Assembly: GCA_944328445.1 (NCBI GenBank)
Contig: CALVHO010000008.1
Span: 1-64,000 of the forward strand
Length of the DNA: 64,000 nucleotides
From: an uncultured Clostridia bacterium
GTDB lineage: Bacteria > Bacillota > Clostridia > Christensenellales > Borkfalkiaceae
Reading direction: 5' to 3'
The notes beneath the pieces are model-generated. The model did not search any database. It had not been told where the DNA came from and saw only the letters and a program-made list of their open reading frames with translations. Position numbers and translations under genes: made by a program. Shown here in pieces: positions 1 to 64,000 of the stretch (within the stretch, counting starts at the first letter, position 1; every line of letters starts with the position of its first letter).

Positions 1-47
1 CGCCGCGCGTTGCGCGCACCCGCTCGCGTACGCCCCACCCCGCCCCC

Positions 48-140
48 GCCCGCCCGCCGCGCCCGTGCCCGACCGCCGCGCCCGCGCCCGCCCGCCGCGC
101 CCGTGCCCGACCGCCGCGCCCATGCCCGACCGCCGCGCTC
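48..140. repeat. GC-rich tandem repeat
   Basis: Two adjacent copies of a 36-38 bp unit begin near 48 and 86, with a third partial copy ending near 140. They share the core GTGCCCGACCGCCGCGCC. There are no unique spacers. The open frame that runs through this DNA into the downstream lipoprotein gene is compositional. In the gene-free stretch 1-309 I see only this repeat, a TACAAT box at 276-281 with no good -35, and a GGGAGG SD at 294-299. Confidence 0.75.
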
Positions 141-309
141 GTTCGGGCCCTTGGCTTTCACGAAAGGCCGATTTTTACGGAAAGGACGGGGCGGCGGCCC
201 GCCCAGGGGGATAAGTTCAGCCGTTTTTGACAGGTTTTTTCCCGATTTCAGCCACATTTTACAGTCCGAACGTGGTACAATGGTGGCGAGATCGGGGAGG
301 GACACATCC

Positions 310-1278
310 ATGAGAAGATCGCTTGCATCGGTTTTGGCATTTTTGCTCGCCGCGGCGGCCGCCTTCGGCCTGTTCGCGGGCTGCGGAAAGGACCCGCAGG
401 CGGGCGGCCAAACGGGCAGCCAGACGGGCCCGCAGACGGGCACGGAAGGACAGGGCCCGCAGACGGGCGGGCAGGACGAGGAAACGCCTTTTTATTTGGA
501 GGACGACGGGATGCTCAACGTGCTCTGCATCGGCAACAGTTTTTCCAACGACGCGATGTCCGAGGCGGCGCCGATCGCCGCGGCGCTCGGCGTGCCGCAG
601 GCGCACTTCGCGGTGCTGTACATCGGCGGCTGCACCCTGGCCATGCACGCCTCCAACGCCCGCAGGGACGCGGCCGCTTACGAGCTGTACGTCTACGAAA
701 ACGGCGTGCGGAGCATCCTGCCGGGGTGGTCCATCGCGGCGGCGCTGGCCGAGCGCTCGTGGGACGTCGTCTCCATGCAGCAGTCCAGCGGGCAGAGCGG
801 CATCGAAAGCAGCTATGCGGACCTCGACTACCTCGTCGGTTATGTGCGTGAACGCGCGCCGCAGGCAAAGCTGGTCTGGCACATGACCTGGGCCTACCAG
901 GGCGGCTACGGCGACCCCGAGTTTTCAAACTACGGAAACGACCAGCAGGCGATGTACGAGAGCATCGTGCGGGCGGTGCAGTCCGTCGTGGCCCCGCGCA
1001 CCGATTTTTGGAAGATCGTCCCCACGGGCACGGCTGTCCAGAACGCGCGCACCAGCTGGGTGGGGGATGCATTCACCATCGACGGGCGGCACCTCTCCCT
1101 GCTCGGCCGCTACACGGCGGGGCTCACCTTTTTGCACTCCCTCACGGGCAAGCCCGTGCGGGGGATCGCCTACCGCCCTTCGCGTGTCGCCGCCGACGAG
1201 GCCGTCATGGCCGCCGAAGCGGCCGAGGATGCCGTGTCCTCGCCCTTTGCGGTGACCCCTTCCGATTACCCCGTGTAA
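310..1278 (+). CDS. DUF4886 (SGNH-like) lipoprotein
   Basis: This 322-residue protein is predicted to be exported and lipid-anchored. It starts with a short basic N-terminus, a hydrophobic stretch and the lipobox LFAGC (Cys25). A Gly/Gln/Thr-rich linker (about residues 27-57) follows. The C-terminal domain begins with an SGNH-hydrolase block I (CIGNSFSNDA) and matches the DUF4886 family as I know it, a group often linked to carbohydrate ester hydrolysis in gut bacteria. The ATG at 310 is chosen because GGGAGG lies 10 nt upstream and a signal peptide begins exactly there; longer frames upstream run through repeat DNA. The gene stands alone and is followed by a hairpin. The substrate cannot be read from the sequence. 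Confidence 0.8.
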   Translation: MRRSLASVLAFLLAAAAAFGLFAGCGKDPQAGGQTGSQTGPQTGTEGQGPQTGGQDEETPFYLEDDGMLNVLCIGNSFSNDAMSEAAPIAAALGVPQAHFAVLYIGGCTLAMHASNARRDAAAYELYVYENGVRSILPGWSIAAALAERSWDVVSMQQSSGQSGIESSYADLDYLVGYVRERAPQAKLVWHMTWAYQGGYGDPEFSNYGNDQQAMYESIVRAVQSVVAPRTDFWKIVPTGTAVQNARTSWVGDAFTIDGRHLSLLGRYTAGLTFLHSLTGKPVRGIAYRPSRVAADEAVMAAEAAEDAVSSPFAVTPSDYPV

Positions 1279-1297
1279 GTTCGGGCTTCGCTTCAAA

Positions 1298-1329
1298 GCG
1301 GGGGCGGCGCAACGAAGCGCCGCCCCCGC
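1298..1329 (+). terminator. Hairpin after DUF4886 gene
   Basis: Perfect 13-bp stem (1298-1310 with 1317-1329) and a 6-nt loop, 20 nt after the stop codon. The following bases are only weakly T-rich, so termination efficiency is uncertain. Confidence 0.55.
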
Positions 1330-1347
1330 ATCTTGCTTTCGGGCACG

Positions 1348-1379
1348 GAAAAAGGGCGCCGCAGTCCGCGGCGCCCTTT
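1348..1379 (-). terminator. rpmB terminator
   Basis: A 12-bp perfect stem (1351-1362 with 1368-1379) lies just past the rpmB stop. Read on the minus strand it is followed by a run of T (AAAAA at 1349-1353 on the plus strand), a standard Rho-independent terminator. Confidence 0.8.
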
Positions 1380-1393
1380 GCGCGTGCAAAAAT

Positions 1394-1582
1394 TTACGCT
1401 CTTTCCACTTTGTCGCTTTTGAGGCAACGGGCGCACACGTACGCCGATTCCACCTTGCCCTCTTTGACGATCTTGACCTTCTGCACGTTGGCTTTGAACG
1501 TGCGCCTCGTCTTGCGGTTGCTGTGGCTGACGTTGTTGCCTGCGACCTGCCCTTTGTTGCAGATGCTGCATACCCTCGACAT
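1394..1582 (-). CDS. rpmB: 50S ribosomal protein L28
   Basis: This 62-residue protein is ribosomal protein L28 of the large subunit. It has the family start [11 protein letters not shown] and the central SHSNRKTRR segment. It is the zinc-binding form, with CxxC near the N-terminus (Cys5, Cys8) and CARC near the C-terminus. The ATG at 1582 has a strong SD (GGAGGTG, complement of 1589-1595). Upstream in-frame codons belong to promoter DNA. It is divergent from asp23, the usual Firmicutes arrangement of rpmB next to yloU-yloV-recG. A single-gene unit with its own promoter and terminator is likely. Confidence 0.95.
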
Positions 1583-1682
1583 ATTTTTCACCTCCACGGA
1601 ATTGCGGTCTGATTTGCGGGCGGGCCCGCTCCCGCCGCCGCGGCGGCATGCCGAGGCAAGCCCCGCCGAAGCGAGCGTCACT

Positions 1683-1711
1683 ACTATACCAAACCGCGCG
1701 CAAAAAAGCAA
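1683..1711 (-). promoter_or_regulatory. rpmB promoter
   Basis: On the minus strand TTGCTT (complement 1706-1711), 17-nt spacer, TATAGT (complement 1683-1688), about 100 nt upstream of rpmB. Confidence 0.7.
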
Positions 1712-1781
1712 TCGATTTTGCGCCCGTTCCCGCAAAAAATCGCCGAAAATAAAAAAAGTAAGCGAGAAAACAAAATTTCCC

Positions 1782-1810
1782 TTGCAAAACAGAGGCAAAT
1801 GGGTTAAAAT
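1782..1810 (+). promoter_or_regulatory. asp23-fakA promoter
   Basis: TTGCAA (1782-1787), 17-nt spacer, TAAAAT (1805-1810). Transcription would start near 1817, which rules out the ATG at 1815 as the asp23 start. Confidence 0.7.
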
Positions 1811-1838
1811 AGGGATGGACTACGGGAGCAAACGAGTT

Positions 1839-2189
1839 ATGTCTGTAAATACGAGCAACGCCTACGGCAAGATCACAATTTCAGACGCGGCGATCGCGAG
1901 GGTCGCCTCGCAGGCGGCGATGGAATGCTACGGCATCGTCGAAACCGTTTCGCGCCGTTTTACCGACAGCCTGGCCGAACTGTTCGGCCGCCCTTCGCAG
2001 GGCCGCGGCGTCAAGGTCACGACCAACGGAGACAGGATCTATATCGACGTCTACGTCATCATCAAATTCGGCGTCTCCATCAACGCCGTGGCCGAGTCGC
2101 TCAAAGAGGGCGTCAAATACAAAGTTGAAAAATTCACGGGCATGATCGTGGATACGGTCAATGTCAACATCATCGGGGTCAAGTTGTAA
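1839..2189 (+). CDS. Asp23/Gls24 family envelope stress protein (YloU-like)
   Basis: This 116-residue protein belongs to the Asp23/Gls24 family. The GKITISDAAIARVASQAAMECYGIV opening in shorter form (KITISDAAIARVAS) and the DVYVIIKFGVSI core are typical. Members are soluble proteins tied to envelope stress or, as YloU, co-transcribed with the fatty-acid kinase gene. The start at 1839 is set by GGGAG at 1824-1828 and by the promoter, whose start point lies past the earlier ATG. fakA follows 41 nt downstream in the same direction, so the two are probably one transcript. The exact role here is unknown; the family assignment is firm. Confidence 0.88.
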   Translation: MSVNTSNAYGKITISDAAIARVASQAAMECYGIVETVSRRFTDSLAELFGRPSQGRGVKVTTNGDRIYIDVYVIIKFGVSINAVAESLKEGVKYKVEKFTGMIVDTVNVNIIGVKL

Positions 2190-2230
2190 AACTGGCCCTC
2201 TTTTCGGTTCAAGGAGAGAAGGTTTTTCCC

Positions 2231-3874
2231 ATGCCAAAAACGATCGGCGGCACCGAACTGCGCAAAATGATCCGCTTCGGCGCCAGAATTTTGGAAATAA
2301 ACAGGTCCAAAGTCGACTCCCTCAACGTGTTCCCCGTCCCCGACGGAGACACGGGCACCAATATGTCCCTGACCATCCAGTCTGCCGTGCGCGAGCTGGA
2401 TCTCTGCACGTCCAACCGCATCGCCGAGCTGTGCGATTCCGTCTCCAAAGGCGCTCTCAAAGGCGCCCGCGGCAATTCGGGCGTCATCCTTTCGCAGATC
2501 TTCCGCGGCCTCTGTTCGGGGCTGAAAGGGGACGAGCAGATCACCGTCAAATCCTTCGCCAAGGCGATGGAGGGCGCCACCAAGGTGGCCTATTCCGCCG
2601 TTTCCAAACCCAAGGAAGGCACCATGCTCACCGTGGCGCGGCTCATGAGCGAGCACGCCGTGCGCGTCGCGCCAAAGATGAAGGACTTTTCCGACTTCCT
2701 TCCCGAAGTCATCAAAAAGGGGGAGGAAGCCCTCGCCCAGACGCCCGAACTTCTGCCCGTGCTCAAAAAGGCGGGCGTCGTCGACGCGGGCGGCATGGGC
2801 CTTCTGTGCGTCTACCGCGGCTTTTTGAGCGCCGTCAACGGCGAAGAGGTGGACGAGGGCGCCGCCGAGGTGGCCGCACCCAAAGCGGATGAGGACGTGT
2901 TCGGCGACAATTCGGACATCATCAATCTCGACCTCGGCGAGATCGTGTTCGCCTACTGCACCGAATTTTTCGTCATCAACCTGAAAAAATCCACCACGCT
3001 CGCCGACATCGACCGCATGAAGGAAAAACTCATGCAGATCGGCGACTGCGTCATCTGCATCGGCGACCTCGACCTGGTCAAAGTGCACGTGCACACCAAC
3101 ACCCCCGGCATCGCCCTGCAATACGCGGTGGAGCTGGGCGAGCTCGACCGCGTCAAGATCGAAAACATGCTCGAACAGAACCGCGCCATGCGCGCCAAGC
3201 GCGAGGCGGAAAAGAAGGAGATGGGCATGCTCGCCGTCTGCACGGGCGAGGGAATCGCCGCCATCTTCAAGGACCTGCTCGTGGACGGCGTCATCGAGGG
3301 CGGGCAGACCATGAACCCCAGCGCCAACGACATCGCCGCCGCCGTGCAGAAGATCAACGCCGAGCACGTGTTCGTGTTCCCCAACAACAAAAACATCATC
3401 CTCGCCGCCGAACAGGCCAAGGCGCTGGTCACGGGGCGCACCATCCACGTCATCCCCACCAAAAACATCCCGCAGGGCTTTGCCGCCGTGCTCGCCTTCA
3501 ACAGCGAGGCCTCCGCCGAGGAGAACAAGACGGATATGATCCACGCGCTCGACAACGTGCGCGCGGGGCAGGTGACGCGCGCCGTGCGCTCCACCTCCAT
3601 CAACGGCTTCGACTTGAAAGAGGGCGACCTCATCGGCCTGGACGATAAAAAGATCCTCTCCAAGGGGGACACGGTGGAAGAGACGGTGCTCGGCCTTCTG
3701 CACAAGCTCAAAGACAACTCGCACGAGATCATCACCCTCTATTACGGGCAGGACGTGGCCGAAGAAGAGGCCGAGGCCCTCGCCGCCCGCGTGGGCGAGG
3801 AGTTCCCCGACTGCGACGTCGACTTCCACTTCGGCGGCCAGCCCATCTACTATTACATCGTCTCCCTCGAATGA
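2231..3874 (+). CDS. fakA: DAK-domain fatty acid kinase FakA (YloV)
   Basis: This 547-residue protein equals the usual FakA length. The N-terminal DhaL-type kinase domain carries the nucleotide/metal motif VPDGDTGTNM (about residues 36-45) and the GARGNSGVILSQ loop. A middle segment and a C-terminal EDD-like domain (about 320-547) follow. In Firmicutes FakA phosphorylates fatty acids held by a FakB (DegV-family) carrier for phospholipid synthesis. No FakB lies in this window, though plsY does (53224). The ATG at 2231 follows GGAGAGAAGG. It sits between asp23 and recG, a conserved order. It acts in the cytosol at the membrane surface. Confidence 0.9.
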   Translation: MPKTIGGTELRKMIRFGARILEINRSKVDSLNVFPVPDGDTGTNMSLTIQSAVRELDLCTSNRIAELCDSVSKGALKGARGNSGVILSQIFRGLCSGLKGDEQITVKSFAKAMEGATKVAYSAVSKPKEGTMLTVARLMSEHAVRVAPKMKDFSDFLPEVIKKGEEALAQTPELLPVLKKAGVVDAGGMGLLCVYRGFLSAVNGEEVDEGAAEVAAPKADEDVFGDNSDIINLDLGEIVFAYCTEFFVINLKKSTTLADIDRMKEKLMQIGDCVICIGDLDLVKVHVHTNTPGIALQYAVELGELDRVKIENMLEQNRAMRAKREAEKKEMGMLAVCTGEGIAAIFKDLLVDGVIEGGQTMNPSANDIAAAVQKINAEHVFVFPNNKNIILAAEQAKALVTGRTIHVIPTKNIPQGFAAVLAFNSEASAEENKTDMIHALDNVRAGQVTRAVRSTSINGFDLKEGDLIGLDDKKILSKGDTVEETVLGLLHKLKDNSHEIITLYYGQDVAEEEAEALAARVGEEFPDCDVDFHFGGQPIYYYIVSLE

Positions 3875-3947
3875 CGCGCTCTCCGCGGCGTGAACGTGCG
3901 GCGCGGGCGCTCGGGGAGAAATTTGCGGTAAGGACAAAAACGTTGCG

Positions 3948-3976
3948 GCGGGTAGGAATGTACCCGCCCGTTTTTT
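3948..3976 (+). terminator. Terminator between fakA and recG
   Basis: GCGGGTA/TACCCGC stem (3948-3954 with 3961-3967) followed by CCG and six T (3971-3976). It may attenuate rather than block transcription into recG, because no clear recG promoter is visible in the 115-nt gap. Confidence 0.7.
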
Positions 3977-3989
3977 ACGGAGGCCGTGT

Positions 3990-6002
3990 ATGACGGGTCT
4001 GCGGACGCTCAGAGGCATTTCCGACAAGCGGGAAAAGGACTTCAAAAAACTGCATATCGCTTCGGCCGAGGACCTGGTGCGCTATTTTCCGCGCAGCTAT
4101 CTCGACATGACGCACCCCGCCTCCATCTATGCGTGCTACCACAACGACACCGCCCTCATCCCGTGCCGCGTGGCGGCGGAGCCGCAGACCGTCTACGGCC
4201 GCCGCCCCTTCGTGCGGGTGTGGTGCGAGCAGGGCGGCGAGCGCTTTTCGGCGGTTTGGTTCAACGCCCCCTACGTGCGCACGCAGCTCAAAGCGGGGGC
4301 GGAGTACTTTTTCTACGGTCGCGTCTCCAACAAACAGGGCACGGGCGTGCCCTCCATGGTCAACCCCTCCTTCGAGTTGCAGGAAAAAAACTTCCGCCTG
4401 AAAGGCATCGTGCCCGTGTACGGGCTGAGCGGCTCCCTCACCCAGCGCGCCGTGCGCGGCGCGGTGCAGGAGGCGCTGCGCCTCTGCCCGCCGCATACGG
4501 TGGTGCCGCCCGCGCTGGCGGAAAAATACGCGCTCTCCTCCTTGGAGGAGGCCTACCGCGCCGCGCACATGCCCCGCTCCTTTGAGGAGCAGGAACGCGC
4601 GGCCGCGCGCATCGCCCTCGAAGAATACTTCATTCTCATCTCCGCCTTCCGCTTCATCAAGGGGGACAAAAACGACGCCCGCCTCGGCGGCTATTCCTGC
4701 ACCGAAGAGGACGTGAAGGCCTTTGCCGCGCGCTTTCCCTTCGCCTTCACCGCGGGGCAGGAGGCGGCGGTGCGGGCCGTGTTTTCCGACCTGCATTCGC
4801 CCGCGCGCATGAACCGCCTCTTGCAGGGAGACGTGGGCTGCGGCAAGACGGCCGTGGCCCTGTGCGCCGTGTTCATGGCGGCCAAGAGCGGGCGTCAGGC
4901 GGCGATGATCGCCCCCACGGAGGTGCTCGCCGCGCAGAATTTTTCCCTCGTGCAGAAGTATTTGCCCGAATACCGCGCCGCCTTCCTGGCGGGCTCCACG
5001 CCCGCGGCCGAAAAGCGGGCGGTCAAGCGCGCCCTCGCCGCAGGGGAGCTTAGCGTCGTCTGCGGCACCCATGCCGTCTTGCAGGAGGACGTGGCCTTTC
5101 GCGACCTGGCGCTGTGCGTGTGCGACGAGCAGCAGCGCTTCGGCGTGGCGCAGCGCTCCGCCCTCGGCGAAAAGGGGCAGGGCGCGGACATGCTGGTGAT
5201 GTCCGCCACCCCCATCCCGCGCACACTCTCGCTCATCTTCTACGGCGATCTCGACATCACCGAGATCCGCGATAAGCCCCTTGCCCGCGCCGAAACGGTC
5301 ACGGCCGTCGTGCCCGCGCGCAAGTACGAGGCCATGCTCGACTACATCGGGCAGGAGGCCGCGGAAGGCAACCAAAGCTATTTCGTCTGCCCCCGCATCG
5401 AGGGGGATGAAGAGGGTTCGCTCATCAGCGTGCGCGAACTGTACGAAGAACTCTGCGCCCGCCTGCCAAAGGTGCGCTTTGCCCTCCTGCACGGCAGGAT
5501 GAAGGACAAGGAGAAGGCAGAGGTCATGGCCGCCTTCAAGGCCAAACAATACGACTGCCTCGTCTCGACCACCGTCATCGAAGTGGGCGTCGACGTGCCC
5601 GACGCGACCATCATGGTCATCTACAACGCCGAGCGCTTCGGGCTTTCGCAGCTGCACCAGCTGCGCGGCCGCGTGGGGCGTGGGAGCAAAAAGAGCTATT
5701 GCTTCCTTTTGACGGGCAACGACGGCGAGGAAGCCCGCGCCCGCCTCGCCGCCGTCAAAAACAGTTCCGACGGCTTTCAGATCGCCGAAAAGGACCTCGA
5801 AATGCGGGGCGGCGGCGACTTTCTGGGCACCCGCCAGAGCGGCCACATCCTCGGCGACGTGGGGCGGCTGCGCTACCCGAAGTCGGTCATCTTCACCGCC
5901 AAAAAGCTGGCCGACGAGGCGCTCGCGTCAGGCGATACCGCCGCCCTTCGCGCCGCGGCCATGCAAAAGTACGAAAAGCTGAAAGAAGTGGTGCTGAACT
6001 GA
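3990..6002 (+). CDS. recG: ATP-dependent DNA helicase RecG
   Basis: This 670-residue protein is the branched-DNA helicase RecG, which remodels stalled forks and Holliday junctions. The N-terminal wedge/OB region is followed by the helicase core: Walker A GDVGCGKT, the DEQQRFG box, motif III MSATPIPRT, LLHGRMKDKEK, and the QLRGRVGRG arginine-finger motif. It ends in the usual C-terminal region with GDFLGTRQSG. Length is close to the usual 680. The ATG at 3990 follows GGAGG (3979-3983). Nothing is missing. It closes the asp23-fakA-recG cluster and is followed by a strong terminator. Confidence 0.97.
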   Translation: MTGLRTLRGISDKREKDFKKLHIASAEDLVRYFPRSYLDMTHPASIYACYHNDTALIPCRVAAEPQTVYGRRPFVRVWCEQGGERFSAVWFNAPYVRTQLKAGAEYFFYGRVSNKQGTGVPSMVNPSFELQEKNFRLKGIVPVYGLSGSLTQRAVRGAVQEALRLCPPHTVVPPALAEKYALSSLEEAYRAAHMPRSFEEQERAAARIALEEYFILISAFRFIKGDKNDARLGGYSCTEEDVKAFAARFPFAFTAGQEAAVRAVFSDLHSPARMNRLLQGDVGCGKTAVALCAVFMAAKSGRQAAMIAPTEVLAAQNFSLVQKYLPEYRAAFLAGSTPAAEKRAVKRALAAGELSVVCGTHAVLQEDVAFRDLALCVCDEQQRFGVAQRSALGEKGQGADMLVMSATPIPRTLSLIFYGDLDITEIRDKPLARAETVTAVVPARKYEAMLDYIGQEAAEGNQSYFVCPRIEGDEEGSLISVRELYEELCARLPKVRFALLHGRMKDKEKAEVMAAFKAKQYDCLVSTTVIEVGVDVPDATIMVIYNAERFGLSQLHQLRGRVGRGSKKSYCFLLTGNDGEEARARLAAVKNSSDGFQIAEKDLEMRGGGDFLGTRQSGHILGDVGRLRYPKSVIFTAKKLADEALASGDTAALRAAAMQKYEKLKEVVLN

Positions 6003-6118
6003 CCTTCGCCTTCGGGGCGGGGCAAAAGAAAGGGCCGTGAACGGACCCCGCCTGCGGCGCAAGGAAAAATGCGCCGCCCCGAAGCGGCTCCGGACTTCGC
6101 CGCAAGGGAAAATTCCGC

Positions 6119-6149
6119 GAAAACCGCCGCCGCCGCGCGGCGGTTTTTT
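6119..6149 (+). terminator. recG terminator
   Basis: AAAACCGCC/GGCGGTTTT stem (6120-6128 with 6139-6147), extended by inner GC pairs, then a T run to 6149. Confidence 0.8.
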
Positions 6150-6157
6150 GCATTTTA

Positions 6158-6187
6158 TTGACAGCGGGCGGGCAAACGTGATAAAAT
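6158..6187 (+). promoter_or_regulatory. his operon promoter
   Basis: TTGACA (6158-6163), 18-nt spacer, TAAAAT (6182-6187). The resulting leader of about 85 nt contains a GCGCGCC/GGCGCGC hairpin but no T-box consensus and no His-rich leader peptide that I can see. Confidence 0.75.
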
Positions 6188-6279
6188 AATAAGGAATACG
6201 GCGCGCCGCGGGGACGGCGCGCAAAACGGGGCGCGCGCGGGCTCTGTTCCCGCGCCCGCCGCCGCGAAAGGGGAACTGC

Positions 6280-7254
6280 ATGCAATACTTCAAACTTCCT
6301 GCGGGCGTGCGCGACGTCCTGCCCGACGAATGCGAGCGCTTCGACGCGGCCGAACGGGTGCTGCGCGAGCGTTTCCGCGGCGCCGGGTTTTTGCCCGTGC
6401 GCCCCGCGGGGCTGGAATATTACGACACCTATGCCGACGCGGGCGTGGAAGAGGCGCAGATGTTCAAGATGTGCGACCGCGACGGCCGCCTCATCGTGCT
6501 GCGGCCGGACATGACCTTGGCCTGCGCGCGCATCGCCGCCACCAAACTGCACGGGGAGGGGGCCAGGCTGTGCTATTTTTCCGCCGTGTACGACTTCACC
6601 GCTTCGGGCAACTGCGACCGCGAGGTGCCGCAGGCGGGCGTGGAGGTGTTCGGTGAACAGGGCGCCCGTTCGGACGCGGAGATCATCGCCTTCGCCGTCG
6701 GCTGCCTGCGCGCGCTGGGGCTGCGCGATTTCATTGTGGACATCGGCCACGTCGGCTTTTACAAGGGTCTTTTGGAGGGCAGCGGCCTGTCCGTCGAGGG
6801 CGCCGAGGAAGTGCGCGCCCGCATCAACGCCAAGGACGCGGTGGGCTGCGAGCTCGCCCTGCGCCGCCACGGCGCGGGGGAACGCGCCCAGGCCGCCATC
6901 CTCGCCCTTCCCTCCCTCTTCGGCGGGGCGGAGGTGCTCGGCCGGGCCAAAACGCTGACGGACAACCCCCAAGCCCTCGCCTCGCTCGCGCATTTGGAGG
7001 AGGTGTACGCGCACCTTTGCGATCTGGGGGTGGGCGGGCACGTCTCCTTCGACCTCGGCACCGTCAAGAGCCTCGCCTATTACACGGGCATCGTTTTTAC
7101 CGGCCTTGCCGACGGCGTGGGCGCGCCCGTGCTCTCGGGCGGGCGGTATGACGGGCTTTGCGCCCGCTTCGGCCGAGACCTCGCGGCGGTGGGCTTCGCC
7201 GTGGGGATGGACCGCGCCCTGTCCGCCGCGCGGGCAAAGGAGGGAACATGCTGA
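6280..7254 (+). CDS. hisZ: ATP phosphoribosyltransferase regulatory subunit HisZ
   Basis: This 324-residue protein is a class II histidyl-tRNA-synthetase-like protein without the anticodon-binding domain, which is how HisZ differs from HisRS (about 420 residues). It begins LPAGVRDVLPDE and keeps the motif-2-like RPDMTLACARIAA and the GGRYDGLCARFGRD motif. HisZ pairs with short-form HisG to make the allosteric, histidine-inhibited first enzyme of histidine synthesis. The immediate overlap with a short hisG makes HisZ certain over HisRS. Start 6280 follows AAAGGGGA. It is the first gene of the his operon. Confidence 0.95.
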   Translation: MQYFKLPAGVRDVLPDECERFDAAERVLRERFRGAGFLPVRPAGLEYYDTYADAGVEEAQMFKMCDRDGRLIVLRPDMTLACARIAATKLHGEGARLCYFSAVYDFTASGNCDREVPQAGVEVFGEQGARSDAEIIAFAVGCLRALGLRDFIVDIGHVGFYKGLLEGSGLSVEGAEEVRARINAKDAVGCELALRRHGAGERAQAAILALPSLFGGAEVLGRAKTLTDNPQALASLAHLEEVYAHLCDLGVGGHVSFDLGTVKSLAYYTGIVFTGLADGVGAPVLSGGRYDGLCARFGRDLAAVGFAVGMDRALSAARAKEGTC

Positions 7255-7865
7255 ACGTCGCCCTGGCCAAGGGCCGCCTGGCCGAACGCTGCGCCGATAT
7301 CTTCATCCGCTGCGGCATCCGCGCCGAGGTCTTGCGGGAGGAGACGCGCAAGCTCGTGCTGGAAACGCCCGACGGAAAATTCCGCTTCTTCTTCGTCAAG
7401 CCCGCCGACGTGCCCACCTACGTCGAATACGGCATCGCCGACATCGGCATCGTCGGCAAGGATACCCTGCTCGAAGCGGGTGCCGACCTGTACGAGATGC
7501 TCGATCTGGGCTTCGAACGCTGCAAACTGTGCATCGCGGGCTTTGCGGGCCGCGCGCCCTCCCGCCCGCTGCGGGTGGCCACCAAATACACCGAAACGGC
7601 CAAACGCCTCTTCGCCTCCCGCGGGGAGGACGCCGAGATCATCAAGCTCAACGGCTCCATCGAGCTGGCGCCGCTGACCGGCCTTGCGGACGTCATCTTC
7701 GACATCGTGCAGTCGGGCGGCACCCTGCGCGCCAACGGCCTTTCGGTGCTGGAAGAGGTGTTCGACATCTCCGCCCGCCTCATCGCCAACAAAGTCAGCT
7801 TAAAGACCAAGGCCGCCGAGATCCTGCCGCTCATCGCGGCCATGAAGCAATACATCGAGGAATGA
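7248..7865 (+). CDS. hisG: ATP phosphoribosyltransferase, short-form catalytic subunit
   Basis: This 205-residue protein catalyses ATP + PRPP to phosphoribosyl-ATP, the committed step of histidine synthesis. It starts MLNVALAKGRL, has the VPTYVEYGIADIGIVGKD segment and the PRPP loop region DVIFDIVQSGGTL. The length fits the short form that needs HisZ and lacks the C-terminal histidine-binding domain. The ATG at 7248 follows GGAGGG inside hisZ and overlaps the hisZ stop by 7 nt, so translation is probably coupled. Upstream in-frame starts lie within hisZ and lack an SD. Confidence 0.96.
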   Translation: MLNVALAKGRLAERCADIFIRCGIRAEVLREETRKLVLETPDGKFRFFFVKPADVPTYVEYGIADIGIVGKDTLLEAGADLYEMLDLGFERCKLCIAGFAGRAPSRPLRVATKYTETAKRLFASRGEDAEIIKLNGSIELAPLTGLADVIFDIVQSGGTLRANGLSVLEEVFDISARLIANKVSLKTKAAEILPLIAAMKQYIEE

Positions 7866-7866
7866 C

Positions 7867-9144
7867 ATGAAACTGAAAATTTACCAGAACGCGAAGGAAG
7901 CGGCGGACATCCTGGCCCGCCGCGGGCTGGAAGACGAGGCCGTCGCCGAGAGCGTGCGCGCCATCGTGCGCGCCGTGCGCGACGGGGGAGACAAGGCGCT
8001 CTTTTCCTATTGTAAGCAGTTCGACGGCACGGATCTGACCCCCGACACGCTGTTCGTGAGCGAAGAGGAGATCTCCGCGGCCTACGCCGCCGTGGACGAC
8101 GATCTGCTCTCTTCCATGGAAAAAGCCGCGCGCAACATCCTGGATTATCACAGCCGCAACCCGCTGCTGCAGGACGTGCGCACCGCGGGAGGGCGCACCA
8201 CGGGCTACGTCTGGCGTGCGGTCGGCCGCGCCGGCATCTACGTGCCCGGCGGCACGGCGCCGCTGTTCAGCTCGGTCATGATGGGCGTTTTGCCCGCCCA
8301 GGCCGCGGGCGTGGAGCACATCTTTGTGGCGACCCCCGCCAAGGAGGGGAAGGTGCACCCCGCCGTCATCGTCGCGGCGGACATGTGCGGCGCCGAAAAG
8401 ATCATCAAGGCGGGCGGCGCGCAGGTCATCGCCGCGCTCGCCTACGGCACCGAGAGCATCCCGGCGGTGGACGTGATCGCCGGCCCCGGCAACATCTACG
8501 TCACCCTCGCCAAAAAAGAGGTCTACGGCCGCGTCGGCATCGACATGCTCGCCGGCCCCAGCGAGATCCTCATCATCGCCGACGGCGCGCAGGATCCCGC
8601 CTACATCGCGGCGGACATCCTCTCCCAGGCCGAACACGACCGCCGTGCCCGCGCCGTCCTGCTCACCGACGACGCCGCCTTTGCGGGCAGGGTGCAGGCC
8701 GAAGCGGAGCGCCAGCTGGCGCTGCTGCCCCGCCGCGACATCGCCGCCTTTTCGCTCGCGAACGCGGGCGGCATCATCCTGGTGCGGGATATGGCCGAGG
8801 CCTGCGCCATCACCGACGACGTCGCGCCCGAGCACCTCGAACTCGCCGTGCAAAAGCCGGACGCGCTGCTGCCCGAGATCCACAACGCGGGCGCGGTGTT
8901 TTTGGGCTGCCACACGCCCGAGCCGGTGGGGGATTACTTCGCCGGGCCAGACCACACGCTGCCCACGGGCGGCACGGCGCGCTTTTTCGAGGCGCTCAAC
9001 CGCGGCACCTTCCTGCGCAAGATGAGCGTGATCGGCTACACGGGCAAGGCGCTCGCCAAAGACGCGGAGGACATCATCCGCCTCGCCGAGGCGGAGGGGC
9101 TTTCCGCCCACGCCAACGCCGTGCGCATCCGCACGAAACAATAG
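7867..9144 (+). CDS. hisD: Histidinol dehydrogenase
   Basis: This 425-residue zinc enzyme performs the last two steps, L-histidinol to L-histidine with NAD. Family motifs include YVPGGTAPLFSSVMMGVLPA, IAGPGNIYVTLAKKEVYG, MLAGPSEILIIAD, the metal/catalytic segment SQAEHD and DHTLPTGGTARF. The length is normal. It starts 1 nt after the hisG stop (hisG TGA 7863-7865, ATG 7867), so it depends on coupled translation; the hisG 3' end supplies the weak SD GAGGAA. Confidence 0.97.
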   Translation: MKLKIYQNAKEAADILARRGLEDEAVAESVRAIVRAVRDGGDKALFSYCKQFDGTDLTPDTLFVSEEEISAAYAAVDDDLLSSMEKAARNILDYHSRNPLLQDVRTAGGRTTGYVWRAVGRAGIYVPGGTAPLFSSVMMGVLPAQAAGVEHIFVATPAKEGKVHPAVIVAADMCGAEKIIKAGGAQVIAALAYGTESIPAVDVIAGPGNIYVTLAKKEVYGRVGIDMLAGPSEILIIADGAQDPAYIAADILSQAEHDRRARAVLLTDDAAFAGRVQAEAERQLALLPRRDIAAFSLANAGGIILVRDMAEACAITDDVAPEHLELAVQKPDALLPEIHNAGAVFLGCHTPEPVGDYFAGPDHTLPTGGTARFFEALNRGTFLRKMSVIGYTGKALAKDAEDIIRLAEAEGLSAHANAVRIRTKQ

Positions 9145-9155
9145 GAGAAACTGCC

Positions 9156-9731
9156 ATGAGAACAGCCGCCCTTTCCCGCCGCACGCGGGAGACCGCGATC
9201 GAACTTTCCCTCAACCTGGACGGGAGCGGTTCCGTTTCCGTCGATACGGGGGTCGGATTTTTCAACCATATGCTCGAACTGTTCGGCGTGCATTCGGGCT
9301 GCGACCTTTCCGTCGCCTGCAAGGGAGATACCGACGTCGACTTCCATCACAGCGTCGAAGACGTCGGCATCTGCCTCGGGCAGGCCTTCAAACAGGCCCT
9401 CGGCGACAAGCGCGGCATCGCCCGCTTCGCCGACCGCGTCGTCCCCATGGACGAGTGCTGCGCTCTCGTCGCGCTCGACGTTTCGGGGCGGCCCTTCCTC
9501 AATTTTGAAAAGAAGCTCGCGGGCAAGATCGGCCAGTTCGACGCCGAGCTCGTCGAAGAGTTTTTCCGCGCCTTCGCCTTCAACGCGGGCGTGAACCTGT
9601 ACATCGATCTCTTGAAGGGCGGAAACATGCACCACGAGGCCGAGGCCGTGTTCAAGGCCTTCGCCAAATGCGTGCAGGACGCCGTCCGCATCGTCTCCGA
9701 CGCGGTGCCCTCCTCCAAAGGGGTGCTTTGA
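9156..9731 (+). CDS. hisB: Imidazoleglycerol-phosphate dehydratase
   Basis: This 191-residue monofunctional HisB catalyses IGP to imidazole-acetol phosphate. The paired metal-binding motifs GFFNHMLELFGVH, DFHHSVEDVGI and the later NMHHEAEAVFKAF are intact. There is no phosphatase domain, so a separate histidinol-phosphatase is needed elsewhere. Start 9156 has AGGAGAAA upstream (9143-9150); the frame is open further upstream only as a shadow of hisD. It is followed by hisH with a 1-nt overlap. Confidence 0.96.
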   Translation: MRTAALSRRTRETAIELSLNLDGSGSVSVDTGVGFFNHMLELFGVHSGCDLSVACKGDTDVDFHHSVEDVGICLGQAFKQALGDKRGIARFADRVVPMDECCALVALDVSGRPFLNFEKKLAGKIGQFDAELVEEFFRAFAFNAGVNLYIDLLKGGNMHHEAEAVFKAFAKCVQDAVRIVSDAVPSSKGVL

Positions 9732-10318
9732 TGGTCGGCATCGTCGATTACGGCGCGGGCAACCTTCGCTCGGTGCAGAAGGCGCTCGAAGCGATCGGGC
9801 AGCCCGCGCGCATCGCGGGCGATCCCGCCGCGCTGGACGGGTGCGACAGGCTCATCCTGCCCGGCGTCGGCTCCTTCGGCGCGGGCATGCGCGAATTGTG
9901 CGCCCGCGGCCTGGACGGGTACGTGCGGGCGCGCGTCAAGGACACCAAGCTGCTCGGCATCTGCCTGGGCATGCAGTTCCTGTTGCAGACGAGTTTTGAA
10001 GAGGGCGAACACGCGGGCCTCGGGCTCATCGAGGGGCGGGTGGTGCGCTTTACGGAGGGCAAGGTGCCGCAGATCGGCTGGAACGAAGTCACCGCGCTGC
10101 GCACGCCGCTGTTTGCGGGCATACCCGAGGGCACCCGCTTTTACTTCGTGCACAGCTACCGCGCCGACTGCGCCGACGCCTTCGTCGCCGCCCGCACCGA
10201 GTACGGCGTCGATTACCCTTCGGCGGTGTACGCGGGCAACGCCTACGGCGTGCAGTTCCACCCCGAAAAGAGCGGCGAAGCGGGCCTTCGCCTGCTGCAC
10301 AACTTTTGTACCATGTAA
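9731..10318 (+). CDS. hisH: Imidazole glycerol phosphate synthase, glutaminase subunit
   Basis: This 195-residue class I glutamine amidotransferase feeds ammonia to HisF. The catalytic triad is visible: the Cys nucleophile in LGICLGMQFL and the His-x-Glu pair in YGVQFHPEKSG. It opens VGIVDYGAGNLRSV. The ATG at 9731 shares its A with the hisB stop TGA, so it is translated by re-initiation. hisH precedes hisA and then hisF, so the two subunits of the synthase are in one operon. Confidence 0.96.
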   Translation: MVGIVDYGAGNLRSVQKALEAIGQPARIAGDPAALDGCDRLILPGVGSFGAGMRELCARGLDGYVRARVKDTKLLGICLGMQFLLQTSFEEGEHAGLGLIEGRVVRFTEGKVPQIGWNEVTALRTPLFAGIPEGTRFYFVHSYRADCADAFVAARTEYGVDYPSAVYAGNAYGVQFHPEKSGEAGLRLLHNFCTM

Positions 10319-10333
10319 AGGAAGGTGCGCCGT

Positions 10334-11044
10334 ATGATCCTGTTTCCTGCCATCGACATCCTCGAAGGGCGCGCGGTGCGCCTGTTCAAGGGGGATAAAA
10401 ACGCCGTCACCGACTACGGAGACCCCCTCGCCTTCGCCGAAAAATGGGTGGAGGCTGGCGCGGAATGGCTGCACATCGTCGACCTGTCGGGCGCCTTTTC
10501 GGGCAGCAGCGGCATCGACCCCGTCATCACCGCCGTCAAGCGGCACTTCCCCGTCCGCATCCAGAGCGGCGGCGGGCTGCGCACGGCGGACGACTTCCGC
10601 CGCCGCCTCGACGCGGGTGCCGACCGCGCCGTGCTCGGCACCATGGCCGCCGAGGACCCCGCCCTGTTCGAGTGCCTCGCCACCCGCTACCCCGAATACG
10701 TGGTGGCGGGCATCGACGCAAAGGACGGCTTCCTGTGCGTGCGCGGCTGGACGCAAAAGACCGACGTTACCGCCGCCGATTTCGGCCGCAGGTGCCATGA
10801 AATGGGCATACGTCACGCACTTTTTACAGACATTTCCCGCGACGGCGCCTTGCAGGGCCCCAACGTCGCGGCTACGTCGCGCCTGCAACGGGAAACGGGG
10901 CTTTCGGTCATCGCGTCGGGCGGGGTCTCGTCCGAGGCGGACCTGGCGGCCTTGCAGGGCGCGGGCGTGTACGGCGCGGTGCTGGGCAAAGCTCTCTACG
11001 AAGGGCGGCTCGACCTGAAAGCGGCGCTCGCGCTCTGCCGCTGA
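10334..11044 (+). CDS. hisA: ProFAR isomerase
   Basis: This 236-residue (beta/alpha)8 isomerase converts ProFAR to PRFAR. FPAIDILEGRAVRLFKG holds the first catalytic Asp and the GLRTADDF and SGGVSSEADL segments form the two phosphate-binding sites. TDISRDGALQGPN supplies the second catalytic Asp. The ATG at 10334 is preferred over the GTG at 10325 because GGAAGGTG (10319-10326) is spaced correctly for it. The stop is part of a TGAACGcccGTTC motif that recurs after other genes. Confidence 0.95.
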   Translation: MILFPAIDILEGRAVRLFKGDKNAVTDYGDPLAFAEKWVEAGAEWLHIVDLSGAFSGSSGIDPVITAVKRHFPVRIQSGGGLRTADDFRRRLDAGADRAVLGTMAAEDPALFECLATRYPEYVVAGIDAKDGFLCVRGWTQKTDVTAADFGRRCHEMGIRHALFTDISRDGALQGPNVAATSRLQRETGLSVIASGGVSSEADLAALQGAGVYGAVLGKALYEGRLDLKAALALCR

Positions 11045-11112
11045 ACGCCCGTTCACGCAAAGAACGCCCGTTCGCGGCATGAACGCGCAAGGGCGCGGGC
11101 AAGGAGGAACAA

Positions 11113-11877
11113 ATGCTCGCCAAACGCATCATTCCCTGCCTCGACATCGACAAGGGCAGGGTGGTCAAGGGCGTCAATTTCGTCGGGCTCGTCGACGCGG
11201 GCGACCCCGTGGAGATCGCCAAGGCGTACGACAAGATCGGCGCCGACGAGATCGTCTTTTTGGACATCACCGCGTCCAGCGACGGCAGAAAGACCGCCGT
11301 CGACATCCTCAGCCGCGCCAGCGAGCAGGTGTTCATCCCGTTGACGGTGGGCGGCGGCATCCGCACCGTCGAGGATTTCCGCGGCATGCTCGCCGCGGGC
11401 GCGGACAAGATCGCCGTCAATTCGGCCGCCATACGGCGCCCCGAACTCATCACCGAGGCCGCGCTGCGCTTCGGCTCGCAGTGCGTGGTGCTGGCCGTCG
11501 ACGCCAAGCGCAACCGCGAGCGCGGCTCGTGGGACGTGTACCTGAACGGCGGCCGCGTCAACACGGGGCTGGACGCCGTCGAATGGATCGAGCGCGCCGT
11601 CTCGCTCGGCGCGGGCGAAGTGCTGCTCACCAGCATGGACAGGGACGGCACCAAAGCGGGTTACGACGTCGAACTCACCCGCGCCGCGGCCGAGGCCGTG
11701 GCAGTGCCCGTCATCGCCTCGGGCGGGGCGGGCACGATGGAACACTTTGCCGAGGTGCTCACCGAGGGCAAGGCGGACGCGGCGCTGGCGGCGTCGCTCT
11801 TTCACTTCGGGCTCATCGGCATGGCGGATCTGAAAAATTATCTCGCGGAGCGGGGCATCCCCGTCAGGAGGGTATAG
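11113..11877 (+). CDS. hisF: Imidazole glycerol phosphate synthase, cyclase subunit
   Basis: This 254-residue (beta/alpha)8 barrel paralogous to HisA forms IGP and AICAR with His[19 protein letters not shown] carries the first catalytic Asp and [18 protein letters not shown] lies near the second. [13 protein letters not shown] and [10 protein letters not shown] follow. The length is normal. Strong SD AAGGAGGA just upstream of the ATG. The 68-nt gap from hisA holds GAACG/CGTTC inverted motifs and no clear promoter. Confidence 0.97.
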
Positions 11878-11878
11878 C

Positions 11879-12478
11879 GTGGAAACACTCAAATGGAACG
11901 CGCACGGGCTCGTGTGTGCGATCGCACAGGACTATGAAAGCGGCGAAGTGCTCATGCAGGCTTACATGAACGAGGAGGCCTACCGCAAAACGCTCGAAAC
12001 GGGCTACGCCCACTATTGGAGCCGTTCCCGCCAAAAATTGTGGAAAAAAGGGGAGGAGAGCGGCCACGTGCAGAAGGTGCGCGGCATCTACCTCGATTGC
12101 GACAAGGACTGCGTTTTGTTGAAGGTGGAACAGGAGGGTGCGGCCTGCCACACGGGGAATTACAGCTGCTTTTTCACGCCCGTGCGAGAATGCGGCCCCG
12201 GCGCGGAGATGCTCGGGCAGTTGCAGCGCATCGTCGAGGACCGCAAGCAGAACCCCGAAGAGGGCAGCTACACCTGCTATCTGTTTGAAAAAGGCGTCGA
12301 CAAGATCGCCAAAAAGGCGGGCGAAGAGGCCGTAGAGCTCGTCATCGCCGCCAAAAACCGCGACCGCGCCGAGATCGTCGGCGAATGCGCGGACCTTTTC
12401 TACCACACCCTCGTGCTGCTGGCCGACGCGGGCGTGAAGCTGTCGGACGTGTGCGAGGAGTTGAAAAGGAGGCACTAA
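11879..12478 (+). CDS. hisI: Bifunctional phosphoribosyl-AMP cyclohydrolase / phosphoribosyl-ATP pyrophosphatase
   Basis: This 199-residue fusion covers steps 2 and 3 of histidine synthesis. The N-terminal HisI domain (about 1-105) shows [16 protein letters not shown] and the metal motif [10 protein letters not shown]...CHTG. The C-terminal HisE domain (about 110-199) shows [19 protein letters not shown]. It starts with GTG at 11879, 1 nt after the hisF stop, with AGGAGGG upstream inside hisF. It ends the operon. A long A/T-rich hairpin begins 9 nt after the stop. Confidence 0.96.
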
Positions 12479-12486
12479 GTGTTCAC

Positions 12487-12690
12487 ACTTTTTCTTTTGA
12501 GCTGACAAAAGAAAAAGTCGTGATTTTGAGGGGACAACCGCCGTTCGCTGACGCTCTGCGGCGTTTTTCCCCTCGCCGCGGCATCTTTTGGGGCACACTT
12601 ATTATAAAAATGCCGCGGCTTCACCCCTTTCCCTCAGCCGAAAGTTTTCGGCAAATTGGGTGCGCTTAGGCAAAAGCGTGGTTTTGCCAC
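12487..12690. repeat. Structured intergenic element, copy A
   Basis: It begins with an A/T-rich hairpin (12487-12499 with 12506-12518, loop AGCTGA), passes through a CTCTGCGGCG segment near 12560 and a GCCGCGGC/ATGCCGCGGC pair, and ends with GCAAATTGGGTGCGCTTAGG and CAAAAGCGTGGTTTTGCC (12651-12688). The same order of motifs, reverse-complemented, occurs at 21368-21568. The first hairpin may also act as the his operon terminator. No protein is supported here; open frames of 90-100 codons in 12500-12990 are translations of repeats. Confidence 0.6.
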
Positions 12691-12709
12691 GCGCAGTAGA
12701 TTATAGAAA

Positions 12710-12967
12710 TTGTCCTCAATTTTACATTCTACATTTTACATTCTACATTCCTTTCCTTTCTGTCATCCCGAGCTTGTCGAGGGATCTCATTGCAGGCTCA
12801 ACGGAGGGCAGGCGAGTGAGATCCTTCGACTGCGCCTCACTTCGTTCGGCTCCGCTCAGGATGACAGAGGGGAGTTGCCCCGTTTAGCTCGGGATGACAG
12901 GTGGGCCGTTCGGGATGACATAGGATTTGTCTTCAATTCTACATTCTACATTTTACACTCTACATTC
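12710..12967. repeat. Composite dispersed repeat with flanking direct repeats
   Basis: Two direct repeats of about 40 bp made of TTGTC(C/T)TCAATT and ACATTCTACATT units lie at 12710-12750 and 12928-12967. They flank an imperfect palindrome that opens GTCATCCCGAGCTTGTCGAG (about 12771) and closes CTCCGCTCAGGATGACAG (about 12868), followed by two partial GGGATGACA copies. Sequences of the GGATGACA/TCGACTGCG type are common dispersed repeats in bacterial genomes; I infer that family by appearance. Confidence 0.7.
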
Positions 12968-13050
12968 GGTACGCAAAAGCCTGCGGTTTTGTGAACAAAG
13001 CGGCGCGCGCACGCGCGCGGCACATCGGTATTTTTCAAGGAGTGATCATC

Positions 13051-13944
13051 ATGGGTATTTTCGGCAAGATCATCGGCGCGCTCAAAAAGACGAAGGACAA
13101 CATCTCCTCCAAGCTCTCCGCCCTCTTTGCCAAGGGCCTGGGGGACGATTTTTACGACGAATTGGAGGAGATCCTCATCTCCGCCGACATCTCCGTCGTC
13201 ACCGCCGAAGAGATCGTCGAGCAGATCCGCGACGAGGCGCGGCGCGAAAAGCTCAAAGACAAGGAATACGTCGTCAACCTGCTCAAAGACGTCATCGAGG
13301 ACACCCTCAACGAGGCCGAAGTGCCCGTCATCGAATACCCCGCGGTCATCATGCTCGTGGGCGTGAACGGCGTCGGCAAGACGACCACCATCGGAAAGCT
13401 CGCCAATTATTTCGTCCGCGAAAAGAAGAGCGTCACCGTGGCCGCTGCGGATACCTTCCGCGCCGCCGCGTCCGACCAGCTCTCGGTCTGGGCGGACAGG
13501 GCCAAGGTCCGCATCGTCAAGCACGAGGAGGGCAGCGATCCTTCCGCCGTCGTCTTCGACGCCGTCTCCTCGGCCAAGGCCAAGGGCACGGACGTGGTCA
13601 TCGTCGATACGGCGGGCCGCCTGCACGTCAAGGCCAACCTCATGGAGGAGCTGAAAAAGATGGACCGCGTCGTCGCGCGCGAATACCCCGAGGCGAATTT
13701 TTATAAGTTCTTGGTGCTGGACGCCACCACGGGGCAGAACGCCCTCTCGCAGGCGCGCCTCTTCGACGAGGCCGTCGACCTCGACGGCATCGTTTTGACC
13801 AAGCTCGACGGCACCGCCAAGGGCGGGTTCGTGGTCTCGCTGTGCGGGGAGTTGAAGATCCCCGTCGTGTTCGTCGGCACGGGCGAAAAGCTGGACGACT
13901 TGCAGCCCTTCGACGCCGAAGAATTCACCGAAGGAATCATCTGA
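13051..13944 (+). CDS. ftsY: Signal recognition particle receptor FtsY
   Basis: This 297-residue SRP receptor GTPase docks ribosome-SRP complexes at the membrane. An N domain (about 1-95) precedes the G domain with GVNGVGKTTTIGKLA, DTFRAAASDQL, DTAGRLH and TKLDGTAKGG. It lacks the long acidic A domain seen in proteobacteria, as expected for Firmicutes. The ATG at 13051 follows CAAGGAGTGATC, an excellent SD; in-frame codons upstream lie in repeat DNA. Its partner ffh is 4 kb downstream in a different unit. Confidence 0.96.
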   Translation: MGIFGKIIGALKKTKDNISSKLSALFAKGLGDDFYDELEEILISADISVVTAEEIVEQIRDEARREKLKDKEYVVNLLKDVIEDTLNEAEVPVIEYPAVIMLVGVNGVGKTTTIGKLANYFVREKKSVTVAAADTFRAAASDQLSVWADRAKVRIVKHEEGSDPSAVVFDAVSSAKAKGTDVVIVDTAGRLHVKANLMEELKKMDRVVAREYPEANFYKFLVLDATTGQNALSQARLFDEAVDLDGIVLTKLDGTAKGGFVVSLCGELKIPVVFVGTGEKLDDLQPFDAEEFTEGII

Positions 13945-14014
13945 CGCAGCCCCCGGCGGGGGCGCTTCAAAGGGGCCGCGCGCGTTTGCCGCGCGCGGCG
14001 CAAAAGGAGTCGGC

Positions 14015-16180
14015 ATGAACGCAAAAATGATCACCACTGCGGAAAAGGCGAACACCTTTGTGTTGCGCAGGCGTTTTGTCCTTTCCGCGCTGCCCGAGGC
14101 TGCGCGGCTGCGCGCCACGGCGCTCGGGCTGTATTTTGTGCGCATCAACGGCCGCAGGGTGGGGGAGGACTTCCTCGCGCCCGGGTTCACGTCCTACCAC
14201 AAAATGGTGCAGTGGCAGAGCTATGACGCCCTCCCGTACCTGTGTGCGGGAGAAAACGTCTTGGAGATGACGGTCAACGCGGGTTGGTACGCGGGGCGGT
14301 TTGGTTGCGAGGACAAGGGAGCCTTTTACGGAGAAGCGCCCGCGGGCGCTCTCGAACTGGAAGCGGACGGCACCGTCCTTTGCACGGATGAGAGCTGGGA
14401 GGCCGCAGAGAGCCCCGTCCGCTTTGCCGGCATCTATGACGGTGAACGCGCCGACTTCACCGCTCCCTGCAAGCCGCTGACGCCCGTGCCTGCGGGCTTC
14501 GATGCGGGCGTGCTCGTGCCGCAGATGTGTGAGCCCGTGCGCACCACGCAGCGTTTGCCCGTGCAGCGCCTGTTCACCACACCCAAGGGAGAAACGGTGT
14601 ACGACTTCGGTCAAAATATCGCGGGCGTATGCGAGGTGGAGACGGGCGAAGATTTTGCGGGCACGCTCACGCTGACCTTCGCCGAGGTGTTGGACGGGGA
14701 CGGCAACTTCTATACCGAAAACTTGCGCAGCGCCGAGGCAAAGGATACTCTCTGCTGCCGTGGCCGCCGCGTATACGCCCCCGAATTTACCTTTCACGGC
14801 TTCCGTTACATGCGGATGGAAGGGGGTACTCTCCCCGCGGACAAGGTTTTTGCCCTCGTCCGCCACAGCGACATGAAGCGTACGGGCCGCGTCGCCACGG
14901 GGCAGCCGCTCTTTGACAGGCTGCTCGCCAACGTCGTATGGGGCCAGCGCGGCAACTTTGTCGATATCCCCACCGACTGCCCTCAGCGAGACGAGCGCAT
15001 GGGCTGGACGGGGGACATCAACGTCTTTTGCCGCACGGCCGCCTACAATTTCGACATCCGCTCGTTCATGAAAAAGTGGCTCGCCACCCTGCGGCAGGAC
15101 CAATACCCCACGGGCGAGGTGCCGCACGTCGTCCCCGACGTGTTCGGCTCGCGCGGTACCGACGCGCTGTGGAGCAGCGCCGTCGCCATGGTGCCGTGGA
15201 CGCTGTACGAAATGTACGGGGATGTCTCGTTCCTGGCCGACAATTTCACCGCGATGAAGAAGTACCTCGCCGCCCTGGAAAACAACACCGACCGCGGCCT
15301 CATGGCCCGCGGCCACGAATACGGGGATTGGCTCTCCTTCGACAACGAACCGTCTTTCCGCTTTTCCTGTATGGGGGCGACGGACGTGTATTTTATTGCC
15401 GACGTCTTTTATGCCGTCACGCTGGATACGGTGGCAAAGACCGCCGGCGTCCTCGGCGAGGCGGAGACGGCGGCGCGGTGCCGTGCCCGCCGCGAGAAGC
15501 TGCTGGCGGATATGTACGCGGAATTTTTTACGCCCCGCGGCAGGCTGGCCGTGGATACGGTCACGGCGCGCGTGTTGCTGTTGCATTTCGGTCTCGCGCC
15601 GGCTAAGCTGCGGCCGCGGCTGGCGGCCGAGCTCAACGCCATGGTGGAGGCGCGCAAGTTCCGCGTGACGACGGGTTTTGCGGGCACGCCGTATCTGCTG
15701 TTCGCGCTGGCCGACAACGGCTACGCGGATACGGCGGCAAAACTGCTGCTGAACGAGGATTGCCCGGGCTGGCTCAACGAGGTCAAACTGGGCGCGACCA
15801 CCGTCTGGGAGCGCTGGAACAGCTATCTTGCGAGCGGCCCCGACCCCGACGCGGTGGGTATGAATTCGTACAATCACTACGCTTATGGCTCCTTTATGGA
15901 GTTTTTCTACCGCCGCGTCGCGGGTATCGAGGCGGCGGCTCCGGGCTTTGCGGCTGCGCGCATCGCACCGACGCCGCTGGCGGGGTTTGACGCGGTGCGG
16001 GCGGAGTACGAGAGCGTGCGCGGCCGCTTTGCGGCGGGGTATGAAAAGCACGGCAACGTTTTGCACGTGTTCGCCGAGATCCCGCAAGGCTGTGCGGGCG
16101 AGGTGTGGTTGCCTCGCGGTACGGAGCCCGCCGCCCGAGGCAGCGGCTCCTTCTCCTTCGATATACCATGGGGGAAATGA
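14015..16180 (+). CDS. GH78-type alpha-L-rhamnosidase
   Basis: This 721-residue protein has the layout of bacterial GH78 enzymes: N-terminal beta-sandwich domains (INGRRVGEDFLAPGFTSY), an (alpha/alpha)6 catalytic barrel and a C-terminal beta domain. The catalytic-acid motif DERMGWTGD is present near residue 325, preceded by FVDIPTDCPQR. It should release L-rhamnose from plant or microbial glycosides. No signal peptide is visible, so it is probably cytosolic and acts on imported oligosaccharides. The ATG at 14015 follows AAAAGGAG. No sugar transporter or regulator flanks it, and the ftsY stop is 71 nt upstream. Confidence 0.85.
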   Translation: MNAKMITTAEKANTFVLRRRFVLSALPEAARLRATALGLYFVRINGRRVGEDFLAPGFTSYHKMVQWQSYDALPYLCAGENVLEMTVNAGWYAGRFGCEDKGAFYGEAPAGALELEADGTVLCTDESWEAAESPVRFAGIYDGERADFTAPCKPLTPVPAGFDAGVLVPQMCEPVRTTQRLPVQRLFTTPKGETVYDFGQNIAGVCEVETGEDFAGTLTLTFAEVLDGDGNFYTENLRSAEAKDTLCCRGRRVYAPEFTFHGFRYMRMEGGTLPADKVFALVRHSDMKRTGRVATGQPLFDRLLANVVWGQRGNFVDIPTDCPQRDERMGWTGDINVFCRTAAYNFDIRSFMKKWLATLRQDQYPTGEVPHVVPDVFGSRGTDALWSSAVAMVPWTLYEMYGDVSFLADNFTAMKKYLAALENNTDRGLMARGHEYGDWLSFDNEPSFRFSCMGATDVYFIADVFYAVTLDTVAKTAGVLGEAETAARCRARREKLLADMYAEFFTPRGRLAVDTVTARVLLLHFGLAPAKLRPRLAAELNAMVEARKFRVTTGFAGTPYLLFALADNGYADTAAKLLLNEDCPGWLNEVKLGATTVWERWNSYLASGPDPDAVGMNSYNHYAYGSFMEFFYRRVAGIEAAAPGFAAARIAPTPLAGFDAVRAEYESVRGRFAAGYEKHGNVLHVFAEIPQGCAGEVWLPRGTEPAARGSGSFSFDIPWGK

Positions 16181-16226
16181 ACGCCGCGCGGCAAGGCCCG
16201 CCGCGGGAGCGTGACGCAAAACTGCC

Positions 16227-16982
16227 ATGATCTTTTTTGAACTGACGACCGTGTTTGCGATCGGCGCCGTCGGCGGCTGGGTGCTGGAACTGTTTTTCCG
16301 CCGCTTTTTCAGCATGAAAAAGTGGATCAACCCGGGCTTTCTCAACGGCCCGTACCTGCCCATGTACGGCTTCGGCGCCGCGCTCCTGTACGGCGCCTGC
16401 TTCATCCCGCTGCCCCGCTGGGCGCTGGTGCTGCTGCTGACGGCCGCGCTCACCGCCCTCGAATACGTCACGGGGCTCATCTTCATCAAGGGCATGAAGA
16501 TCAAATTGTGGGACTACTCCGATCGCTTCGGCAACGTGCAGGGCATCATCTGTCCGCTGTTTTCGCTGCTCTGGGGGCTGATCGCGGCGGGGTTCGTGTA
16601 CCTGCTCTTCCCGCCGCTGCAAGCGGCCGCCGTTTGGGCGGGCGGCAGCGCGGGTGCGCTCTTTGCCGAGGGCGCCTTTTACGGGGCGCTGCTCGTCGAC
16701 GTGTGCATCAGCTTCAACGTCTCGCTGCGCGTGCGCAAGGCGGCGGCGCAGATCCGCGAGGCCGTGCATTACGAGCGGCTCAAAGCCGCCCTCAACGACC
16801 TGCGCGCCGAGCGCAGGCAGAAGCGCCGCTTCCTCTTCCCCTTTGCGGGCGGCTCCCTTCTCGACGCCGTGCAGCGGCTGCACGCGCGCAACATGGAGCG
16901 CCTGCGCGCCCTGCGCGGGCCCGCCCGCCGCAAGCAGGACAAGCAGGACGGCGAGGACGGCGGGGAGAAAAAGGACGGCTAA
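16227..16982 (+). CDS. CmpB-type putative ABC transporter permease, membrane protein
   Basis: This 251-residue protein has a hydrophobic N-terminal half with about four or five membrane segments and a basic, charged C-terminal tail rich in Arg and Lys. The NPGFLNGPYLPMYGFGA stretch and LWDYSDRFGNVQGIICP are hallmarks of the family annotated as putative ABC transporter permease (CmpB-like, PF06541 as I recall). Despite the name there is no nucleotide-binding partner here and its role is unproven. The start at 16227 lacks a strong SD. It precedes ylxM but ylxM has its own promoter. Confidence 0.72.
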   Translation: MIFFELTTVFAIGAVGGWVLELFFRRFFSMKKWINPGFLNGPYLPMYGFGAALLYGACFIPLPRWALVLLLTAALTALEYVTGLIFIKGMKIKLWDYSDRFGNVQGIICPLFSLLWGLIAAGFVYLLFPPLQAAAVWAGGSAGALFAEGAFYGALLVDVCISFNVSLRVRKAAAQIREAVHYERLKAALNDLRAERRQKRRFLFPFAGGSLLDAVQRLHARNMERLRALRGPARRKQDKQDGEDGGEKKDG

Positions 16983-16995
16983 GCGGCGGGACGGA

Positions 16996-17024
16996 TTGAC
17001 AGCGGCGCCGTTTTCCGCTATAAT
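16996..17024 (+). promoter_or_regulatory. ylxM-ffh promoter
   Basis: Near-perfect TTGACA (16996-17001), 17-nt spacer, TATAAT (17019-17024). The ATG of ylxM begins 7 nt after the -10 box, at the expected transcription start. Confidence 0.9.
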
Positions 17025-17030
17025 GGCGGC

Positions 17031-17396
17031 ATGAAGGATCTGAACTATTCCCGCCTGTTCGACGTGTACGGCGCCCTTCTGACGGGCAGCCGCCGCGAGA
17101 TCTGCGAACTCTACTACCTTTGCGACCTGTCTTTGACCGAGATCGCCGAGCAGCGGGGCGTCTCCAAACAGAGCGTTTCCGACACCCTTGCCAAGAGCCG
17201 TAAGCTCCTGGACGGGTACGAACAAAAGTTGCGCGTGCTGCAAACGTCGGACGCGGTGCGGCGCGCGGAGGAGCTCTTGGCGGCGTTTTCCGCCGCACAT
17301 CCCGGGCTTCGCGCCGAAACGCAGCCCATCGCGGCCGCCCTCGGCGGCGCGGGCAGGGCGTCCGCGCAGGCGGAACCGCCTTCCGAGACAGAATAA
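17031..17396 (+). CDS. ylxM: YlxM-family SRP-associated HTH protein
   Basis: This 121-residue protein of the UPF0122/YlxM family is normally encoded just before ffh and is thought to modulate the signal recognition particle. The sigma-region-4-like HTH is clear: LTEIAEQRGVSKQSVSDTLAKSRKLL in parts. The C-terminal tail is Ala-rich and variable. The ATG at 17031 is directly at the predicted transcription start with no SD, so the mRNA looks leaderless. Its 3' end supplies the SD of ffh (AAGGAG at 17395-17400). Confidence 0.9.
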   Translation: MKDLNYSRLFDVYGALLTGSRREICELYYLCDLSLTEIAEQRGVSKQSVSDTLAKSRKLLDGYEQKLRVLQTSDAVRRAEELLAAFSAAHPGLRAETQPIAAALGGAGRASAQAEPPSETE

Positions 17397-17408
17397 GGAG
17401 TGACCGTA

Positions 17409-18725
17409 GTGGCATTGTTTTCATCGCTCTCCGAGCGGCTCAACCATATCTTTTCCAAGCTGACCAAGCATGGCAGGCTCACCGAATTGGAGATCAAGGG
17501 CGCGATGCGCGAGGTGCGCGTGGCGCTGTTGGAGGCGGACGTCAACATCTTCGTGGCCAAAAAGTTCATCGCCGACGTCTCCGAAAAGGCGGTGGGGCAG
17601 GAGATCCTCAAAAGCCTGAACCCCGCCCAGCAGGTCATCAAGATCGTCAACGACGAGCTCATCGCGCTGATGGGCTCGGCCAACGCCAAGCTCGAAACGG
17701 CCGACCGCCCGCCCGCCGTCATCATGATGTGCGGCTTGCAGGGCGCAGGCAAGACGACGCTTTGCGGCAAGCTCGCCCTCTTTTTGAAAAAGCAGGGCAA
17801 AAAGCCGCTGCTCGTGGCGGGGGACATCTACCGCCCCGCGGCCATCCACCAGTTGCAGGTGGTCGGCGGCAAGGCGGGCGCCGAGGTGTTTGAAAAGGGC
17901 ACCCAAAACCCCGTCAAAACGGCCAAACAGGCCGTCGAACACGCGCGCTCGATGGGGTACGACACCGTCATCATCGACACGGCCGGCCGCCTGCACATCG
18001 ACGACGCGCTCATGCAGGAGCTCGAAAACATCAAAAACGAGGTGCACCCGAACGACATCCTGCTCACCGTCGACGCCATGACGGGCCAGGACGCGGTGAA
18101 CGTGGCCGAGACCTTCAACAAGCGGCTGGACGTGACGGGCGTCATCCTGACCAAGCTCGACGGCGACACCCGCGGCGGCGCCTGCCTGTCCATCAAGGCG
18201 GTCACGGGCAAGCCCATCAAGTTCATCGGCGTGGGCGAAAAACTCACCGACTTGGAGCCGTTCTACCCCGACCGCATGGCCTCGCGCATCCTGGGCATGG
18301 GCGACGTTCTGTCCCTCATCGAAAAGGCGCAGGAGGCCGTCACCGAAGAACAGGCCAAAAAGATGGAAAAAAAGCTGCGCGAGGCTTCCTTCACCCTCGA
18401 AGACTACCTCGAACAGTTTGAATCGCTCAAAAAGATGGGCGGCATCGCGCAGGTGATGGGCATGATGCCGGGCATGAGCAAGTTGAAGATCAAGGAGAGC
18501 GACTTCGACGAAAAGAAGGTGGAGCGCATCAAGGCCATCATCCTCTCCATGACCCCGCGCGAGCGCGAAAAGCCAGAGATCGTCAACTCCTCCCGCAAAA
18601 AGCGCATCGCCGCGGGCAGCGGCACGACCGTGCAGGACATCAACCAGCTGTTGAAGCAGTTCGAGCAGACCAAGGTCATGATGAAGCAGATGCGCGGCGG
18701 CAAGCGCCTGCCGTTCATGCGCTGA
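17409..18725 (+). CDS. ffh: Signal recognition particle protein Ffh
   Basis: This 438-residue SRP GTPase binds signal sequences and 4.5S-type RNA. N domain (ALFSSLSERLNHIFSKL), G domain with GLQGAGKTTLCGKLA, GDIYRPAAIHQL, DTAGRLHID and TKLDGDTRGG, and a Met-rich M domain ending in MMKQMRGGKRLPFMR. The GTG at 17409 is chosen over the GTG at 17400 because AAGGAG lies 8 nt before it, whereas it would overlap the earlier codon. A terminator-shaped hairpin follows the stop by about 45 nt. Confidence 0.96.
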   Translation: MALFSSLSERLNHIFSKLTKHGRLTELEIKGAMREVRVALLEADVNIFVAKKFIADVSEKAVGQEILKSLNPAQQVIKIVNDELIALMGSANAKLETADRPPAVIMMCGLQGAGKTTLCGKLALFLKKQGKKPLLVAGDIYRPAAIHQLQVVGGKAGAEVFEKGTQNPVKTAKQAVEHARSMGYDTVIIDTAGRLHIDDALMQELENIKNEVHPNDILLTVDAMTGQDAVNVAETFNKRLDVTGVILTKLDGDTRGGACLSIKAVTGKPIKFIGVGEKLTDLEPFYPDRMASRILGMGDVLSLIEKAQEAVTEEQAKKMEKKLREASFTLEDYLEQFESLKKMGGIAQVMGMMPGMSKLKIKESDFDEKKVERIKAIILSMTPREREKPEIVNSSRKKRIAAGSGTTVQDINQLLKQFEQTKVMMKQMRGGKRLPFMR

Positions 18726-18772
18726 ACCGGCGCGCCGCGTCCGTCGGCAAAAAAACAGGAAAAGAATTGTGC

Positions 18773-18809
18773 GCCTGTCAAGCAAAAATGCTTGACAGGC
18801 TTTCTTTTA
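18773..18809 (+). terminator. ffh terminator overlapping rpsP promoter
   Basis: A 12-bp perfect stem (18773-18784 with 18789-18800), AAAA loop, then TTTCTTTTA. The 3' arm contains TTGACA, the -35 box of the next promoter. Confidence 0.8.
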
Positions 18810-18820
18810 TCCGCTATAAT
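18792..18820 (+). promoter_or_regulatory. rpsP operon promoter
   Basis: TTGACA (18792-18797) inside the terminator arm, 17-nt spacer, TATAAT (18815-18820). The leader of about 60 nt can form a GGGGCG/CGCCCC hairpin. Confidence 0.9.
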
Positions 18821-18885
18821 GGGGCGGTATGTGGCGCCCCGCGGCGCTCGTTCACAGAAAAATTTTCCGCAAGGAGCAAAATACC

Positions 18886-19179
18886 ATGGCAGTCAAAATG
18901 AGGCTTACGAGGCTGGGCGACAAAAAGTCTCCCTTCTACCGCATCGTCGTGGTCGACAGCCGCAAGGCGCGCGACGGCGAGTACATCGAAAAGATCGGGC
19001 ACTACAACCCGACGAGCAACCCCGAAGAGGTGGTCATCGACGCCGACCGCGCCAAAGACTGGCTCTCCAAGGGCGTGCAGCCGACGGATACCGTCAAAAC
19101 GCTGCTCATCCGCCAGGGCGTCATCGAAAAGCCGACCAAACTTTCCGCGCCCCGCACCAAGACGCGCAAAAAGAAGTAA
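18886..19179 (+). CDS. rpsP: 30S ribosomal protein S16
   Basis: This 97-residue protein has the family start MAVKMRLTRLGDKKSPFYRIVVVDSR in shorter pieces and the DRAKDWLSKGVQPTDTVK segment. It is an assembly protein of the 30S body. The ATG at 18886 follows CAAGGAGC at a good distance; codons upstream belong to the leader. First gene of rpsP-khpA-rimM-trmD. Confidence 0.97.
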   Translation: MAVKMRLTRLGDKKSPFYRIVVVDSRKARDGEYIEKIGHYNPTSNPEEVVIDADRAKDWLSKGVQPTDTVKTLLIRQGVIEKPTKLSAPRTKTRKKK

Positions 19180-19207
19180 GCGCGTGCGCGTTTAAGGGGA
19201 AAGGCCA

Positions 19208-19453
19208 ATGCTGGAACTTGTGAAATTCGTGGTGGAACAGTTTGCCGAGCACAAGGACGCGATCGAATACCGCGTCGAAGACCGCGGCAACGCGACTGAC
19301 ATCGTCGTGCTGCTCGAAGAGTCCGACATGGGCAAGGTCATCGGCAAACAGGGCAAGATCGCCAAGGCCCTGCGCACGCTGGTGCGCTGCGCTTCGGCCA
19401 AGGAGCACAAAAAATACAACATCGAGATCAAGGAAAAGGCAAAAGCGGAATAA
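19208..19453 (+). CDS. khpA: KH-domain RNA-binding protein KhpA (YlqC)
   Basis: This 81-residue single KH domain carries the RNA-binding GxxG loop in GKVIGKQGKIAKALRTLV. KhpA pairs with KhpB in Firmicutes and affects cell elongation and sRNA binding. Its place between rpsP and rimM is conserved. SD AAGGGGAAAGG just upstream. Confidence 0.94.
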   Translation: MLELVKFVVEQFAEHKDAIEYRVEDRGNATDIVVLLEESDMGKVIGKQGKIAKALRTLVRCASAKEHKKYNIEIKEKAKAE

Positions 19454-19505
19454 ACTTCCGCTTCTTTTCTTATGCGGCCGCGCCTGCGCGCGGCGGAGTG
19501 AGTGC

Positions 19506-20018
19506 ATGAAAGATACCATCGTCATCGCCGAAGTGTTGAAGCCGCAGGGCATCCGCGGGGAGCTGAAAGTGCGCACCTTGCTCGACGCCCCTGCCGACAT
19601 ACGGCGCTTCAAAAAGGTGTACATCGGCGGAAAGGAGTACAAAGTGCTCTCCGCCCGCACCGACGCGCAGGCGGCCTACCTCGCCCTGGCGGGGGTGGCG
19701 GACAGGAACGCCGCCGAACTGCTGCGCGGGGCGGAGGTGGAGGGCCTGCGCGCCGACGCGCCCGCCCTGGCCGAAGGCCGCTACTACATCGTCGACCTCA
19801 TCGGCTGCGCCGTGGTCACGGAACACGGCAAACGTCTTGGAGAAATCGCGGACATCCTGCCCGCGCACACCGATATCTTTGTCCTGAAAGAGGGGGACAA
19901 GGAGTACATGTTCCCCGCGGCGGAGGGCGTCATCCTCGACGTAGACGTAGAGAACAGAAAGGTCGTACTCTCCGCCGCGCGGTTTGCGCAGGTCGCCGTC
20001 GAACAGGATAAACCATGA
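19506..20018 (+). CDS. rimM: Ribosome maturation factor RimM
   Basis: This 170-residue 16S rRNA processing factor binds S19 and helps 30S head maturation. It has the N-terminal KPQGIRGELKVRT motif, a linker and a C-terminal PRC-barrel domain (HTDIFVLKEGDKEYMFPA). The ATG at 19506 is chosen from the family start; an SD-like GGAG at 19495-19498 precedes it. Its stop overlaps the trmD start by 4 nt (ATGA). Confidence 0.95.
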   Translation: MKDTIVIAEVLKPQGIRGELKVRTLLDAPADIRRFKKVYIGGKEYKVLSARTDAQAAYLALAGVADRNAAELLRGAEVEGLRADAPALAEGRYYIVDLIGCAVVTEHGKRLGEIADILPAHTDIFVLKEGDKEYMFPAAEGVILDVDVENRKVVLSAARFAQVAVEQDKP

Positions 20019-20695
20019 AGATCGATATTCTCACGCTCTTTCCCGAGATGTTCGCGCCGCTGCGCGAGAGCATCCTCGGGCGGGCGCAAAAGGAAAACAA
20101 GATCGAGATCAACGTCGTCAACATCCGCGACTATTCCGAGGACAAGCACAAAAAGTGCGACGATTACCCCTTCGGCGGCGGCGCGGGCATGGTGATGACG
20201 GCCCAGCCCATCGGCTCGGCCATCGAGGCGCTCGACCCAGGCCACGAGGCGCGGCGCATCTACCTCTCGCCCAAAGGAGAGACCTTTTGCCAGCAGAAGG
20301 TGTTCGAGCTGCTGCAATACGAGCGCCTCGTGCTGCTCTGCGGGCACTACGAGGGGGTGGACCAGCGCGCCATCGACCTCTTCATCGACGAGGAGATCAG
20401 CATCGGCGATTACGTCCTTACGGGCGGCGAGCTGCCCGCCATGGTGGTGACCGACTGCGTGGCGCGGTACGTGGAGGGGGTCATCAACACCTCCTCGCTC
20501 GTGCAGGAGAGCTTTTCCGAAAACCGCCTCGAATACCCGCAGTACACCCGCCCCGTGGAGTACAGGGGGCTCACGGTGCCCGAGGTTCTGCGCAGCGGAA
20601 ACCATGCGGAGATCGACAAGTGGCGGCGGGAGCAATCGGAAAAGCTCACGCGCGAAAAGAGGCCGGATTTAATTAGTTCGCAAAATAATTTGTAG
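20015..20695 (+). CDS. trmD: tRNA (guanine37-N1)-methyltransferase
   Basis: This 226-residue SPOUT methyltransferase makes m1G37 in tRNAs. The knotted SAM site is present: YPFGGGAGMVMTAQP, LLCGHYEGVDQRAID and GDYVLTGGELPAMVV. The start overlaps rimM (ATGA at 20015). The last few codons and the DNA after them become abruptly AT-rich, marking the edge of inserted DNA. In most Firmicutes rplS comes next; here it does not. Confidence 0.96.
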   Translation: MKIDILTLFPEMFAPLRESILGRAQKENKIEINVVNIRDYSEDKHKKCDDYPFGGGAGMVMTAQPIGSAIEALDPGHEARRIYLSPKGETFCQQKVFELLQYERLVLLCGHYEGVDQRAIDLFIDEEISIGDYVLTGGELPAMVVTDCVARYVEGVINTSSLVQESFSENRLEYPQYTRPVEYRGLTVPEVLRSGNHAEIDKWRREQSEKLTREKRPDLISSQNNL

Positions 20696-20719
20696 GAATT
20701 TAAGTGCAGGAGGGGGGAT

Positions 20720-21304
20720 ATGGGCATTGTGCCGAAGGGGTTCCAAAACATCGGATATTATCTTGTGGAGCCGATAATACCGCCCGCGTGTTTCGATTTG
20801 CCGTGTAAACGGCTGCTTTCTTTGAGCGATTGCATTGCAAATATCTATCCGCCGCAGACCGAGGATTTATCTCCGCGGATGATGAAATTGGCGGAAGAGG
20901 CTCGGTTTTCACCTGCCGAAAGTAGGTTTTCACGCTTGAAGGACGCGCTTGTGTTTTATAATGAGTTTTCGGAAAAAGCGGACGGGCTGCGTATTGTGGG
21001 GCAGTTTGCGGCGAAAGATATTGCCTGGCGGTTCATTTCGGAAAATGATTTTTGCCTGTGCGGGGAAAATTTGGAGCCGAAAAGGTTGTTGGGTGGAGAA
21101 ATCCTCGGCTTTGACGGCGGGTTACACAGTTATCTTTGCAACGGATTGGATAAAAATTTGCGGGAAAGGTTTGCCATACGGTGGAACGGTTGGGGACTTA
21201 TCGAAAGCAGCTATGAGGAAATGCGCACATTCGCCGCGTTTATTCAAGGGCAGGGAGAACCCGTCGACTGGCTGCCGTACTTGCTGTTTGATTATACCCC
21301 ATAA
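20720..21304 (+). CDS. Uncharacterised AT-rich orphan protein
   Basis: This 194-residue protein is not one that I recognise. It is soluble-looking, with aromatic and acidic content, Cys pairs near the middle (CLCGENLEP) and a C-terminal EPVDWLPYLLFDYTP. The gene is clearly AT-richer than its neighbours and uses codons rare around it, which suggests transfer. SD GGAGGGGGG precedes the ATG at 20720. It sits between trmD and structured element B, in the slot where rplS is usually found. Size and composition would fit an immunity or SMI1/KNR4-like protein, but that is speculation. Confidence 0.6.
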   Translation: MGIVPKGFQNIGYYLVEPIIPPACFDLPCKRLLSLSDCIANIYPPQTEDLSPRMMKLAEEARFSPAESRFSRLKDALVFYNEFSEKADGLRIVGQFAAKDIAWRFISENDFCLCGENLEPKRLLGGEILGFDGGLHSYLCNGLDKNLRERFAIRWNGWGLIESSYEEMRTFAAFIQGQGEPVDWLPYLLFDYTP

Positions 21305-21334
21305 AAAGGAAAGCTCTCATCTCTTTTGAGAGAT

Positions 21335-21568
21335 CTTGCGCGAAGGCTAAATAAATAACTCGCGCAAGCAAAACTACGCTTTTGCGTTAGCGCACCCCAA
21401 TTTGCAAAAACTTTTGCTTTTGCAGGAAAGGTGAATGCGGCGCGCGTAATATGGTGTGCCCTGAAAGGGCGCGCCGCAGAGGAAAACTCCGATTGCACCG
21501 AGCAAAGCGAGGGCAATGGGGTTTGCCTATAAATCGCCGCATTTTGTTTTGTCAGCTCAAAACAAAAT
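21335..21568. repeat. Structured intergenic element, copy B (inverted)
   Basis: Starts with a 9-bp hairpin CTTGCGCGA/TCGCGCAAG (21335-21343 with 21360-21368). Then GCAAAACTACGCTTTTGCG and GCGCACCCCAATTTGC (to 21405), a GCGCGCC segment, a CGCCGCAGAGG segment near 21473 and an A/T hairpin ATTTTGTTTTG/CAAAACAAAAT with loop TCAGCT (21541-21551 with 21558-21568). Read in reverse it follows the order of copy A at 12487-12690. The last hairpin ends 22 nt before rbgA. Confidence 0.6.
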
Positions 21569-21590
21569 GGGCGAGAAATACAGAGGTTTT

Positions 21591-22445
21591 ATGAAACACA
21601 TCCAATGGTTCCCCGGGCACATGACCAAGGCCATGCGCATGATGGAGGAGAGCGCCGCGCTCGTCGACGGCGTGCTCTTCATCCTCGACGCGCGCGCGCC
21701 CGCGGCCACGTTCAACAAAAAACTGAAAAAGCTGTTCGGCGCCAAGCCCGTGCTCTTCGTGCTCAACAAGTGCGATCTGGCCGACGACGCCGCGACGGAC
21801 GCCTTCCTGGCCGAGATCGGCAAGGGCGCGCCCGCCGTCAAGTGCACGGCCACGGCGCAGGGCGCGGCGGGCAGGATCGCCGCAAAACTTCCCGAACTCC
21901 TCAAAGATAAATTCGCCAAGGACGCCGCCCGCGGCATGAACCGCCCCCCGCGGCTTTTGGTGGCGGGCATCCCCAACACGGGCAAGAGCACCGTCATCAA
22001 CGCCATGAGCGGGCAAAAGCGCGCCGTCACGGGGGACAAGGCGGGCGTCACCCGCGGAAAACAGTGGATCCGCTGCGCGGGCTTCGAGCTGCTGGATACC
22101 CCCGGCACCATGCCGCCCTCCTTCGAGGACCAGGCGCTGGCGCGGCACTTAGCGTACATCGGCAGCATCAACGACGACATTTTGGACATCCCGTCCCTGG
22201 CCCTGGCGCTGTTGGAAGAGCTGGCAGCAAGCTATCCCGCCCTGCTCGCGGCGCGCTACGGCATCGATGGCGGCGAGCCCTTGGCCATGTACGAGCAGGT
22301 CTGCCGCGCCCGCGGCTTTTTGATCCGCGGCGGAGAATTCGACTACGAGCGCGCCGCCCGCGCGCTGCTCGACGACCTGCGCAAAGGCCGCCTCGGCCGC
22401 GTCACCTTCGAGCGCGCGGAAAATTTCCGCGGCTATTTTGCCTGA
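21591..22445 (+). CDS. rbgA: Ribosome biogenesis GTPase RbgA (YlqF)
   Basis: This 284-residue circularly permuted GTPase is needed for late 50S assembly. The motif order is G4 (NKCDLAD), then G1 (GIPNTGKST) and G3 (DTPGT), as expected for the YlqF class. It opens HIQWFPGHMTKAMR, a family signature. The ATG at 21591 has AGAGG at 21582-21586; an upstream in-frame ATG lies inside the repeat element. It runs into rnhB and yraN. Confidence 0.95.
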   Translation: MKHIQWFPGHMTKAMRMMEESAALVDGVLFILDARAPAATFNKKLKKLFGAKPVLFVLNKCDLADDAATDAFLAEIGKGAPAVKCTATAQGAAGRIAAKLPELLKDKFAKDAARGMNRPPRLLVAGIPNTGKSTVINAMSGQKRAVTGDKAGVTRGKQWIRCAGFELLDTPGTMPPSFEDQALARHLAYIGSINDDILDIPSLALALLEELAASYPALLAARYGIDGGEPLAMYEQVCRARGFLIRGGEFDYERAARALLDDLRKGRLGRVTFERAENFRGYFA

Positions 22446-22479
22446 ACGGGCACTTCGCGGCGGAAACGTTGGTTCACGT

Positions 22480-23136
22480 ATGAAAAAGATCTGGAACGCG
22501 GAACAAAAACTATGCTTTGAGCGCGCCCTCCAAGGGCGGGGCATGGAGCTCATCGCGGGCGCCGACGAGGCGGGCCGCGGCCCGCTGGCGGGCCCCGTGG
22601 TCTGCGCGGCGGTCATCCTGCCGCTGGACGCGGCGTCGCTCATCGAAGGGGTGGACGACAGCAAAAAGCTCTCCGAGGCCGCGCGCGAGCGGCTGGACGG
22701 GTACATCCGCGCGCGGGCGCTGGCCTTTGCCGTGTGCGAAGAGAGCAACGAGACCATCGACCGCATCAACATTCTGGAAGCGACGAAGCTGTGCATGAAG
22801 CGCGCCGTCGAGGCGCTGGACCCGCCCCCTTCGGCGGTGCTCGTCGACGGGGATTTCCGCATCGACGTCGCCTGCGCGCAGCAGAGCATCGTCGGCGGAG
22901 ACGCGCTGTCCTATTCCGTCGGCGCGGCGAGCATCCTGGCCAAAGTCTACCGCGACGCGCGCATGCGCGAATACGACAAGCTGTACCCGCAATACGGGTT
23001 CGCCGTGCACAAGGGCTACGGCACGAAGCGGCACACCGATGCCATACGGGAGTTCGGGCTATGCGCGATCCATCGCAGGACGTTCACAAAAAAGTTTTGG
23101 GCAGGCGCGGGGAACGCCGCGCCGCCAAATTCCTGA
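22480..23136 (+). CDS. rnhB: Ribonuclease HII
   Basis: This 218-residue protein removes RNA from RNA-DNA hybrids. The catalytic acids are in GADEAGRGPLAGPVV, with further acids in VDDSKKLSE and VLVDGDFRI. C-terminal HKGYGTKRHTDAIREFG is typical. The ATG at 22480 is taken although its SD is weak (GGCGG); 22438 would start inside rbgA. The last 76 nt overlap yraN in another frame. Confidence 0.93.
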   Translation: MKKIWNAEQKLCFERALQGRGMELIAGADEAGRGPLAGPVVCAAVILPLDAASLIEGVDDSKKLSEAARERLDGYIRARALAFAVCEESNETIDRINILEATKLCMKRAVEALDPPPSAVLVDGDFRIDVACAQQSIVGGDALSYSVGAASILAKVYRDARMREYDKLYPQYGFAVHKGYGTKRHTDAIREFGLCAIHRRTFTKKFWAGAGNAAPPNS

Positions 23137-23426
23137 GGCGGCAGGGCTGCAAGGTGCTGGCCCGCAACTACCGCACCCCCTTCGGCGAGGCCGACATCGT
23201 CGCCCGCGACGGGGAAACGGTGGTCTTTTGCGAGGTCAAGGCCCGCCTCACGGAGTCCTTCGGCACCCCCGCCGAGGCGGTGGGGGCGGACAAGCGCCGC
23301 CGCTACGGGCTGATCGCGCGCTTTTTCCAGCAGCGGGCGGGGCGGGAATGCAACGTGCGTTTCGACGTTTTGGAAGTATACAAAGACCGCGTCGTTCACC
23401 TCAAAGACGCCTTCCGCCTCCCGTGA
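23061..23426 (+). CDS. yraN: YraN family (UPF0102) protein
   Basis: This 121-residue protein has a restriction-endonuclease-like fold core: FGEADIVARDGETVVFCEVKAR contains the E...D...ExK pattern. It is typically found next to rnhB. The function is unproven. The ATG at 23061 gives a 76-nt overlap with rnhB; the conserved RRGERRAAKFL region begins soon after, so a much later start is unlikely. Confidence 0.85.
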   Translation: MRDPSQDVHKKVLGRRGERRAAKFLRRQGCKVLARNYRTPFGEADIVARDGETVVFCEVKARLTESFGTPAEAVGADKRRRYGLIARFFQQRAGRECNVRFDVLEVYKDRVVHLKDAFRLP

Positions 23427-23533
23427 ACGCCGCGTTCCGCCTTTTTTGTGCGCGGCGGGGCGTTTTTGGCCCGTTCACGCGAAAAAAAGGGGAACAAACC
23501 GCAAAAAAATGCGCCGAAACGGGTGAAAAACGG

Positions 23534-23562
23534 TTGCGCGCCGCGCCCGTTTATGGTACAAT
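23534..23562 (+). promoter_or_regulatory. rplS promoter
   Basis: TTGCGC (23534-23539), 17-nt spacer, TACAAT (23557-23562), preceded by TG-like GG. The leader is about 65 nt. Confidence 0.75.
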
Positions 23563-23635
23563 AGCCAAAGACTTCGGGCGGTCCTCCGGCGAACCATTCG
23601 GCCGTGAACGCTGCGTAACAAGGAGGTAAAAGTCG

Positions 23636-23980
23636 ATGAAAGGGTTGATCGAAGCGATCGAGCAGGAAAACCTGAAAGACTCCGTTCCCGCTTTCAACGT
23701 AGGCGACACCGTCAAAGTGAGCGTGAAAGTCGTCGAGGGAACGCGCGAAAGGTTGCAGGCGTTTGAAGGCGTCGTGATCGCGAAAAAACACGGCGGCATC
23801 CGCGAGACCTTTACGGTCCGCAGGCTTTCGTACGGCGTCGGCGTCGAGAGGACGTTCCCCGTGCATTCGCCGAAGATCGCAGCCATCACCGTGGTGCGCA
23901 AGGGCAAAGTCCGCAGGGCCAAGCTCTATTACCTGCGCGGCCGCACGGGCAAAGCTGCCAAGATCAAAGAAGTGCGCTGA
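23636..23980 (+). CDS. rplS: 50S ribosomal protein L19
   Basis: This 114-residue protein lies at the subunit interface. Family segments: [34 protein letters not shown] and [20 protein letters not shown]. The SD AAGGAGGT is ideal. It has a private promoter and terminator, consistent with its displacement from trmD. Confidence 0.97.
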
Positions 23981-23988
23981 AAAACCGA

Positions 23989-24030
23989 ACAAAAAACGGG
24001 CTTCCCGCCTTGCGGGGGCCCGTTTTTTGT
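23989..24030 (+). terminator. rplS terminator
   Basis: 13-bp stem (23989-24001 with 24018-24030) with an inner CCCGC/GCGGG hairpin; A run before and T run after. The IS200 left end begins immediately downstream. Confidence 0.88.
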
Positions 24031-24512
24031 CTACCGAAAACCCCGCGATAGTCGCGGGGTTCAGTGGAGGCTAAGCCGATGAGGATGACAAAAAGACTCC
24101 GATTGTGTAAAATAAGAACTGACCTGCCAGTCAGAAAAGGAAAACACAATCGGAGGATATCATAATGCAGGAGCAAAACAATATCATAAATAGTTTAGCA
24201 CATACGAAATGGAATTGCAAGTATCATATAGTATTTGCGCCAAAGTATCGACGAAAAGTATTCTACGAAGAAAAGCGGATGGAGATACGAGAGATACTGA
24301 GGAAACTGTGTCAATGGAAAGGCGTGGAGGTGATAGAGGGAGAGATATGTCCGGATCATATCCATATGCTGGTAAGTATACCGCCCAAAATGAGCGTTGC
24401 GGGATTCATGGGATATTTGAAAGGGAAGAGTAGCTTGATGATATATCAAAAATGGGGAAGCATGAAATTTGCATACCGCAACCGCGAATTTTGGTGTAAG
24501 GGATACTATGTA
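24031..24512 (+). mobile_element. IS200-type element, left fragment
   Basis: The left subterminal hairpin AACCCCGCGA/TCGCGGGGTT (24039-24048 with 24052-24061) is typical of IS200/IS605 ends, followed by a structured leader and the first part of tnpA. Homology to TnpA stops after FWCKGYYVDTV, near 24512. The other end of an element of this type is at 32936-33104. The exact cleavage position cannot be fixed from this copy. Confidence 0.75.
24097..24155 (+). promoter_or_regulatory. tnpA SD-sequestering inverted repeat
   Basis: CTCCGATTGTGT (24097-24108) pairs perfectly with ACACAATCGGAG (24144-24155), which covers the GGAGG that precedes the tnpA ATG (24165). A small CTGAC/GTCAG hairpin sits in the loop. 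Occlusion of the SD is a known way in which IS200 elements hold transposase expression down. Confidence 0.75.
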
Positions 24513-24575
24513 GACACGGTCACATATTTTTATGGACACTATTTTATGGGGATAGAAGGAAATTATTTTAATTGA
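24165..24575 (+). pseudogene. tnpA: Truncated IS200 transposase TnpA
   Basis: This 136-residue frame starts as a standard IS200-type Y1 HUH transposase: HTKWNCKYHIVFAPKYRRK, the HUH motif DHIHMLVSIPP and FMGYLKGKSSLMIY. After GYYVDTV the sequence changes to unrelated residues (TYFYGHYFMGIEGNYFN) and the C-terminal helix with the catalytic Tyr and its partner Gln (YIxxQ in the family) is absent. The protein is therefore very probably inactive for strand cleavage. A typical C-terminal tail, EQLSIFDPRDPFTGSK, is found 8.4 kb away at about 32940-32993. The AT-rich cargo starts at the break. Confidence 0.8.
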
Positions 24576-24577
24576 TA

Positions 24578-25585
24578 CTATTTTTTATCATTTTTTGCTT
24601 TCTGATTTAATTCACTTATGCAATCAAGATAAGCTTGCTCTACTTCGGAGAGCGTTCGTGCCTGATATTTTTTATATTCGGTCTTCGCTTTATCTATCGC
24701 CTGCTCATGGCTGACAGTTCCCGCTCCGACAAGTAGTTTTTCACCGCTCATTGTAAGTATCCGATCCAAGTGAGCTGACCAATCTGCCATCGTCATTGGC
24801 TGTTCACGCTCAGCCTGCCTTTCTGCAAAATCAAGATAACCCGAAACGATTTGACCGAGGCTGCGTAATTCTTTTTCATTGAGATAATTCTTTGCTATAA
24901 CGGCATCTTGCAGATGCGGGCGATTACCCTTAAAGGTAGTAAGCCCCATAAATTCTTTTTCTGCGTCGGCGCGGTTATAGATAACTTCGGCAGCCGTTTG
25001 ACCGTGCACGGCGTAATGAATTTTGTTCTGTACTTTTTTGAAGAACTCAATGGAAATTTCGGCGTGAGGATCGTAATCTATGCTCGTTGCATAGATATCG
25101 AGTACCTGACGGTAGAACACCTTTTCGGATGCGCGGATGTCGCGAATACGCTCCAAAAGTTCTTTGAAGTATCCGCCTCCGCCAAGTTCTTTCAGCCTGT
25201 CGTCATCAAGCGTAAAACCTTTGCGGATATATTCATTGAGCCGTTTTGTAGCCCATTGACGGAACTGTGTGCCGCGCAGCGATTTAACGCGATAGCCGAC
25301 GGAAATAATGACATCAAGATTATAGTAATCAACCTGATAGGTTTTACCATCCGCGGCAGTTGTTGCAAATTTTGCAACAACTGCTTCACGCACAAGTTCG
25401 CCTTCTTCAAAAATGTTTTTGATGTGGCGGGAGATAGTAGACTTATCCCTTTCAAACAGCATAGCCATTTGATCGAGCGTAAGCCATACAGTTTCTCCCT
25501 GAAAGCGAACATCGACTTCAACTTTGCTGTCTTCGGTCTTAAAGATGATAAAATGTTGATTCTCATTTGAAATTTTAGCGTTCAT
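24578..25585 (-). CDS. RhuM family protein
   Basis: This 335-residue protein matches the RhuM (virulence RhuM) family: DVRFQGETVWLTLDQMAMLF, RDKSTISRHIKNIFEEGEL (HTH-like, DNA-binding), YNLDVIISVGYRVKS and FRQWATKRLNEYI. RhuM proteins occur in genomic islands and near restriction systems; the biochemical role is unknown. The ATG at 25585 is 31 nt past the helicase stop; upstream in-frame codons lie within the helicase gene. It is the last gene of the island operon and ends 2 nt from the truncated tnpA, with which it is convergent. Confidence 0.82.
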   Translation of the reverse strand: MNAKISNENQHFIIFKTEDSKVEVDVRFQGETVWLTLDQMAMLFERDKSTISRHIKNIFEEGELVREAVVAKFATTAADGKTYQVDYYNLDVIISVGYRVKSLRGTQFRQWATKRLNEYIRKGFTLDDDRLKELGGGGYFKELLERIRDIRASEKVFYRQVLDIYATSIDYDPHAEISIEFFKKVQNKIHYAVHGQTAAEVIYNRADAEKEFMGLTTFKGNRPHLQDAVIAKNYLNEKELRSLGQIVSGYLDFAERQAEREQPMTMADWSAHLDRILTMSGEKLLVGAGTVSHEQAIDKAKTEYKKYQARTLSEVEQAYLDCISELNQKAKNDKK

Positions 25586-25616
25586 GTGTCTTATCCCTAA
25601 TTTGCAACAATATTTT

Positions 25617-27806
25617 TTATTCGTTGAATGCAGCGGCAATTTCTTCATCTGATACATTCGTGCTTGTACCATTTTTAGCATTGATCCTGTCGATTTCCGC
25701 TTTAATAAGCTCACCAAATGTGGTCTTATCGAGTTCAAGACTTTCTTTCGCGGCAACGGATTTATCGGCGAACGCATCGAAAATTGCCTGTTTCTCTTCC
25801 AAAATCGCTGTAATTTTTTCATCGATAGTTTCAGGACAAAGCAGGCGATATACGAGTACGTTACGCACTTGACCCATACGGTAAGCTCTTGATATCGCCT
25901 GATTTTCGATAGAAGGCTTTAGCTGTGGCTCGCAGATTACTACAACGCTTGCCGCCTGTATATTAAGGCCCGTTCCGCCTGACTGTATCTGCGAGATCAA
26001 TACCGTGCCGGCAGGCGCTTCGTTAAACTCATCTATAATTTCCTGCCTTCTTTGCGGCGTGACAGAGCCGTTTATTGGATTGGGACATCTGTCACCGAGA
26101 AAATCGTATATCTTCCTTATGGTATCGAGGAAATAGGAGAATACTAGCACTTTCCTGCCTTCCGATTCAGCCTCTTCAATGATTTCTAAAAGTCTATTGG
26201 CTTTAGATGAGCGGTGCAGATATTCTACATTCCACGAAACTCGTCTTGCCTGCATATAGTGTCCTGCCATAAGCGAATCTTCATAAGCAATTTCTTCTTC
26301 TTTAGAAAGCGCACACCATTCTTTTGATTCGATGAGTTCAGGGAGTTCCGTAAGAACGTCATCTCGTTTACGCCTGTAATATACAGGCGCAACTTTTTCG
26401 CGGAATTGAGGAGCGGACGACATAAACGCTATTCTGCTGACTGAACTTGCAATGCGTGGCTGAAGATACCTGATAAGCGTTATCATTTCATCGACGTTGT
26501 TTTCTAATGCCGTGCCGGTCATAAATAGCAAGCGAGGGGAATGAGAACATAATACCAGCGTATTTATTGTGCGTTGAGCTTCCGGATTTTTAATATAATG
26601 AGCTTCATCTATAACGGTAAGGGCATGATGGAAGTTTTCATCCAGCTTAAAATACTTCGTTGTTTCATAGGTCGTAACGGCAACGCCTCCATGCTTTATC
26701 CAGTCTTTAATCGCTGCAAGCCGCAAACTGCCATGCACTTTGATAACGCTGAGTTTACTGTGTTTTACTATTTCGCGGCACCAGTTTGTAAGGACGCTTG
26801 CCGGACAAACGACAACAAAGTGCGTTGCTCCCGTATTTTTCAATGATACCATAGCAGCGATTGCCTGTACGGTTTTGCCGAGGCCCATTTCGTCGCCTAA
26901 TAAAACGCGTTCCTGATGCAGAATGTACTTTACGCCCCATTCCTGATACCGTCTTAAAGTACAGAGCAATCCATCCGGAAAGAAGCATTGATCCTGAATT
27001 TTCTGAGCCAACTCCTCAGGCAGACCGTAGACGGCGTCGGACGTACCGAGTAAACCCGGATTAACATCTTCGAGCACGGAAAAATAAGCGGGCGATTGTG
27101 CCGCAAAATCTGTCCATGCCTCTGATGCTGAAGCATTGCCAATATTTTTCAGGTCATTTACAAGCGCTTTTGTCTGTGAACCATACTCGCCTTGCCAAAG
27201 TTCCGTTAGCTTCTGATATGCAAAATTGGCGCGTTCTTTTGTTGCTTTTGAGGTAAACAACCAGCGCAGTACGTTTTTGCCGGGCTTAACGAGATTGCAT
27301 AAGTCATCGATCTGCTCTTCATATTCATTTATATAACGATTGCAGGAAGAAACGAGCGGGCGGGCAAGATTGTATGCGTAAATATTTTTGACAAGTTCAG
27401 TAGCTTGCTTTGTTTTATTATCCGTACTCAGCTTTATATGTATTTCTTTGAAAGTTTTATTTGCAAAATCCTTTGTTATCCTTATGATAGTGTAGGCGGC
27501 ATCCTGACTGATCCCGCGAATAGAAGCAAGCCTGTAAGGGGTGGAAGAATAAATATCGGCAACCGTTCGATACCCGTGGTCAAGTAAAGGTTTTATTTTT
27601 AACCCTTTTTTCTGCTTTGTAAGTTCATCTACAGGGACTCCGCGCAAAACATTCATAACCTCTTGCATGGCAAGGTTATCGGAAGTGGCTTTTATCTGAT
27701 TTAAGTATTGCTCCGAAACGCTGCTTGCCGCCTTAAGATTGTTTAGCCTGCGGTTATGTTGTTCCAAAAGCAATTTAACATCTTGCGAAGAAAAAAGTTT
27801 GGCCAT
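25617..27806 (-). CDS. SNF2-family DEAH helicase
   Basis: This 729-residue protein has an N-terminal region of about 280 residues with a helix-hairpin-helix-like segment (YRLASIRGISQDAAYTI, about 91-107), then a complete SNF2 ATPase core: Walker A GDEMGLGKT (about 304-312), motif II DEAH (about 400), motif III MTGTALENN, and in the second lobe QSGGTGLNIQAA and QAISRAYRMGQ. It should be a double-stranded-DNA translocase. It starts 9 nt after the SbcC-like gene with GAGGG as SD, so it is part of the same operon. No nuclease or methylase domain is fused to it. Confidence 0.9.
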   Translation of the reverse strand: MAKLFSSQDVKLLLEQHNRRLNNLKAASSVSEQYLNQIKATSDNLAMQEVMNVLRGVPVDELTKQKKGLKIKPLLDHGYRTVADIYSSTPYRLASIRGISQDAAYTIIRITKDFANKTFKEIHIKLSTDNKTKQATELVKNIYAYNLARPLVSSCNRYINEYEEQIDDLCNLVKPGKNVLRWLFTSKATKERANFAYQKLTELWQGEYGSQTKALVNDLKNIGNASASEAWTDFAAQSPAYFSVLEDVNPGLLGTSDAVYGLPEELAQKIQDQCFFPDGLLCTLRRYQEWGVKYILHQERVLLGDEMGLGKTVQAIAAMVSLKNTGATHFVVVCPASVLTNWCREIVKHSKLSVIKVHGSLRLAAIKDWIKHGGVAVTTYETTKYFKLDENFHHALTVIDEAHYIKNPEAQRTINTLVLCSHSPRLLFMTGTALENNVDEMITLIRYLQPRIASSVSRIAFMSSAPQFREKVAPVYYRRKRDDVLTELPELIESKEWCALSKEEEIAYEDSLMAGHYMQARRVSWNVEYLHRSSKANRLLEIIEEAESEGRKVLVFSYFLDTIRKIYDFLGDRCPNPINGSVTPQRRQEIIDEFNEAPAGTVLISQIQSGGTGLNIQAASVVVICEPQLKPSIENQAISRAYRMGQVRNVLVYRLLCPETIDEKITAILEEKQAIFDAFADKSVAAKESLELDKTTFGELIKAEIDRINAKNGTSTNVSDEEIAAAFNE

Positions 27807-27815
27807 TTGTCCCTC

Positions 27816-30386
27816 TTATATTGTCCTGCTTTCATGACAGGTAAAGTAGATAAGTTGTAATTTCTCCGAAAGTTTTTTAAGCATCTCTTTTACCCTGTCC
27901 ATATGCTTCTGATCGAGATTTACAAACGGATCGTCGAGAATAAGAAACGGCTTTTCTTCCGTGTACATGTTGTCAATGAGCGCCATTCTGAAGCAGAACG
28001 CACAGATACTGCGCTGTCCTGTACTGAGATGTTTTTCGCTACGCTCTATGCCGTTGCGTTCGTACCTTATTTCAAAATTAGGAGTCATCGTCACTTTCTC
28101 TCCGAGTGCGGTTTCCAACAATCCGGCATAGTTTACGAAATTATTTTTGACAGGCGCGACATACCTGTCTTTAAGACGCTTATCGGCTTCTTTCAGCAAA
28201 TCGGCTGTCCATATCAATAAATCGTGATCATGCTTATATTCCCTCAGCAATTCTTCATGCCGCTGTTTTTCGGCATATAATTCATCGAGTTTTTCAGCTT
28301 CCGTTTCACAATCCGATATGTCAATACTCAGCTTGGAGATATCTTTGTTGATAATCTCGATTCTTTCTTCTACCTTTTCGGTTTCGTCGCTTTCAGACGT
28401 AGCTGGGCGGACATCGAGTTTCTTTTCCTCTTTCAGTTGTTGTGCTTTTTTAATGTTTTCGGCATAATCTCTCCCGACCTGCCTGTATTTCTCCACATCT
28501 TCTTCCAGTTCGCGGATATGATCCGTTATCTGTTTGTCAAAACGATATTTTGCGCAAAAATCACCTATCGCTTTTTCATGTTCTGCAAGTTGCGCTTTGG
28601 TGTCAGCATTTTGTTTGTCAAATCCTTTAAGCATGTTCTTAAGTATTGCATAACGGTTCAGCTCGTTCTGCAAATCAGAAAGCCTCTTGCTGAAATCGCC
28701 GTCCGTAAAGTTATATATGAAAAAATAATCACTAATTCCTTTATCGAGCTGCGCACATTCAGATCTTTTCTCTGCAAGTGTTTTGGTCTTTTCGCTGCTG
28801 CTGCGGACAAAGATATTATATTTCGCAAGGTCATCTTTGAATTTTGCGACTGAATACAGAATGTTTTTATCGAGAGAATAGCCATAAGGAGTAAGCAATC
28901 TCTGTACAGCCAATTCCGCACTATTTTTTACGCGCTCTTTCGCGGCTTTCTCAGGGTTTATTCTTTGAACGGTATCGGAAACAGGCGCAGATGTCTTTTT
29001 GTTGAGGTAAATAAATCCCGTTGCCAACAGGCAGACCGCCCCTACGGCAAGCAATATCACGCCAGGTATCATCTGAACAAACAGTATCCCTATGCCCGCA
29101 ACGGCAATGAGCGACGCAATAACTGCTATGATCAGATACTTCTTTTTAGAACCCTGATGCTTGGCAGATACATGGTCTGCTCGTTCTACAATATAGTCGG
29201 GCGTTTCTATGTACGCCTTTTCCGCCCGCTCATACTCATCGACGGCGGCGTCTATTTGCGCCAAATCCTTCTCTGTAGGTGTGTGATTTTCAAATTTTTT
29301 GCGCAAGGCAATTTCATCTTCAGTCGGCTTTACACTTTCTTGCGCATAAATTTCGGCTTCATTTTGAGTTAACAGATCTATTTTACCTCTTATATCGGCA
29401 ATTTCGGTTTCGGTAGGTTGTCTGCCGTCATATTTCTTGTGCAATTTGGAAAGCATTTCCGTATCTTCATGTGACAACGCTTTTGTCGTCTGCTGTGCAA
29501 GTGTCGTTTTAACCGAAATATGATTCCTTATGGCAGAAATCTCATCAGAAGACGGAATGCCGCCGGGATATTTGCGCCTTATTTCTTCAACAGTGCGCTC
29601 TGCCTGTTCCGCTGCAGATATTAAATTATCGTACTGCTCCCAGTCTTTCAGTTCCAAAGCCGTCTTTTGGTTTGCGTCAATTTTTCGGCGCAAATTTTTA
29701 AGTTCATCTTCACAACCGGCAAGTCTTTCGTATTTTTCCGACAAACTTGCTTTGATAATTTCGACGTTGTCGATTTTTTCTTCCAACTTAAGAATATGAT
29801 TATTTTCTTTTGAAATAAGGTCGTTACCGGATTTTGCTTTTTTGTACTCTTTTGCCGCCTTATCAAGGCGGTCAAGCGCTTTTTCGGTATTTGTATCGTC
29901 GGTGCTGCCTTCCACAAAATTGGTGAGTTTTGCATTTATGCTGCCTGTGGAGCCGATCTCGATTTCATGTGCATCGATAAATATCGTACGCTCAAAGGAA
30001 GGCTTATCGATACCGAAAAGCTTTTCGCCTATTTTATCTCCGAAGTCGTTGCAAAGCTCGCCGTTTTTATATACTGTAAGACTGTCTTTGGTGTCGCTTT
30101 TTTCATCAAAGTAGCGCTCTATCTTATAACAGTCTTTTCCGAAAGAAAATAACACATTGCCGCCAAACTTGCCTCCGGCAAACGGGTTGAAGTGCCTGCG
30201 CATCCCGAACTCTTTATTGTTTGCTCTATCCGAGTTCATACCGTAAAACATTGCTTCCAAGAAGGATGCAAGGGTGGTCTTTCCGAATCCGTTTTCTTCA
30301 CATATAGAAGTGAGATTTTCTTCAAACCTGATTTCTTTCTTTGTGATAGCGCCGAAATTTTCAATATAACAGGAAATCAGTTTCAT
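27816..30386 (-). CDS. SbcC/YhaN-like SMC-type ATPase with membrane hairpin
   Basis: This 856-residue protein has split ABC ATPase halves: Walker A in EENGFGKTTLASFLE (about 31-45) and, at the C-terminus, signature LSTGQRS, Walker B FLILDDPFVNLD and a His in FTCHES. Long coiled-coil-prone arms fill the middle. At about 416-462 two hydrophobic helices form a membrane hairpin instead of a zinc hook, as in YhaN-like proteins. The start overlaps the SbcD-like stop by 4 nt (ATGA), SD AAGGAGATAG. It probably works as a complex with that nuclease, tethered to the membrane. Confidence 0.87.
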   Translation of the reverse strand: MKLISCYIENFGAITKKEIRFEENLTSICEENGFGKTTLASFLEAMFYGMNSDRANNKEFGMRRHFNPFAGGKFGGNVLFSFGKDCYKIERYFDEKSDTKDSLTVYKNGELCNDFGDKIGEKLFGIDKPSFERTIFIDAHEIEIGSTGSINAKLTNFVEGSTDDTNTEKALDRLDKAAKEYKKAKSGNDLISKENNHILKLEEKIDNVEIIKASLSEKYERLAGCEDELKNLRRKIDANQKTALELKDWEQYDNLISAAEQAERTVEEIRRKYPGGIPSSDEISAIRNHISVKTTLAQQTTKALSHEDTEMLSKLHKKYDGRQPTETEIADIRGKIDLLTQNEAEIYAQESVKPTEDEIALRKKFENHTPTEKDLAQIDAAVDEYERAEKAYIETPDYIVERADHVSAKHQGSKKKYLIIAVIASLIAVAGIGILFVQMIPGVILLAVGAVCLLATGFIYLNKKTSAPVSDTVQRINPEKAAKERVKNSAELAVQRLLTPYGYSLDKNILYSVAKFKDDLAKYNIFVRSSSEKTKTLAEKRSECAQLDKGISDYFFIYNFTDGDFSKRLSDLQNELNRYAILKNMLKGFDKQNADTKAQLAEHEKAIGDFCAKYRFDKQITDHIRELEEDVEKYRQVGRDYAENIKKAQQLKEEKKLDVRPATSESDETEKVEERIEIINKDISKLSIDISDCETEAEKLDELYAEKQRHEELLREYKHDHDLLIWTADLLKEADKRLKDRYVAPVKNNFVNYAGLLETALGEKVTMTPNFEIRYERNGIERSEKHLSTGQRSICAFCFRMALIDNMYTEEKPFLILDDPFVNLDQKHMDRVKEMLKKLSEKLQLIYFTCHESRTI

Positions 30387-31456
30387 AAATCTATCTCCTT
30401 TCCGTCCAAAGCCTTTAATCCGCAGTTTATTATCGTCATTTTTTCTTCGTTATCCAATTCCGCCGTATTGTAAACTGTTCTTATAAATTCACCCTTGATA
30501 GAAAGGTCGTTTTCATATTGCGAAATGTCTATTTTCCGTCTCGTCTTATCTTTTACGCTTACAAAATAACAGGAGTCCGCAAGCAATCTTTCAACGTCGT
30601 CGGCAAGTCTGTCCACATCGAAATTTATTTCGCCAATAAGATTTATCCTGTAAAGGTCGCGTTTATCGAATTGCACGCTGTTTTTTACTTTTAGATAGAC
30701 TTCATATGCGCTTTTACATCCAGTTATATCGATGTCAATTTCATTTATTTTGCGTTGTGCAAACGGAATAAAAGTATGTGTGTGTTTATTTTCTTCAATA
30801 TCCAATAATACAAATCCGTGTTCGCCCGGTTCATCAAAGCCGCGCCCTTCCGGGCAGCCGCAATAAATGTATTCGCCGCGCTCGTCGATTTGTCCCTGCG
30901 ATGGTTTATGAATATGCCCGAGGGCAAGATAATCAATATTTTTGTTTTTCAATCTTTTCAGGTTTATATCTCCGCCGGAAAGATTGTCGCTTATCTGCCC
31001 GTGCAACATTACAATATTGTATTTATCCTTTTCGAGAACAAGCGAAGAATAATAAGATGAACTGTTTGCCGGGCAAATTTCTGTACCGCAGATTACCACA
31101 TCGCCATACGAATAAGCCGTCCACCGTTCGGAAAATAATTTTAGATTTTCAGGTAACTCTTCCGGTATGGCATCGCTTATATCGTGATTGCCTTTCAGAT
31201 ATAAAAAGTCAATATCGGGATTAGCCGTAACAACGCTATAAAAGAAATCTTTATCCTTTTTGAATGGTCTGTCCGAATCAAATATATCGCCGCAGAGCAT
31301 TATTACAGATACGCCATTACCCTTTGCGTATTCAACTAAACGCTTAAATGTATTTCGCAGTTCAGCTTTGCGCTCGTCTGCAATTTCCTTATTGAACCTT
31401 GAATCCATCCTCGAACCCAAATGGATATCGGCTGTATGAATGATTTTCACTTTCAC
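30383..31456 (-). CDS. SbcD/YhaO-like metallophosphoesterase nuclease
   Basis: This 357-residue calcineurin-like phosphoesterase has all metal motifs: HTADIHLG (D10, H12), CGDIFD (D57), KGNHD (N90, H91), a central LHGQ and GHIHKP. This is the order in Mre11/SbcD and YhaO exonucleases. The C-terminal part is the presumed ATPase-binding and capping region. It begins with GTG at 31456, overlapping the XRE stop (GTGA), with GAGGAGG as SD. Sandwiched with the SbcC-like gene, it should act on DNA ends. Confidence 0.9.
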   Translation of the reverse strand: MKVKIIHTADIHLGSRMDSRFNKEIADERKAELRNTFKRLVEYAKGNGVSVIMLCGDIFDSDRPFKKDKDFFYSVVTANPDIDFLYLKGNHDISDAIPEELPENLKLFSERWTAYSYGDVVICGTEICPANSSSYYSSLVLEKDKYNIVMLHGQISDNLSGGDINLKRLKNKNIDYLALGHIHKPSQGQIDERGEYIYCGCPEGRGFDEPGEHGFVLLDIEENKHTHTFIPFAQRKINEIDIDITGCKSAYEVYLKVKNSVQFDKRDLYRINLIGEINFDVDRLADDVERLLADSCYFVSVKDKTRRKIDISQYENDLSIKGEFIRTVYNTAELDNEEKMTIINCGLKALDGKEIDL

Positions 31457-31689
31457 ATCCTCCTCATATCAGAGTTCATGTCGGTTTGCAAGTCATTTAT
31501 ATTATTGAATTCAATGCCGTGCTTTTCGCAGAAATCGTTAAATCTGCCAACGGATGCAAGTTGCGGCTCATATCCTTTACTTTCCCACCGATTGACGGTG
31601 GCAAACGAAACGCCGATCTCTTTTGCAAGTTGCGCTTGGCTTAGGTATAGTTTCATCCGCACAAACTTGACCTTGTCCGCAAATGTCAT
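31453..31689 (-). CDS. XRE-family HTH regulator
   Basis: This 78-residue protein is a single helix-turn-helix domain: LSQAQLAKEIGVSFATVNRWESKGYEP. It starts at 31689, where GAGGT lies just upstream; the longer frame starts before the promoter. It is the first gene of the island operon and likely the autorepressor of it. A perfect 10-bp palindrome GTTATATAAC lies over the predicted transcription start. Confidence 0.9.
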   Translation of the reverse strand: MTFADKVKFVRMKLYLSQAQLAKEIGVSFATVNRWESKGYEPQLASVGRFNDFCEKHGIEFNNINDLQTDMNSDMRRM

Positions 31690-31707
31690 AAATGATACCT
31701 CAATGTC

Positions 31708-31748
31708 GTTATATAACATATTATAGCAGATATTGGGTGGAAAAGCAA
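31708..31748 (-). promoter_or_regulatory. Island operon promoter and candidate operator
   Basis: On the minus strand TTGCTT (complement 31743-31748), 17-nt spacer, TATAAT (complement 31720-31725). The palindrome GTTATATAAC (31708-31717) overlaps the start point and is a natural candidate for XRE binding. Confidence 0.75.
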
Positions 31749-31789
31749 TAGTCTGCACATGATTTTGCGTATGATTTTTTACCACAATT

Positions 31790-32124
31790 CTACGTCATTT
31801 CACCACTTTGGCACCATGGCGTGTGCTTGGCATAGACAAGTGCGGCTCGCTTCGCTCGCCGCAGCCAAGCACACGCCACGAAAAAGACAACAAGAACAAC
31901 ACGGAAAACCAAACCGAAAGCGCGGCGGTGCGGAGCCGTCCCCGCTGAACCGCTTTGGGATCGGCTGCCGCTTTTCCGCCGCGCACGGCTTTCTCTTTAT
32001 TGGTTTTTGCCGTTCGTTGCACCTCTTGAATTTGCCTTTTCGGTCAGGCTATGGTAGCATAGTTCCTCGCGGACGTCAACGTTCGCAAAATCGTCGCTTA
32101 AAACACCTATAGAAACGAATTGAT
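31790..32124. other. Gene-poor stretch with long inverted repeat
   Basis: GGCGTGTGCTTGGC (31818-31831) pairs perfectly with GCCAAGCACACGCC (31864-31877), and TGCGG/CCGCA extends inside it. A minus-strand frame of 75 codons across 31795-32022 (KAAADPKAVQRGRLR) resembles fragments I associate with conjugative elements, but it lacks an SD and overlaps the hairpin, so I do not call it a gene. The stretch is GC-richer than the island genes around it. Confidence 0.5.
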
Positions 32125-32159
32125 AGCCGAGTAAGGATTGCTCTTTGCTCGGCTCTTTT
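32125..32159 (+). terminator. Terminator-like hairpin
   Basis: AGCCGAG/CTCGGCT (32125-32131 with 32148-32154) followed by CTTTTG. It lies between the inverted repeat and the next gene, with no gene ending nearby, so it may be a remnant. Confidence 0.5.
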
Positions 32160-32316
32160 GCTATTTATGAGGCATTCCCAGACCTGTACGCAACGATTTT
32201 GGCTTTGTCCCGTTGACTTCCGCAGGCTTGCTATTCAGAGTGCCAACATTCACCGTCCTATGCACCTCCGCCTGTTGCCCGAAAAAGGCAAAATCAAATT
32301 CGGAGGTGTATCAAAA

Positions 32317-32952
32317 ATGGAAATGTTGGTAACAAAGTTCTCGAAAGGAAAGTACCGCAACGAGGGAGAATTGTTCTCCGAGCCTATCTCAAAGGACAAC
32401 GTAAAGCTCATGGGCGAGATGATAGCTTTGCAGGCATTGCGTACCGTGAAAAAATATGATTTGAAAATCGCGGACAAACTGTATATCGGTTTAAACAAAG
32501 ACCTGCACCATATGGGAGAAATAGACTATATCGTGTCGGACGGATATGATTGCGCGCAGACAGCTATGTGTTTCCTGTATCAATTCATAGGCAGAACGGT
32601 TCACGAGATTTATGGGAAAGATAAAAAAGGAAAAGACATTACCATTAAACTTGCGTGCTACCGTGAAGTAGACCGCTTCATCGACAGTCTGTGCAACAGG
32701 TCTGACAGGCGCGGCCCTGTCGAATACATAGACTTTACGGACTATAAGGCTCTGCCAATGGATCCCGTAAACTGCTTTGAGAAAGAACAGACCGATTACG
32801 GCAAATGCGACGAACTTGTTGCGGCTTTACAGTTATCCGCACTGGAACTTGCCATCCTGAATTGCTATATGAACGGAATGAGGCAAGCAGAAGTGTGTGC
32901 CGAACTCGGAATCGGCAGGGGAACGATAAACCACAGGAAAGCGAGCAATTAA
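32317..32952 (+). CDS. Sigma-region-4-like regulator, C-terminally truncated
   Basis: This 211-residue product opens VTKFSKGKYRNEGELFSEPI and ends in a sigma-region-4-like HTH (LSALELAILNCYMNGMRQAEVCAELGIGRGTINHRK). I associate this architecture with regulators of integrative conjugative elements in Clostridia. The recognition helix is followed by only KASN before the stop, because the reading frame runs into the IS200 right fragment; the native C-terminus is probably lost. Start 32317 follows GGAGGTG. No conjugation genes accompany it. Confidence 0.6.
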   Translation: MEMLVTKFSKGKYRNEGELFSEPISKDNVKLMGEMIALQALRTVKKYDLKIADKLYIGLNKDLHHMGEIDYIVSDGYDCAQTAMCFLYQFIGRTVHEIYGKDKKGKDITIKLACYREVDRFIDSLCNRSDRRGPVEYIDFTDYKALPMDPVNCFEKEQTDYGKCDELVAALQLSALELAILNCYMNGMRQAEVCAELGIGRGTINHRKASN

Positions 32953-33104
32953 GTATCTTTGACCCGCGGGACCCGTTTACGGGTAGCAAGTAACCAATGC
33001 ATGGCTGGCAGGCCAATATAAAGCGCACTTGTGCGCAGCCAGTAAAGTTTAGGGTTATACCCGAAAATGAAATACCCCGCGTTTCCACGCGGGGATCTTT
33101 ATTT
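32936..33104 (+). mobile_element. IS200-type element, right fragment
   Basis: In a frame different from that of the upstream gene the DNA encodes EQLSIFDPRDPFTGSK and stops at 32993, the usual C-terminus of IS200 TnpA proteins as I know them. An untranslated tail follows, then the right-end hairpin CCCCGCG/CGCGGGG (33075-33081 with 33088-33094). GC-rich chromosomal DNA resumes at once. Together with 24031-24512 it brackets the cargo. Confidence 0.7.
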
Positions 33105-33133
33105 GCCCCGCGCGGCGCATGCCGCCGAAGGGC

Positions 33134-33165
33134 AAAAAAACCCGCCGAACGCTCTGCGTTCGGCG
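33134..33165 (-). terminator. glyS terminator
   Basis: 10-bp stem CGCCGAACGC/GCGTTCGGCG (33143-33152 with 33156-33165); seven A at 33134-33140 give the T run on the minus strand. A weaker hairpin GCGGC/GCCGC with seven T near 33190-33208 faces the other way. Confidence 0.8.
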
Positions 33166-33213
33166 GCGGGGAGGGCGGGGTGCAAAGCGGCGGGGCCGCC
33201 TTTTTTTGCGGGT

Positions 33214-34593
33214 TCAGTGCTCCATCGCCTTTTCGATGTAGGCGGCGACGTCGTCGGCGTCCAGGCGGATCTGCGCCATCGTATCGCGGTCGCGGACGGT
33301 GACGGTGTTGTTTTCCAGCGTATCGAAGTCGATGGTCACGCAGAAGGGGGTGCCGATCTCGTCCTGGCGGCGGTAGCGCTTGCCGATGGAGCCGGCCTCG
33401 TCGTACGTGGCCATGAAGCGTTTGCTCAGCTTTTTGTAGATCTCGCGCGCCTTCTCGCCCATGCTCTTTTGCAGGGGCAGCACGGCCGCCTTGTAGGCCG
33501 CCAGCGCGGGGTGGAAGTGCATGACCGTGCGCACGTCTCCCCCTTCGAGGGTCTCCTCCTCGTACGCCTCGCACAGCACCGCCAGCATGAGGCGGTCGGC
33601 GCCGATGGAGTATTCGACGACGTAGGGGATGTAGTGTTCGCCCGTCGCGGGGTCGAGGTAATTCATGTTCTTGCCCGAATATTCCTGGTGGCGGGAGAGG
33701 TCGTAGTCGGTGCGGTCATGGATGCCGTTGAGTTCCGACCAGCCCATCGGGAAGAGGTATTGGATGTCGCACGCGGATTTGGCGTAGTGCGCGAGCTTGT
33801 CATGGTCCTTGAAGCGCAGGTGTTCCTGCTTGAACCCGAGCCCCAGCAAAAAGGCGAGGGCGCGCTGCTTGTATTCTTCGTAGTAGGCGAGGTCTGTGCC
33901 TTCCTTGCAGAACCACTGGTGCTCCATCTGCTCGAATTCGATGGTGCGGAAAATGAAGTTTCCGGGCGTGATCTCGTTGCGGAAGGCCTTGCCGATCTGC
34001 GCGATGCCGAAGGGCACTTTGGCGCGCGTCGTGCGCTGCACGTTCAAAAAGTTCACGAATTCGCCCTGCGCCGTTTCGGGGCGGAGGTAGATCTTGTTCT
34101 GGCTCTCGTCGGTCACCCCGCGGGAGGTCTCGAACATCAAATTGAAGGTGCGTATCGGCGTCCATTCGTGCGCGCCGCAGTTGGGGCAGGCCACCTTGTG
34201 CTCGGCGATGTAGCCCTCCATCTGCTCGTTGGTCATGGTATCGGGGTTCACTTTGCCCTTGGAATGCGCCTCGATGAGGTTGTCGGCGCGGAAGCGCGCC
34301 TTGCAGTTTTTGCAGTCCATCTTGGGGTCGGTAAAGGACGCGGTGTGCCCGCTCGCCTCCCACACGCGCGAATTCATCAAGATCGCCGCGTCCACGCCGT
34401 AGGAGTTGTCGCTCTCCTGCACGAACTTCCTCCACCAGGCGCGCTTGATGTTGTTTTTGATCTCCACGCCGACGGGGCCGTAGTCCCAGGTGTTGCCCAT
34501 GCCGCCGTAGATTTCGCTGCCGGGGAAGATGATGCCGCGCGATTTGCAAAGGTTGACGATCTTGTCCATCGTCACCGCGTGTTTGTCTGCCAT
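33214..34593 (-). CDS. glyS: Glycine--tRNA ligase (single-chain, dimeric type)
   Basis: This 459-residue class II synthetase attaches glycine to tRNA-Gly. It is the alpha2 type found in many Firmicutes. Motifs: GIIFPGSEIYGGMGNTWDYG, CKNCKARFRADNLIE and CPNCG (zinc site), YLRPETAQGEFVNF, the motif-2 FRNEITPGNFIFRTIEFEQME in pieces, and C-terminal motif 3 YSIGADRLMLA. The ATG at 34593 follows GAGGTG; four earlier in-frame codons lie before the SD. Its own promoter lies 45 nt upstream. Confidence 0.96.
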   Translation of the reverse strand: MADKHAVTMDKIVNLCKSRGIIFPGSEIYGGMGNTWDYGPVGVEIKNNIKRAWWRKFVQESDNSYGVDAAILMNSRVWEASGHTASFTDPKMDCKNCKARFRADNLIEAHSKGKVNPDTMTNEQMEGYIAEHKVACPNCGAHEWTPIRTFNLMFETSRGVTDESQNKIYLRPETAQGEFVNFLNVQRTTRAKVPFGIAQIGKAFRNEITPGNFIFRTIEFEQMEHQWFCKEGTDLAYYEEYKQRALAFLLGLGFKQEHLRFKDHDKLAHYAKSACDIQYLFPMGWSELNGIHDRTDYDLSRHQEYSGKNMNYLDPATGEHYIPYVVEYSIGADRLMLAVLCEAYEEETLEGGDVRTVMHFHPALAAYKAAVLPLQKSMGEKAREIYKKLSKRFMATYDEAGSIGKRYRRQDEIGTPFCVTIDFDTLENNTVTVRDRDTMAQIRLDADDVAAYIEKAMEH

Positions 34594-34636
34594 ACTGCAC
34601 CTCAAATTTCAATGGATTTAGTAAATGCCTTATAAT

Positions 34637-34665
34637 ATTGTACTTTTTTGCGGGCACAAAGTCAA
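34637..34665 (-). promoter_or_regulatory. glyS promoter
   Basis: On the minus strand TTGACT (complement 34660-34665), 17-nt spacer, TACAAT (complement 34637-34642). There is no room for a T-box leader before the ATG. Confidence 0.8.
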
Positions 34666-34734
34666 ATCTTTGCGCCCTTCGGCGCGCGGAAAATTTCCGC
34701 CCGTTAAGTTTACCGGCCGCATTCATGTTAACGT

Positions 34735-34769
34735 AAAATAAAAACGCCGCCCCGCGGTCCGCGGGGCGG
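34735..34769 (-). terminator. PAP2 gene terminator
   Basis: CCGCCCCGCG/CGCGGGGCGG stem (34747-34756 with 34760-34769); AAAATAAAAA at 34735-34744 gives the T-rich tail on the minus strand. Confidence 0.75.
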
Positions 34770-34794
34770 TTTTGGCGGCGGAAGGCCTTTTCGT

Positions 34795-34878
34795 TAAATT
34801 TTCAGCACATGGATCAGAAAAGGCGCGACCGTCAGCTAAATTTTCAGCACGCGGATCAGAAAGGGCGCGACCGTCAGC
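34795..34878 (-). repeat. 42-bp tandem duplication at the PAP2 gene 3' end
   Basis: 34795-34836 repeats 34837-34878 with only a few mismatches (for example CACATGGATC against CACGCGGATC). The unit carries the last 13 codons and the stop of the PAP2 gene; the outer copy lies after the stop codon at 34836-34838. Confidence 0.85.
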
Positions 34879-35699
34879 GCGGCGAACACCGTTAAAAAGT
34901 ATTTGAGAAAATCGCTCCAATTTCCTTCGGGCAGCCACAGGTGCAGCGGCAAAAACACGACGAGCGCCACCAGCCCCGTCACGGCCAGGCGCAGCCCGCG
35001 CTGCCACCAAAGCGGCGTGTTTTCAAAGCGGATGAAGTTGTCTTCGATCAGCAGCCCGAAGGCGGTGGCCAGCGTCAGCGCCGAAATTTGGAACATCGAC
35101 CCGGTGGCCGTTTTCGGGATGAACAGCAGCGGCAGCGTCAGCAGGGCGATGCCGAGGTACACATACAGGCGGTAGTGGTACCAGCGGTAATACACGAAGT
35201 CCCACACGAAGGCGCAGCCGATGCCGATGGCGAGCCCGCAGAGCACGTCGGTGGGGTAGTGTACGCCCAGATACAGCCGCGAAAGCACCACGAGCAGGGT
35301 GAACGCCGCGCACAGCGCGATGGGCCACTTGCGCCGGAAATTGAGCGCCAGCGTCGAGAAAAACCCGCTTGTCGCCGTCGCGTGCCCGCTGGGGAAGCTC
35401 ATGTCCGCGTCCAGGTCTAAGGTGGAAACGAAGGCGTTGTCGATGTCTACGCGCGTCACCGTGCCCGCCGCGTACGGCCGCACCCTGCGCACCGCGCTCT
35501 TGATGCCCGTGGTGAGGCAGCTGGCCGTCATCACCGTCAGCAGGGCGCGTTCGCCCAGCCGCTTGTCGAAGCAGATGTAGATCACCGCGATGGCCGCGGC
35601 CACGATCAGCTCCTCTCCGAGCGCCGTGAACACGGCAAAAAACACGTCGAGGAAGGCGCAGCGTATGTTTTCGAGCCCCTGCAAGACGGCCGTATCCAT
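34836..35699 (-). CDS. PAP2-family membrane phosphatase
   Basis: This 287-residue integral membrane protein has the three PAP2 signature blocks: KSAVRRVRPY, the catalytic PSGHATA and SRLYLGVHYPTD. Several hydrophobic helices surround them, and a second hydrophobic half extends past the usual core. Members dephosphorylate phosphatidate, undecaprenyl pyrophosphate or related lipids; the substrate cannot be chosen here. The ATG at 35699 follows AAGGAGGG. The gene is divergent from the leaderless gene at 35910. Confidence 0.88.
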   Translation of the reverse strand: MDTAVLQGLENIRCAFLDVFFAVFTALGEELIVAAAIAVIYICFDKRLGERALLTVMTASCLTTGIKSAVRRVRPYAAGTVTRVDIDNAFVSTLDLDADMSFPSGHATATSGFFSTLALNFRRKWPIALCAAFTLLVVLSRLYLGVHYPTDVLCGLAIGIGCAFVWDFVYYRWYHYRLYVYLGIALLTLPLLFIPKTATGSMFQISALTLATAFGLLIEDNFIRFENTPLWWQRGLRLAVTGLVALVVFLPLHLWLPEGNWSDFLKYFLTVFAALTVAPFLIRVLKI

Positions 35700-35777
35700 G
35701 TTGTCTGCCCTCCTTGGCTGTTTTCCGCGGCCCGCGCGGCGCCGCTTCTGCGCCCGCCGCGCAAGCGGCCGTCTTTC

Positions 35778-35806
35778 AGTATACCACACCGCGCGCCCGA
35801 AGGCAA
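35778..35806 (-). promoter_or_regulatory. PAP2 gene promoter
   Basis: On the minus strand TTGCCT (complement 35801-35806), 17-nt spacer, TATACT (complement 35778-35783). Confidence 0.7.
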
Positions 35807-35874
35807 CCGCTTTGACGCGCGCCCCGCAAATTCCGCCCGCCGCGGGGCGGCGCGCCGCGGCGGAGGCGATTTGT

Positions 35875-35903
35875 TTGCCTTTTGCGGGCGGATGTGCTAC
35901 AAT
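35875..35903 (+). promoter_or_regulatory. Promoter of leaderless gene 35910
   Basis: TTGCCT (35875-35880), 17-nt spacer, TACAAT (35898-35903). The ATG starts 7 nt after the box, giving the same TACAATGGCGGCATG layout as TATAATGGCGGCATG before ylxM. Confidence 0.75.
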
Positions 35904-35909
35904 GGCGGC

Positions 35910-36215
35910 ATGGTAAGCGTGACGCTGCGGCCCCGTGCGGGCTGCCGCTTTTATTTCGAGGTGAACGACGGCGCGCGGGTCTGCGGCGGCGGGCTGGGCG
36001 AGGACGGGTTTTTGTTCGGCGGCGAGGGCTGTCCGTACAAGGACCTGCTCTTGCGCACCCTCGTCAACAAGTGCATGAACGATCTTTGCGGCCCCGTCTA
36101 CGCCCGCGCGGAGTGGGGCGAGGACCTGCGGCCCTTCGGCTTCCGCGAGCGGGAGGACGGCGTATTCGTCTCGTCGTGGGAGGAGATGCGCCTGCCGAGC
36201 GGCTGCGGGCATTGA
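35910..36215 (+). CDS. Small unknown protein, leaderless
   Basis: This 101-residue protein is not one that I recognise. It opens MVSVTLRPRAGCRFYFEV, has a Gly-rich centre (GGGLGEDGFLFGGEGC) with four scattered Cys, and a KDLLLRTLVNKCMND helix. It is soluble and without a signal peptide. The ATG at 35910 coincides with the predicted transcription start and there is no SD; an earlier in-frame ATG at 35871 would lie before the promoter. It is followed by fhs, which has its own promoter. Confidence 0.65.
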   Translation: MVSVTLRPRAGCRFYFEVNDGARVCGGGLGEDGFLFGGEGCPYKDLLLRTLVNKCMNDLCGPVYARAEWGEDLRPFGFREREDGVFVSSWEEMRLPSGCGH

Positions 36216-36309
36216 GCGGGGCGCGGCCTTTACCGCGCCGATCGCGCGTTCACGCGGGCCCGCGCCCGCCTGCGCGCATGCACAAATGCGGAAGAATACG
36301 GCCCGCCGC

Positions 36310-36338
36310 TTGCCAAACGCGGCGGGCTGTGGTACAAT
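36310..36338 (+). promoter_or_regulatory. fhs promoter
   Basis: TTGCCA (36310-36315), 17-nt spacer, TACAAT (36333-36338), 32 nt upstream of fhs. Confidence 0.8.
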
Positions 36339-36370
36339 GGAGAGGATACAGGCAAGGGAGGAAAGTGCGC

Positions 36371-38020
36371 ATGTTGAGCGACATCGAGATCGCCAAAGCG
36401 GCAAAACTGCAAGACATCGGCGTGATCGCCGCCAAGCTCGGCCTCGGCGAAGAGGACATCGAGCGCTACGGCAAATACAAGGCCAAGATCGTCGTCCCCG
36501 CGGGCAAAAAGCGGGGCAGGCTCGTGCTGGTCACGGCCATCAACCCCACCGCCTCGGGCGAGGGCAAAACGACCGTCTCCATCGGCCTGGCCGACGGCAT
36601 GGCGCGGCTGGGCAAAAAGGTGTGCCTGGCCCTGCGCGAACCCTCCCTCGGCCCCGTGTTCGGCATCAAGGGCGGCGCGGCGGGCGGCGGCTACGCGCAG
36701 GTGGTGCCCATGGAGGACATCAACCTGCACTTCACGGGCGACCTGCACGCCATCACGGCGGCCAACAACCTGCTCTGCGCCGTGCTCGACAACCACATCT
36801 TCCGCGGCAACGCGCTGGATATCGATCCCGCCAAAGTCTATTTCCGCCGCTGCCTCGACATGAACGACCGTTCTTTGCGCAACGTGCTCGTCGGCAGGGG
36901 CGGCGAGGGGACCGAGCGCGAGGAGCATTTCGAGATCACCGCCGCCAGCGAGGTCATGGCCATCCTCTGCCTGGCCACTTCCCTTGCCGACCTGCAAAAG
37001 CGGCTGGGCGACATCATCGTGGGCGAAAACCGCAAAGGGGAGTACGTCTTTGCGCGCGACCTCGGCGTGGAGGGGGCGATGTGCGCCCTCTTGAAGGACG
37101 CCGTCAAGCCCAACCTCGTGCAGACGCTCGAAGGCACGCCCGCCATCGTGCACGGCGGGCCGTTCGCCAACATCGCACACGGCTGCAACAGCATCCTCGC
37201 CACCTACGCCGCCCTGGGCCTTGCCGACTGGACGGTGACGGAGGCAGGCTTCGGCGCCGACCTCGGCGCGGAAAAATTCCTCGACACCAAGTGCCGCATC
37301 GCGGGCATCGAGCCCGATTGCGTGGTCATCGTCGCCACCGTCAAGGCGCTCAAACTGCACGGCGGGGCGGACAAGGCCGACCTTGCCGCGGAGGACCTTT
37401 CCGCGTTGGAGCGCGGCCTGCCCAACCTCTTCAAACACATCGAAAACATCCGCAACGTCTACAACAAGCCCGTCGTGGTGGCCATGAACCGCTTCGCGAG
37501 CGACACCCCCGCCGAGATCGACGCCGTCATGCGCGGCGTGCGGGCGGCGGGCGCCGAGGCCGTGTTCACCGACGTGTTCCTGAAAGGCGGCGCGGGCGGC
37601 GAAGAGCTTGCCGAAGCCGTCTGCAAAGCGGCGCAAAACAGCACCGCCCTGCATTATTCTTACGATCTGAACGACCCGATCGCGAAAAAGATCGAGGACG
37701 TCGTCACCCGCGTCTACGGCGGGGCGGGGGTGGAGTTTTCGCCCGCCGCGCGCGAAAAGATGGCCGAGGCCGAGGCGCGCGGCTACGGCAAGCTGCCCGT
37801 CATCGTCGCCAAGACGCAGTATTCCCTCTCCGACGACGCCAAGCTGTTGGCGCGGCCGCAGGGCTTTACCGTGCACGTGCGCGATATCATCGTCAAGGGC
37901 GGCGCGGGCTTCATCGTGGCCGTGGCGGGCAACATCATGCTCATGCCCGGCCTGGGCGCCCATCCCGCCGCCGAGCGCATCGGCGTGGACGAAAAGGGCG
38001 AGATCGTGGGACTGTCGTAA
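36371..38020 (+). CDS. fhs: Formate--tetrahydrofolate ligase
   Basis: This 549-residue enzyme makes 10-formyl-THF from formate, THF and ATP, feeding purines, fMet and one-carbon flow in anaerobes. P-loop-like TASGEGKTTVSIGLADG, REPSLGPVFGIKGGAAGGG, FTGDLHAITAANNLL and the PGLGAHPAAERIGVD tail are diagnostic. The ATG at 36371 follows GGGAGGAAAG. The length is normal. No other Wood-Ljungdahl genes are in the window. Confidence 0.97.
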   Translation: MLSDIEIAKAAKLQDIGVIAAKLGLGEEDIERYGKYKAKIVVPAGKKRGRLVLVTAINPTASGEGKTTVSIGLADGMARLGKKVCLALREPSLGPVFGIKGGAAGGGYAQVVPMEDINLHFTGDLHAITAANNLLCAVLDNHIFRGNALDIDPAKVYFRRCLDMNDRSLRNVLVGRGGEGTEREEHFEITAASEVMAILCLATSLADLQKRLGDIIVGENRKGEYVFARDLGVEGAMCALLKDAVKPNLVQTLEGTPAIVHGGPFANIAHGCNSILATYAALGLADWTVTEAGFGADLGAEKFLDTKCRIAGIEPDCVVIVATVKALKLHGGADKADLAAEDLSALERGLPNLFKHIENIRNVYNKPVVVAMNRFASDTPAEIDAVMRGVRAAGAEAVFTDVFLKGGAGGEELAEAVCKAAQNSTALHYSYDLNDPIAKKIEDVVTRVYGGAGVEFSPAAREKMAEAEARGYGKLPVIVAKTQYSLSDDAKLLARPQGFTVHVRDIIVKGGAGFIVAVAGNIMLMPGLGAHPAAERIGVDEKGEIVGLS

Positions 38021-38052
38021 TTTGGCGGTGCACGCCCGGCCGCGGTGCGATA

Positions 38053-38105
38053 ATGTAGAATTATGACCCGTCCGCAATTTTACATTCTAAATTCTAAATT
38101 TTTTT
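38053..38105. repeat. A/T-rich hairpin with ACATTCTAAATT units
   Basis: AATGTAGAATT (38053-38063) can pair with AATTTTACATT (38076-38086), then ATTCTAAATT units and a T run follow. The wording matches the direct repeats at 12710 and 12928. It may serve as the fhs terminator. Confidence 0.5.
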
Positions 38106-38132
38106 CGTTCGATATTTTTCATGGAGTTCTTT

Positions 38133-39794
<1,662 letters not shown>

Positions 39795-39806
39795 AAGCGC
39801 GCGGGG

Positions 39807-39835
39807 TTGACAATTTGCCCCGCTGCGTTTATAAT
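39807..39835 (+). promoter_or_regulatory. Promoter of zinc-ribbon membrane protein
   Basis: TTGACA (39807-39812), 17-nt spacer, TATAAT (39830-39835). Confidence 0.88.
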
Positions 39836-39900
39836 GTTAATTGTACATCAGCCCGCGGGCCCGCCCGCGGAGCCCCAAACGCAAAAGGACAGGTGATGGG

Positions 39901-41046
39901 ATGAAGATCTGTAAAAACTGCGGCAGGCAGACCGAGGACGACAAAGTCCGCTGCCCCTACTGCGGCAACCTCTTTGAAAGCGAGATGGATCTCGTCGTGC
40001 GCCGCATGAAGAGCGACCTGCAAAACTACAAACAGGGCATGTCCGCACCCGTTGCGCCCGCACCCGCGCCCGCGCAGCCCGCACCTGCGCCCGCGCAGAC
40101 CGCGCCCGTCCGCGCGGAGGACGAGGCGTGGCGCAAGGAGCGGCAGGAGATGGCCACGACCATCGCCGAACTGCGCGGCGAAGTGCGCGCCATGCAGGGC
40201 GAGCTCGGCCGCATCCAGAGCAGCCACGCGGCGTACCCGCAGCCCGTCTACATGCAGCCCGTGCCGCAGGCGGCGCCCGCGGCCGCCCCGCAGGAGCCCG
40301 CCGCCGCGCAACCCGCGCAGCCCGCGCAGACTGCGCAACCCGCGCAGACCGTCTATATGGCGCCGCAGCTCTACGCCCCCGCGGGGGCGCCCGTCTACGC
40401 GCCCGCGCAGCCCGCGCTCTCGCCCGCCGAGACCAAGAGCGAGCTCAAAAAGGTGCGCAGCTCCAACCGCATCGTGCTGTCGGTGCTGTGCCTGGCCCTC
40501 ATCGCGGCCAGCATCGCCCTCTTCTTCGTTTCGTGGATCACCTACACCGTGGGAGGCGAAGAATTCGCCTTCCGCGGCTTCGACGCCGTCCTCTACGCCA
40601 TGGGCAAAGGCAAGGGTTCGACCTTCGAGTATTACCTCAACACCCTCATCTCGGCCGGCGCCATCCCCCTGGGCAGCGTTTTGGCCACGCCCGTGCGCTA
40701 CGCCGTCCGCTACGGCATCCTCGTTTACGGCGTGTTGCTCGTTCTGGGCTTCCCCATCCTGTTCAGCCTGGGCGGGCGGTTCATCGGCAAGGGCTGGCAC
40801 AGCGCCTTCGCCTGGCTTCCCTTCATCGTCGCGCTCATCCTCTTCGGCTTGTTCTTCCTGGTGAGCGGGTTCGGCTCCATCACCATGGGCTTCCTGCTCG
40901 GGGCGGCGGCCAACCTCGTGCGCGCCATCTTCCTCATCTTCTATTCCAGCAAAGTGGACTGGAAGATCGTCGAGCGGCCCGTGGCCCAAAAGCCCAAGCT
41001 GCCGCAGCAGCCCAAGCCCGTCAAAGTGCAACAAAAAAAGAAGTAA
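39901..41046 (+). CDS. Zinc-ribbon membrane protein with Pro/Ala/Gln linker
   Basis: This 381-residue protein has an N-terminal zinc ribbon (CKNCGRQTEDDKVRCPYCG), a long Ala/Pro/Gln low-complexity region (about 45-180) with a coiled-coil-like segment, then about five membrane helices and a basic, Pro/Lys-rich tail. Proteins of this style are common in Clostridia and uncharacterised. The start at 39901 is set by the zinc ribbon and AGGTGATGGG; an earlier in-frame codon lies at the promoter. Confidence 0.75.
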   Translation: MKICKNCGRQTEDDKVRCPYCGNLFESEMDLVVRRMKSDLQNYKQGMSAPVAPAPAPAQPAPAPAQTAPVRAEDEAWRKERQEMATTIAELRGEVRAMQGELGRIQSSHAAYPQPVYMQPVPQAAPAAAPQEPAAAQPAQPAQTAQPAQTVYMAPQLYAPAGAPVYAPAQPALSPAETKSELKKVRSSNRIVLSVLCLALIAASIALFFVSWITYTVGGEEFAFRGFDAVLYAMGKGKGSTFEYYLNTLISAGAIPLGSVLATPVRYAVRYGILVYGVLLVLGFPILFSLGGRFIGKGWHSAFAWLPFIVALILFGLFFLVSGFGSITMGFLLGAAANLVRAIFLIFYSSKVDWKIVERPVAQKPKLPQQPKPVKVQQKKK

Positions 41047-41057
41047 CAACACCTCCG

Positions 41058-41081
41058 CCGCGCCTTCGGGCGCGGTTTTTT
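41058..41081 (+). terminator. Terminator with UUCG loop
   Basis: CCGCGCC-TTCG-GGCGCGG (41058-41075) followed by six T. Confidence 0.92.
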
Positions 41082-41085
41082 GTGC

Positions 41086-41168
41086 CCGTGAACGGACCTT
41101 TGCTTCCGTGAACGGGCCTTTTTTTGTTGTTCCCGTGAACGGCCCCTTTCGTTCATGCCCACGAACGG
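41086..41168. repeat. Cluster of GTGAACGG/CGTTCATG motifs
   Basis: Three GTGAACGG copies (about 41087, 41109, 41134) plus TTCATG and ACGAACGGG near 41152-41168. The same octamer recurs after many genes in the window. The DNA between here and 41300 carries no other recognisable signal. Confidence 0.6.
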
Positions 41169-41300
41169 GTTTTATGTTTTAGAAGAGGCGGGGCAGGGGC
41201 GGGGCGTGCGGCATTGCGCTTCCGCCAAAAATTGCCGCGGCGGGCGGGGTATAGCGCGGGCGGCGGGCGGGAATACTGCACGGTGTAAGGAGGAGCAGCG

Positions 41301-41900
41301 ATGCAATTTGAACATTCGAGGACGTGCACCAACCTCGCCCGTTCCTTTGCAGGCGAAAGCCAGGCGGGCATGCGCTACCAGCTCATTGCCAAACAGGCCA
41401 CCGCGGAGGACCTTCCCGTCCTGGCCGATACCGTGCGCACCGTCGCCAAAAACGAGACCTACCACGCCAAATCGTTTTATGACGCGCTCGTGCGGGCGGG
41501 CGGCAATTTTGACAACGTGTCCCTGCAAGGGGCGGGGTATCCCTTCCGCTTCGGCACCCTGGCCGAGAACCTCGCCTTCGCCGCGGGGGACGAGCGCGCG
41601 GAATTTGAAGACGTATACCCGAAATTCGCCGCCGAAGCGCGCGAGGAGGGGTACGAGGAGATCGCCGCCCTCTTTGAACGTGTGGCGGGCGTCGAGCGCG
41701 AACACGAGATCTTGTTCCGCTTTTTGCACGGCGCCGTCAAGGAAGGCGCGCTGTACAGGCGCGAAAAGCCGACGCTCTGGATCTGCTCGCAGTGCGGGTT
41801 CCGCGCCGTCACGCGCGAGGCGTGGCAGCTCTGCCCGCTGTGCAAGGCGGGGCAGGGCTATGTGGAGATCGCGCTGCCCTTCGACAACGGCTCGCGTTGA
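41301..41900 (+). CDS. Rubrerythrin
   Basis: This 199-residue protein reduces hydrogen peroxide in anaerobes. The ferritin-like diiron domain comes first (RSFAGESQAGMRYQLIAKQA, NETYHAKSF, EREHEILF), and a C-terminal rubredoxin-like domain has CSQCG and CPLCK. This is the classical order. The ATG at 41301 follows AAGGAGGAGC. It is a single gene, consistent with an oxygen-sensitive host. Confidence 0.93.
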   Translation: MQFEHSRTCTNLARSFAGESQAGMRYQLIAKQATAEDLPVLADTVRTVAKNETYHAKSFYDALVRAGGNFDNVSLQGAGYPFRFGTLAENLAFAAGDERAEFEDVYPKFAAEAREEGYEEIAALFERVAGVEREHEILFRFLHGAVKEGALYRREKPTLWICSQCGFRAVTREAWQLCPLCKAGQGYVEIALPFDNGSR

Positions 41901-42007
41901 CGGCGGGCGGCAAGAACGATCGCTTTTTCCGCGCGGCATGCGCGTAAAAGGCCCGCGTTTGCGGGGATAAACGGCCGCACCCGAGTGCGGCAAAGGAGAA
42001 AACGTAG

Positions 42008-42199
42008 ATGAAAAAGAACAGCGAACAGTGCGAACAGAAGGCGCAGGCCAAGCCCGCGCAGTCCAAAACGCAGTCCAAAACGCAGTCCTGCGGGGCGCGT
42101 TCGGCCAAGAGCGAGGGCGCGCGCGCCTGCGCCAAGAGCCAGGCGGGCGGCGGTGCGGCCAAGGGCGGCCGTTCGACGGGCGCCAAGACCTGCAAATGA
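42008..42199 (+). CDS. Small basic Cys-containing protein
   Basis: This 63-residue protein is rich in Lys, Ala, Gln, Ser and Gly with four Cys (EQCEQK, QSCGAR, RACAK, KTCK). It has no known domain. A near-ideal SD (AAAGGAGAAAA) argues that it is translated. Its stop overlaps the start of the next small frame (ATGA at 42196-42199). Confidence 0.6.
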   Translation: MKKNSEQCEQKAQAKPAQSKTQSKTQSCGARSAKSEGARACAKSQAGGGAAKGGRSTGAKTCK

Positions 42200-42327
42200 C
42201 GCCGCGCAAGCGGGGCGAGGGTGCGGCGGCCGCGCGGCCGCTGCGCTCTCCCTTTGACGTGAGCGGAAGCTACACGGGCACCGCCGAGGACGGCGGCCGT
42301 CCCGTGCAGGACGCCGACGACCTGTGA
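42196..42327 (+). CDS. Small protein with SGSYTG...VQDADDL tail
   Basis: This 43-residue frame overlaps the previous stop by 4 nt (ATGA), a layout of coupled translation. The last 26 residues contain SPFDVSGSYTG and PVQDADDL, a wording I have seen at the ends of short proteins in Firmicutes without known function. Downstream is a clear terminator, which supports a two-gene unit. Confidence 0.6.
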   Translation: MTPRKRGEGAAAARPLRSPFDVSGSYTGTAEDGGRPVQDADDL

Positions 42328-42426
42328 GCCGCAAGGGCGCGCAGGGCGTAAACGGCCGCCCGCCGCATGGGCGCTTTGCGCCCCCGCGGCAGGCGGCGGC
42401 ACAAAAAATTCCCGCCTCCGCGCGGG

Positions 42427-42457
42427 GCCCGGTGCACGTTGGCATCGGGCTTTTTTT
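42427..42457 (+). terminator. Terminator after the small-protein pair
   Basis: GCCCGGTGC/GCATCGGGC stem (42427-42435 with 42442-42450, one G-T pair) and seven T (42451-42457). The rest of the gap 42328-42627 holds the pfkA promoter and an A-rich stretch. Confidence 0.8.
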
Positions 42458-42562
42458 GGCGTTTTTTTTCGGCCTTTTGCGGGGAAGGCGCCCGCGCGTG
42501 CGCGGCCTTTCGCGCGCTTTTTGTATTATTTTTGTAAAAAAGAGAAAACTTGCAAAAACGCA

Positions 42563-42591
42563 TTGACGGCACGCCCGTTCGGTGTTAAAAT
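42563..42591 (+). promoter_or_regulatory. pfkA promoter
   Basis: TTGACG (42563-42568), 17-nt spacer, TAAAAT (42586-42591). Confidence 0.8.
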
Positions 42592-42627
42592 ATTGTTGCG
42601 AACGTTTTCGTACGGAGGAAAGAGGGT

Positions 42628-43698
42628 ATGAAATACGGTTTTTTGACCAGCGGCGGAGACTGCGCCGGCCTGAACGCGGTGATGCGCGCCATCGCGCTGT
42701 ACCTGGATAACAACGTCAAGGGGGCGGAGTTTGTCGGCATTCCCGAAGGCTACGCGGGCCTGGCGCGCGGCGAGGCCGTGCCCATGCGCGCGGACGATTT
42801 TGCGGGCTTGCTCACCGTCGGCGGCACCATCCTCGGCACCCGCCGCACCCCGTACAAGACGATGACCGAGCCCGAGGCGGACGGCACCACCCGCTTTGAA
42901 AAGCTCATCGCCAACTACAAAAAACTGGGGCTGGATTGCCTGTTCACGCTGGGCGGGGCGGGCACCCACCGCACGGCGGCCATGCTCTGCGCCGAGGGCT
43001 GCAACGTCATCGGCCTGCCCAAGACCATCGACAACGACATTTTCGGCACCGACGTCACCTTCGGCTTTTACACGGCGGTGGACGTGGCGGCCGACGCCTT
43101 GCAGCGGGTGCGCACCACCTCCGAGAGCCACGGCCGCACCATGCTCGTGGAGATCATGGGCAACAAGGCGGGCTGGCTGACGCTGTATTCGGGCATCGCG
43201 GGCGGGGCGGACGCCATCCTCATCCCCGAGATCCCTTTCAACATCGACCGTCTCTGCGAGGCCGTCGCCGCGGACCGCCGCGCGGGCAAGCGCTGCTCCG
43301 TCATCGCCGTGGCCGAGGGTGCCGTGCTCGATTCCGAGGCGCCGTACCGCCGCAAGGACCGCGCCTTCGCCCGCGCCGAGCGCGGCGAGACCACCGTCAC
43401 CGCCCACCTTGCCGAAGTCATCGGCGAGCGCACGGGCACCGAAACGCGCGCCACCGTGCTCGGCTACATCCAGCGCGGCGGCAGCCCCAACGCCTACGAC
43501 CGCCTGCTCTGCACGCGGCTGGGCAGCTACGCGGGCCGCCTGGCCAAGGAAGGCCGCTTCGGCGTCACCGTCGCCGTTTCGCGCGGGGAGATCACCTTCA
43601 ACGCTTTGGCCGACATAGCGGGCAAGTACAAATTCGTCGACCCCGACGGCGAGGCCGTGCACGCGGCGGAGGGCATCGGTATCTGCCTCGGCCGCTGA
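42628..43698 (+). CDS. pfkA: 6-phosphofructokinase (mixed ATP/PPi-type clade)
   Basis: This 356-residue enzyme makes fructose 1,6-bisphosphate. TSGGDCAGLNAVMR, PKTIDNDIFGTDVTFGFYTA, the ESHGRTMLVEIMG segment and YIQRGGSP are all present. The phosphoryl-donor loop reads GGAGTHRTA (109-117): the usual Asp (E. coli D103) is Ala111, Gly104 is kept, and the position of Gly124 is Lys132. Lys there is typical of PPi-using enzymes and of the clade with G104/K124. The donor, ATP or PPi, is therefore open. SD GGAGGAAAG. Confidence 0.9.
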   Translation: MKYGFLTSGGDCAGLNAVMRAIALYLDNNVKGAEFVGIPEGYAGLARGEAVPMRADDFAGLLTVGGTILGTRRTPYKTMTEPEADGTTRFEKLIANYKKLGLDCLFTLGGAGTHRTAAMLCAEGCNVIGLPKTIDNDIFGTDVTFGFYTAVDVAADALQRVRTTSESHGRTMLVEIMGNKAGWLTLYSGIAGGADAILIPEIPFNIDRLCEAVAADRRAGKRCSVIAVAEGAVLDSEAPYRRKDRAFARAERGETTVTAHLAEVIGERTGTETRATVLGYIQRGGSPNAYDRLLCTRLGSYAGRLAKEGRFGVTVAVSRGEITFNALADIAGKYKFVDPDGEAVHAAEGIGICLGR

Positions 43699-43839
43699 AC
43701 GCCCGTTCGCGCTTTACGCCGTGAACGCGCCCCGCTTCACGCCCCGTGCCGCCCGCTTGCGGCGGGCCGCGGAGGGCTTTCTTAGTTTTGAAATTTCGCG
43801 CCCCGCGTGCCTTTTGCGCGGCGCAAGGAGTGTAAAACC

Positions 43840-45114
43840 ATGAAATTTTCCATCATCGACGTCAGTTCCAGCAGCATCTCGCTCCTGGTGGCCGAGATCG
43901 CCGGCGCGGAGGAGGAGACCGTCTTCCGCGACCGCGCCAGCCTCACGCTGATGCACTACCTCGACGGCCGCTGCCTCTCCCGCCGCGGCATCCAAAAGCT
44001 CACCGACGCCGTCTCGGTCATGAAAGAAAAATGCGTCAGCCTCGGCGCGGACGTGCTCTTCCTCATCTCCACGGCCGCCTTGCGCGCCATCGAAAACTTC
44101 GAGGAGGTGCACGCCGCCATCCTCGACGCGACGGGCGTGCCCGTCAACTTCATCGACGCGGAAACGGAGGCCTACTGCGGCTACGTGGCCAACCGCGGCT
44201 ACGGCAAGGGCGCCGTGCTCATGGACATCGGCGGCGCCAGCATCGAGGTGTGCGACCTGGGCAAAGAGGACGCCTCCGGCCGCCGCTGCCTCAACTTCGG
44301 CGTGCTCAACCTGCATGAAAAATTCGTGCGCAAGATCCAGCCCGACGCCGAGGAGGCCAAGGCCATCGCCAAGTATGTGGACCGCAAGTTCGATAAGGCG
44401 GGCCTGCCCGGCGAGGGGGTATACGGCAAAGTGGTGCTGGCGGGCGCCACCAACCTCGCCCTGTACAGCGTCTACGCCGAGTACGCGGGCGCCAAGGAAG
44501 AGGACGGCCGCACCATGCGCTACAAAAAGTTCAAAAAGCTGGTCAAGCACCTCGTCACGGGTTCGGGCCGCTCCCGCCTCATCCTCGACGCCGCGCCCGA
44601 AAAGCTGTATTCGGTGGGGATCGCCGCCATCGTGGCCAAGGCCTTCGCCAAGCGCCTGGGCGCCGAGACCATCGCCGTCAGCGAAAACGGCGTGAAGGAG
44701 GGCTACCTGCGCCTGGTCTGCGAGGGCAAGCTGCACGGCGCCTTTTACGACTTCAACAAAGACGAATGCTACGCCCTGGCCGAAACAGACCCCGCCGTCC
44801 GCACCGTGAAAGGGGAGGGCGCACAGCCCGCCACCAAGCGCCGCGGCCGCAAACCCGCCGCCAAGCCCGCGGAGGAGGGCGAGGCCGCCGCGAAAGAAAA
44901 AGCCGAGGCCCCCGCCACCAAGCGCCGCGGCCGCAAGCCCGCCGCCAAGCCCGCGGAAGAGGGCGAGGCCGCCGCGAAAGAAAAAGCCGAGGCCCCCGCC
45001 ACCAAGCGCCGCGGCCGCAAACCCGCCGCCAAACCCGCGGAGGAGGATAAGGCCGCCGCGAAAGAAGAAGCCAAGCCCGCCGCGGGCGAAGACGCCGCCA
45101 AGGGCGAGGAGTGA
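43840..45114 (+). CDS. ppx: Ppx/GppA-family exopolyphosphatase with AT-hook tail
   Basis: This 424-residue protein has an N-terminal Ppx/GppA ASKHA domain of about 325 residues: FSIIDVSSSSISLLVAEI, STAALRAIENFEEVH, DAETEAYCGYVAN and the phosphate-loop DIGGASIEV. The C-terminus (331-414) is three copies of a 28-residue repeat, each with KRRGRKPAAKPAEE, an AT-hook-like core. This should hydrolyse polyphosphate; the tail could bind DNA. The ATG at 43840 follows AAGGAG. It lies directly before ppk, so synthesis and breakdown genes are paired. Confidence 0.85.
   Translation: MKFSIIDVSSSSISLLVAEIAGAEEETVFRDRASLTLMHYLDGRCLSRRGIQKLTDAVSVMKEKCVSLGADVLFLISTAALRAIENFEEVHAAILDATGVPVNFIDAETEAYCGYVANRGYGKGAVLMDIGGASIEVCDLGKEDASGRRCLNFGVLNLHEKFVRKIQPDAEEAKAIAKYVDRKFDKAGLPGEGVYGKVVLAGATNLALYSVYAEYAGAKEEDGRTMRYKKFKKLVKHLVTGSGRSRLILDAAPEKLYSVGIAAIVAKAFAKRLGAETIAVSENGVKEGYLRLVCEGKLHGAFYDFNKDECYALAETDPAVRTVKGEGAQPATKRRGRKPAAKPAEEGEAAAKEKAEAPATKRRGRKPAAKPAEEGEAAAKEKAEAPATKRRGRKPAAKPAEEDKAAAKEEAKPAAGEDAAKGEE
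44830..45081 (+). repeat. 84-bp tandem repeat encoding AT-hook units
   Basis: Units start at 44830, 44914 and 44998, nearly identical at DNA level, which points to recent expansion. The third unit drifts after GCGGAGGAGGATAAG. Confidence 0.9.
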
Positions 45115-45120
45115 TCGCAC

Positions 45121-47202
45121 GTGAAGAACGAAAAAGAGCAAAACGCCCTCGAAAAGGCGCGCCGCCGTTTCCGCCGCGGCATCTACATGAACCGCGAGTA
45201 TTCGTGGCTGCAATTCAACAAGCGCGTGCTCGACCAGGCCAACGACGGCACCAACCCGCTCTTGGAGAAGTGCAAGTTCCTCTCCATCTTCGGCTCCAAC
45301 CTCGACGAGTTTTTCATGGTGCGGGTGGGCAGCCTCTACAACGAGAGCCTGACCGACCCTTCCGCTTCCGACAACAAGACGGGCCTGACCGCCGCCAAGC
45401 AGCTGGCGGGCATCATGGCCGTGACGCGGCGGCTGTACGCTTTGCGCGACGCGACCTACGTCTCCCTCAAAAAGCAGCTGTCCAAGGCGGGCGTGCGCCT
45501 GCTCTCGGCCGATGAACTCACCCCCCGCCAGCGCGAGACGTGCAAGGCCGTGTTCCTGAGCCGCGTCCTGCCCCTGCTGACCATGATGGTGCTCGACGCC
45601 AAGCACCCCATGATGCTGTTTGAAAACCTCAAACGCTACATGCTCTACGACCTGGAACGGGACGGGCGGCGGATGCTGGGCGTGATGTGCGCCAGCCCCG
45701 CGGCCGACCGCGTCTACCTCGTCGGCGAGGGCAAAAAGGCCAAGGTCATCCTGCTGGAAGAGCTGCTCAAAGCCTTCGGGCCGCTGGCTTTTTCGGGCTA
45801 CGCCGTCAAGGGGCGGCTGGCCGTCCGCGTGACGCGCAACGCCGACCTCGACACCCGCGTGGACGACAACGACGTCGAGCGCGACTTCTCCGAATTCATG
45901 AAAAAGAAGATCGAGACGCGCGCCCGCCTCGGGGTGGTGCGGCTGGAAGCGGACGACATGTCTTCCCCCCTGTTCGACGCCGTGCTCAGACTTTTGAAAG
46001 TCGACCCCGCCTTCTGCTTTGAAGAGAGGCATTGTTTCGACTACAAATTTCTCTTTTCCATCGGCAATTTCCTGCCCGTAGAGCAGGCGGACGCGCTGCG
46101 TTACCCGCCCTTCAAGGGGCGGCCGCTGCCCGCGCTGTCCGAAGCCGCGTCGCCCGTCGACTACGCCCTGCACAACAACATATTCCTTTCCTACCCGTAC
46201 GACAGCATGAACCCGCTCGTCGACCTGTTGGAGGCCTGCGCCAAGGATAAGCGCGTGCTCTCGGTCAGCATCACCATCTACCGCCTCGCCAGCCATTCGC
46301 GCATCGTCGACGCGCTCTGCCGCGCCTGCGAGAACGGCAAGCAGGTCACCGTGGTCATCGAGCTGTGCGCCCGCTTCGACGAGGAGAGCAACCTGCACTA
46401 CGCGGGCAAGTTGCAGGAGGCGGGCTGCACCATCATCTACGGCATGGAAAACTACAAGGTCCATTCCAAGATCATCTCCGTCGTGCTCAAAGAGGGGGAG
46501 GAGCTCTCCTACATCACCCACCTCGGCACGGGCAACTACAACGAGTCCACGGCCAAACAGTACACCGACCTCAACATCATCACCGCCGACCGTGCCATCG
46601 GCGAGGACGCCGTCGCCTTTTTCCGCAACATCGCCATCTGCAACGTCGATTTTGAATACAAGCGGCTGCTCGTCGCGCCCGAAACGCTCAAACCGGGCAT
46701 CATCCGCTGCATCGACCGCGAGATCGAGAAGGCCAAAGCGGGCAAGGAGGGCAGGATCGTCGCCAAGATGAACAGCCTGACCGACAAGGCCATCATCGAC
46801 AAGTTCGTCGAGGCCAGCCGCGCGGGCGTGCGCATCGACCTCATCGTGCGCGGCATCTGTTGCATGGTCCCCGGCGTCACGGGCGAAACGGAGAACATCC
46901 GCGTCGTCTCCATCGTCGGGCGCTTCCTCGAACATTCCCGCGTGTACTGCTTCGGCGGCGAGGAGGACAGGATCATGTACATCTCCTCGGCCGATTTGAT
47001 GACCCGCAACACAGACAAGCGCGTCGAGATCGCCGCGCCCGTGCTCGACAAGGCCATCGAAAAACAGATCTTCGCCATCTTGCAGACCATGCTTGCCGAC
47101 AACGTCAAGGCGCGCGAACTCTATCCCGACGGCGTGTACCGCCCCGTCGAGGCGGTGGGGCAGGAGTCCCTCAACGCGCAGGAGGCCTTTTTGCGCGGCT
47201 GA
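45121..47202 (+). CDS. ppk: Polyphosphate kinase
   Basis: This 693-residue protein is Ppk1, which polymerises ATP gamma-phosphate into polyphosphate. N-terminal NREYSWLQFNKRVLDQA and FGSNLDEFFMVRVG, ATP-binding YPYDSMNPLVDLLEAC, the first catalytic His region YKVHSKI, LGTGNYNESTAKQYTD and the second catalytic half RGICCMVPGVTGETENI are intact. It begins with GTG at 45121, supported by GAGGAG 9 nt upstream inside the ppx end. The length is normal. Confidence 0.96.
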   Translation: MKNEKEQNALEKARRRFRRGIYMNREYSWLQFNKRVLDQANDGTNPLLEKCKFLSIFGSNLDEFFMVRVGSLYNESLTDPSASDNKTGLTAAKQLAGIMAVTRRLYALRDATYVSLKKQLSKAGVRLLSADELTPRQRETCKAVFLSRVLPLLTMMVLDAKHPMMLFENLKRYMLYDLERDGRRMLGVMCASPAADRVYLVGEGKKAKVILLEELLKAFGPLAFSGYAVKGRLAVRVTRNADLDTRVDDNDVERDFSEFMKKKIETRARLGVVRLEADDMSSPLFDAVLRLLKVDPAFCFEERHCFDYKFLFSIGNFLPVEQADALRYPPFKGRPLPALSEAASPVDYALHNNIFLSYPYDSMNPLVDLLEACAKDKRVLSVSITIYRLASHSRIVDALCRACENGKQVTVVIELCARFDEESNLHYAGKLQEAGCTIIYGMENYKVHSKIISVVLKEGEELSYITHLGTGNYNESTAKQYTDLNIITADRAIGEDAVAFFRNIAICNVDFEYKRLLVAPETLKPGIIRCIDREIEKAKAGKEGRIVAKMNSLTDKAIIDKFVEASRAGVRIDLIVRGICCMVPGVTGETENIRVVSIVGRFLEHSRVYCFGGEEDRIMYISSADLMTRNTDKRVEIAAPVLDKAIEKQIFAILQTMLADNVKARELYPDGVYRPVEAVGQESLNAQEAFLRG

Positions 47203-47260
47203 GCCCGCGGCGCGCGTTCGCCCGTGTCCGCGCGGCCTCCGCGTGTGCATGGCCCGTGTG

Positions 47261-47310
47261 CCCGCGTCCGCCCGTTCATGCCCCGCCCGCGTCCGCCCGT
47301 TCATGCCCCG
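47261..47310. repeat. 25-bp perfect tandem repeat
   Basis: Two identical copies, 47261-47285 and 47286-47310, with the core CGTCCGCCCGTTCATGCC. Similar wording appears at 48-140 and near 59745. Confidence 0.85.
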
Positions 47311-47373
47311 CCCGCGGCGCCCGGGCCGCGCGGGTGCAAAAGCGTGTTTTTTGCGGGAATTTGCGGCGCGGCC

Positions 47374-47402
47374 TTGACAAATTTTGGCTGCGGTTATATA
47401 AT
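47374..47402 (+). promoter_or_regulatory. Promoter of small membrane protein
   Basis: TTGACA (47374-47379), 17-nt spacer, TATAAT (47397-47402). Confidence 0.88.
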
Positions 47403-47448
47403 AGAAGCAGAATTCGACGGCGGGCAACCGCCGCACAGGAGGTAAACA

Positions 47449-47676
47449 ATGGCGAAATTCGGCAAGGGCTATCTCAACATCGGCCTTCCCTGGATCCTCA
47501 ACCTGATCCTGGCGATCTTCCCCGTCACGAGCTGGATCCTCGGCGGTATCACCCGTATCTTGCGCGGGCACTGGATCGTGGGCCTGTTGCAGCTGCTGCT
47601 CATCGGCGAAGTGATCCTCTGGATTGTCGACATCGTCACGGTGGCGCTGTCGGGCGACCTGCGTTTCTTTGCATAA
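47449..47676 (+). CDS. Small two-helix membrane protein
   Basis: This 75-residue protein has two hydrophobic helices (WILNLILAIFPVTSWILGGI and LLQLLLIGEVILWIVDIVTV) joined by a short basic loop (TRILRGHW). SD CAGGAGGT is strong and the promoter is near-perfect, so it is well expressed. I do not recognise the family; the design resembles small Firmicutes membrane proteins of unknown role. Confidence 0.75.
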   Translation: MAKFGKGYLNIGLPWILNLILAIFPVTSWILGGITRILRGHWIVGLLQLLLIGEVILWIVDIVTVALSGDLRFFA

Positions 47677-47700
47677 AGGCGCGCAGGCGGCCGCAAACGG

Positions 47701-47730
47701 TTGACAAAGCGGTGCTCTGTCGGCTATAAT
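47701..47730 (+). promoter_or_regulatory. glnN promoter
   Basis: TTGACA (47701-47706), 18-nt spacer, TATAAT (47725-47730). Leader of about 108 nt. Confidence 0.85.
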
Positions 47731-47746
47731 ATCACAAAAGCGGCTA

Positions 47747-47816
47747 GGCGCCGCGGCAGAGGTTTCCCCGCGCGGGGGCTTTGGGCCGCGGCGCCTTTGC
47801 ATAAGGGCGCCGCGGC
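47747..47816 (+). promoter_or_regulatory. glnN leader with alternative hairpins
   Basis: GGCGCCGCGGC occurs at 47747-47757 and again at 47806-47816. Its complement GCCGCGGCGCC lies between them at 47785-47795 and can pair with either copy, but not both. A CCCCGCGCGGGG hairpin nests in the first form. The second form lies close to the SD region (GCAGAGG, 47829-47835). Confidence 0.55.
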
Positions 47817-47843
47817 AAAAACAAAAGAGCAGAGGTCAGACGT

Positions 47844-49925
47844 ATGAAAGTTCCCGAACTGTTCGGCGAGATGGTGTTCAACTTGCAGGCCATGCAGGAG
47901 CGCCTCCCGCGCGACGTGTTCAAATCTTTGAAAAAGACCATCGACGAGGGCAAACCGCTGGACGGCAGCATCGCGGGAGACGTGGCCCACGCCATGAAGG
48001 AGTGGGCGGTGGAAAAGGGCGCCACCCATTACACCCATTGGTTCCAGCCCATGACGGGCGTCACCGCCGAAAAGCACGACAGCTTCATTTCCCCGACCCG
48101 CGAGGGCCGCGTGATCATGGAATTTTCGGGCAAGGAGCTGGTGGTGGGGGAGCCGGACGCTTCCTCCTTCCCCTCGGGCGGCATCCGCGCCACCTTCGAG
48201 GCGCGCGGCTACACGGCCTGGGATCCCACCTCCTTCGCCTTCATCAAGGACGGCACCCTCTGCATCCCCACCGCCTTTTATTCCTATTCGGGCGAGGTGC
48301 TCGATAAAAAGGCGCCGCTCTTAAAGAGCATGGACGTCCTGAACAAGCAGGCGCTGCGCATCCTGCGCCTGTTCGGCAACACCGCGGCCAAGCGCGTCTT
48401 CCCCACGGTGGGGGCCGAGCAGGAGTATTTCCTCATCGACCGCAAGATGTACGAGGCGCGCAAGGACCTCGTCTTTTCGGGCCGCACCCTCTTCGGCGCC
48501 AGGCCGCCCAAGGGGCAGGAGATGGAGGACCATTACTTCGGCCCCATCAAGACCCGCGTCTCCGCCTTCATGAAGGAGCTCGACGAGGAGCTGTGGCGGC
48601 TCGGCGTCGTCGCCAAGACCGAGCACAACGAAGTCGCGCCCGCCCAGCACGAGCTGGCGCCCGTGTACGCCATCACCAACGTCGCGTCCGACCAGAACCA
48701 GCTGATGATGGAGACCATGAAAAAGGTGGCCTCCCGCCACGGGCTGTACTGCCTGCTGCACGAAAAGCCCTTCGAGGGCATCAACGGTTCGGGCAAGCAC
48801 AACAACTGGTCCATGAGCACGGATACGGGGCTCAACCTGCTCGACCCCGGTTCCACCCCCGCCGAAAACGGCCAGTTCATGCTCTTCCTCGTGGCCGTCA
48901 TCAAGGCGGTGGACGAGCACCAGGACCTTCTGCGCCTCTCCGTCGCCAGCGCGGGCAACGACCACCGCCTCGGCGCCAACGAGGCCCCGCCCTCCATCGT
49001 ATCGGTGTACGTGGGGGAGGAGCTCGCCGAGGTGCTCGACGCGCTCGAACACGACGTCAAGTACAAGGGCAAGGGCAAAAAAGTCATGAAGCTGGGCGTC
49101 GACACGCTGCCCGAGCTCCCCGCCGACACCACCGACCGCAACCGCACCTCTCCTTTCGCCTTCACGGGCAACAAGTTCGAGTTCCGCATGCTCGGCTCCA
49201 CCTTCTCCATCGCGGGGCCCAACATCATCGTCAACACCATCGTCGCCGACACGCTGCGTGAATTTGCCGACGAGCTCGAAGGGGCGAAGGATTTCAACGC
49301 CGCCCTGCACGACCTCGTCGTGCGCACCATCCGCGCGCACAGGCGCATCCTCTTCAACGGCAACAACTATTCCGAGGAATGGAGGAAGGAAGCCGCCCGC
49401 CGCGGGCTTTTGGACCTTGCCAACAGCGCCGAGGCGCTGCCGCACTTTGCCGACAAAAAGAACATCGACCTGTTCGAGCGCAACGGCGTGTTCACGGCGC
49501 GCGAAGTCACGTCCCGCACCGAGATCATGCTCGAAAATTACTGCAAAGTGCTCACCATCGAGGCGCTGACCATGATCGAGATGGGCAAAAAGGACATCTA
49601 TCCCGCCGTCAACGCCTACATCACCGACCTGTGCACGGCCGCCTTCCAAAAGGAGCATTTCGGCGCTTCCGCCGCCTGCGACAAGGAGACGATCGCCAAA
49701 CTGTCGGCCGCCAACGAGGGGATGTACCGCAAGATCGGCGACATCGAAAAGCTGCTCGCCGAGGCAAAGGGGCACGAAAGACCCGCCGACTGCGCCGCGT
49801 TCTTTGCGGAAAAGGTCATCCCCGCCATGCAGGAGATGCGCGCCTTTGCCGACGAGATGGAAGTGAACACCGCCAAATCGCGCTGGCCCTTCCCGACCTA
49901 CGGGGACATCCTGTTCAGCGTGTGA
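47844..49925 (+). CDS. glnN: Glutamine synthetase type III
   Basis: This 693-residue enzyme of the GSIII class makes glutamine from glutamate, ammonia and ATP. The length and opening [21 protein letters not shown] fit GSIII, not the 450-residue [47 protein letters not shown] and the C-terminal [24 protein letters not shown] are class features. The ATG at 47844 follows GCAGAGG. Nitrogen control may act through the leader. Confidence 0.96.
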
Positions 49926-49930
49926 AAAGA

Positions 49931-49973
49931 GCAAAAAGAGAGCGCCGTGCAGACGTCTGCACGGCGCTTTTGC
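49931..49973. terminator. Bidirectional terminator
   Basis: A perfect 28-bp palindrome (49941-49968) flanked by GCAAAAAGAG and TTTTGC, between convergent glnN and the LRR gene. Confidence 0.85.
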
Positions 49974-49990
49974 GTCCCGGGGGGCGCATG

Positions 49991-51088
49991 TCATTTTTCT
50001 TTTTTCTTTTTCTTGTATTTGGCGCCGCAGCGGCTGCACTTGCCGAGGGAGACCGATCCGTTGCAGAAGATGCATTGCGTCGGCTTTTTCTTGTGGTACA
50101 TGGTCTTGGGATAAAAGACCTTTTCCACGCCGCGGAAGCCGTAGAGGGGCTCGTAGCGGCGCAGGGGCCCGCGCGGCCCGCTCAGGCGCATGGCGCCGTC
50201 GGGGAAGACCATGTAGCCGTGCACGGGCTTGCCGCCCACCGAGAGGGTGGCGCCGTATTCGAGCAGGTAGCAGCGCGCGGCGGGGTCGGGCACGATGCCG
50301 CCGTCGGCCGCGCCCGAAAAGAGCACCATGTCGCACCACTGTGCGGGCGTGCCCAAAAAGGCCACCGTTTTGAGGGCGCTGCAATCGCAGAAGGCGCGGT
50401 CCCCCAGCGCCCGCACCCTGCGGCCGAGGATGGCCTCTTCGAGGGAATCGCAGCCTTCAAACATGGCGCAGGGCACGCTCTCCCATTCGTCGGGGATGTA
50501 CACCCGTTTGAGGGAGCGGCAGCCGCGGAAGGCGGCGCGCCCCGCGTAGTCCATGCGCCGCGCGGGCAAGAGCACCGCCAACAGCAGCGAGCAGCCCGCA
50601 AAGGCCGCGTCGCCGAGGTAGTTCACGCTCGCGGGCAGCTCGGCGGAGCGCAGCGCCGCACAGTTTTGGAAGGCGCGCTCGCTCACCGTTTGCAGCCCGT
50701 CGGGGAAGAATACCTCTTTGAGCCCCGTGCAGTTTTGGAAGGCGCCGCTGCCGATGCGCAGCAGGCCCTGCGGCAGCGTCACGCTGCGCAGGAAGCGGAA
50801 ATCGCGGAAGGCCCCGTCTTCGATCTCGAACACCCCGTCGGGCACGGCCACGTCCACGGCTTCGCCCCGGTATTTTTTCAGCGTGCCGCCCTCGATGAGA
50901 AATTCCTTTTCCCCGCCGATGATGTTGACGACGTCCGCATGGATCTCCTGCTTTGTTACGTTCGTCTGCGGCCTTTCGCTTTGAACGGTGAACACGGAAT
51001 GGCAGTAGGGGCATACCATCGTGCCCGCGCGCTCGCCCGGTTGCAGCGTGGCGCCGCAGCTTTTGCACTTCGTATCGGCCAATGCCAT
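49991..51088 (-). CDS. BspA-type leucine-rich-repeat protein with two zinc ribbons
   Basis: This 365-residue protein starts with a zinc ribbon (CKSCGATLQ...CPYCHSVF), then has about eight LRR_5/BspA-like repeats (IGSGAFQNCTGLKEVFFPDGL, VSERAFQNCAALRSAELP) and ends with a second ribbon (CIFCNGSVSLGKCSRCG) and a Lys-rich tail. Most BspA-like proteins are surface-exposed, but no signal peptide or anchor is visible here, so it is probably cytosolic. The ATG at 51088 follows GGAGGAGG. Partner unknown. Confidence 0.8.
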   Translation of the reverse strand: MALADTKCKSCGATLQPGERAGTMVCPYCHSVFTVQSERPQTNVTKQEIHADVVNIIGGEKEFLIEGGTLKKYRGEAVDVAVPDGVFEIEDGAFRDFRFLRSVTLPQGLLRIGSGAFQNCTGLKEVFFPDGLQTVSERAFQNCAALRSAELPASVNYLGDAAFAGCSLLLAVLLPARRMDYAGRAAFRGCRSLKRVYIPDEWESVPCAMFEGCDSLEEAILGRRVRALGDRAFCDCSALKTVAFLGTPAQWCDMVLFSGAADGGIVPDPAARCYLLEYGATLSVGGKPVHGYMVFPDGAMRLSGPRGPLRRYEPLYGFRGVEKVFYPKTMYHKKKPTQCIFCNGSVSLGKCSRCGAKYKKKKKEK

Positions 51089-51227
51089 GGCTTCCTCCTC
51101 CGTCCGCCCGCGCGGCGGCCGCCTTTTCCTGCCGCCGCGGGCCTGCCCGCGGGCGTTTGCGCACGCGCGCGGCGGCCCCGCTTGCCCGCGGCCCCGCCCG
51201 CTCGGCTTTTTTTGTGTTCCGTAAAGC

Positions 51228-51256
51228 AGTATAGCATATTTTTTCACAAAAGGCAA
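51228..51256 (-). promoter_or_regulatory. LRR gene promoter
   Basis: On the minus strand TTGCCT (complement 51251-51256), 17-nt spacer, TATACT (complement 51228-51233). Confidence 0.75.
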
Positions 51257-51326
51257 GCGCGGGAGGCGCGCGCCGTGCCCCGCCGCTTCGTTCCGCCAAA
51301 AAAAGTGAAAAAGCGCGGGCATTTGC

Positions 51327-51355
51327 TTGCCATCGCCCCGCGCGCGTGGTACAAT
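51327..51355 (+). promoter_or_regulatory. Promoter of membrane protein 51389
   Basis: TTGCCA (51327-51332), 17-nt spacer, TACAAT (51350-51355). Confidence 0.75.
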
Positions 51356-51388
51356 ACAGTTGACTTTTGAAAAAAGGAGATGTTTGGA

Positions 51389-51688
51389 ATGGCAAACAGA
51401 CAGAGGACGGAGGGCCAGGCCCGCAGAGACTTTATCAACCTTTGCTGCTACATCGCCCTCGGGCTGGCGGCTCTGCTTATCTTTATCAACAACGTACTGC
51501 CGCTGATCGGCTTGGAGATCACGGGGAAATTGCCCTCGATCCTGAACCTGATCAAGGACATCGCGCTCCTGCTGGGCATCGCGTTCGGCGGCTGGCGCTT
51601 CGCGCATGCGCACGGCAAGGTCTGGATCATCATCTACTGGATCGCCATCGTGCTGTATGTCGCGAGCGCGATCTGCGGTCTCTTCTGA
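51389..51688 (+). CDS. Small membrane protein, three helices
   Basis: This 99-residue protein has a charged N-terminus (NRQRTEGQARRD) followed by three hydrophobic segments (CCYIALGLAALLIFINNVL, IALLLGIAFGGW and IIIYWIAIVLYVASAICGLF). I do not recognise the family. The ATG at 51389 fits AAGGAG (51374-51379) better than the ATG at 51380, which the SD would touch. It forms a single-gene unit with a promoter and terminator. Confidence 0.75.
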   Translation: MANRQRTEGQARRDFINLCCYIALGLAALLIFINNVLPLIGLEITGKLPSILNLIKDIALLLGIAFGGWRFAHAHGKVWIIIYWIAIVLYVASAICGLF

Positions 51689-51701
51689 GACGGAACAAAG
51701 C

Positions 51702-51738
51702 AAAAAAACGGTCTGCCCGCGGGCGGCCGTTTTTTTTT
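51702..51738 (+). terminator. Terminator
   Basis: AAAAAAACGG/CCGTTTTTTT stem (51702-51711 with 51727-51736) with an inner GCCCGCGGGC and a T run; A-rich upstream arm. Confidence 0.85.
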
Positions 51739-51749
51739 GCGCCGTTTTC

Positions 51750-51778
51750 TTTACATTTGCGGCGCGTTTTAGTATAAT
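51750..51778 (+). promoter_or_regulatory. der promoter
   Basis: TTTACA (51750-51755), 17-nt spacer, TATAAT (51773-51778). Confidence 0.75.
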
Positions 51779-51807
51779 AAAGGTGAAATTTTCTTTGGGA
51801 GCCGAAC

Positions 51808-53127
51808 ATGAATCCGCTCATCGCCATCGTGGGGCGGCCCAACGTGGGCAAGAGCACCCTTTTCAACAAGATCGCGGGCCGCAGGCTCTCCATCACCGAG
51901 GACCGCCCCGGCGTCACGCGCGACAGGCTGTACGCCGACGCCGAATGGCGGGGCAAAAAGTTCGCCGTCGTCGACACGGGCGGCATCGAGCTGCGCTCGC
52001 AGGACACGATGTGGCGGGAGATCCTGCGCCAGGCGGACGTCGCCATCGAGACGGCGCAGGTCATCGTGCTGATGGTGGACGGGCGGGAGGAGCTGACCTC
52101 TTCCGACTACGAGGTGGCGGATAAGCTCCGCCGCAGCAAAAAGCCCGTGCTCTTGGCCGTGAACAAGATCGACGAATTTTCGCCCGACAAACTCTTCGAC
52201 TTTTATGCCCTGGGCCTGGGGGAGCCGTACCCCGTCTCCGCCGAGCACTCGCAGGGCATCGGCGACCTGCTCGACGCGGCCGTGGCCCACTTCGAGAGCG
52301 GGCAGGAAGAGGAGGCGGACCGCCTCAAAGTGGCCGTCGTGGGCAAGCCGAACGCGGGCAAGAGCAGCCTCGTGAACAGGCTTTTGGGCTTTGAACGCGC
52401 CATCGTCACCCCGCTCGCGGGCACCACGCGCGACGCCGTGGATACCCCCTTTGAGCTGGACGGCCACAAATACACCCTCATCGACACGGCGGGCATCCGC
52501 AAAAAGAAGAACGTCTCCGACGACGTGGAGTATTACAGCGTCATGCGCGCCTTCGACGCAGTGCGCCGCGCCGACGTGTGCCTGGCCGTCATCGACAGCG
52601 CCGAAGGCCTCACCGAGCAGGACGTGAAGATCTTGGGCTACGTTCACGAACAGGGCAAGCCCTCCGTCATCGTCATGAACAAGTGGGACCTCATCGAAAA
52701 GGACGCCCGCACCGTGCAGAAGTTTGAGGAAAAGCTGCAAAGCGGCCTCAAATTCATGGACTATTACAAGTCCGTGTACATCTCCGCCAAGACGGGCCAA
52801 CGCGCCGAAAAGGTGCTCGCCCTGGCGCGCGAGGTGTACGCGCACGCCTCTTTCCGCGTCACCACGGGCACGCTGAACGAGCTCATCCTCGACGCCGTGC
52901 GCGCCAACGAGCCCGCCTCGTTCAACGGGCGGCGGCTGAAAGTGTACTATTGCACGCAGCCCTCCGTCTGCCCGCCCACCTTCGTCTTGTCCGTCAACGA
53001 CGGGGAGCTGCTGCATTTTTCGTACAGGCGCTACCTCGAAAACGTGCTGCGCCGCGCCTTCGATTTTTCGGGCACGCCCGTGCGGCTGATCGCCCGCGGC
53101 CGCGGCGAAAAGGAAACGGCGCTGTAA
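51808..53127 (+). CDS. der: Ribosome-associated GTPase Der (EngA)
   Basis: This 439-residue tandem GTPase acts in 50S assembly. Domain 1: GRPNVGKSTLFNKI, DTGGIE, NKID. Domain 2: GKPNAGKSSLVNRLL, DTAGIRKK, NKWDL. A C-terminal KH-like domain ends the protein. The length is typical. The ATG at 51808 follows TGGGAG. The usual Firmicutes neighbour plsY follows 96 nt downstream. Confidence 0.97.
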   Translation: MNPLIAIVGRPNVGKSTLFNKIAGRRLSITEDRPGVTRDRLYADAEWRGKKFAVVDTGGIELRSQDTMWREILRQADVAIETAQVIVLMVDGREELTSSDYEVADKLRRSKKPVLLAVNKIDEFSPDKLFDFYALGLGEPYPVSAEHSQGIGDLLDAAVAHFESGQEEEADRLKVAVVGKPNAGKSSLVNRLLGFERAIVTPLAGTTRDAVDTPFELDGHKYTLIDTAGIRKKKNVSDDVEYYSVMRAFDAVRRADVCLAVIDSAEGLTEQDVKILGYVHEQGKPSVIVMNKWDLIEKDARTVQKFEEKLQSGLKFMDYYKSVYISAKTGQRAEKVLALAREVYAHASFRVTTGTLNELILDAVRANEPASFNGRRLKVYYCTQPSVCPPTFVLSVNDGELLHFSYRRYLENVLRRAFDFSGTPVRLIARGRGEKETAL

Positions 53128-53223
53128 CGCGGGCGCGCCCGCGAAAGGCCGCACCCGCAAAGGAGTGCGTTCACACCCGCGAAAGGCATTTACGGCCGCC
53201 GCGCCGCGGCGGGAGGGGAGGAG

Positions 53224-53949
53224 ATGAAAGAGCTGTACATTGCCGACATCTGGTATTGGCTGGTGCTGATGGCCGTGCTCTCCTATTTTGTCGGCTGCTT
53301 CAATTTCGCACTGCTCATTTCCAAGATCAAGCACAAGGACGTGCGCAAGATGGGCAGCGGCAACCCGGGCACCATGAACATGAGCCGCCAGTTCGGCTTG
53401 AAGATCGGCGCCCTGACCCTCTTTCTGGACATGATCAAGGGCGGCCTGCCCGTGCTGGCGGGCTACCTCATCTTCAAGGACTGCGCCTTTGCGGGCACCG
53501 AGGTGCCCGTCTCCGACTTCGCCCGCTACCTCTGCGGCGTTTCGGTCATCGTCGGGCACATCTACCCCGTGACCATGCGCTTCAAGGGCGGCAAGGGCGT
53601 GGCGTCCACACTGGGCATGTACGCCTTCGCCCTCTGCTGCGAACGGTGGTGGATGATCTTCGTCGTGCTCGGCATCCTGCTCCTCACGCTCGGCTACATC
53701 GTCGTCTTTGAATGGGGCTCGATGGGCAGCCTTTTGGGCATCACCTTGCTCACGTGCGCGCAGGGCATCTTCTTCTACCTCCGCTACGCGGACATGCTAC
53801 TCAACGGTTGGGTGATCGCCGTCTTTTTGCTGCTCGCGCTCGACTGTTTCCTCACGTGGTTCGCCCACCGCAAAAACCTCGTCGCGCTGCTGGCGGGCGA
53901 GGAGCACCGCACCTCCGTGAAAAAGCTCTCGCACGGCAAAAAGGGCTGA
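53224..53949 (+). CDS. plsY: Glycerol-3-phosphate acyltransferase PlsY
   Basis: This 241-residue integral membrane acyltransferase transfers acyl from acyl-phosphate to glycerol-3-phosphate, the first step of phosphatidate synthesis in Firmicutes. The three conserved loops are visible: GSGNPGTMNMSRQFG, VGHIYPVTMRFKGGKGVAS and the hydrophobic helices between them. It is a little longer than average because of an extended central region and a basic C-terminus. The ATG follows GGGAGGGGAGGAG. Acyl-phosphate can arise from FakA/FakB, encoded in part at 2231. Confidence 0.95.
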   Translation: MKELYIADIWYWLVLMAVLSYFVGCFNFALLISKIKHKDVRKMGSGNPGTMNMSRQFGLKIGALTLFLDMIKGGLPVLAGYLIFKDCAFAGTEVPVSDFARYLCGVSVIVGHIYPVTMRFKGGKGVASTLGMYAFALCCERWWMIFVVLGILLLTLGYIVVFEWGSMGSLLGITLLTCAQGIFFYLRYADMLLNGWVIAVFLLLALDCFLTWFAHRKNLVALLAGEEHRTSVKKLSHGKKG

Positions 53950-53977
53950 CGGCTCTTGGCAAATATCCGGAAAGACT

Positions 53978-54014
53978 ACGGGCACGGCCGAAAGGCCGTG
54001 CCCGTCCCGTTTTG
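53978..54014 (+). terminator. plsY terminator
   Basis: ACGGGCACGGCC-GAAA-GGCCGTGCCCGT (53978-54005), a 12-bp stem with a GNRA loop, followed by CCCGTTTTGG. Confidence 0.75.
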
Positions 54015-54079
54015 GTCTGATTTTTCGGGGTACGTATCCGCTTTTTCGCGCCGCGCGGCAAAGACCCGCGCCGCCGCGT

Positions 54080-55054
54080 TCAGCCGATCTTGCGCACGAA
54101 GGGGTGGTAGGCGAGGATCTTTTCGATCTCTTCGAGGGCGCCGTCGGGGATGCGCAAGCCGCTGGCGGCCACGTTGGCTTCGAGCTGTTCGGGCTTGGAC
54201 GCGCCCGTGATCACCGAGGAGATCTGCGGCAGGCGCAAGATCCACGCCAGCGCCAGCACCGCGAGGTTGACGCCCAGCCCCTGCGCGACCTTGGAAAGCG
54301 CCTCCACCTTGCCGAGGTTTTCGTCGGTGAGCAGGTTGTTGATCTGCTTGTCCGCCTGGTGCGTCGCGCGCGAACCCGCGGGCAGCGGCTGGCCCTTGCG
54401 GTATTTTCCCGTCAAAAGCCCCTGCGCCAGCGGAGAGAAAGGCACGATGCCGATGCCGTTTTCGGCGCAGATCGAAACGATCTCGTCCTCGATGTAGCGG
54501 TCCACCATGTTGTACTGCGGCTGGATGACGCTCAGCGGCCGCAGGTGCAGTTCCTTGACGGCCGCGATCGCCTTGCACAGCTGCACGGGCGACCATTCGC
54601 TGACCCCGTAGTAGAGGATCTTGCCCTGCGCCACCATGTCCGAGAGCACCTGCATGGTCTCTTCGATGGGGGTGGTGGGGTCGAAGCGGTGGCAGAAATA
54701 GAGGTCCAGGTAGTCCAGCTTCATGTTTTTGAGGGTGTTGTCGAGCTGTTCGACGATGTGCTTGCGCGAAAGCCCCCAATCGTTCGCGCCCCGCCCCATG
54801 GGGAAAAAGACCTTGGAGGATACGACGTACGAGCTGCGCTTGTAGTCGCGCAGCACGCTGCCGAGGAAGCGCTCCGCCTCGCCGCCGCTGTATGCGTCGG
54901 CGCAGTCGAAAAAGTTGACGCCCGCGTCGTACGCGGCGCGGATGCTCTGGCGCGCCGTTTCGGCGGCGCCGAGGCCGTTGAGGTCGGTCATCCAGCTCCC
55001 GAGGGCGATCTCGCTCACTTTCAGCCCCCATTTGCCGAGGTTGCGGTACTTCAT
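54080..55054 (-). CDS. Aldo/keto reductase (Kv-beta/YghZ-like)
   Basis: This 324-residue NADPH-dependent oxidoreductase has an AKR barrel. Catalytic tetrad positions are visible: Asp and Tyr in FFDCADAYSGGEAE, Lys in SSKVFF and His in LYFCHRFDP. The C-terminal SSVITGASKPEQLEANV binds the nucleotide phosphate. The opening MKYRNLGKWGLKVSEIALG is typical. The ATG at 55054 has AAAGGAGCC as SD. The substrate is unknown. It is convergent with plsY. Confidence 0.9.
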   Translation of the reverse strand: MKYRNLGKWGLKVSEIALGSWMTDLNGLGAAETARQSIRAAYDAGVNFFDCADAYSGGEAERFLGSVLRDYKRSSYVVSSKVFFPMGRGANDWGLSRKHIVEQLDNTLKNMKLDYLDLYFCHRFDPTTPIEETMQVLSDMVAQGKILYYGVSEWSPVQLCKAIAAVKELHLRPLSVIQPQYNMVDRYIEDEIVSICAENGIGIVPFSPLAQGLLTGKYRKGQPLPAGSRATHQADKQINNLLTDENLGKVEALSKVAQGLGVNLAVLALAWILRLPQISSVITGASKPEQLEANVAASGLRIPDGALEEIEKILAYHPFVRKIG

Positions 55055-55105
55055 ATAGGCTCCTTTGTGCCCGCGGCGCGTCCGCGTGGCCGTGTGTTTT
55101 CCCTC

Positions 55106-55134
55106 ATTATACCGCGTGCCCGCCCGCCTGTCAA
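55106..55134 (-). promoter_or_regulatory. Aldo/keto reductase promoter
   Basis: On the minus strand TTGACA (complement 55129-55134), 17-nt spacer, TATAAT (complement 55106-55111). In the gap 55055-55402 there are also a GTGAACG/CGTTCAC inverted pair (about 55158-55182) and CRC-like CACCGCAAACACCGCAA repeats near 55205. Confidence 0.88.
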
Positions 55135-55335
55135 CCGCGGCGGAAAATTTTTTGCCGCCGTGAACGCCGCGACCGCCGTTCACGCCCCGCCGCAGACACC
55201 CGCGCCGCAAACACCGCAAACACCGCAAGCGCCGCGCCCGCCGTTCATGCCTTTGCCGTGAATACGCTCCTTGCGCGTTCCTTGTATTGCGGGCGCGTAC
55301 GCGGGCGCTCCCCGCGGCGGGCGGGGCAAAATCGG

Positions 55336-55364
55336 TTGCATTTCGCGGCCGAGGGGTATATAAT
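55336..55364 (+). promoter_or_regulatory. Promoter of gene 55403
   Basis: TTGCAT (55336-55341), 17-nt spacer, TATAAT (55359-55364). Confidence 0.78.
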
Positions 55365-55402
55365 AGGGGCGTCCCGCGGGCGGCGGGGCGGGGAGGGCCT
55401 GC

Positions 55403-56521
55403 ATGACGGACATCATCGACCGCATGGAAAAGAGCATTTTCGAGGCGCAGTGCGCGCGGCTGGCGCGGCTGACGGGGCACGCCTACGACCTCGCCTTCAT
55501 CGGCGGGATGTATACGCGCGTCAAGGAGCAGTACCTCGAAGAGCTCGCCCGCCGCAAGATCCGCCTGCGCCCGCTCGACGGCGCGCGGCTGGACGAGATC
55601 GTCGGCTACATCTGGTACTACCACCTCTTCCACACCTCGCACCTTTCGCAGGAGCTCGCCAAAAAGGCGGAGTCGGACGAAAGTTACCGCGACGCGCTCG
55701 TGCGCGACGTGGCCGTGCGCATCGTCATCAACGAGCACCTCAACGTCAACAAGATCTCCAACACTTCGGAGTATTCCCCCGAGATCGCCACCTTCAACAT
55801 GGCGTGCAGCTATTCGCTCTTCCTGCTGGGCGGGTTCAAGGGCGCCGACGCGCGCATGAACGGGCTCAACAACCTCTTCAAAAAGTCGCTCGTCACCATC
55901 AAGAGCATCTTGCAGCTGCTGGCCGCGGGCAACAGCTGCGACGCCGTCATCCTCTGGCGGCACCTGCATGAGCTCGAATGCGTTCTCATCGTGCTGTGCA
56001 CCCGCGGCGAAGAGATGTTCGGGCACTACGTCCGCCACATGGAGTACCTGAACATGGATGGCAACCCCCGCGCCGCGCAGTTGCAGGAACGGCTCGCCGA
56101 AGAGTGCAAGGCCTTCGCCGTCAAGGAGCGCAACGCCTTCGTCAACTACGGCTGGCTGGTGTACGTGGAGGGCTTCCGCGAGGGGTTCGGCAAGGAATAC
56201 AGGCTCAATTTCAAAGACGGGCTGCAAAAAGTCGCGGGGCAGAGCGCCCGCCACGCGGCCTACGCCGCCGCCAGCAAGATCCTGCACCCCTCGGCCTGGG
56301 TGGTGGCCATCCGCGACGATAAATTTTACAAGTTCGTCAACTTCGAGCTCGCCAAAACGCTTGCCAACATTGCGGGGCTCATCGGGCGGTACGCCGCCCG
56401 CTACCGCGGCAGCAGCGCCCGCCCCGCCGAGTGCGACGGTTACGCCCGCACCATCGCGGGGTACCTGGGCACCATCGCGCGCAACAACCGCGTCATCGCC
56501 GCCAAGTATCCCGAAAACTGA
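55403..56521 (+). CDS. DUF5677-like helical protein
   Basis: This 372-residue, mostly alpha-helical, soluble protein is tentatively placed with DUF5677-type proteins because of the WRHLHELECVLIVLCTRG stretch and the later YVRHMEY and KEYRLNF segments. No catalytic motif can be assigned. The ATG follows CGGGGAGGGCC. It is a single-gene unit with its own promoter and a strong hairpin behind it. Confidence 0.55.
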   Translation: MTDIIDRMEKSIFEAQCARLARLTGHAYDLAFIGGMYTRVKEQYLEELARRKIRLRPLDGARLDEIVGYIWYYHLFHTSHLSQELAKKAESDESYRDALVRDVAVRIVINEHLNVNKISNTSEYSPEIATFNMACSYSLFLLGGFKGADARMNGLNNLFKKSLVTIKSILQLLAAGNSCDAVILWRHLHELECVLIVLCTRGEEMFGHYVRHMEYLNMDGNPRAAQLQERLAEECKAFAVKERNAFVNYGWLVYVEGFREGFGKEYRLNFKDGLQKVAGQSARHAAYAAASKILHPSAWVVAIRDDKFYKFVNFELAKTLANIAGLIGRYAARYRGSSARPAECDGYARTIAGYLGTIARNNRVIAAKYPEN

Positions 56522-56587
56522 CCGCCGTCCGTGCGGCAGGGGAACGGAGCACAAAAAAACCGCCCGCCGTTTCGGCGGGCAAGAGCA

Positions 56588-56627
56588 GGCCGCGGCGCCG
56601 CCCTTCGGGGCGGCGCCGCGGCCTTTC
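56588..56627 (+). terminator. Strong GC hairpin after 55403 gene
   Basis: 16-bp perfect stem (56588-56603 with 56608-56623) with a TTCG loop and TTTC after it. A smaller GCCCGCCG/CGGCGGGC hairpin precedes it at 56562-56580. Confidence 0.7.
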
Positions 56628-56666
56628 GGAAAAATTTTACGGTCCGCCGCGGCCTCTGCGGGCATG

Positions 56667-56693
56667 AAAAAACCGCCCGCGGGCGACGGGCGG
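56667..56693 (-). terminator. TSCPD gene terminator
   Basis: CCGCCCG/CGGGCGG (56673-56679 with 56687-56693), with six A at 56667-56672 giving a T run on the minus strand. Confidence 0.75.
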
Positions 56694-56742
56694 CCGCGGC
56701 GGTGCGGTGTTCGTTCGGGCGCGGCTCGGCCCCGCGCAAAAC

Positions 56743-57009
56743 TCAGGAGCGCGGCTCCTTCGCCTCGCGGTCCAGGTAGGCGAGGGCGGCGCTGGCGAGC
56801 TGGTCGGGGCAGGAGGTGTTGTTGCGGCACTTGATGCCTTTGAGGGCGGTGCTCACCTCTTCGAGCGTCTTACCTTCGATCAGCCGCGCGATGCCCTGCA
56901 AATTGCCGCTGCACCCGCCGATGAATTTTACGTTGTGGATGCGGTTTTCGCCGTCCACGTCAAAAATGATCTGGCGCGAACAGGTCCCTTTGGTGTTGTA
57001 AGTAAACAT
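56743..57009 (-). CDS. TSCPD domain protein
   Basis: This 88-residue protein carries the signature of the small TSCPD family: TKGTCSRQIIFDVDG, FIGGCSGNLQGIARLIEG and NNTSCPDQLASAL-type end (here NNTSCPDQLASAA). Four Cys are conserved. The role is unknown; the family is common in Clostridia. The ATG at 57009 follows GGAGGAG. It lies 18 nt after the DUF4364 gene and is probably co-transcribed. Confidence 0.88.
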   Translation of the reverse strand: MFTYNTKGTCSRQIIFDVDGENRIHNVKFIGGCSGNLQGIARLIEGKTLEEVSTALKGIKCRNNTSCPDQLASAALAYLDREAKEPRS

Positions 57010-57027
57010 ACGATCGTTCTCCTCCGA

Positions 57028-57552
57028 TCAGTCAACGAGATTTTCATAGATCACCGCATAGACGTCCGCCGCCTTCAATTCCCATTTTTTGTAGATGTTC
57101 TGCGCCGTCTTGCGGTCGGGGACGACGAATTTGAGTTCGAGCATGGGCTGGGCGGGGGCGAGGATGCGCAAAAAGACGGTGTAGGTGCCGTCCTTGTTCT
57201 GGTAGTAATCCGACTTGCATTCCTGGCGGTTGCGGTAGCGGGCGGAGTTGTTTTTGACGAACACGGAGATCTCTTCGCGCGTGCTCTTGGGGATGTTGAT
57301 GTAGAAGTTCGCCAAACAGCTCCTGCCGTCGGGCGTGATGGTATAGAGGGTGTCGTCGTTGACGTCCACCGTACAGATAAACCCGTCTTCCAAAAGCTGC
57401 GAAACGATCATCACGCAGTCCATGTAATTGATCCAGTCGTTGCTGGTCGAGCACATGTCGACGATCGTCCGCTCGGAAAGGGCGCTCTCCATTTTATCGA
57501 AGACGAAAAGCAGTATTAATTTGTTTACGAACGTTTCGCCTTGGATCTGCAT
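57028..57552 (-). CDS. DUF4364 family protein
   Basis: This 174-residue protein starts MQIQGETFVNKLILLFVFDKM and has a winged-helix-like N-terminal half (LLEDGFICTVDV, DTLYTITPDG) and a beta-rich C-terminal half (FLRILAPAQPMLELKFVV). This is the layout of DUF4364, a putative transcription regulator in Clostridia. The ATG at 57552 has AAGGG upstream; 20 in-frame codons before it lack an SD. The function is unproven. Confidence 0.82.
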   Translation of the reverse strand: MQIQGETFVNKLILLFVFDKMESALSERTIVDMCSTSNDWINYMDCVMIVSQLLEDGFICTVDVNDDTLYTITPDGRSCLANFYINIPKSTREEISVFVKNNSARYRNRQECKSDYYQNKDGTYTVFLRILAPAQPMLELKFVVPDRKTAQNIYKKWELKAADVYAVIYENLVD

Positions 57553-57590
57553 GCGTATGGCCCTTTTCGTCCCAAAATCGCCCGACGGAC

Positions 57591-57622
57591 AAAAAATCCG
57601 CTTTTTTCGCAAAAAGCGGATT
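57591..57622 (-). terminator. HPr-like gene terminator
   Basis: AATCCGCTTTTT/AAAAAGCGGATT (57595-57606 with 57611-57622), followed on the minus strand by a T run (A run at 57591-57596). Confidence 0.85.
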
Positions 57623-57651
57623 GATTTCGTCCGGTGTATGCGGTGCCGAGG

Positions 57652-57876
57652 TTATGCGAATTTTTTCAGCGCTTCGACGAGGTCGTCGCAGTTGTCGGAG
57701 TGGATCTCCACGACCAGGGGCTTGGACAAATCGAGGCTGAAAATGCCGAGGATGGATTTGGCATCGACGACGTATTTGTCGCTTTTGAGGTCGATCTCGT
57801 ACGGATAGTCCTGCACGATACGGACAAAGTCTTTCACTTTTTGCGCCATCTGCAGAGAAATTTTGACGGATTTCAT
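57652..57876 (-). CDS. HPr-like protein lacking the catalytic His
   Basis: This 74-residue protein has the HPr fold pattern and keeps the regulatory-serine region KSILGIFSLDLSKPL (Ser41 at the place of HPr Ser46). The GxHARPA motif that carries phospho-His15 is replaced by LQMAQKVKDF, so it cannot act as a PTS phosphocarrier. Such variants are frequent in Clostridia and may be regulatory. The ATG at 57876 follows GGAGGTATCACC. Confidence 0.82.
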   Translation of the reverse strand: MKSVKISLQMAQKVKDFVRIVQDYPYEIDLKSDKYVVDAKSILGIFSLDLSKPLVVEIHSDNCDDLVEALKKFA

Positions 57877-57904
57877 GGTGATACCTCCGGATTGGGTTTT
57901 CTCT

Positions 57905-57933
57905 ATTATACATAAAAAATTTTTGAAAATCAA
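57905..57933 (-). promoter_or_regulatory. HPr-like gene promoter
   Basis: On the minus strand TTGATT (complement 57928-57933), 17-nt spacer, TATAAT (complement 57905-57910). A facing promoter, TTAATT (57953-57958) - 17 nt - TATAAT (57976-57981), serves the gene at 58034. Confidence 0.8.
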
Positions 57934-58033
57934 GATATTTCCCAAAAATAACTTAATTAAATTTAATTTTTGTGCTATAATGACAGACGGAATGCAAATG
58001 TTATACCTTTTGCACAATTCAAAGGAGAAAACC

Positions 58034-58723
58034 ATGCGTACGGACGGCGCGCAAGTCGAACTTTTTTTGCAAAAATGCGACGAACTGACGGATTCGGGTT
58101 ACATCCTGGCCGATACCAAGATCGGCGAGCTTTTGCGCTGCATCGCCGCTTCCGACGTTCTGTACGCCTTTTTCCGTGAACTGACGCGCGGCTTCGATTA
58201 CCCCGCCGCCAAGCGCCGCTGCCTGGGCGAGGGGAGGCGCCTGCTCTTTCCCGAAGACGCGGCCGAAAAGCTCGCCTTCACCTTCTGCCTTTTGGCCGAC
58301 CTCGACAACAAGGTCATCGACCTTCCCGCCTTTTTGCGGCAGTATTTTTACGAGGACGGCAGCCTGGCGGGGAGCTTTTACGCCTTTTCCAACCAGGTCG
58401 TCAAGCCCTTCCGCGCCGCCATCCGCCTGATGTTCAAGGGCGCGCCCGCCCCCGCGCCGCAGCCGAAGCCGCTGCAAGAGGCCGTGGCGGCCGAGCGCGA
58501 CGCGGTGATGCTCTCGCCCTTGCCCGACGCGCGCAAAGTGGACGCGCTCCTGCTTTTGAACGCGCTCGGCGCATGCGGGCGGGACCCCGCCCTTCTGGCG
58601 GGCGCGCTGTGCGGGTACCTGTACTTTGCCGACGCCTGCGGCCGCCGCGGCGAAAACGTGGAGGCCATGCGCGCGGCGCTTGCCGCCGTGAAAGAGACCA
58701 TCGGGACCGCAAGGAGGCCGTGA
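58034..58723 (+). CDS. Uncharacterised alpha-helical protein
   Basis: This 229-residue, Ala/Leu-rich, probably soluble helical protein has an Ala/Pro linker (GAPAPAPQPKPLQE) between an N-terminal part (FFRELTRGFDYPAAKRRC) and a C-terminal part (VDALLLLNALGACGRDPALL). I do not recognise it. SD AAAGGAGAAAA fits the ATG at 58034. The NUDIX gene follows after 2 nt, so the two are co-translated. Confidence 0.7.
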   Translation: MRTDGAQVELFLQKCDELTDSGYILADTKIGELLRCIAASDVLYAFFRELTRGFDYPAAKRRCLGEGRRLLFPEDAAEKLAFTFCLLADLDNKVIDLPAFLRQYFYEDGSLAGSFYAFSNQVVKPFRAAIRLMFKGAPAPAPQPKPLQEAVAAERDAVMLSPLPDARKVDALLLLNALGACGRDPALLAGALCGYLYFADACGRRGENVEAMRAALAAVKETIGTARRP

Positions 58724-58725
58724 AC

Positions 58726-59253
58726 ATGGATCTGACCGAACGCACCGTAAAAAAGAACACCGTTTACCGCGGCAAGATCATCTCGCTGCGCGTGGACGAC
58801 GCCCTGTTGCCCGACGGCAACCCCTGCCGCCGCGAGCTCGTCGAACACCCCGGCGGGGCGAGCGTGTTGTACGTGGAGGAGGGGAAGGTGTTGCTCGTGA
58901 AGCAGTACCGCTACGCCTACGGCGAGGAGACGTTGGAGATCCCCGCGGGCAAGCTCAACCCCGGCGAGGACCCCGCCGTGACCGCCGCGCGCGAACTTTC
59001 CGAAGAGACGGGCCGCACCCCCGCGCGCGTCGAGCACCTCTTCACCATCTACCCGACCCCGGGTTACACGAACGAGAAGATCTACATCTACCGCGCCCAC
59101 GGCGTGACGGGCGGCGCGCCCCATCCCGACGAGGACGAGTTCGTTTCCGCCGCCTTCTATCCCTTGGAGGAGGCGCGCGCCATGATCTACGACGGCCGCA
59201 TCCGCGACGCCAAGACCATTATTGCCGTTTTGAGCCTGTTTCAGTCCGCGTGA
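58726..59253 (+). CDS. NUDIX hydrolase, ADP-ribose pyrophosphatase type
   Basis: This 175-residue enzyme has the complete NUDIX box GKLNPGEDPAVTAARELSEETG and the preceding LLVKQYRYAYGEETLEIPAG typical of ADP-ribose pyrophosphatases (YqkG/NudF-like). It would hydrolyse ADP-ribose and related nucleotides. The ATG at 58726 follows AAGGAGG (58711-58717), which lies within the upstream gene. Confidence 0.9.
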   Translation: MDLTERTVKKNTVYRGKIISLRVDDALLPDGNPCRRELVEHPGGASVLYVEEGKVLLVKQYRYAYGEETLEIPAGKLNPGEDPAVTAARELSEETGRTPARVEHLFTIYPTPGYTNEKIYIYRAHGVTGGAPHPDEDEFVSAAFYPLEEARAMIYDGRIRDAKTIIAVLSLFQSA

Positions 59254-59332
59254 AGGGTGCGGGCGCAAAAACGGGTCCACTTATACGGAAAAACGCGCCC
59301 GCAGCCGAACGAGGCGGGGCGCAAAACAGCAC

Positions 59333-59371
59333 AAAACGCGCCCGCGGCCGAAGCCGCGGGCGCGCGTTTTG
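59333..59371. terminator. Bidirectional terminator
   Basis: CGCGCCCGCGGC-CGAA-GCCGCGGGCGCG (59337-59364) with AAAA before and CGCGTTTTGC after, between the convergent NUDIX and Cys-rich genes. Confidence 0.8.
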
Positions 59372-59387
59372 CAGGGGCGGGCGGGGC

Positions 59388-59591
59388 TTACTTGCAGCCG
59401 CAGCCCGAACGGAACATGTTGCACAGCCCGCCGTTTTTGCAGACGCAGTACGCGGCCGCGAGGATGACGGGCAGGTAGCAGCTGTCCAGGATCCCGCTCA
59501 GGACGCCGCTCTGCGAGCAGCAGAGGATGAGCAGGAGAATGAGGATCCACAGGCAGCCGTTGCCGCCGAAGTTTCCGTTACAACCGTTCAT
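59388..59591 (-). CDS. Small Cys-rich membrane protein
   Basis: This 67-residue protein has ten Cys: NGCNGNFGGNGC at the start, a hydrophobic helix (LWILILLLILCC), a second one (LPVILAAAYCVC) and CGCK at the end. The pattern resembles high-cysteine small proteins of Clostridia with unknown role. SD GGGAGGAAAG precedes the ATG at 59591. Confidence 0.72.
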   Translation of the reverse strand: MNGCNGNFGGNGCLWILILLLILCCSQSGVLSGILDSCYLPVILAAAYCVCKNGGLCNMFRSGCGCK

Positions 59592-59807
59592 TGATCTTTC
59601 CTCCCGAGGTGCCGCAGGCGGTATGTAGCGGTAAGGCGCGCCGCGGCAAAGTGGCGGCGCCCGCCGCCCTTCCTTGCACGGGCTGCGCGCGGCCGCTCTA
59701 CTTCATATGTACGCGCCGTTTTGCGGAAATGTTCCTGCACATCCCCGCGCCCGTCCATGCCTTTGCCCCTTTGCGCGCCCGCGCGGGGGCAAACGGCTGC
59801 AATTTAG

Positions 59808-59836
59808 TTGCCAATGGCGGCGTTTTTTGCTATAAT
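59808..59836 (+). promoter_or_regulatory. ECF transporter-coaX-hom promoter
   Basis: TTGCCA (59808-59813), 17-nt spacer, TATAAT (59831-59836). Transcript leader of about 143 nt. The rest of the gap 59592-59807 shows only GC-rich DNA and one CCCGTCCATGCC motif. Confidence 0.82.
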
Positions 59837-59842
59837 ATTGAA

Positions 59843-59985
59843 CCGCGGCGGGGAAGCCCGGCCGCAGCCGCCCGTCTTTGCGGGCGGGACCCATAAGCTA
59901 TGCGCGGGGCGGATACCGCGAGGGGCCGACCCCGTTGTGCGCATAAATATACTTTTTTCACGGATACTCCGCAAGAGGAGATCCG
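59843..59985 (+). ncRNA. Candidate riboswitch-like structured leader
   Basis: The leader can fold a closing stem TATGCGC/GCGCATA (59899-59905 with 59939-59945) around two hairpins, GCGG-ATA-CCGC and GGGG-CCGA-CCCC, a three-way junction. Upstream are GCGGC/GCCGC and CGCCC/GGGCG hairpins. A U run follows at 59953-59958, then a hairpin CGGAT-a-CTCC/GGAG-ATCCG (59961-59985) that hides the GGAG SD of the first gene. I find no consensus of TPP, cobalamin, FMN, THF or preQ1 riboswitches. Confidence 0.5.
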
Positions 59986-60723
59986 ATGGAGGTCATCATG
60001 AACAGGAAGCGCTTTTTCACTTCCCGCAACATCGCCTTTCTGGCCGTGCTGGTGGCGCTGGTCATCGTCTTGCAGACGCTGAGCACGCTGATCGGCCGCC
60101 TCGGCGGCACGCCGCTGAGCCTGGTGCTCATCCCCGTCGTGCTCGGCGCCGTCATGCTCGGCCCGCTCGCGGGCGTGCTGCTCGGCTTCGTATTCGGGCT
60201 GGTCACGGCCGTCTGCGGCGTCACGGGCTTTGACGCCTGGACGTTCCTTCTCTTTTCCGAAGAGCCGTTCTGGACCGTCGCCCTGTGCCTGGTCAAGGCC
60301 ACGGCCGCGGGCGGCGCGGCGGGGCTTTTGAACTATCTCATCGCCCGCAAAAACCCCTACGCGGGGGTCATCGCGGCGGCGCTGGCCGCGCCCGTCGTCA
60401 ACACGGGCATCTTCGTGGCGGGCTGCTTCGCCATGAGCGGCGCCATCGGCAACATCATGGCGCAGTCGGCCGAAACGGCGTCCGTCTCCCTCGTGTATTA
60501 CGTCATCATTTTGCTCGCGGGCGTGAACTTCCTCATCGAGTTCGCCATCAACGCCGTCGCCTCGCCCGCCGTGTTCACCGTCAGCCGCCTGTTCGTCAAA
60601 AAGCGCAGAACGCCCGCGGGCGCGCAGTCCCGCGAAGGGGCCGAGGGCCCTTCCGCAAGGCCCCTCGGCAGCGTTTCCGCGGCGGCCGTGAACGGGAACG
60701 AGCGGGCGGCGAACGAAAAATAA
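59986..60723 (+). CDS. ECF transporter S component, probably pantothenate
   Basis: This 245-residue protein has six hydrophobic helices and the overall look of an ECF-type substrate-binding (S) subunit: NIAFLAVLVALVIVLQTL, GPLAGVLLGFVFGLV and a long hydrophilic Ala/Arg-rich tail. It would dock with an EcfAAT energy module encoded elsewhere. The substrate is inferred to be pantothenate because coaX follows 11 nt downstream. Two starts are possible, 59986 (SD GAGGAG, used here) and 59998 (SD GGAGGT inside the frame). Confidence 0.8.
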   Translation: MEVIMNRKRFFTSRNIAFLAVLVALVIVLQTLSTLIGRLGGTPLSLVLIPVVLGAVMLGPLAGVLLGFVFGLVTAVCGVTGFDAWTFLLFSEEPFWTVALCLVKATAAGGAAGLLNYLIARKNPYAGVIAAALAAPVVNTGIFVAGCFAMSGAIGNIMAQSAETASVSLVYYVIILLAGVNFLIEFAINAVASPAVFTVSRLFVKKRRTPAGAQSREGAEGPSARPLGSVSAAAVNGNERAANEK

Positions 60724-60734
60724 GGGGAGTGGCC

Positions 60735-61514
60735 ATGGTCCTTTGCATCGACGTCGGCAACACCAACATCAAATACGGCCTGTTCCGCGGCGACGAGCTC
60801 GTCGTCAGCTTCCGCGTGGCCACCGAGCTCAACCGCACGAGCGACCAGTACGGCACGGCCATCATCGACATGCTGGCCGTCAAGGGCATCGCCCCGGCCG
60901 ACATCCGCGGCGCCATCATCTCCTCGGTGGTGCCCTCGCTCAACTATACGGTCTCGCACATGTGCTCGTATTACCTCGGCGTCGAACCCATGATGGTGGG
61001 CGCGGGGCTGAAAACGGGCCACAACCTGCGCGTGGACGACGCGCGCGAAGTGGGCGCCGACCGCATCGTCAACGACGTGGCGGCCATCCGCAAGTACGGC
61101 GCGCCCCTCATCGTCATCGACTTCGGCACGGCGACCACCTTCAACGTGGTCAACGAGCAGAAGGAATTCATCGGCGGCGCGGTGGCCCCGGGCATCCGCG
61201 GCTCGATGGACAGCCTCGTTTCGGGCACGGCCAAGCTGCCGCGCGTGGAGATCGAAACGCCCAGGAGCGCCATCGGCAAAAACACCGTCACCAACATGCA
61301 GGCGGGCATCGTGTTCGGCTTTGCGGGGCTCGTCGATTACATCGTCAAAAAGATCAAGCGCGAGATGAAGCGGCCCGACATGCGCGTGGTGGCCACGGGC
61401 GGGTTCAGCGAGATCATCGCCAAAGAAATTTCCTGCATCGATCACGTGGACAAACTGCTCACGTTGCAGGGTCTCAAATACGTATACGATCTGAATGCGG
61501 AGGTGAAAAAATGA
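60735..61514 (+). CDS. coaX: Type III pantothenate kinase
   Basis: This 259-residue ASKHA kinase phosphorylates pantothenate, the first step of CoA synthesis, and is feedback-insensitive. Motifs: CIDVGNTNIKYGLF (P loop), SSVVPSLN, GADRIVNDVAA, IDFGTATTFNVV and GGAVAPGI. The ATG at 60735 follows AAGGGGAG. Stop and hom start overlap (ATGA). Confidence 0.96.
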   Translation: MVLCIDVGNTNIKYGLFRGDELVVSFRVATELNRTSDQYGTAIIDMLAVKGIAPADIRGAIISSVVPSLNYTVSHMCSYYLGVEPMMVGAGLKTGHNLRVDDAREVGADRIVNDVAAIRKYGAPLIVIDFGTATTFNVVNEQKEFIGGAVAPGIRGSMDSLVSGTAKLPRVEIETPRSAIGKNTVTNMQAGIVFGFAGLVDYIVKKIKREMKRPDMRVVATGGFSEIIAKEISCIDHVDKLLTLQGLKYVYDLNAEVKK

Positions 61515-62794
61515 AGACAGTCGGCGTAGCCATCCTCGGCCTCGGCGTCGTGGGGAGCGGCACCTATACCATCCTGCGCGATCACCGTGAATTTTACCGC
61601 CGCACGCAGGACATCGACCTGTCGGTGGAATGCGTGTTGGAGATCAACAAGCAGAAGGCGCTCGCCCTCGGCATCGAGGAAAACCGCATCTGCGGCGACA
61701 TCGCCGAAGTCATCTCCAACCCCGCCGTCGACATCGTCGTCGAGGTCATCGGCGGCGTGGAACCGGCGCGCAGCTTCGTTCTGGCGGCGCTGCACAGCGG
61801 CAAAACGGTGGTCACCTCCAACAAGGAGCTGTTCTGCAAGCACTGGCACGAGCTGGAAGCGGCCGCCCGCCGCACCAACGCGGGGCTGTATTTCGAGGCC
61901 AGCTGCGTGGGCGGCGTGCCCATCATCCGCACCCTCATCGACGGCATGCAGGCCAACGTCATCCATTCGCTGACGGGCATCATCAACGGCACCACCAACT
62001 ACATCCTCACCCGCATGGCCCGCGAGGGCGCGGGGTATGCCGAAGTGCTCAAAGACGCGCAGGCCCTCGGCTATGCCGAGGCAAACCCTTCCGCCGACGT
62101 GGACGGGTACGACGCGGCCTATAAGCTCTCCATCCTGTCCAGCCTGGCCTTCCACACCAAAGTCCCGCTGGAAAACGTCTACCGCGAGGGCATCTCGCAC
62201 ATCGCCTTGCAGGACATCGCCTACGGAGACGAGCTCGGCTACGTTCTGAAACTCCTCGCCATCGGCAAGTTCGACGGGCACAAGTGCATCGAGGCGCGCG
62301 TGCATCCCGCCTTCGTGCGCAAGGACCACCCCCTCGCCGCCGTGAACGACAGCTTCAACGCCGTCTATTTGCAGGGCGACAGTGTGGGGGACATCATGCT
62401 CTACGGCCGCGGCGCGGGCGCCCTGCCCACGGGCAGCGCCATCGTTTCCGACGTCATCTACGCCGCCACCCACGGCGAGGCCAAGTACAGCGGGTTCAAG
62501 AACACCGAACACGCCGAGGCGGGCATCCGCTTCGTCACCGATTTCAAGAGCCGCTACTACGTCCGCTTTACCGCCAAGGACCGCGCGGGCGTTCTGGCCA
62601 AGGTGGCGGGCATCCTCGCCAAGTACAACATCAGCATCGCCGAGCTCGTGCAAAAGGACGGCAGCAGTGAGAGCGTGCCCATCATCCTCGTCACCCATGA
62701 AACGACCGAGCTCTCGGTGCGCGCCGCCGTGGAAAAGATCGCCGCGCTCGACACCGTCGAACAGGTGGACAGCGTCATCCGCGTCGAGGGCTGA
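61511..62794 (+). CDS. hom: Homoserine dehydrogenase
   Basis: This 427-residue enzyme reduces aspartate semialdehyde to homoserine for threonine and methionine. NAD-binding GVAILGLGVVGSGTY, catalytic SLTGIINGTTNYIL, NPSADVDGYDAAYKLSILS, and a C-terminal ACT domain (YYVRFTAKDRAGVLAKVAGILAKYNISI in pieces) are present. The ATG overlaps the coaX stop by 4 nt. Its place behind pantothenate genes is unusual. Confidence 0.96.
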   Translation: MKTVGVAILGLGVVGSGTYTILRDHREFYRRTQDIDLSVECVLEINKQKALALGIEENRICGDIAEVISNPAVDIVVEVIGGVEPARSFVLAALHSGKTVVTSNKELFCKHWHELEAAARRTNAGLYFEASCVGGVPIIRTLIDGMQANVIHSLTGIINGTTNYILTRMAREGAGYAEVLKDAQALGYAEANPSADVDGYDAAYKLSILSSLAFHTKVPLENVYREGISHIALQDIAYGDELGYVLKLLAIGKFDGHKCIEARVHPAFVRKDHPLAAVNDSFNAVYLQGDSVGDIMLYGRGAGALPTGSAIVSDVIYAATHGEAKYSGFKNTEHAEAGIRFVTDFKSRYYVRFTAKDRAGVLAKVAGILAKYNISIAELVQKDGSSESVPIILVTHETTELSVRAAVEKIAALDTVEQVDSVIRVEG

Positions 62795-62857
62795 ACCCTC
62801 CCGCGGCAGGAAGCGGCACGGCTCCCTCCGCTCCGTGGCGGACTCGGATAAAAAATT

Positions 62858-62888
62858 GCGGCCTCCCCTTGGTGGGGAGGCCGCTTTG
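62858..62888. terminator. hom terminator
   Basis: GCGGCCTCCCC-TTGGT-GGGGAGGCCGC (62858-62884) with TTT after it and AAAAAATT before it, so it can work in both directions between hom and the minus-strand gene. The wording CCTCCCCTTGGTGGGGAGG is a common dispersed repeat type, and the stretch 62795-62990 holds nothing else that I can support. Confidence 0.75.
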
Positions 62889-62990
62889 GCTGTAATGGGG
62901 GATCGTACGGCCGGGCGCGGCGGCCGCGGGCGGCGATCGCGGCGCGGCGGCCGCGGGATCGGGCGGCCCGCCCTTGCGGGGAGGGCGGGT

Positions 62991-63899
62991 TCACCGCCTG
63001 CGCCCCTCGGCCAGGGCGAGCAGGATGCCCGGGCGCGCGGGGAGGGCGGTGCAGAACCCCCGCTTTTTGAGCAGCGTCAAAAACCGCAGCGGCGCGCGGT
63101 CCTCGGCGGCCACGCGCAGGGCCATGTTCTCGCCGCGCAGGTATTCGTCGAGCGCGGCCGCGCCCTGTGCGTCGCCCGCGTTAGCCAGCTCCGCGAAGGC
63201 GTAAACGACGCGCGCGCAGGCATAGTCGAAGGCGAAGCGGTACCGAGCGGCCGAAAGCTGCCCCTTGCAGGCGTTGAAGGCTTCGGTCAGCGCCCGAACG
63301 GAGGGCGGGTCCGCGGGCTTTTCCGTTTGCAGGAAAAAGCGTCCCTCGGCGACGGCCGCGCTTTGGCAGAACACCGACCCCAGCCACACGGCGGCAAACT
63401 CCGCGGGCAGGCCGCCGAAGTACGGCGCCACGCGCGCGTACAGCGCCTGCGAGAGGGCGCAGCCGAACCTGCGCGGCGCAAAGCTGTCCGCAAATTTCTC
63501 GTGCGGCAGCGCGGAGAGGAAGGTGCAGCGCGCTTCGCCCCGCTGCTTCGCCGCCGCCGAGGGGAAGAGAATGAGCTCTTCCTCCCGTTCGGGCAGGCAT
63601 TTGCAAAGGTCCTCCGCGGCGGCGGGGTGCCACTCTCCCGCCCCCGCAAAGAGCACGTAGCGCCCCTTGGGTGCGCCGGTTGAAAGGTGCAGGTCTTCCC
63701 GCGCAAGGGCGGGCGCGCCGTCCCCGCCCGCGGGCGGGGACACTTCGCTGCCCGCGGGCAGCGCGGCGAGCAGGGCGGAGGCGTCCTGCCCTTCGTGCAA
63801 GATCAAGGTGACGGGCACGTCCGTTTCCGCGGGCGCGCAGGGTGCGGCCTCTGCGGGCGTTTCCGCCGCGGCCGCTTTGTTTTTGGCTCTGGATCGCAT
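62991..63899 (-). CDS. Uncharacterised protein
   Basis: This 302-residue protein is not one that I recognise. An Ala/Pro-rich basic N-terminus (RSRAKNKAAAAETPAEAAP) precedes a Rossmann-like stretch (VTLILHEGQDASALLAAL, YVLFAGAGEWHPAAAEDL), which vaguely recalls a degenerate family 2 glycosyltransferase start, and a helical C-terminal half (LTEAFNACKGQLSAARYRFAFDYACARVV). The ATG at 63899 follows GGGAGG; 18 earlier codons lie near the promoter. Confidence 0.65.
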   Translation of the reverse strand: MRSRAKNKAAAAETPAEAAPCAPAETDVPVTLILHEGQDASALLAALPAGSEVSPPAGGDGAPALAREDLHLSTGAPKGRYVLFAGAGEWHPAAAEDLCKCLPEREEELILFPSAAAKQRGEARCTFLSALPHEKFADSFAPRRFGCALSQALYARVAPYFGGLPAEFAAVWLGSVFCQSAAVAEGRFFLQTEKPADPPSVRALTEAFNACKGQLSAARYRFAFDYACARVVYAFAELANAGDAQGAAALDEYLRGENMALRVAAEDRAPLRFLTLLKKRGFCTALPARPGILLALAEGRRR

Positions 63900-63943
63900 G
63901 GCAAATCCTCCCGCGGCGGGCAGTTCTGCCCGTCGCTGCCTCC

Positions 63944-63972
63944 ATTGTAGCACAAAGGAACGCCAAAGGCAA
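63944..63972 (-). promoter_or_regulatory. Promoter of gene 62991-63899
   Basis: On the minus strand TTGCCT (complement 63967-63972), 17-nt spacer, TACAAT (complement 63944-63949). Confidence 0.78.
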
Positions 63973-64000
63973 GCCGCCGAAATCGCACGGGGCGCGAAAA

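Follow-up and report, generated by a model that had tools for sequence, protein, structure and literature searches.

The leader RNA of a pantothenate-uptake and pantothenate-kinase operon in Candidatus Borkfalkia is homologous to the pan motif (Rfam RF01749), as shown by covariance-model comparisons that pass through its relatives, and thus represents a divergent variant of pan and not a new class. We are fairly confident that it is a tandem pan-type RNA that controls the translation of this operon. The operon lies in a 64,000-nucleotide stretch of DNA from an uncultured Clostridia bacterium (contig CALVHO010000008.1), hereafter the window. The pan motif was published upstream of panB, panC or panD operons (Weinberg et al., 2010, PMC2864571) and has been an orphan RNA since 2010; besides that work and one annotation, our literature search found no functional study of pan. 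Reviews name coenzyme A (CoA) as a conspicuous gap among riboswitch ligands, riboswitches for CoA not being known (PMC9971707; PMC10043782). New with respect to the published pan are the uptake/kinase gene context, an additional helix P1 and an output linked to the Shine-Dalgarno (SD) sequence. The SD-linked version is compact and readily tested by a translational reporter, and could open a fresh route to what pans sense.

A conserved and covarying leader RNA

The preliminary description had placed a compact three-way junction at positions 59843-59985, an interval that opens about 7 nt downstream of a strong promoter (Table 1). A promoter of the same type also precedes the element in the aligned congeners. 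The 143-nt leader is predicted to fold with -70 kcal/mol (z = -3.4; one of 200 shuffled sequences folded equally well), and its minimum free energy (MFE) fold is a row of hairpins instead of a three-way junction. When 30 genomes of the genus, including the one analyzed here, were aligned, positions 59890-59994 were conserved and the two hairpins at the 5' end were variable. The interval holds a stable leader but takes in some 47 nt of variable sequence, and its 3' end falls 9 nt short of the conserved element. RNAalifold recovered P1, hairpin 1 and the SD hairpin from the genus alignment, which was made from sequence only. Hairpin 1 of the window species has one A.G mismatch within its 5-bp segment, and outside the bulges the linker AAAUACAU(7) is well conserved within the genus.

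Table 1. Features of the leader and its operon in the window
Feature	Positions	Strand	Basis or remark
Promoter TTGCCA-17 nt-TATAAT, TG 5' of -10	59808..59836	+	Sigma-70, 11/12 matches
Two GC-rich 5' leader hairpins, variable among species	59845..59887	+	MFE fold; sequence unconserved in congener alignment
Conserved RNA element: P1, hairpin 1, linker, hairpin 2 and SD	59890..59994	+	Model R1 match; 30 congeners aligned; covariation
P1 5' strand UAUGCGC, closing helix enclosing hairpin 1	59899..59905	+	RNAalifold
Hairpin 1, pan-type, two bulged A: GGG-CGGAU-[A59915]-CC-GCGA-GG-GGCCG-[A59929]-CCC	59907..59932	+	Structure parses; pan consensus
P1 3' strand GCGCAUA	59939..59945	+	RNAalifold, parse
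U run, SD pairing possible, not a terminator	59953..59958	+	Fold and terminator search
Hairpin 2, pan-type: UCA-CGGAU-[A59966]-CUCC-GCAAGA-GGAG-AUCCG-[A59986]-UGG; 3' basal strand overlaps SD	59958..59989	+	Structure parses
SD GGAGG (most likely)	59988..59992	+	Conserved in relatives; predicted 7% unpaired in full leader
ECF transporter S-component, PF12822; start ATG 59998 preferred over 59986	59998..60723	+	
coaX, type III pantothenate kinase, PF03309	60735..61514	+	
hom, homoserine dehydrogenase	61511..62794	+	

A covariance model termed R1, built from 30 genus leaders including the window's own, scored the window element at 101.4 bits. Apart from sub-threshold chance matches, R1 found one strong site in 36 of the 37 Candidatus Borkfalkia genomes; the sole congener without the RNA (G029) also has no close match to the S-component. 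In the sampled genomes of the family, 115 of 201 were matched, spanning 14 of 18 genera. All 60 family sites that were fetched lie directly upstream of the S-component gene (or a replacement) and coaX, and hom was also present in 51 of the fetched stretches. The element also occurs outside the family, in one member of a second family of the order, where it stands before S-coaX and hom is missing. None of the weak R1 matches in relatives (E > 0.01) leads pantothenate genes. Moreover, a context-blind DNA scan of 84,980 named genomes with the hairpin 2/SD pattern returned 84 stretches, which belong to MAGs of Clostridia/Firmicutes, among them Candidatus Borkfalkia, Coproplasma and Gallimonas. Eighty of these were read as loci: in 76, the S gene or the gene replacing it comes next, and in the remaining four the contig ends within 201 nt.

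The pairing covaries. Within the genus, the covariation score was 0.199, as opposed to 0.118 for shuffled and at most 0.078 for slid registers; no slid register and none of the 500 shuffles reached this score. Across genera, 0.773 was obtained versus 0.297, with pair statistics inflated by an alignment fitted to the structure and by the omission of clear misparses; the genus statistics are not so fitted. The expectation of a structured, conserved and covarying cis-regulatory RNA was thus borne out. P1 scored 12.3 across genera compared with 6.5 when its flanks were shuffled. P1 is also palindromic and nearly invariant within the genus, so that TATGCGC...GCGCATA could conceivably be a DNA operator bound by a transcription factor, with the RNA folding being incidental. 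We rejected this reading, which we hold to be extremely improbable, because the sequence of P1 differs completely between genera with its pairing retained; furthermore, the palindrome is situated 3' of the promoter, and covariation is also seen in hairpins 1 and 2.

Relationship to the pan motif

The hairpins of the wider family share one plan: 3 bp, a bulged A in the 3' strand, 5 bp, a bulged A in the 5' strand and an apical stem. Both window hairpins carry the two bulged A (Table 1). In the best parse, in which the bulge bases were not scored, these were A in 83, 72, 90 and 90 of 90 leaders, compared with 31% in shuffles; the same parse of canonical pans gave A in 66-67 of 67. The window hairpins stand in tandem, in the same order as in the full-length alignment of RF01749 to a leader of the same operon from a relative (L093). 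This leader reached 44.2 bits over the whole model in cmscan, above the gathering threshold of 36.2. Sites in three further genomes (G147, G120 and G200) scored 46-53 bits, likewise above gathering; those of G147 and G200 are R1 sites, and that of G120 lies upstream of a replacement S gene and coaX. The RF01749 search of the family genomes was strictly filtered and missed the site of L093 itself, making the count of matches a lower bound. Overall, the Rfam pan model misses almost all members of this gut family.

The window sequence itself gave only chance matches and no family in Rfam searches at both gathering and permissive thresholds, in agreement with the earlier remark that it fits no known riboswitch consensus. 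RF01749 did not recognize it at any E-value up to 10, and its only site in the same genome was an 18.4-bit chance match elsewhere. In the reverse direction, R1 found none of the canonical pans. The homology to pan therefore runs via intermediates, and we do not claim a single joint model, since R1 misses canonical pans. That GGCACCGC looks like the T-box GGNACCGCG was also considered, and a T-box reading was rejected, as no Rfam T-box match appeared in the window or leader searches.

Could the leader still be the new riboswitch class, unrelated to pan, that had been suggested at first? The window sequence has no match to any Rfam family, and neither P1 nor the SD-linked output is part of the pan model. 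However, leaders of the same operon in the family exceed the RF01749 gathering threshold over the full model, the tandem two-bulged-A architecture is identical to that of pan, and canonical pans precede ECF-S-coaX operons as well. A separate class is thus very unlikely, and the original claim has to be given up in favor of a divergent pan. A match to a known Rfam family, named in the preliminary description as an outcome that would refute the claim, was indeed obtained by way of homologs. The likeness to RF01749 comprises the tandem two-bulged-A hairpins and the location in the leader of vitamin B5 genes. The window RNA differs from RF01749 by the extra closing helix P1, by the fusion of hairpin 2 to the SD, where canonical pans would have a terminator after hairpin 2, and by its position before ECF-S-coaX-hom, i.e., uptake and pantothenate-kinase genes, and not before panB, panC or panD.

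Hairpin 2 and its proposed output

At first, the SD had probably been taken to be a GGAG that lies within the hairpin and precedes ATG 59986. This GGAG is unconserved, being GGAA (GGAAAUCC) in most relatives; GGAGG followed by ATG 59998 is kept among the 30 genus genomes and most likely constitutes the SD and start codon. A hairpin predicted to close over the SD thus does stand at the ribosome-binding site, with the SD itself probably misplaced in the first reading. The U run noted after the fold is also present, albeit not as a terminator, as a search for terminator-like sites at the window element found none; it is able to pair with the SD. Control of the window operon is probably translational, through hairpin 2 ending in the SD. 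The mean unpaired fraction of the SD across the family was 0.19, compared with 0.29 when the upstream sequence was shuffled. Because this is only a modest difference, we infer rather than observe the blocking of the SD by hairpin 2. In its proposed hairpin closing over the SD, the window RNA resembles SD-sequestering translational riboswitches, among which it would be a candidate.

Of the canonical pans, 57% show a downstream stretch able to pair over at least 7 bp with the hairpin 2 3' strand, compared with 9% in shuffled sequences. This strand may therefore compete with an intrinsic terminator, acting as an antiterminator. With the same strand being antiterminator-like in canonical pans and contributing to the SD in Borkfalkia, the same pan hairpin seems to serve either termination or translation as its output.

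Gene context and the proposed signal

The assignment of the operon to pantothenate uptake and phosphorylation was upheld by the Pfam matches of the S-component and coaX, which hom follows (Table 1). In most family members, a hom gene is found 3' of coaX; it is absent after coaX in G662. In three genomes (G017, G021 and G025), an unrelated membrane protein replaces the S-component (BLASTP E = 0.40; no Pfam ECF match), with the same RNA and coaX being kept, and the replacement occurs at 9 of 60 sites in the wider family. This protein is a candidate for a second kind of pantothenate S-component. The replacement gene at L063:965-1657 and similar genes in L087, L100 and L115 belong to no Pfam family above cutoff. 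The retention of RNA and coaX despite the exchange implies that the RNA tracks the pantothenate kinase and not one transporter. A search for panB found none in the window's own genome or in 22 congeners, with 11 of 14 control genomes being positive. These bacteria thus probably depend on imported pantothenate or a later precursor.

The S-component has a weak match, below cutoff, to TIGR04518 of the FolT family. This match and the presence of hom in the operon could be taken to indicate that the riboswitch senses something else, for instance folate (FolT-like S-component) or threonine (hom), or else a static leader serving as an mRNA stabilizer or a low-efficiency ribosome-binding site. Such readings are very improbable in our view: exchange of the S-component leaves the RNA in place beside coaX, G662 has no hom after coaX, pan homologs precede pantothenate genes, and the highly conserved bulged A suggest specific recognition. 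The folate reading was rejected because the RNA follows coaX and not the S-component.

Canonical pans elsewhere occur in related settings. Among 398 genomes sampled from the phylum, 138 scored above the RF01749 cutoff. Downstream of most sites read lies panB, panC, panD or a gene resembling Rossmann-fold reductases. Five above-threshold loci (L175, L189, L192, L206 and L211) stand before ECF-S-coaX, with birA coming first in some. They have the ECF-S and coaX genes and the tandem hairpins in common with the window RNA, whereas their sequences, unlike that of the window, are near the Rfam consensus, and L175 has a terminator-like hairpin on its 3' side. At L185 and L193 (genomes G428 and G611), an above-threshold pan is followed by an OPT-family transporter and a type II-like (Fumble-type) pantothenate kinase (PF03630), which suggests that these OPT proteins are pantothenate or pantetheine transporters. 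At L187 (G532:C5), the pan RNA is followed by a gene for an SBF/BASS-family transporter, which might carry pantoate or pantothenate, and by panC. Another above-threshold pan, L176 (G238:C110), has neither a pantothenate gene nor a long same-strand ORF downstream, and opposite-strand genes (thiolase-like and enoyl-CoA hydratase-like) converge on it.

The persistence of the RNA with coaX through the S-component swap, the absence of panB, and the canonical pans before birA-ECF-S-coaX, OPT-type II kinase and SBF genes together point to sensing of the CoA pathway by pan-type RNAs, in line with the early suggestion of a ligand such as pantothenate, CoA or a precursor. The location before uptake and kinase genes narrows the plausible signal to a compound downstream of the kinase. 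Most plausibly the signal lies there, since it would be odd for a substrate to switch off its own kinase, while CoA would halt synthesis, uptake and phosphorylation all at once. Feedback by CoA is generally held not to act on pantothenate kinases of types II and III, which would make regulation through RNA a sensible arrangement.

We propose the following mechanism. With the CoA pathway saturated, the tandem hairpins would be stabilized by a bound signal, which could be CoA, one of its close derivatives, or a dimeric protein that reports CoA. Hairpin 2 would then be closed and the SD blocked, and the upstream U run could cover the remaining SD. When CoA is low, the base of hairpin 2 would open, allowing translation of the uptake and phosphorylation genes. 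For canonical pans, we suppose that the corresponding 3' side of hairpin 2 competes with a terminator instead.

Direct binding and a protein intermediary are about equally likely. The simple tandem layout of pan led its discoverers to suggest a motif bound by a dimeric protein (PMC2864571). Accordingly, a dimeric RNA-binding protein could grip the two-fold-related bulged A of the same RNA and clamp hairpin 2 over the SD, without any direct binding of a small molecule. The identical architecture of both hairpins and the lack of a large conserved single-stranded core in the element fit such a sensor, but within the genus strong conservation is not confined to the bulges and extends, for example, to the linker. 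We consider this protein-based reading a serious contender, somewhat short of even. A far-reaching version of direct binding, that pan-type RNAs including the SD-controlled one are riboswitches for CoA or a phosphorylated CoA precursor, repressing pantothenate synthesis, uptake and kinase at high CoA, is put forward tentatively and is rather unlikely as it stands.

Two further features were seen upstream of the leader in the window. A long GC-rich inverted repeat between A and T runs (59332-59375), located between a Nudix gene and the next small gene, is likely a bidirectional terminator. On the minus strand, positions 59385-59594 hold a small ORF for a cysteine-rich, hydrophobic product that starts with MNGCNGNFGGNGC...
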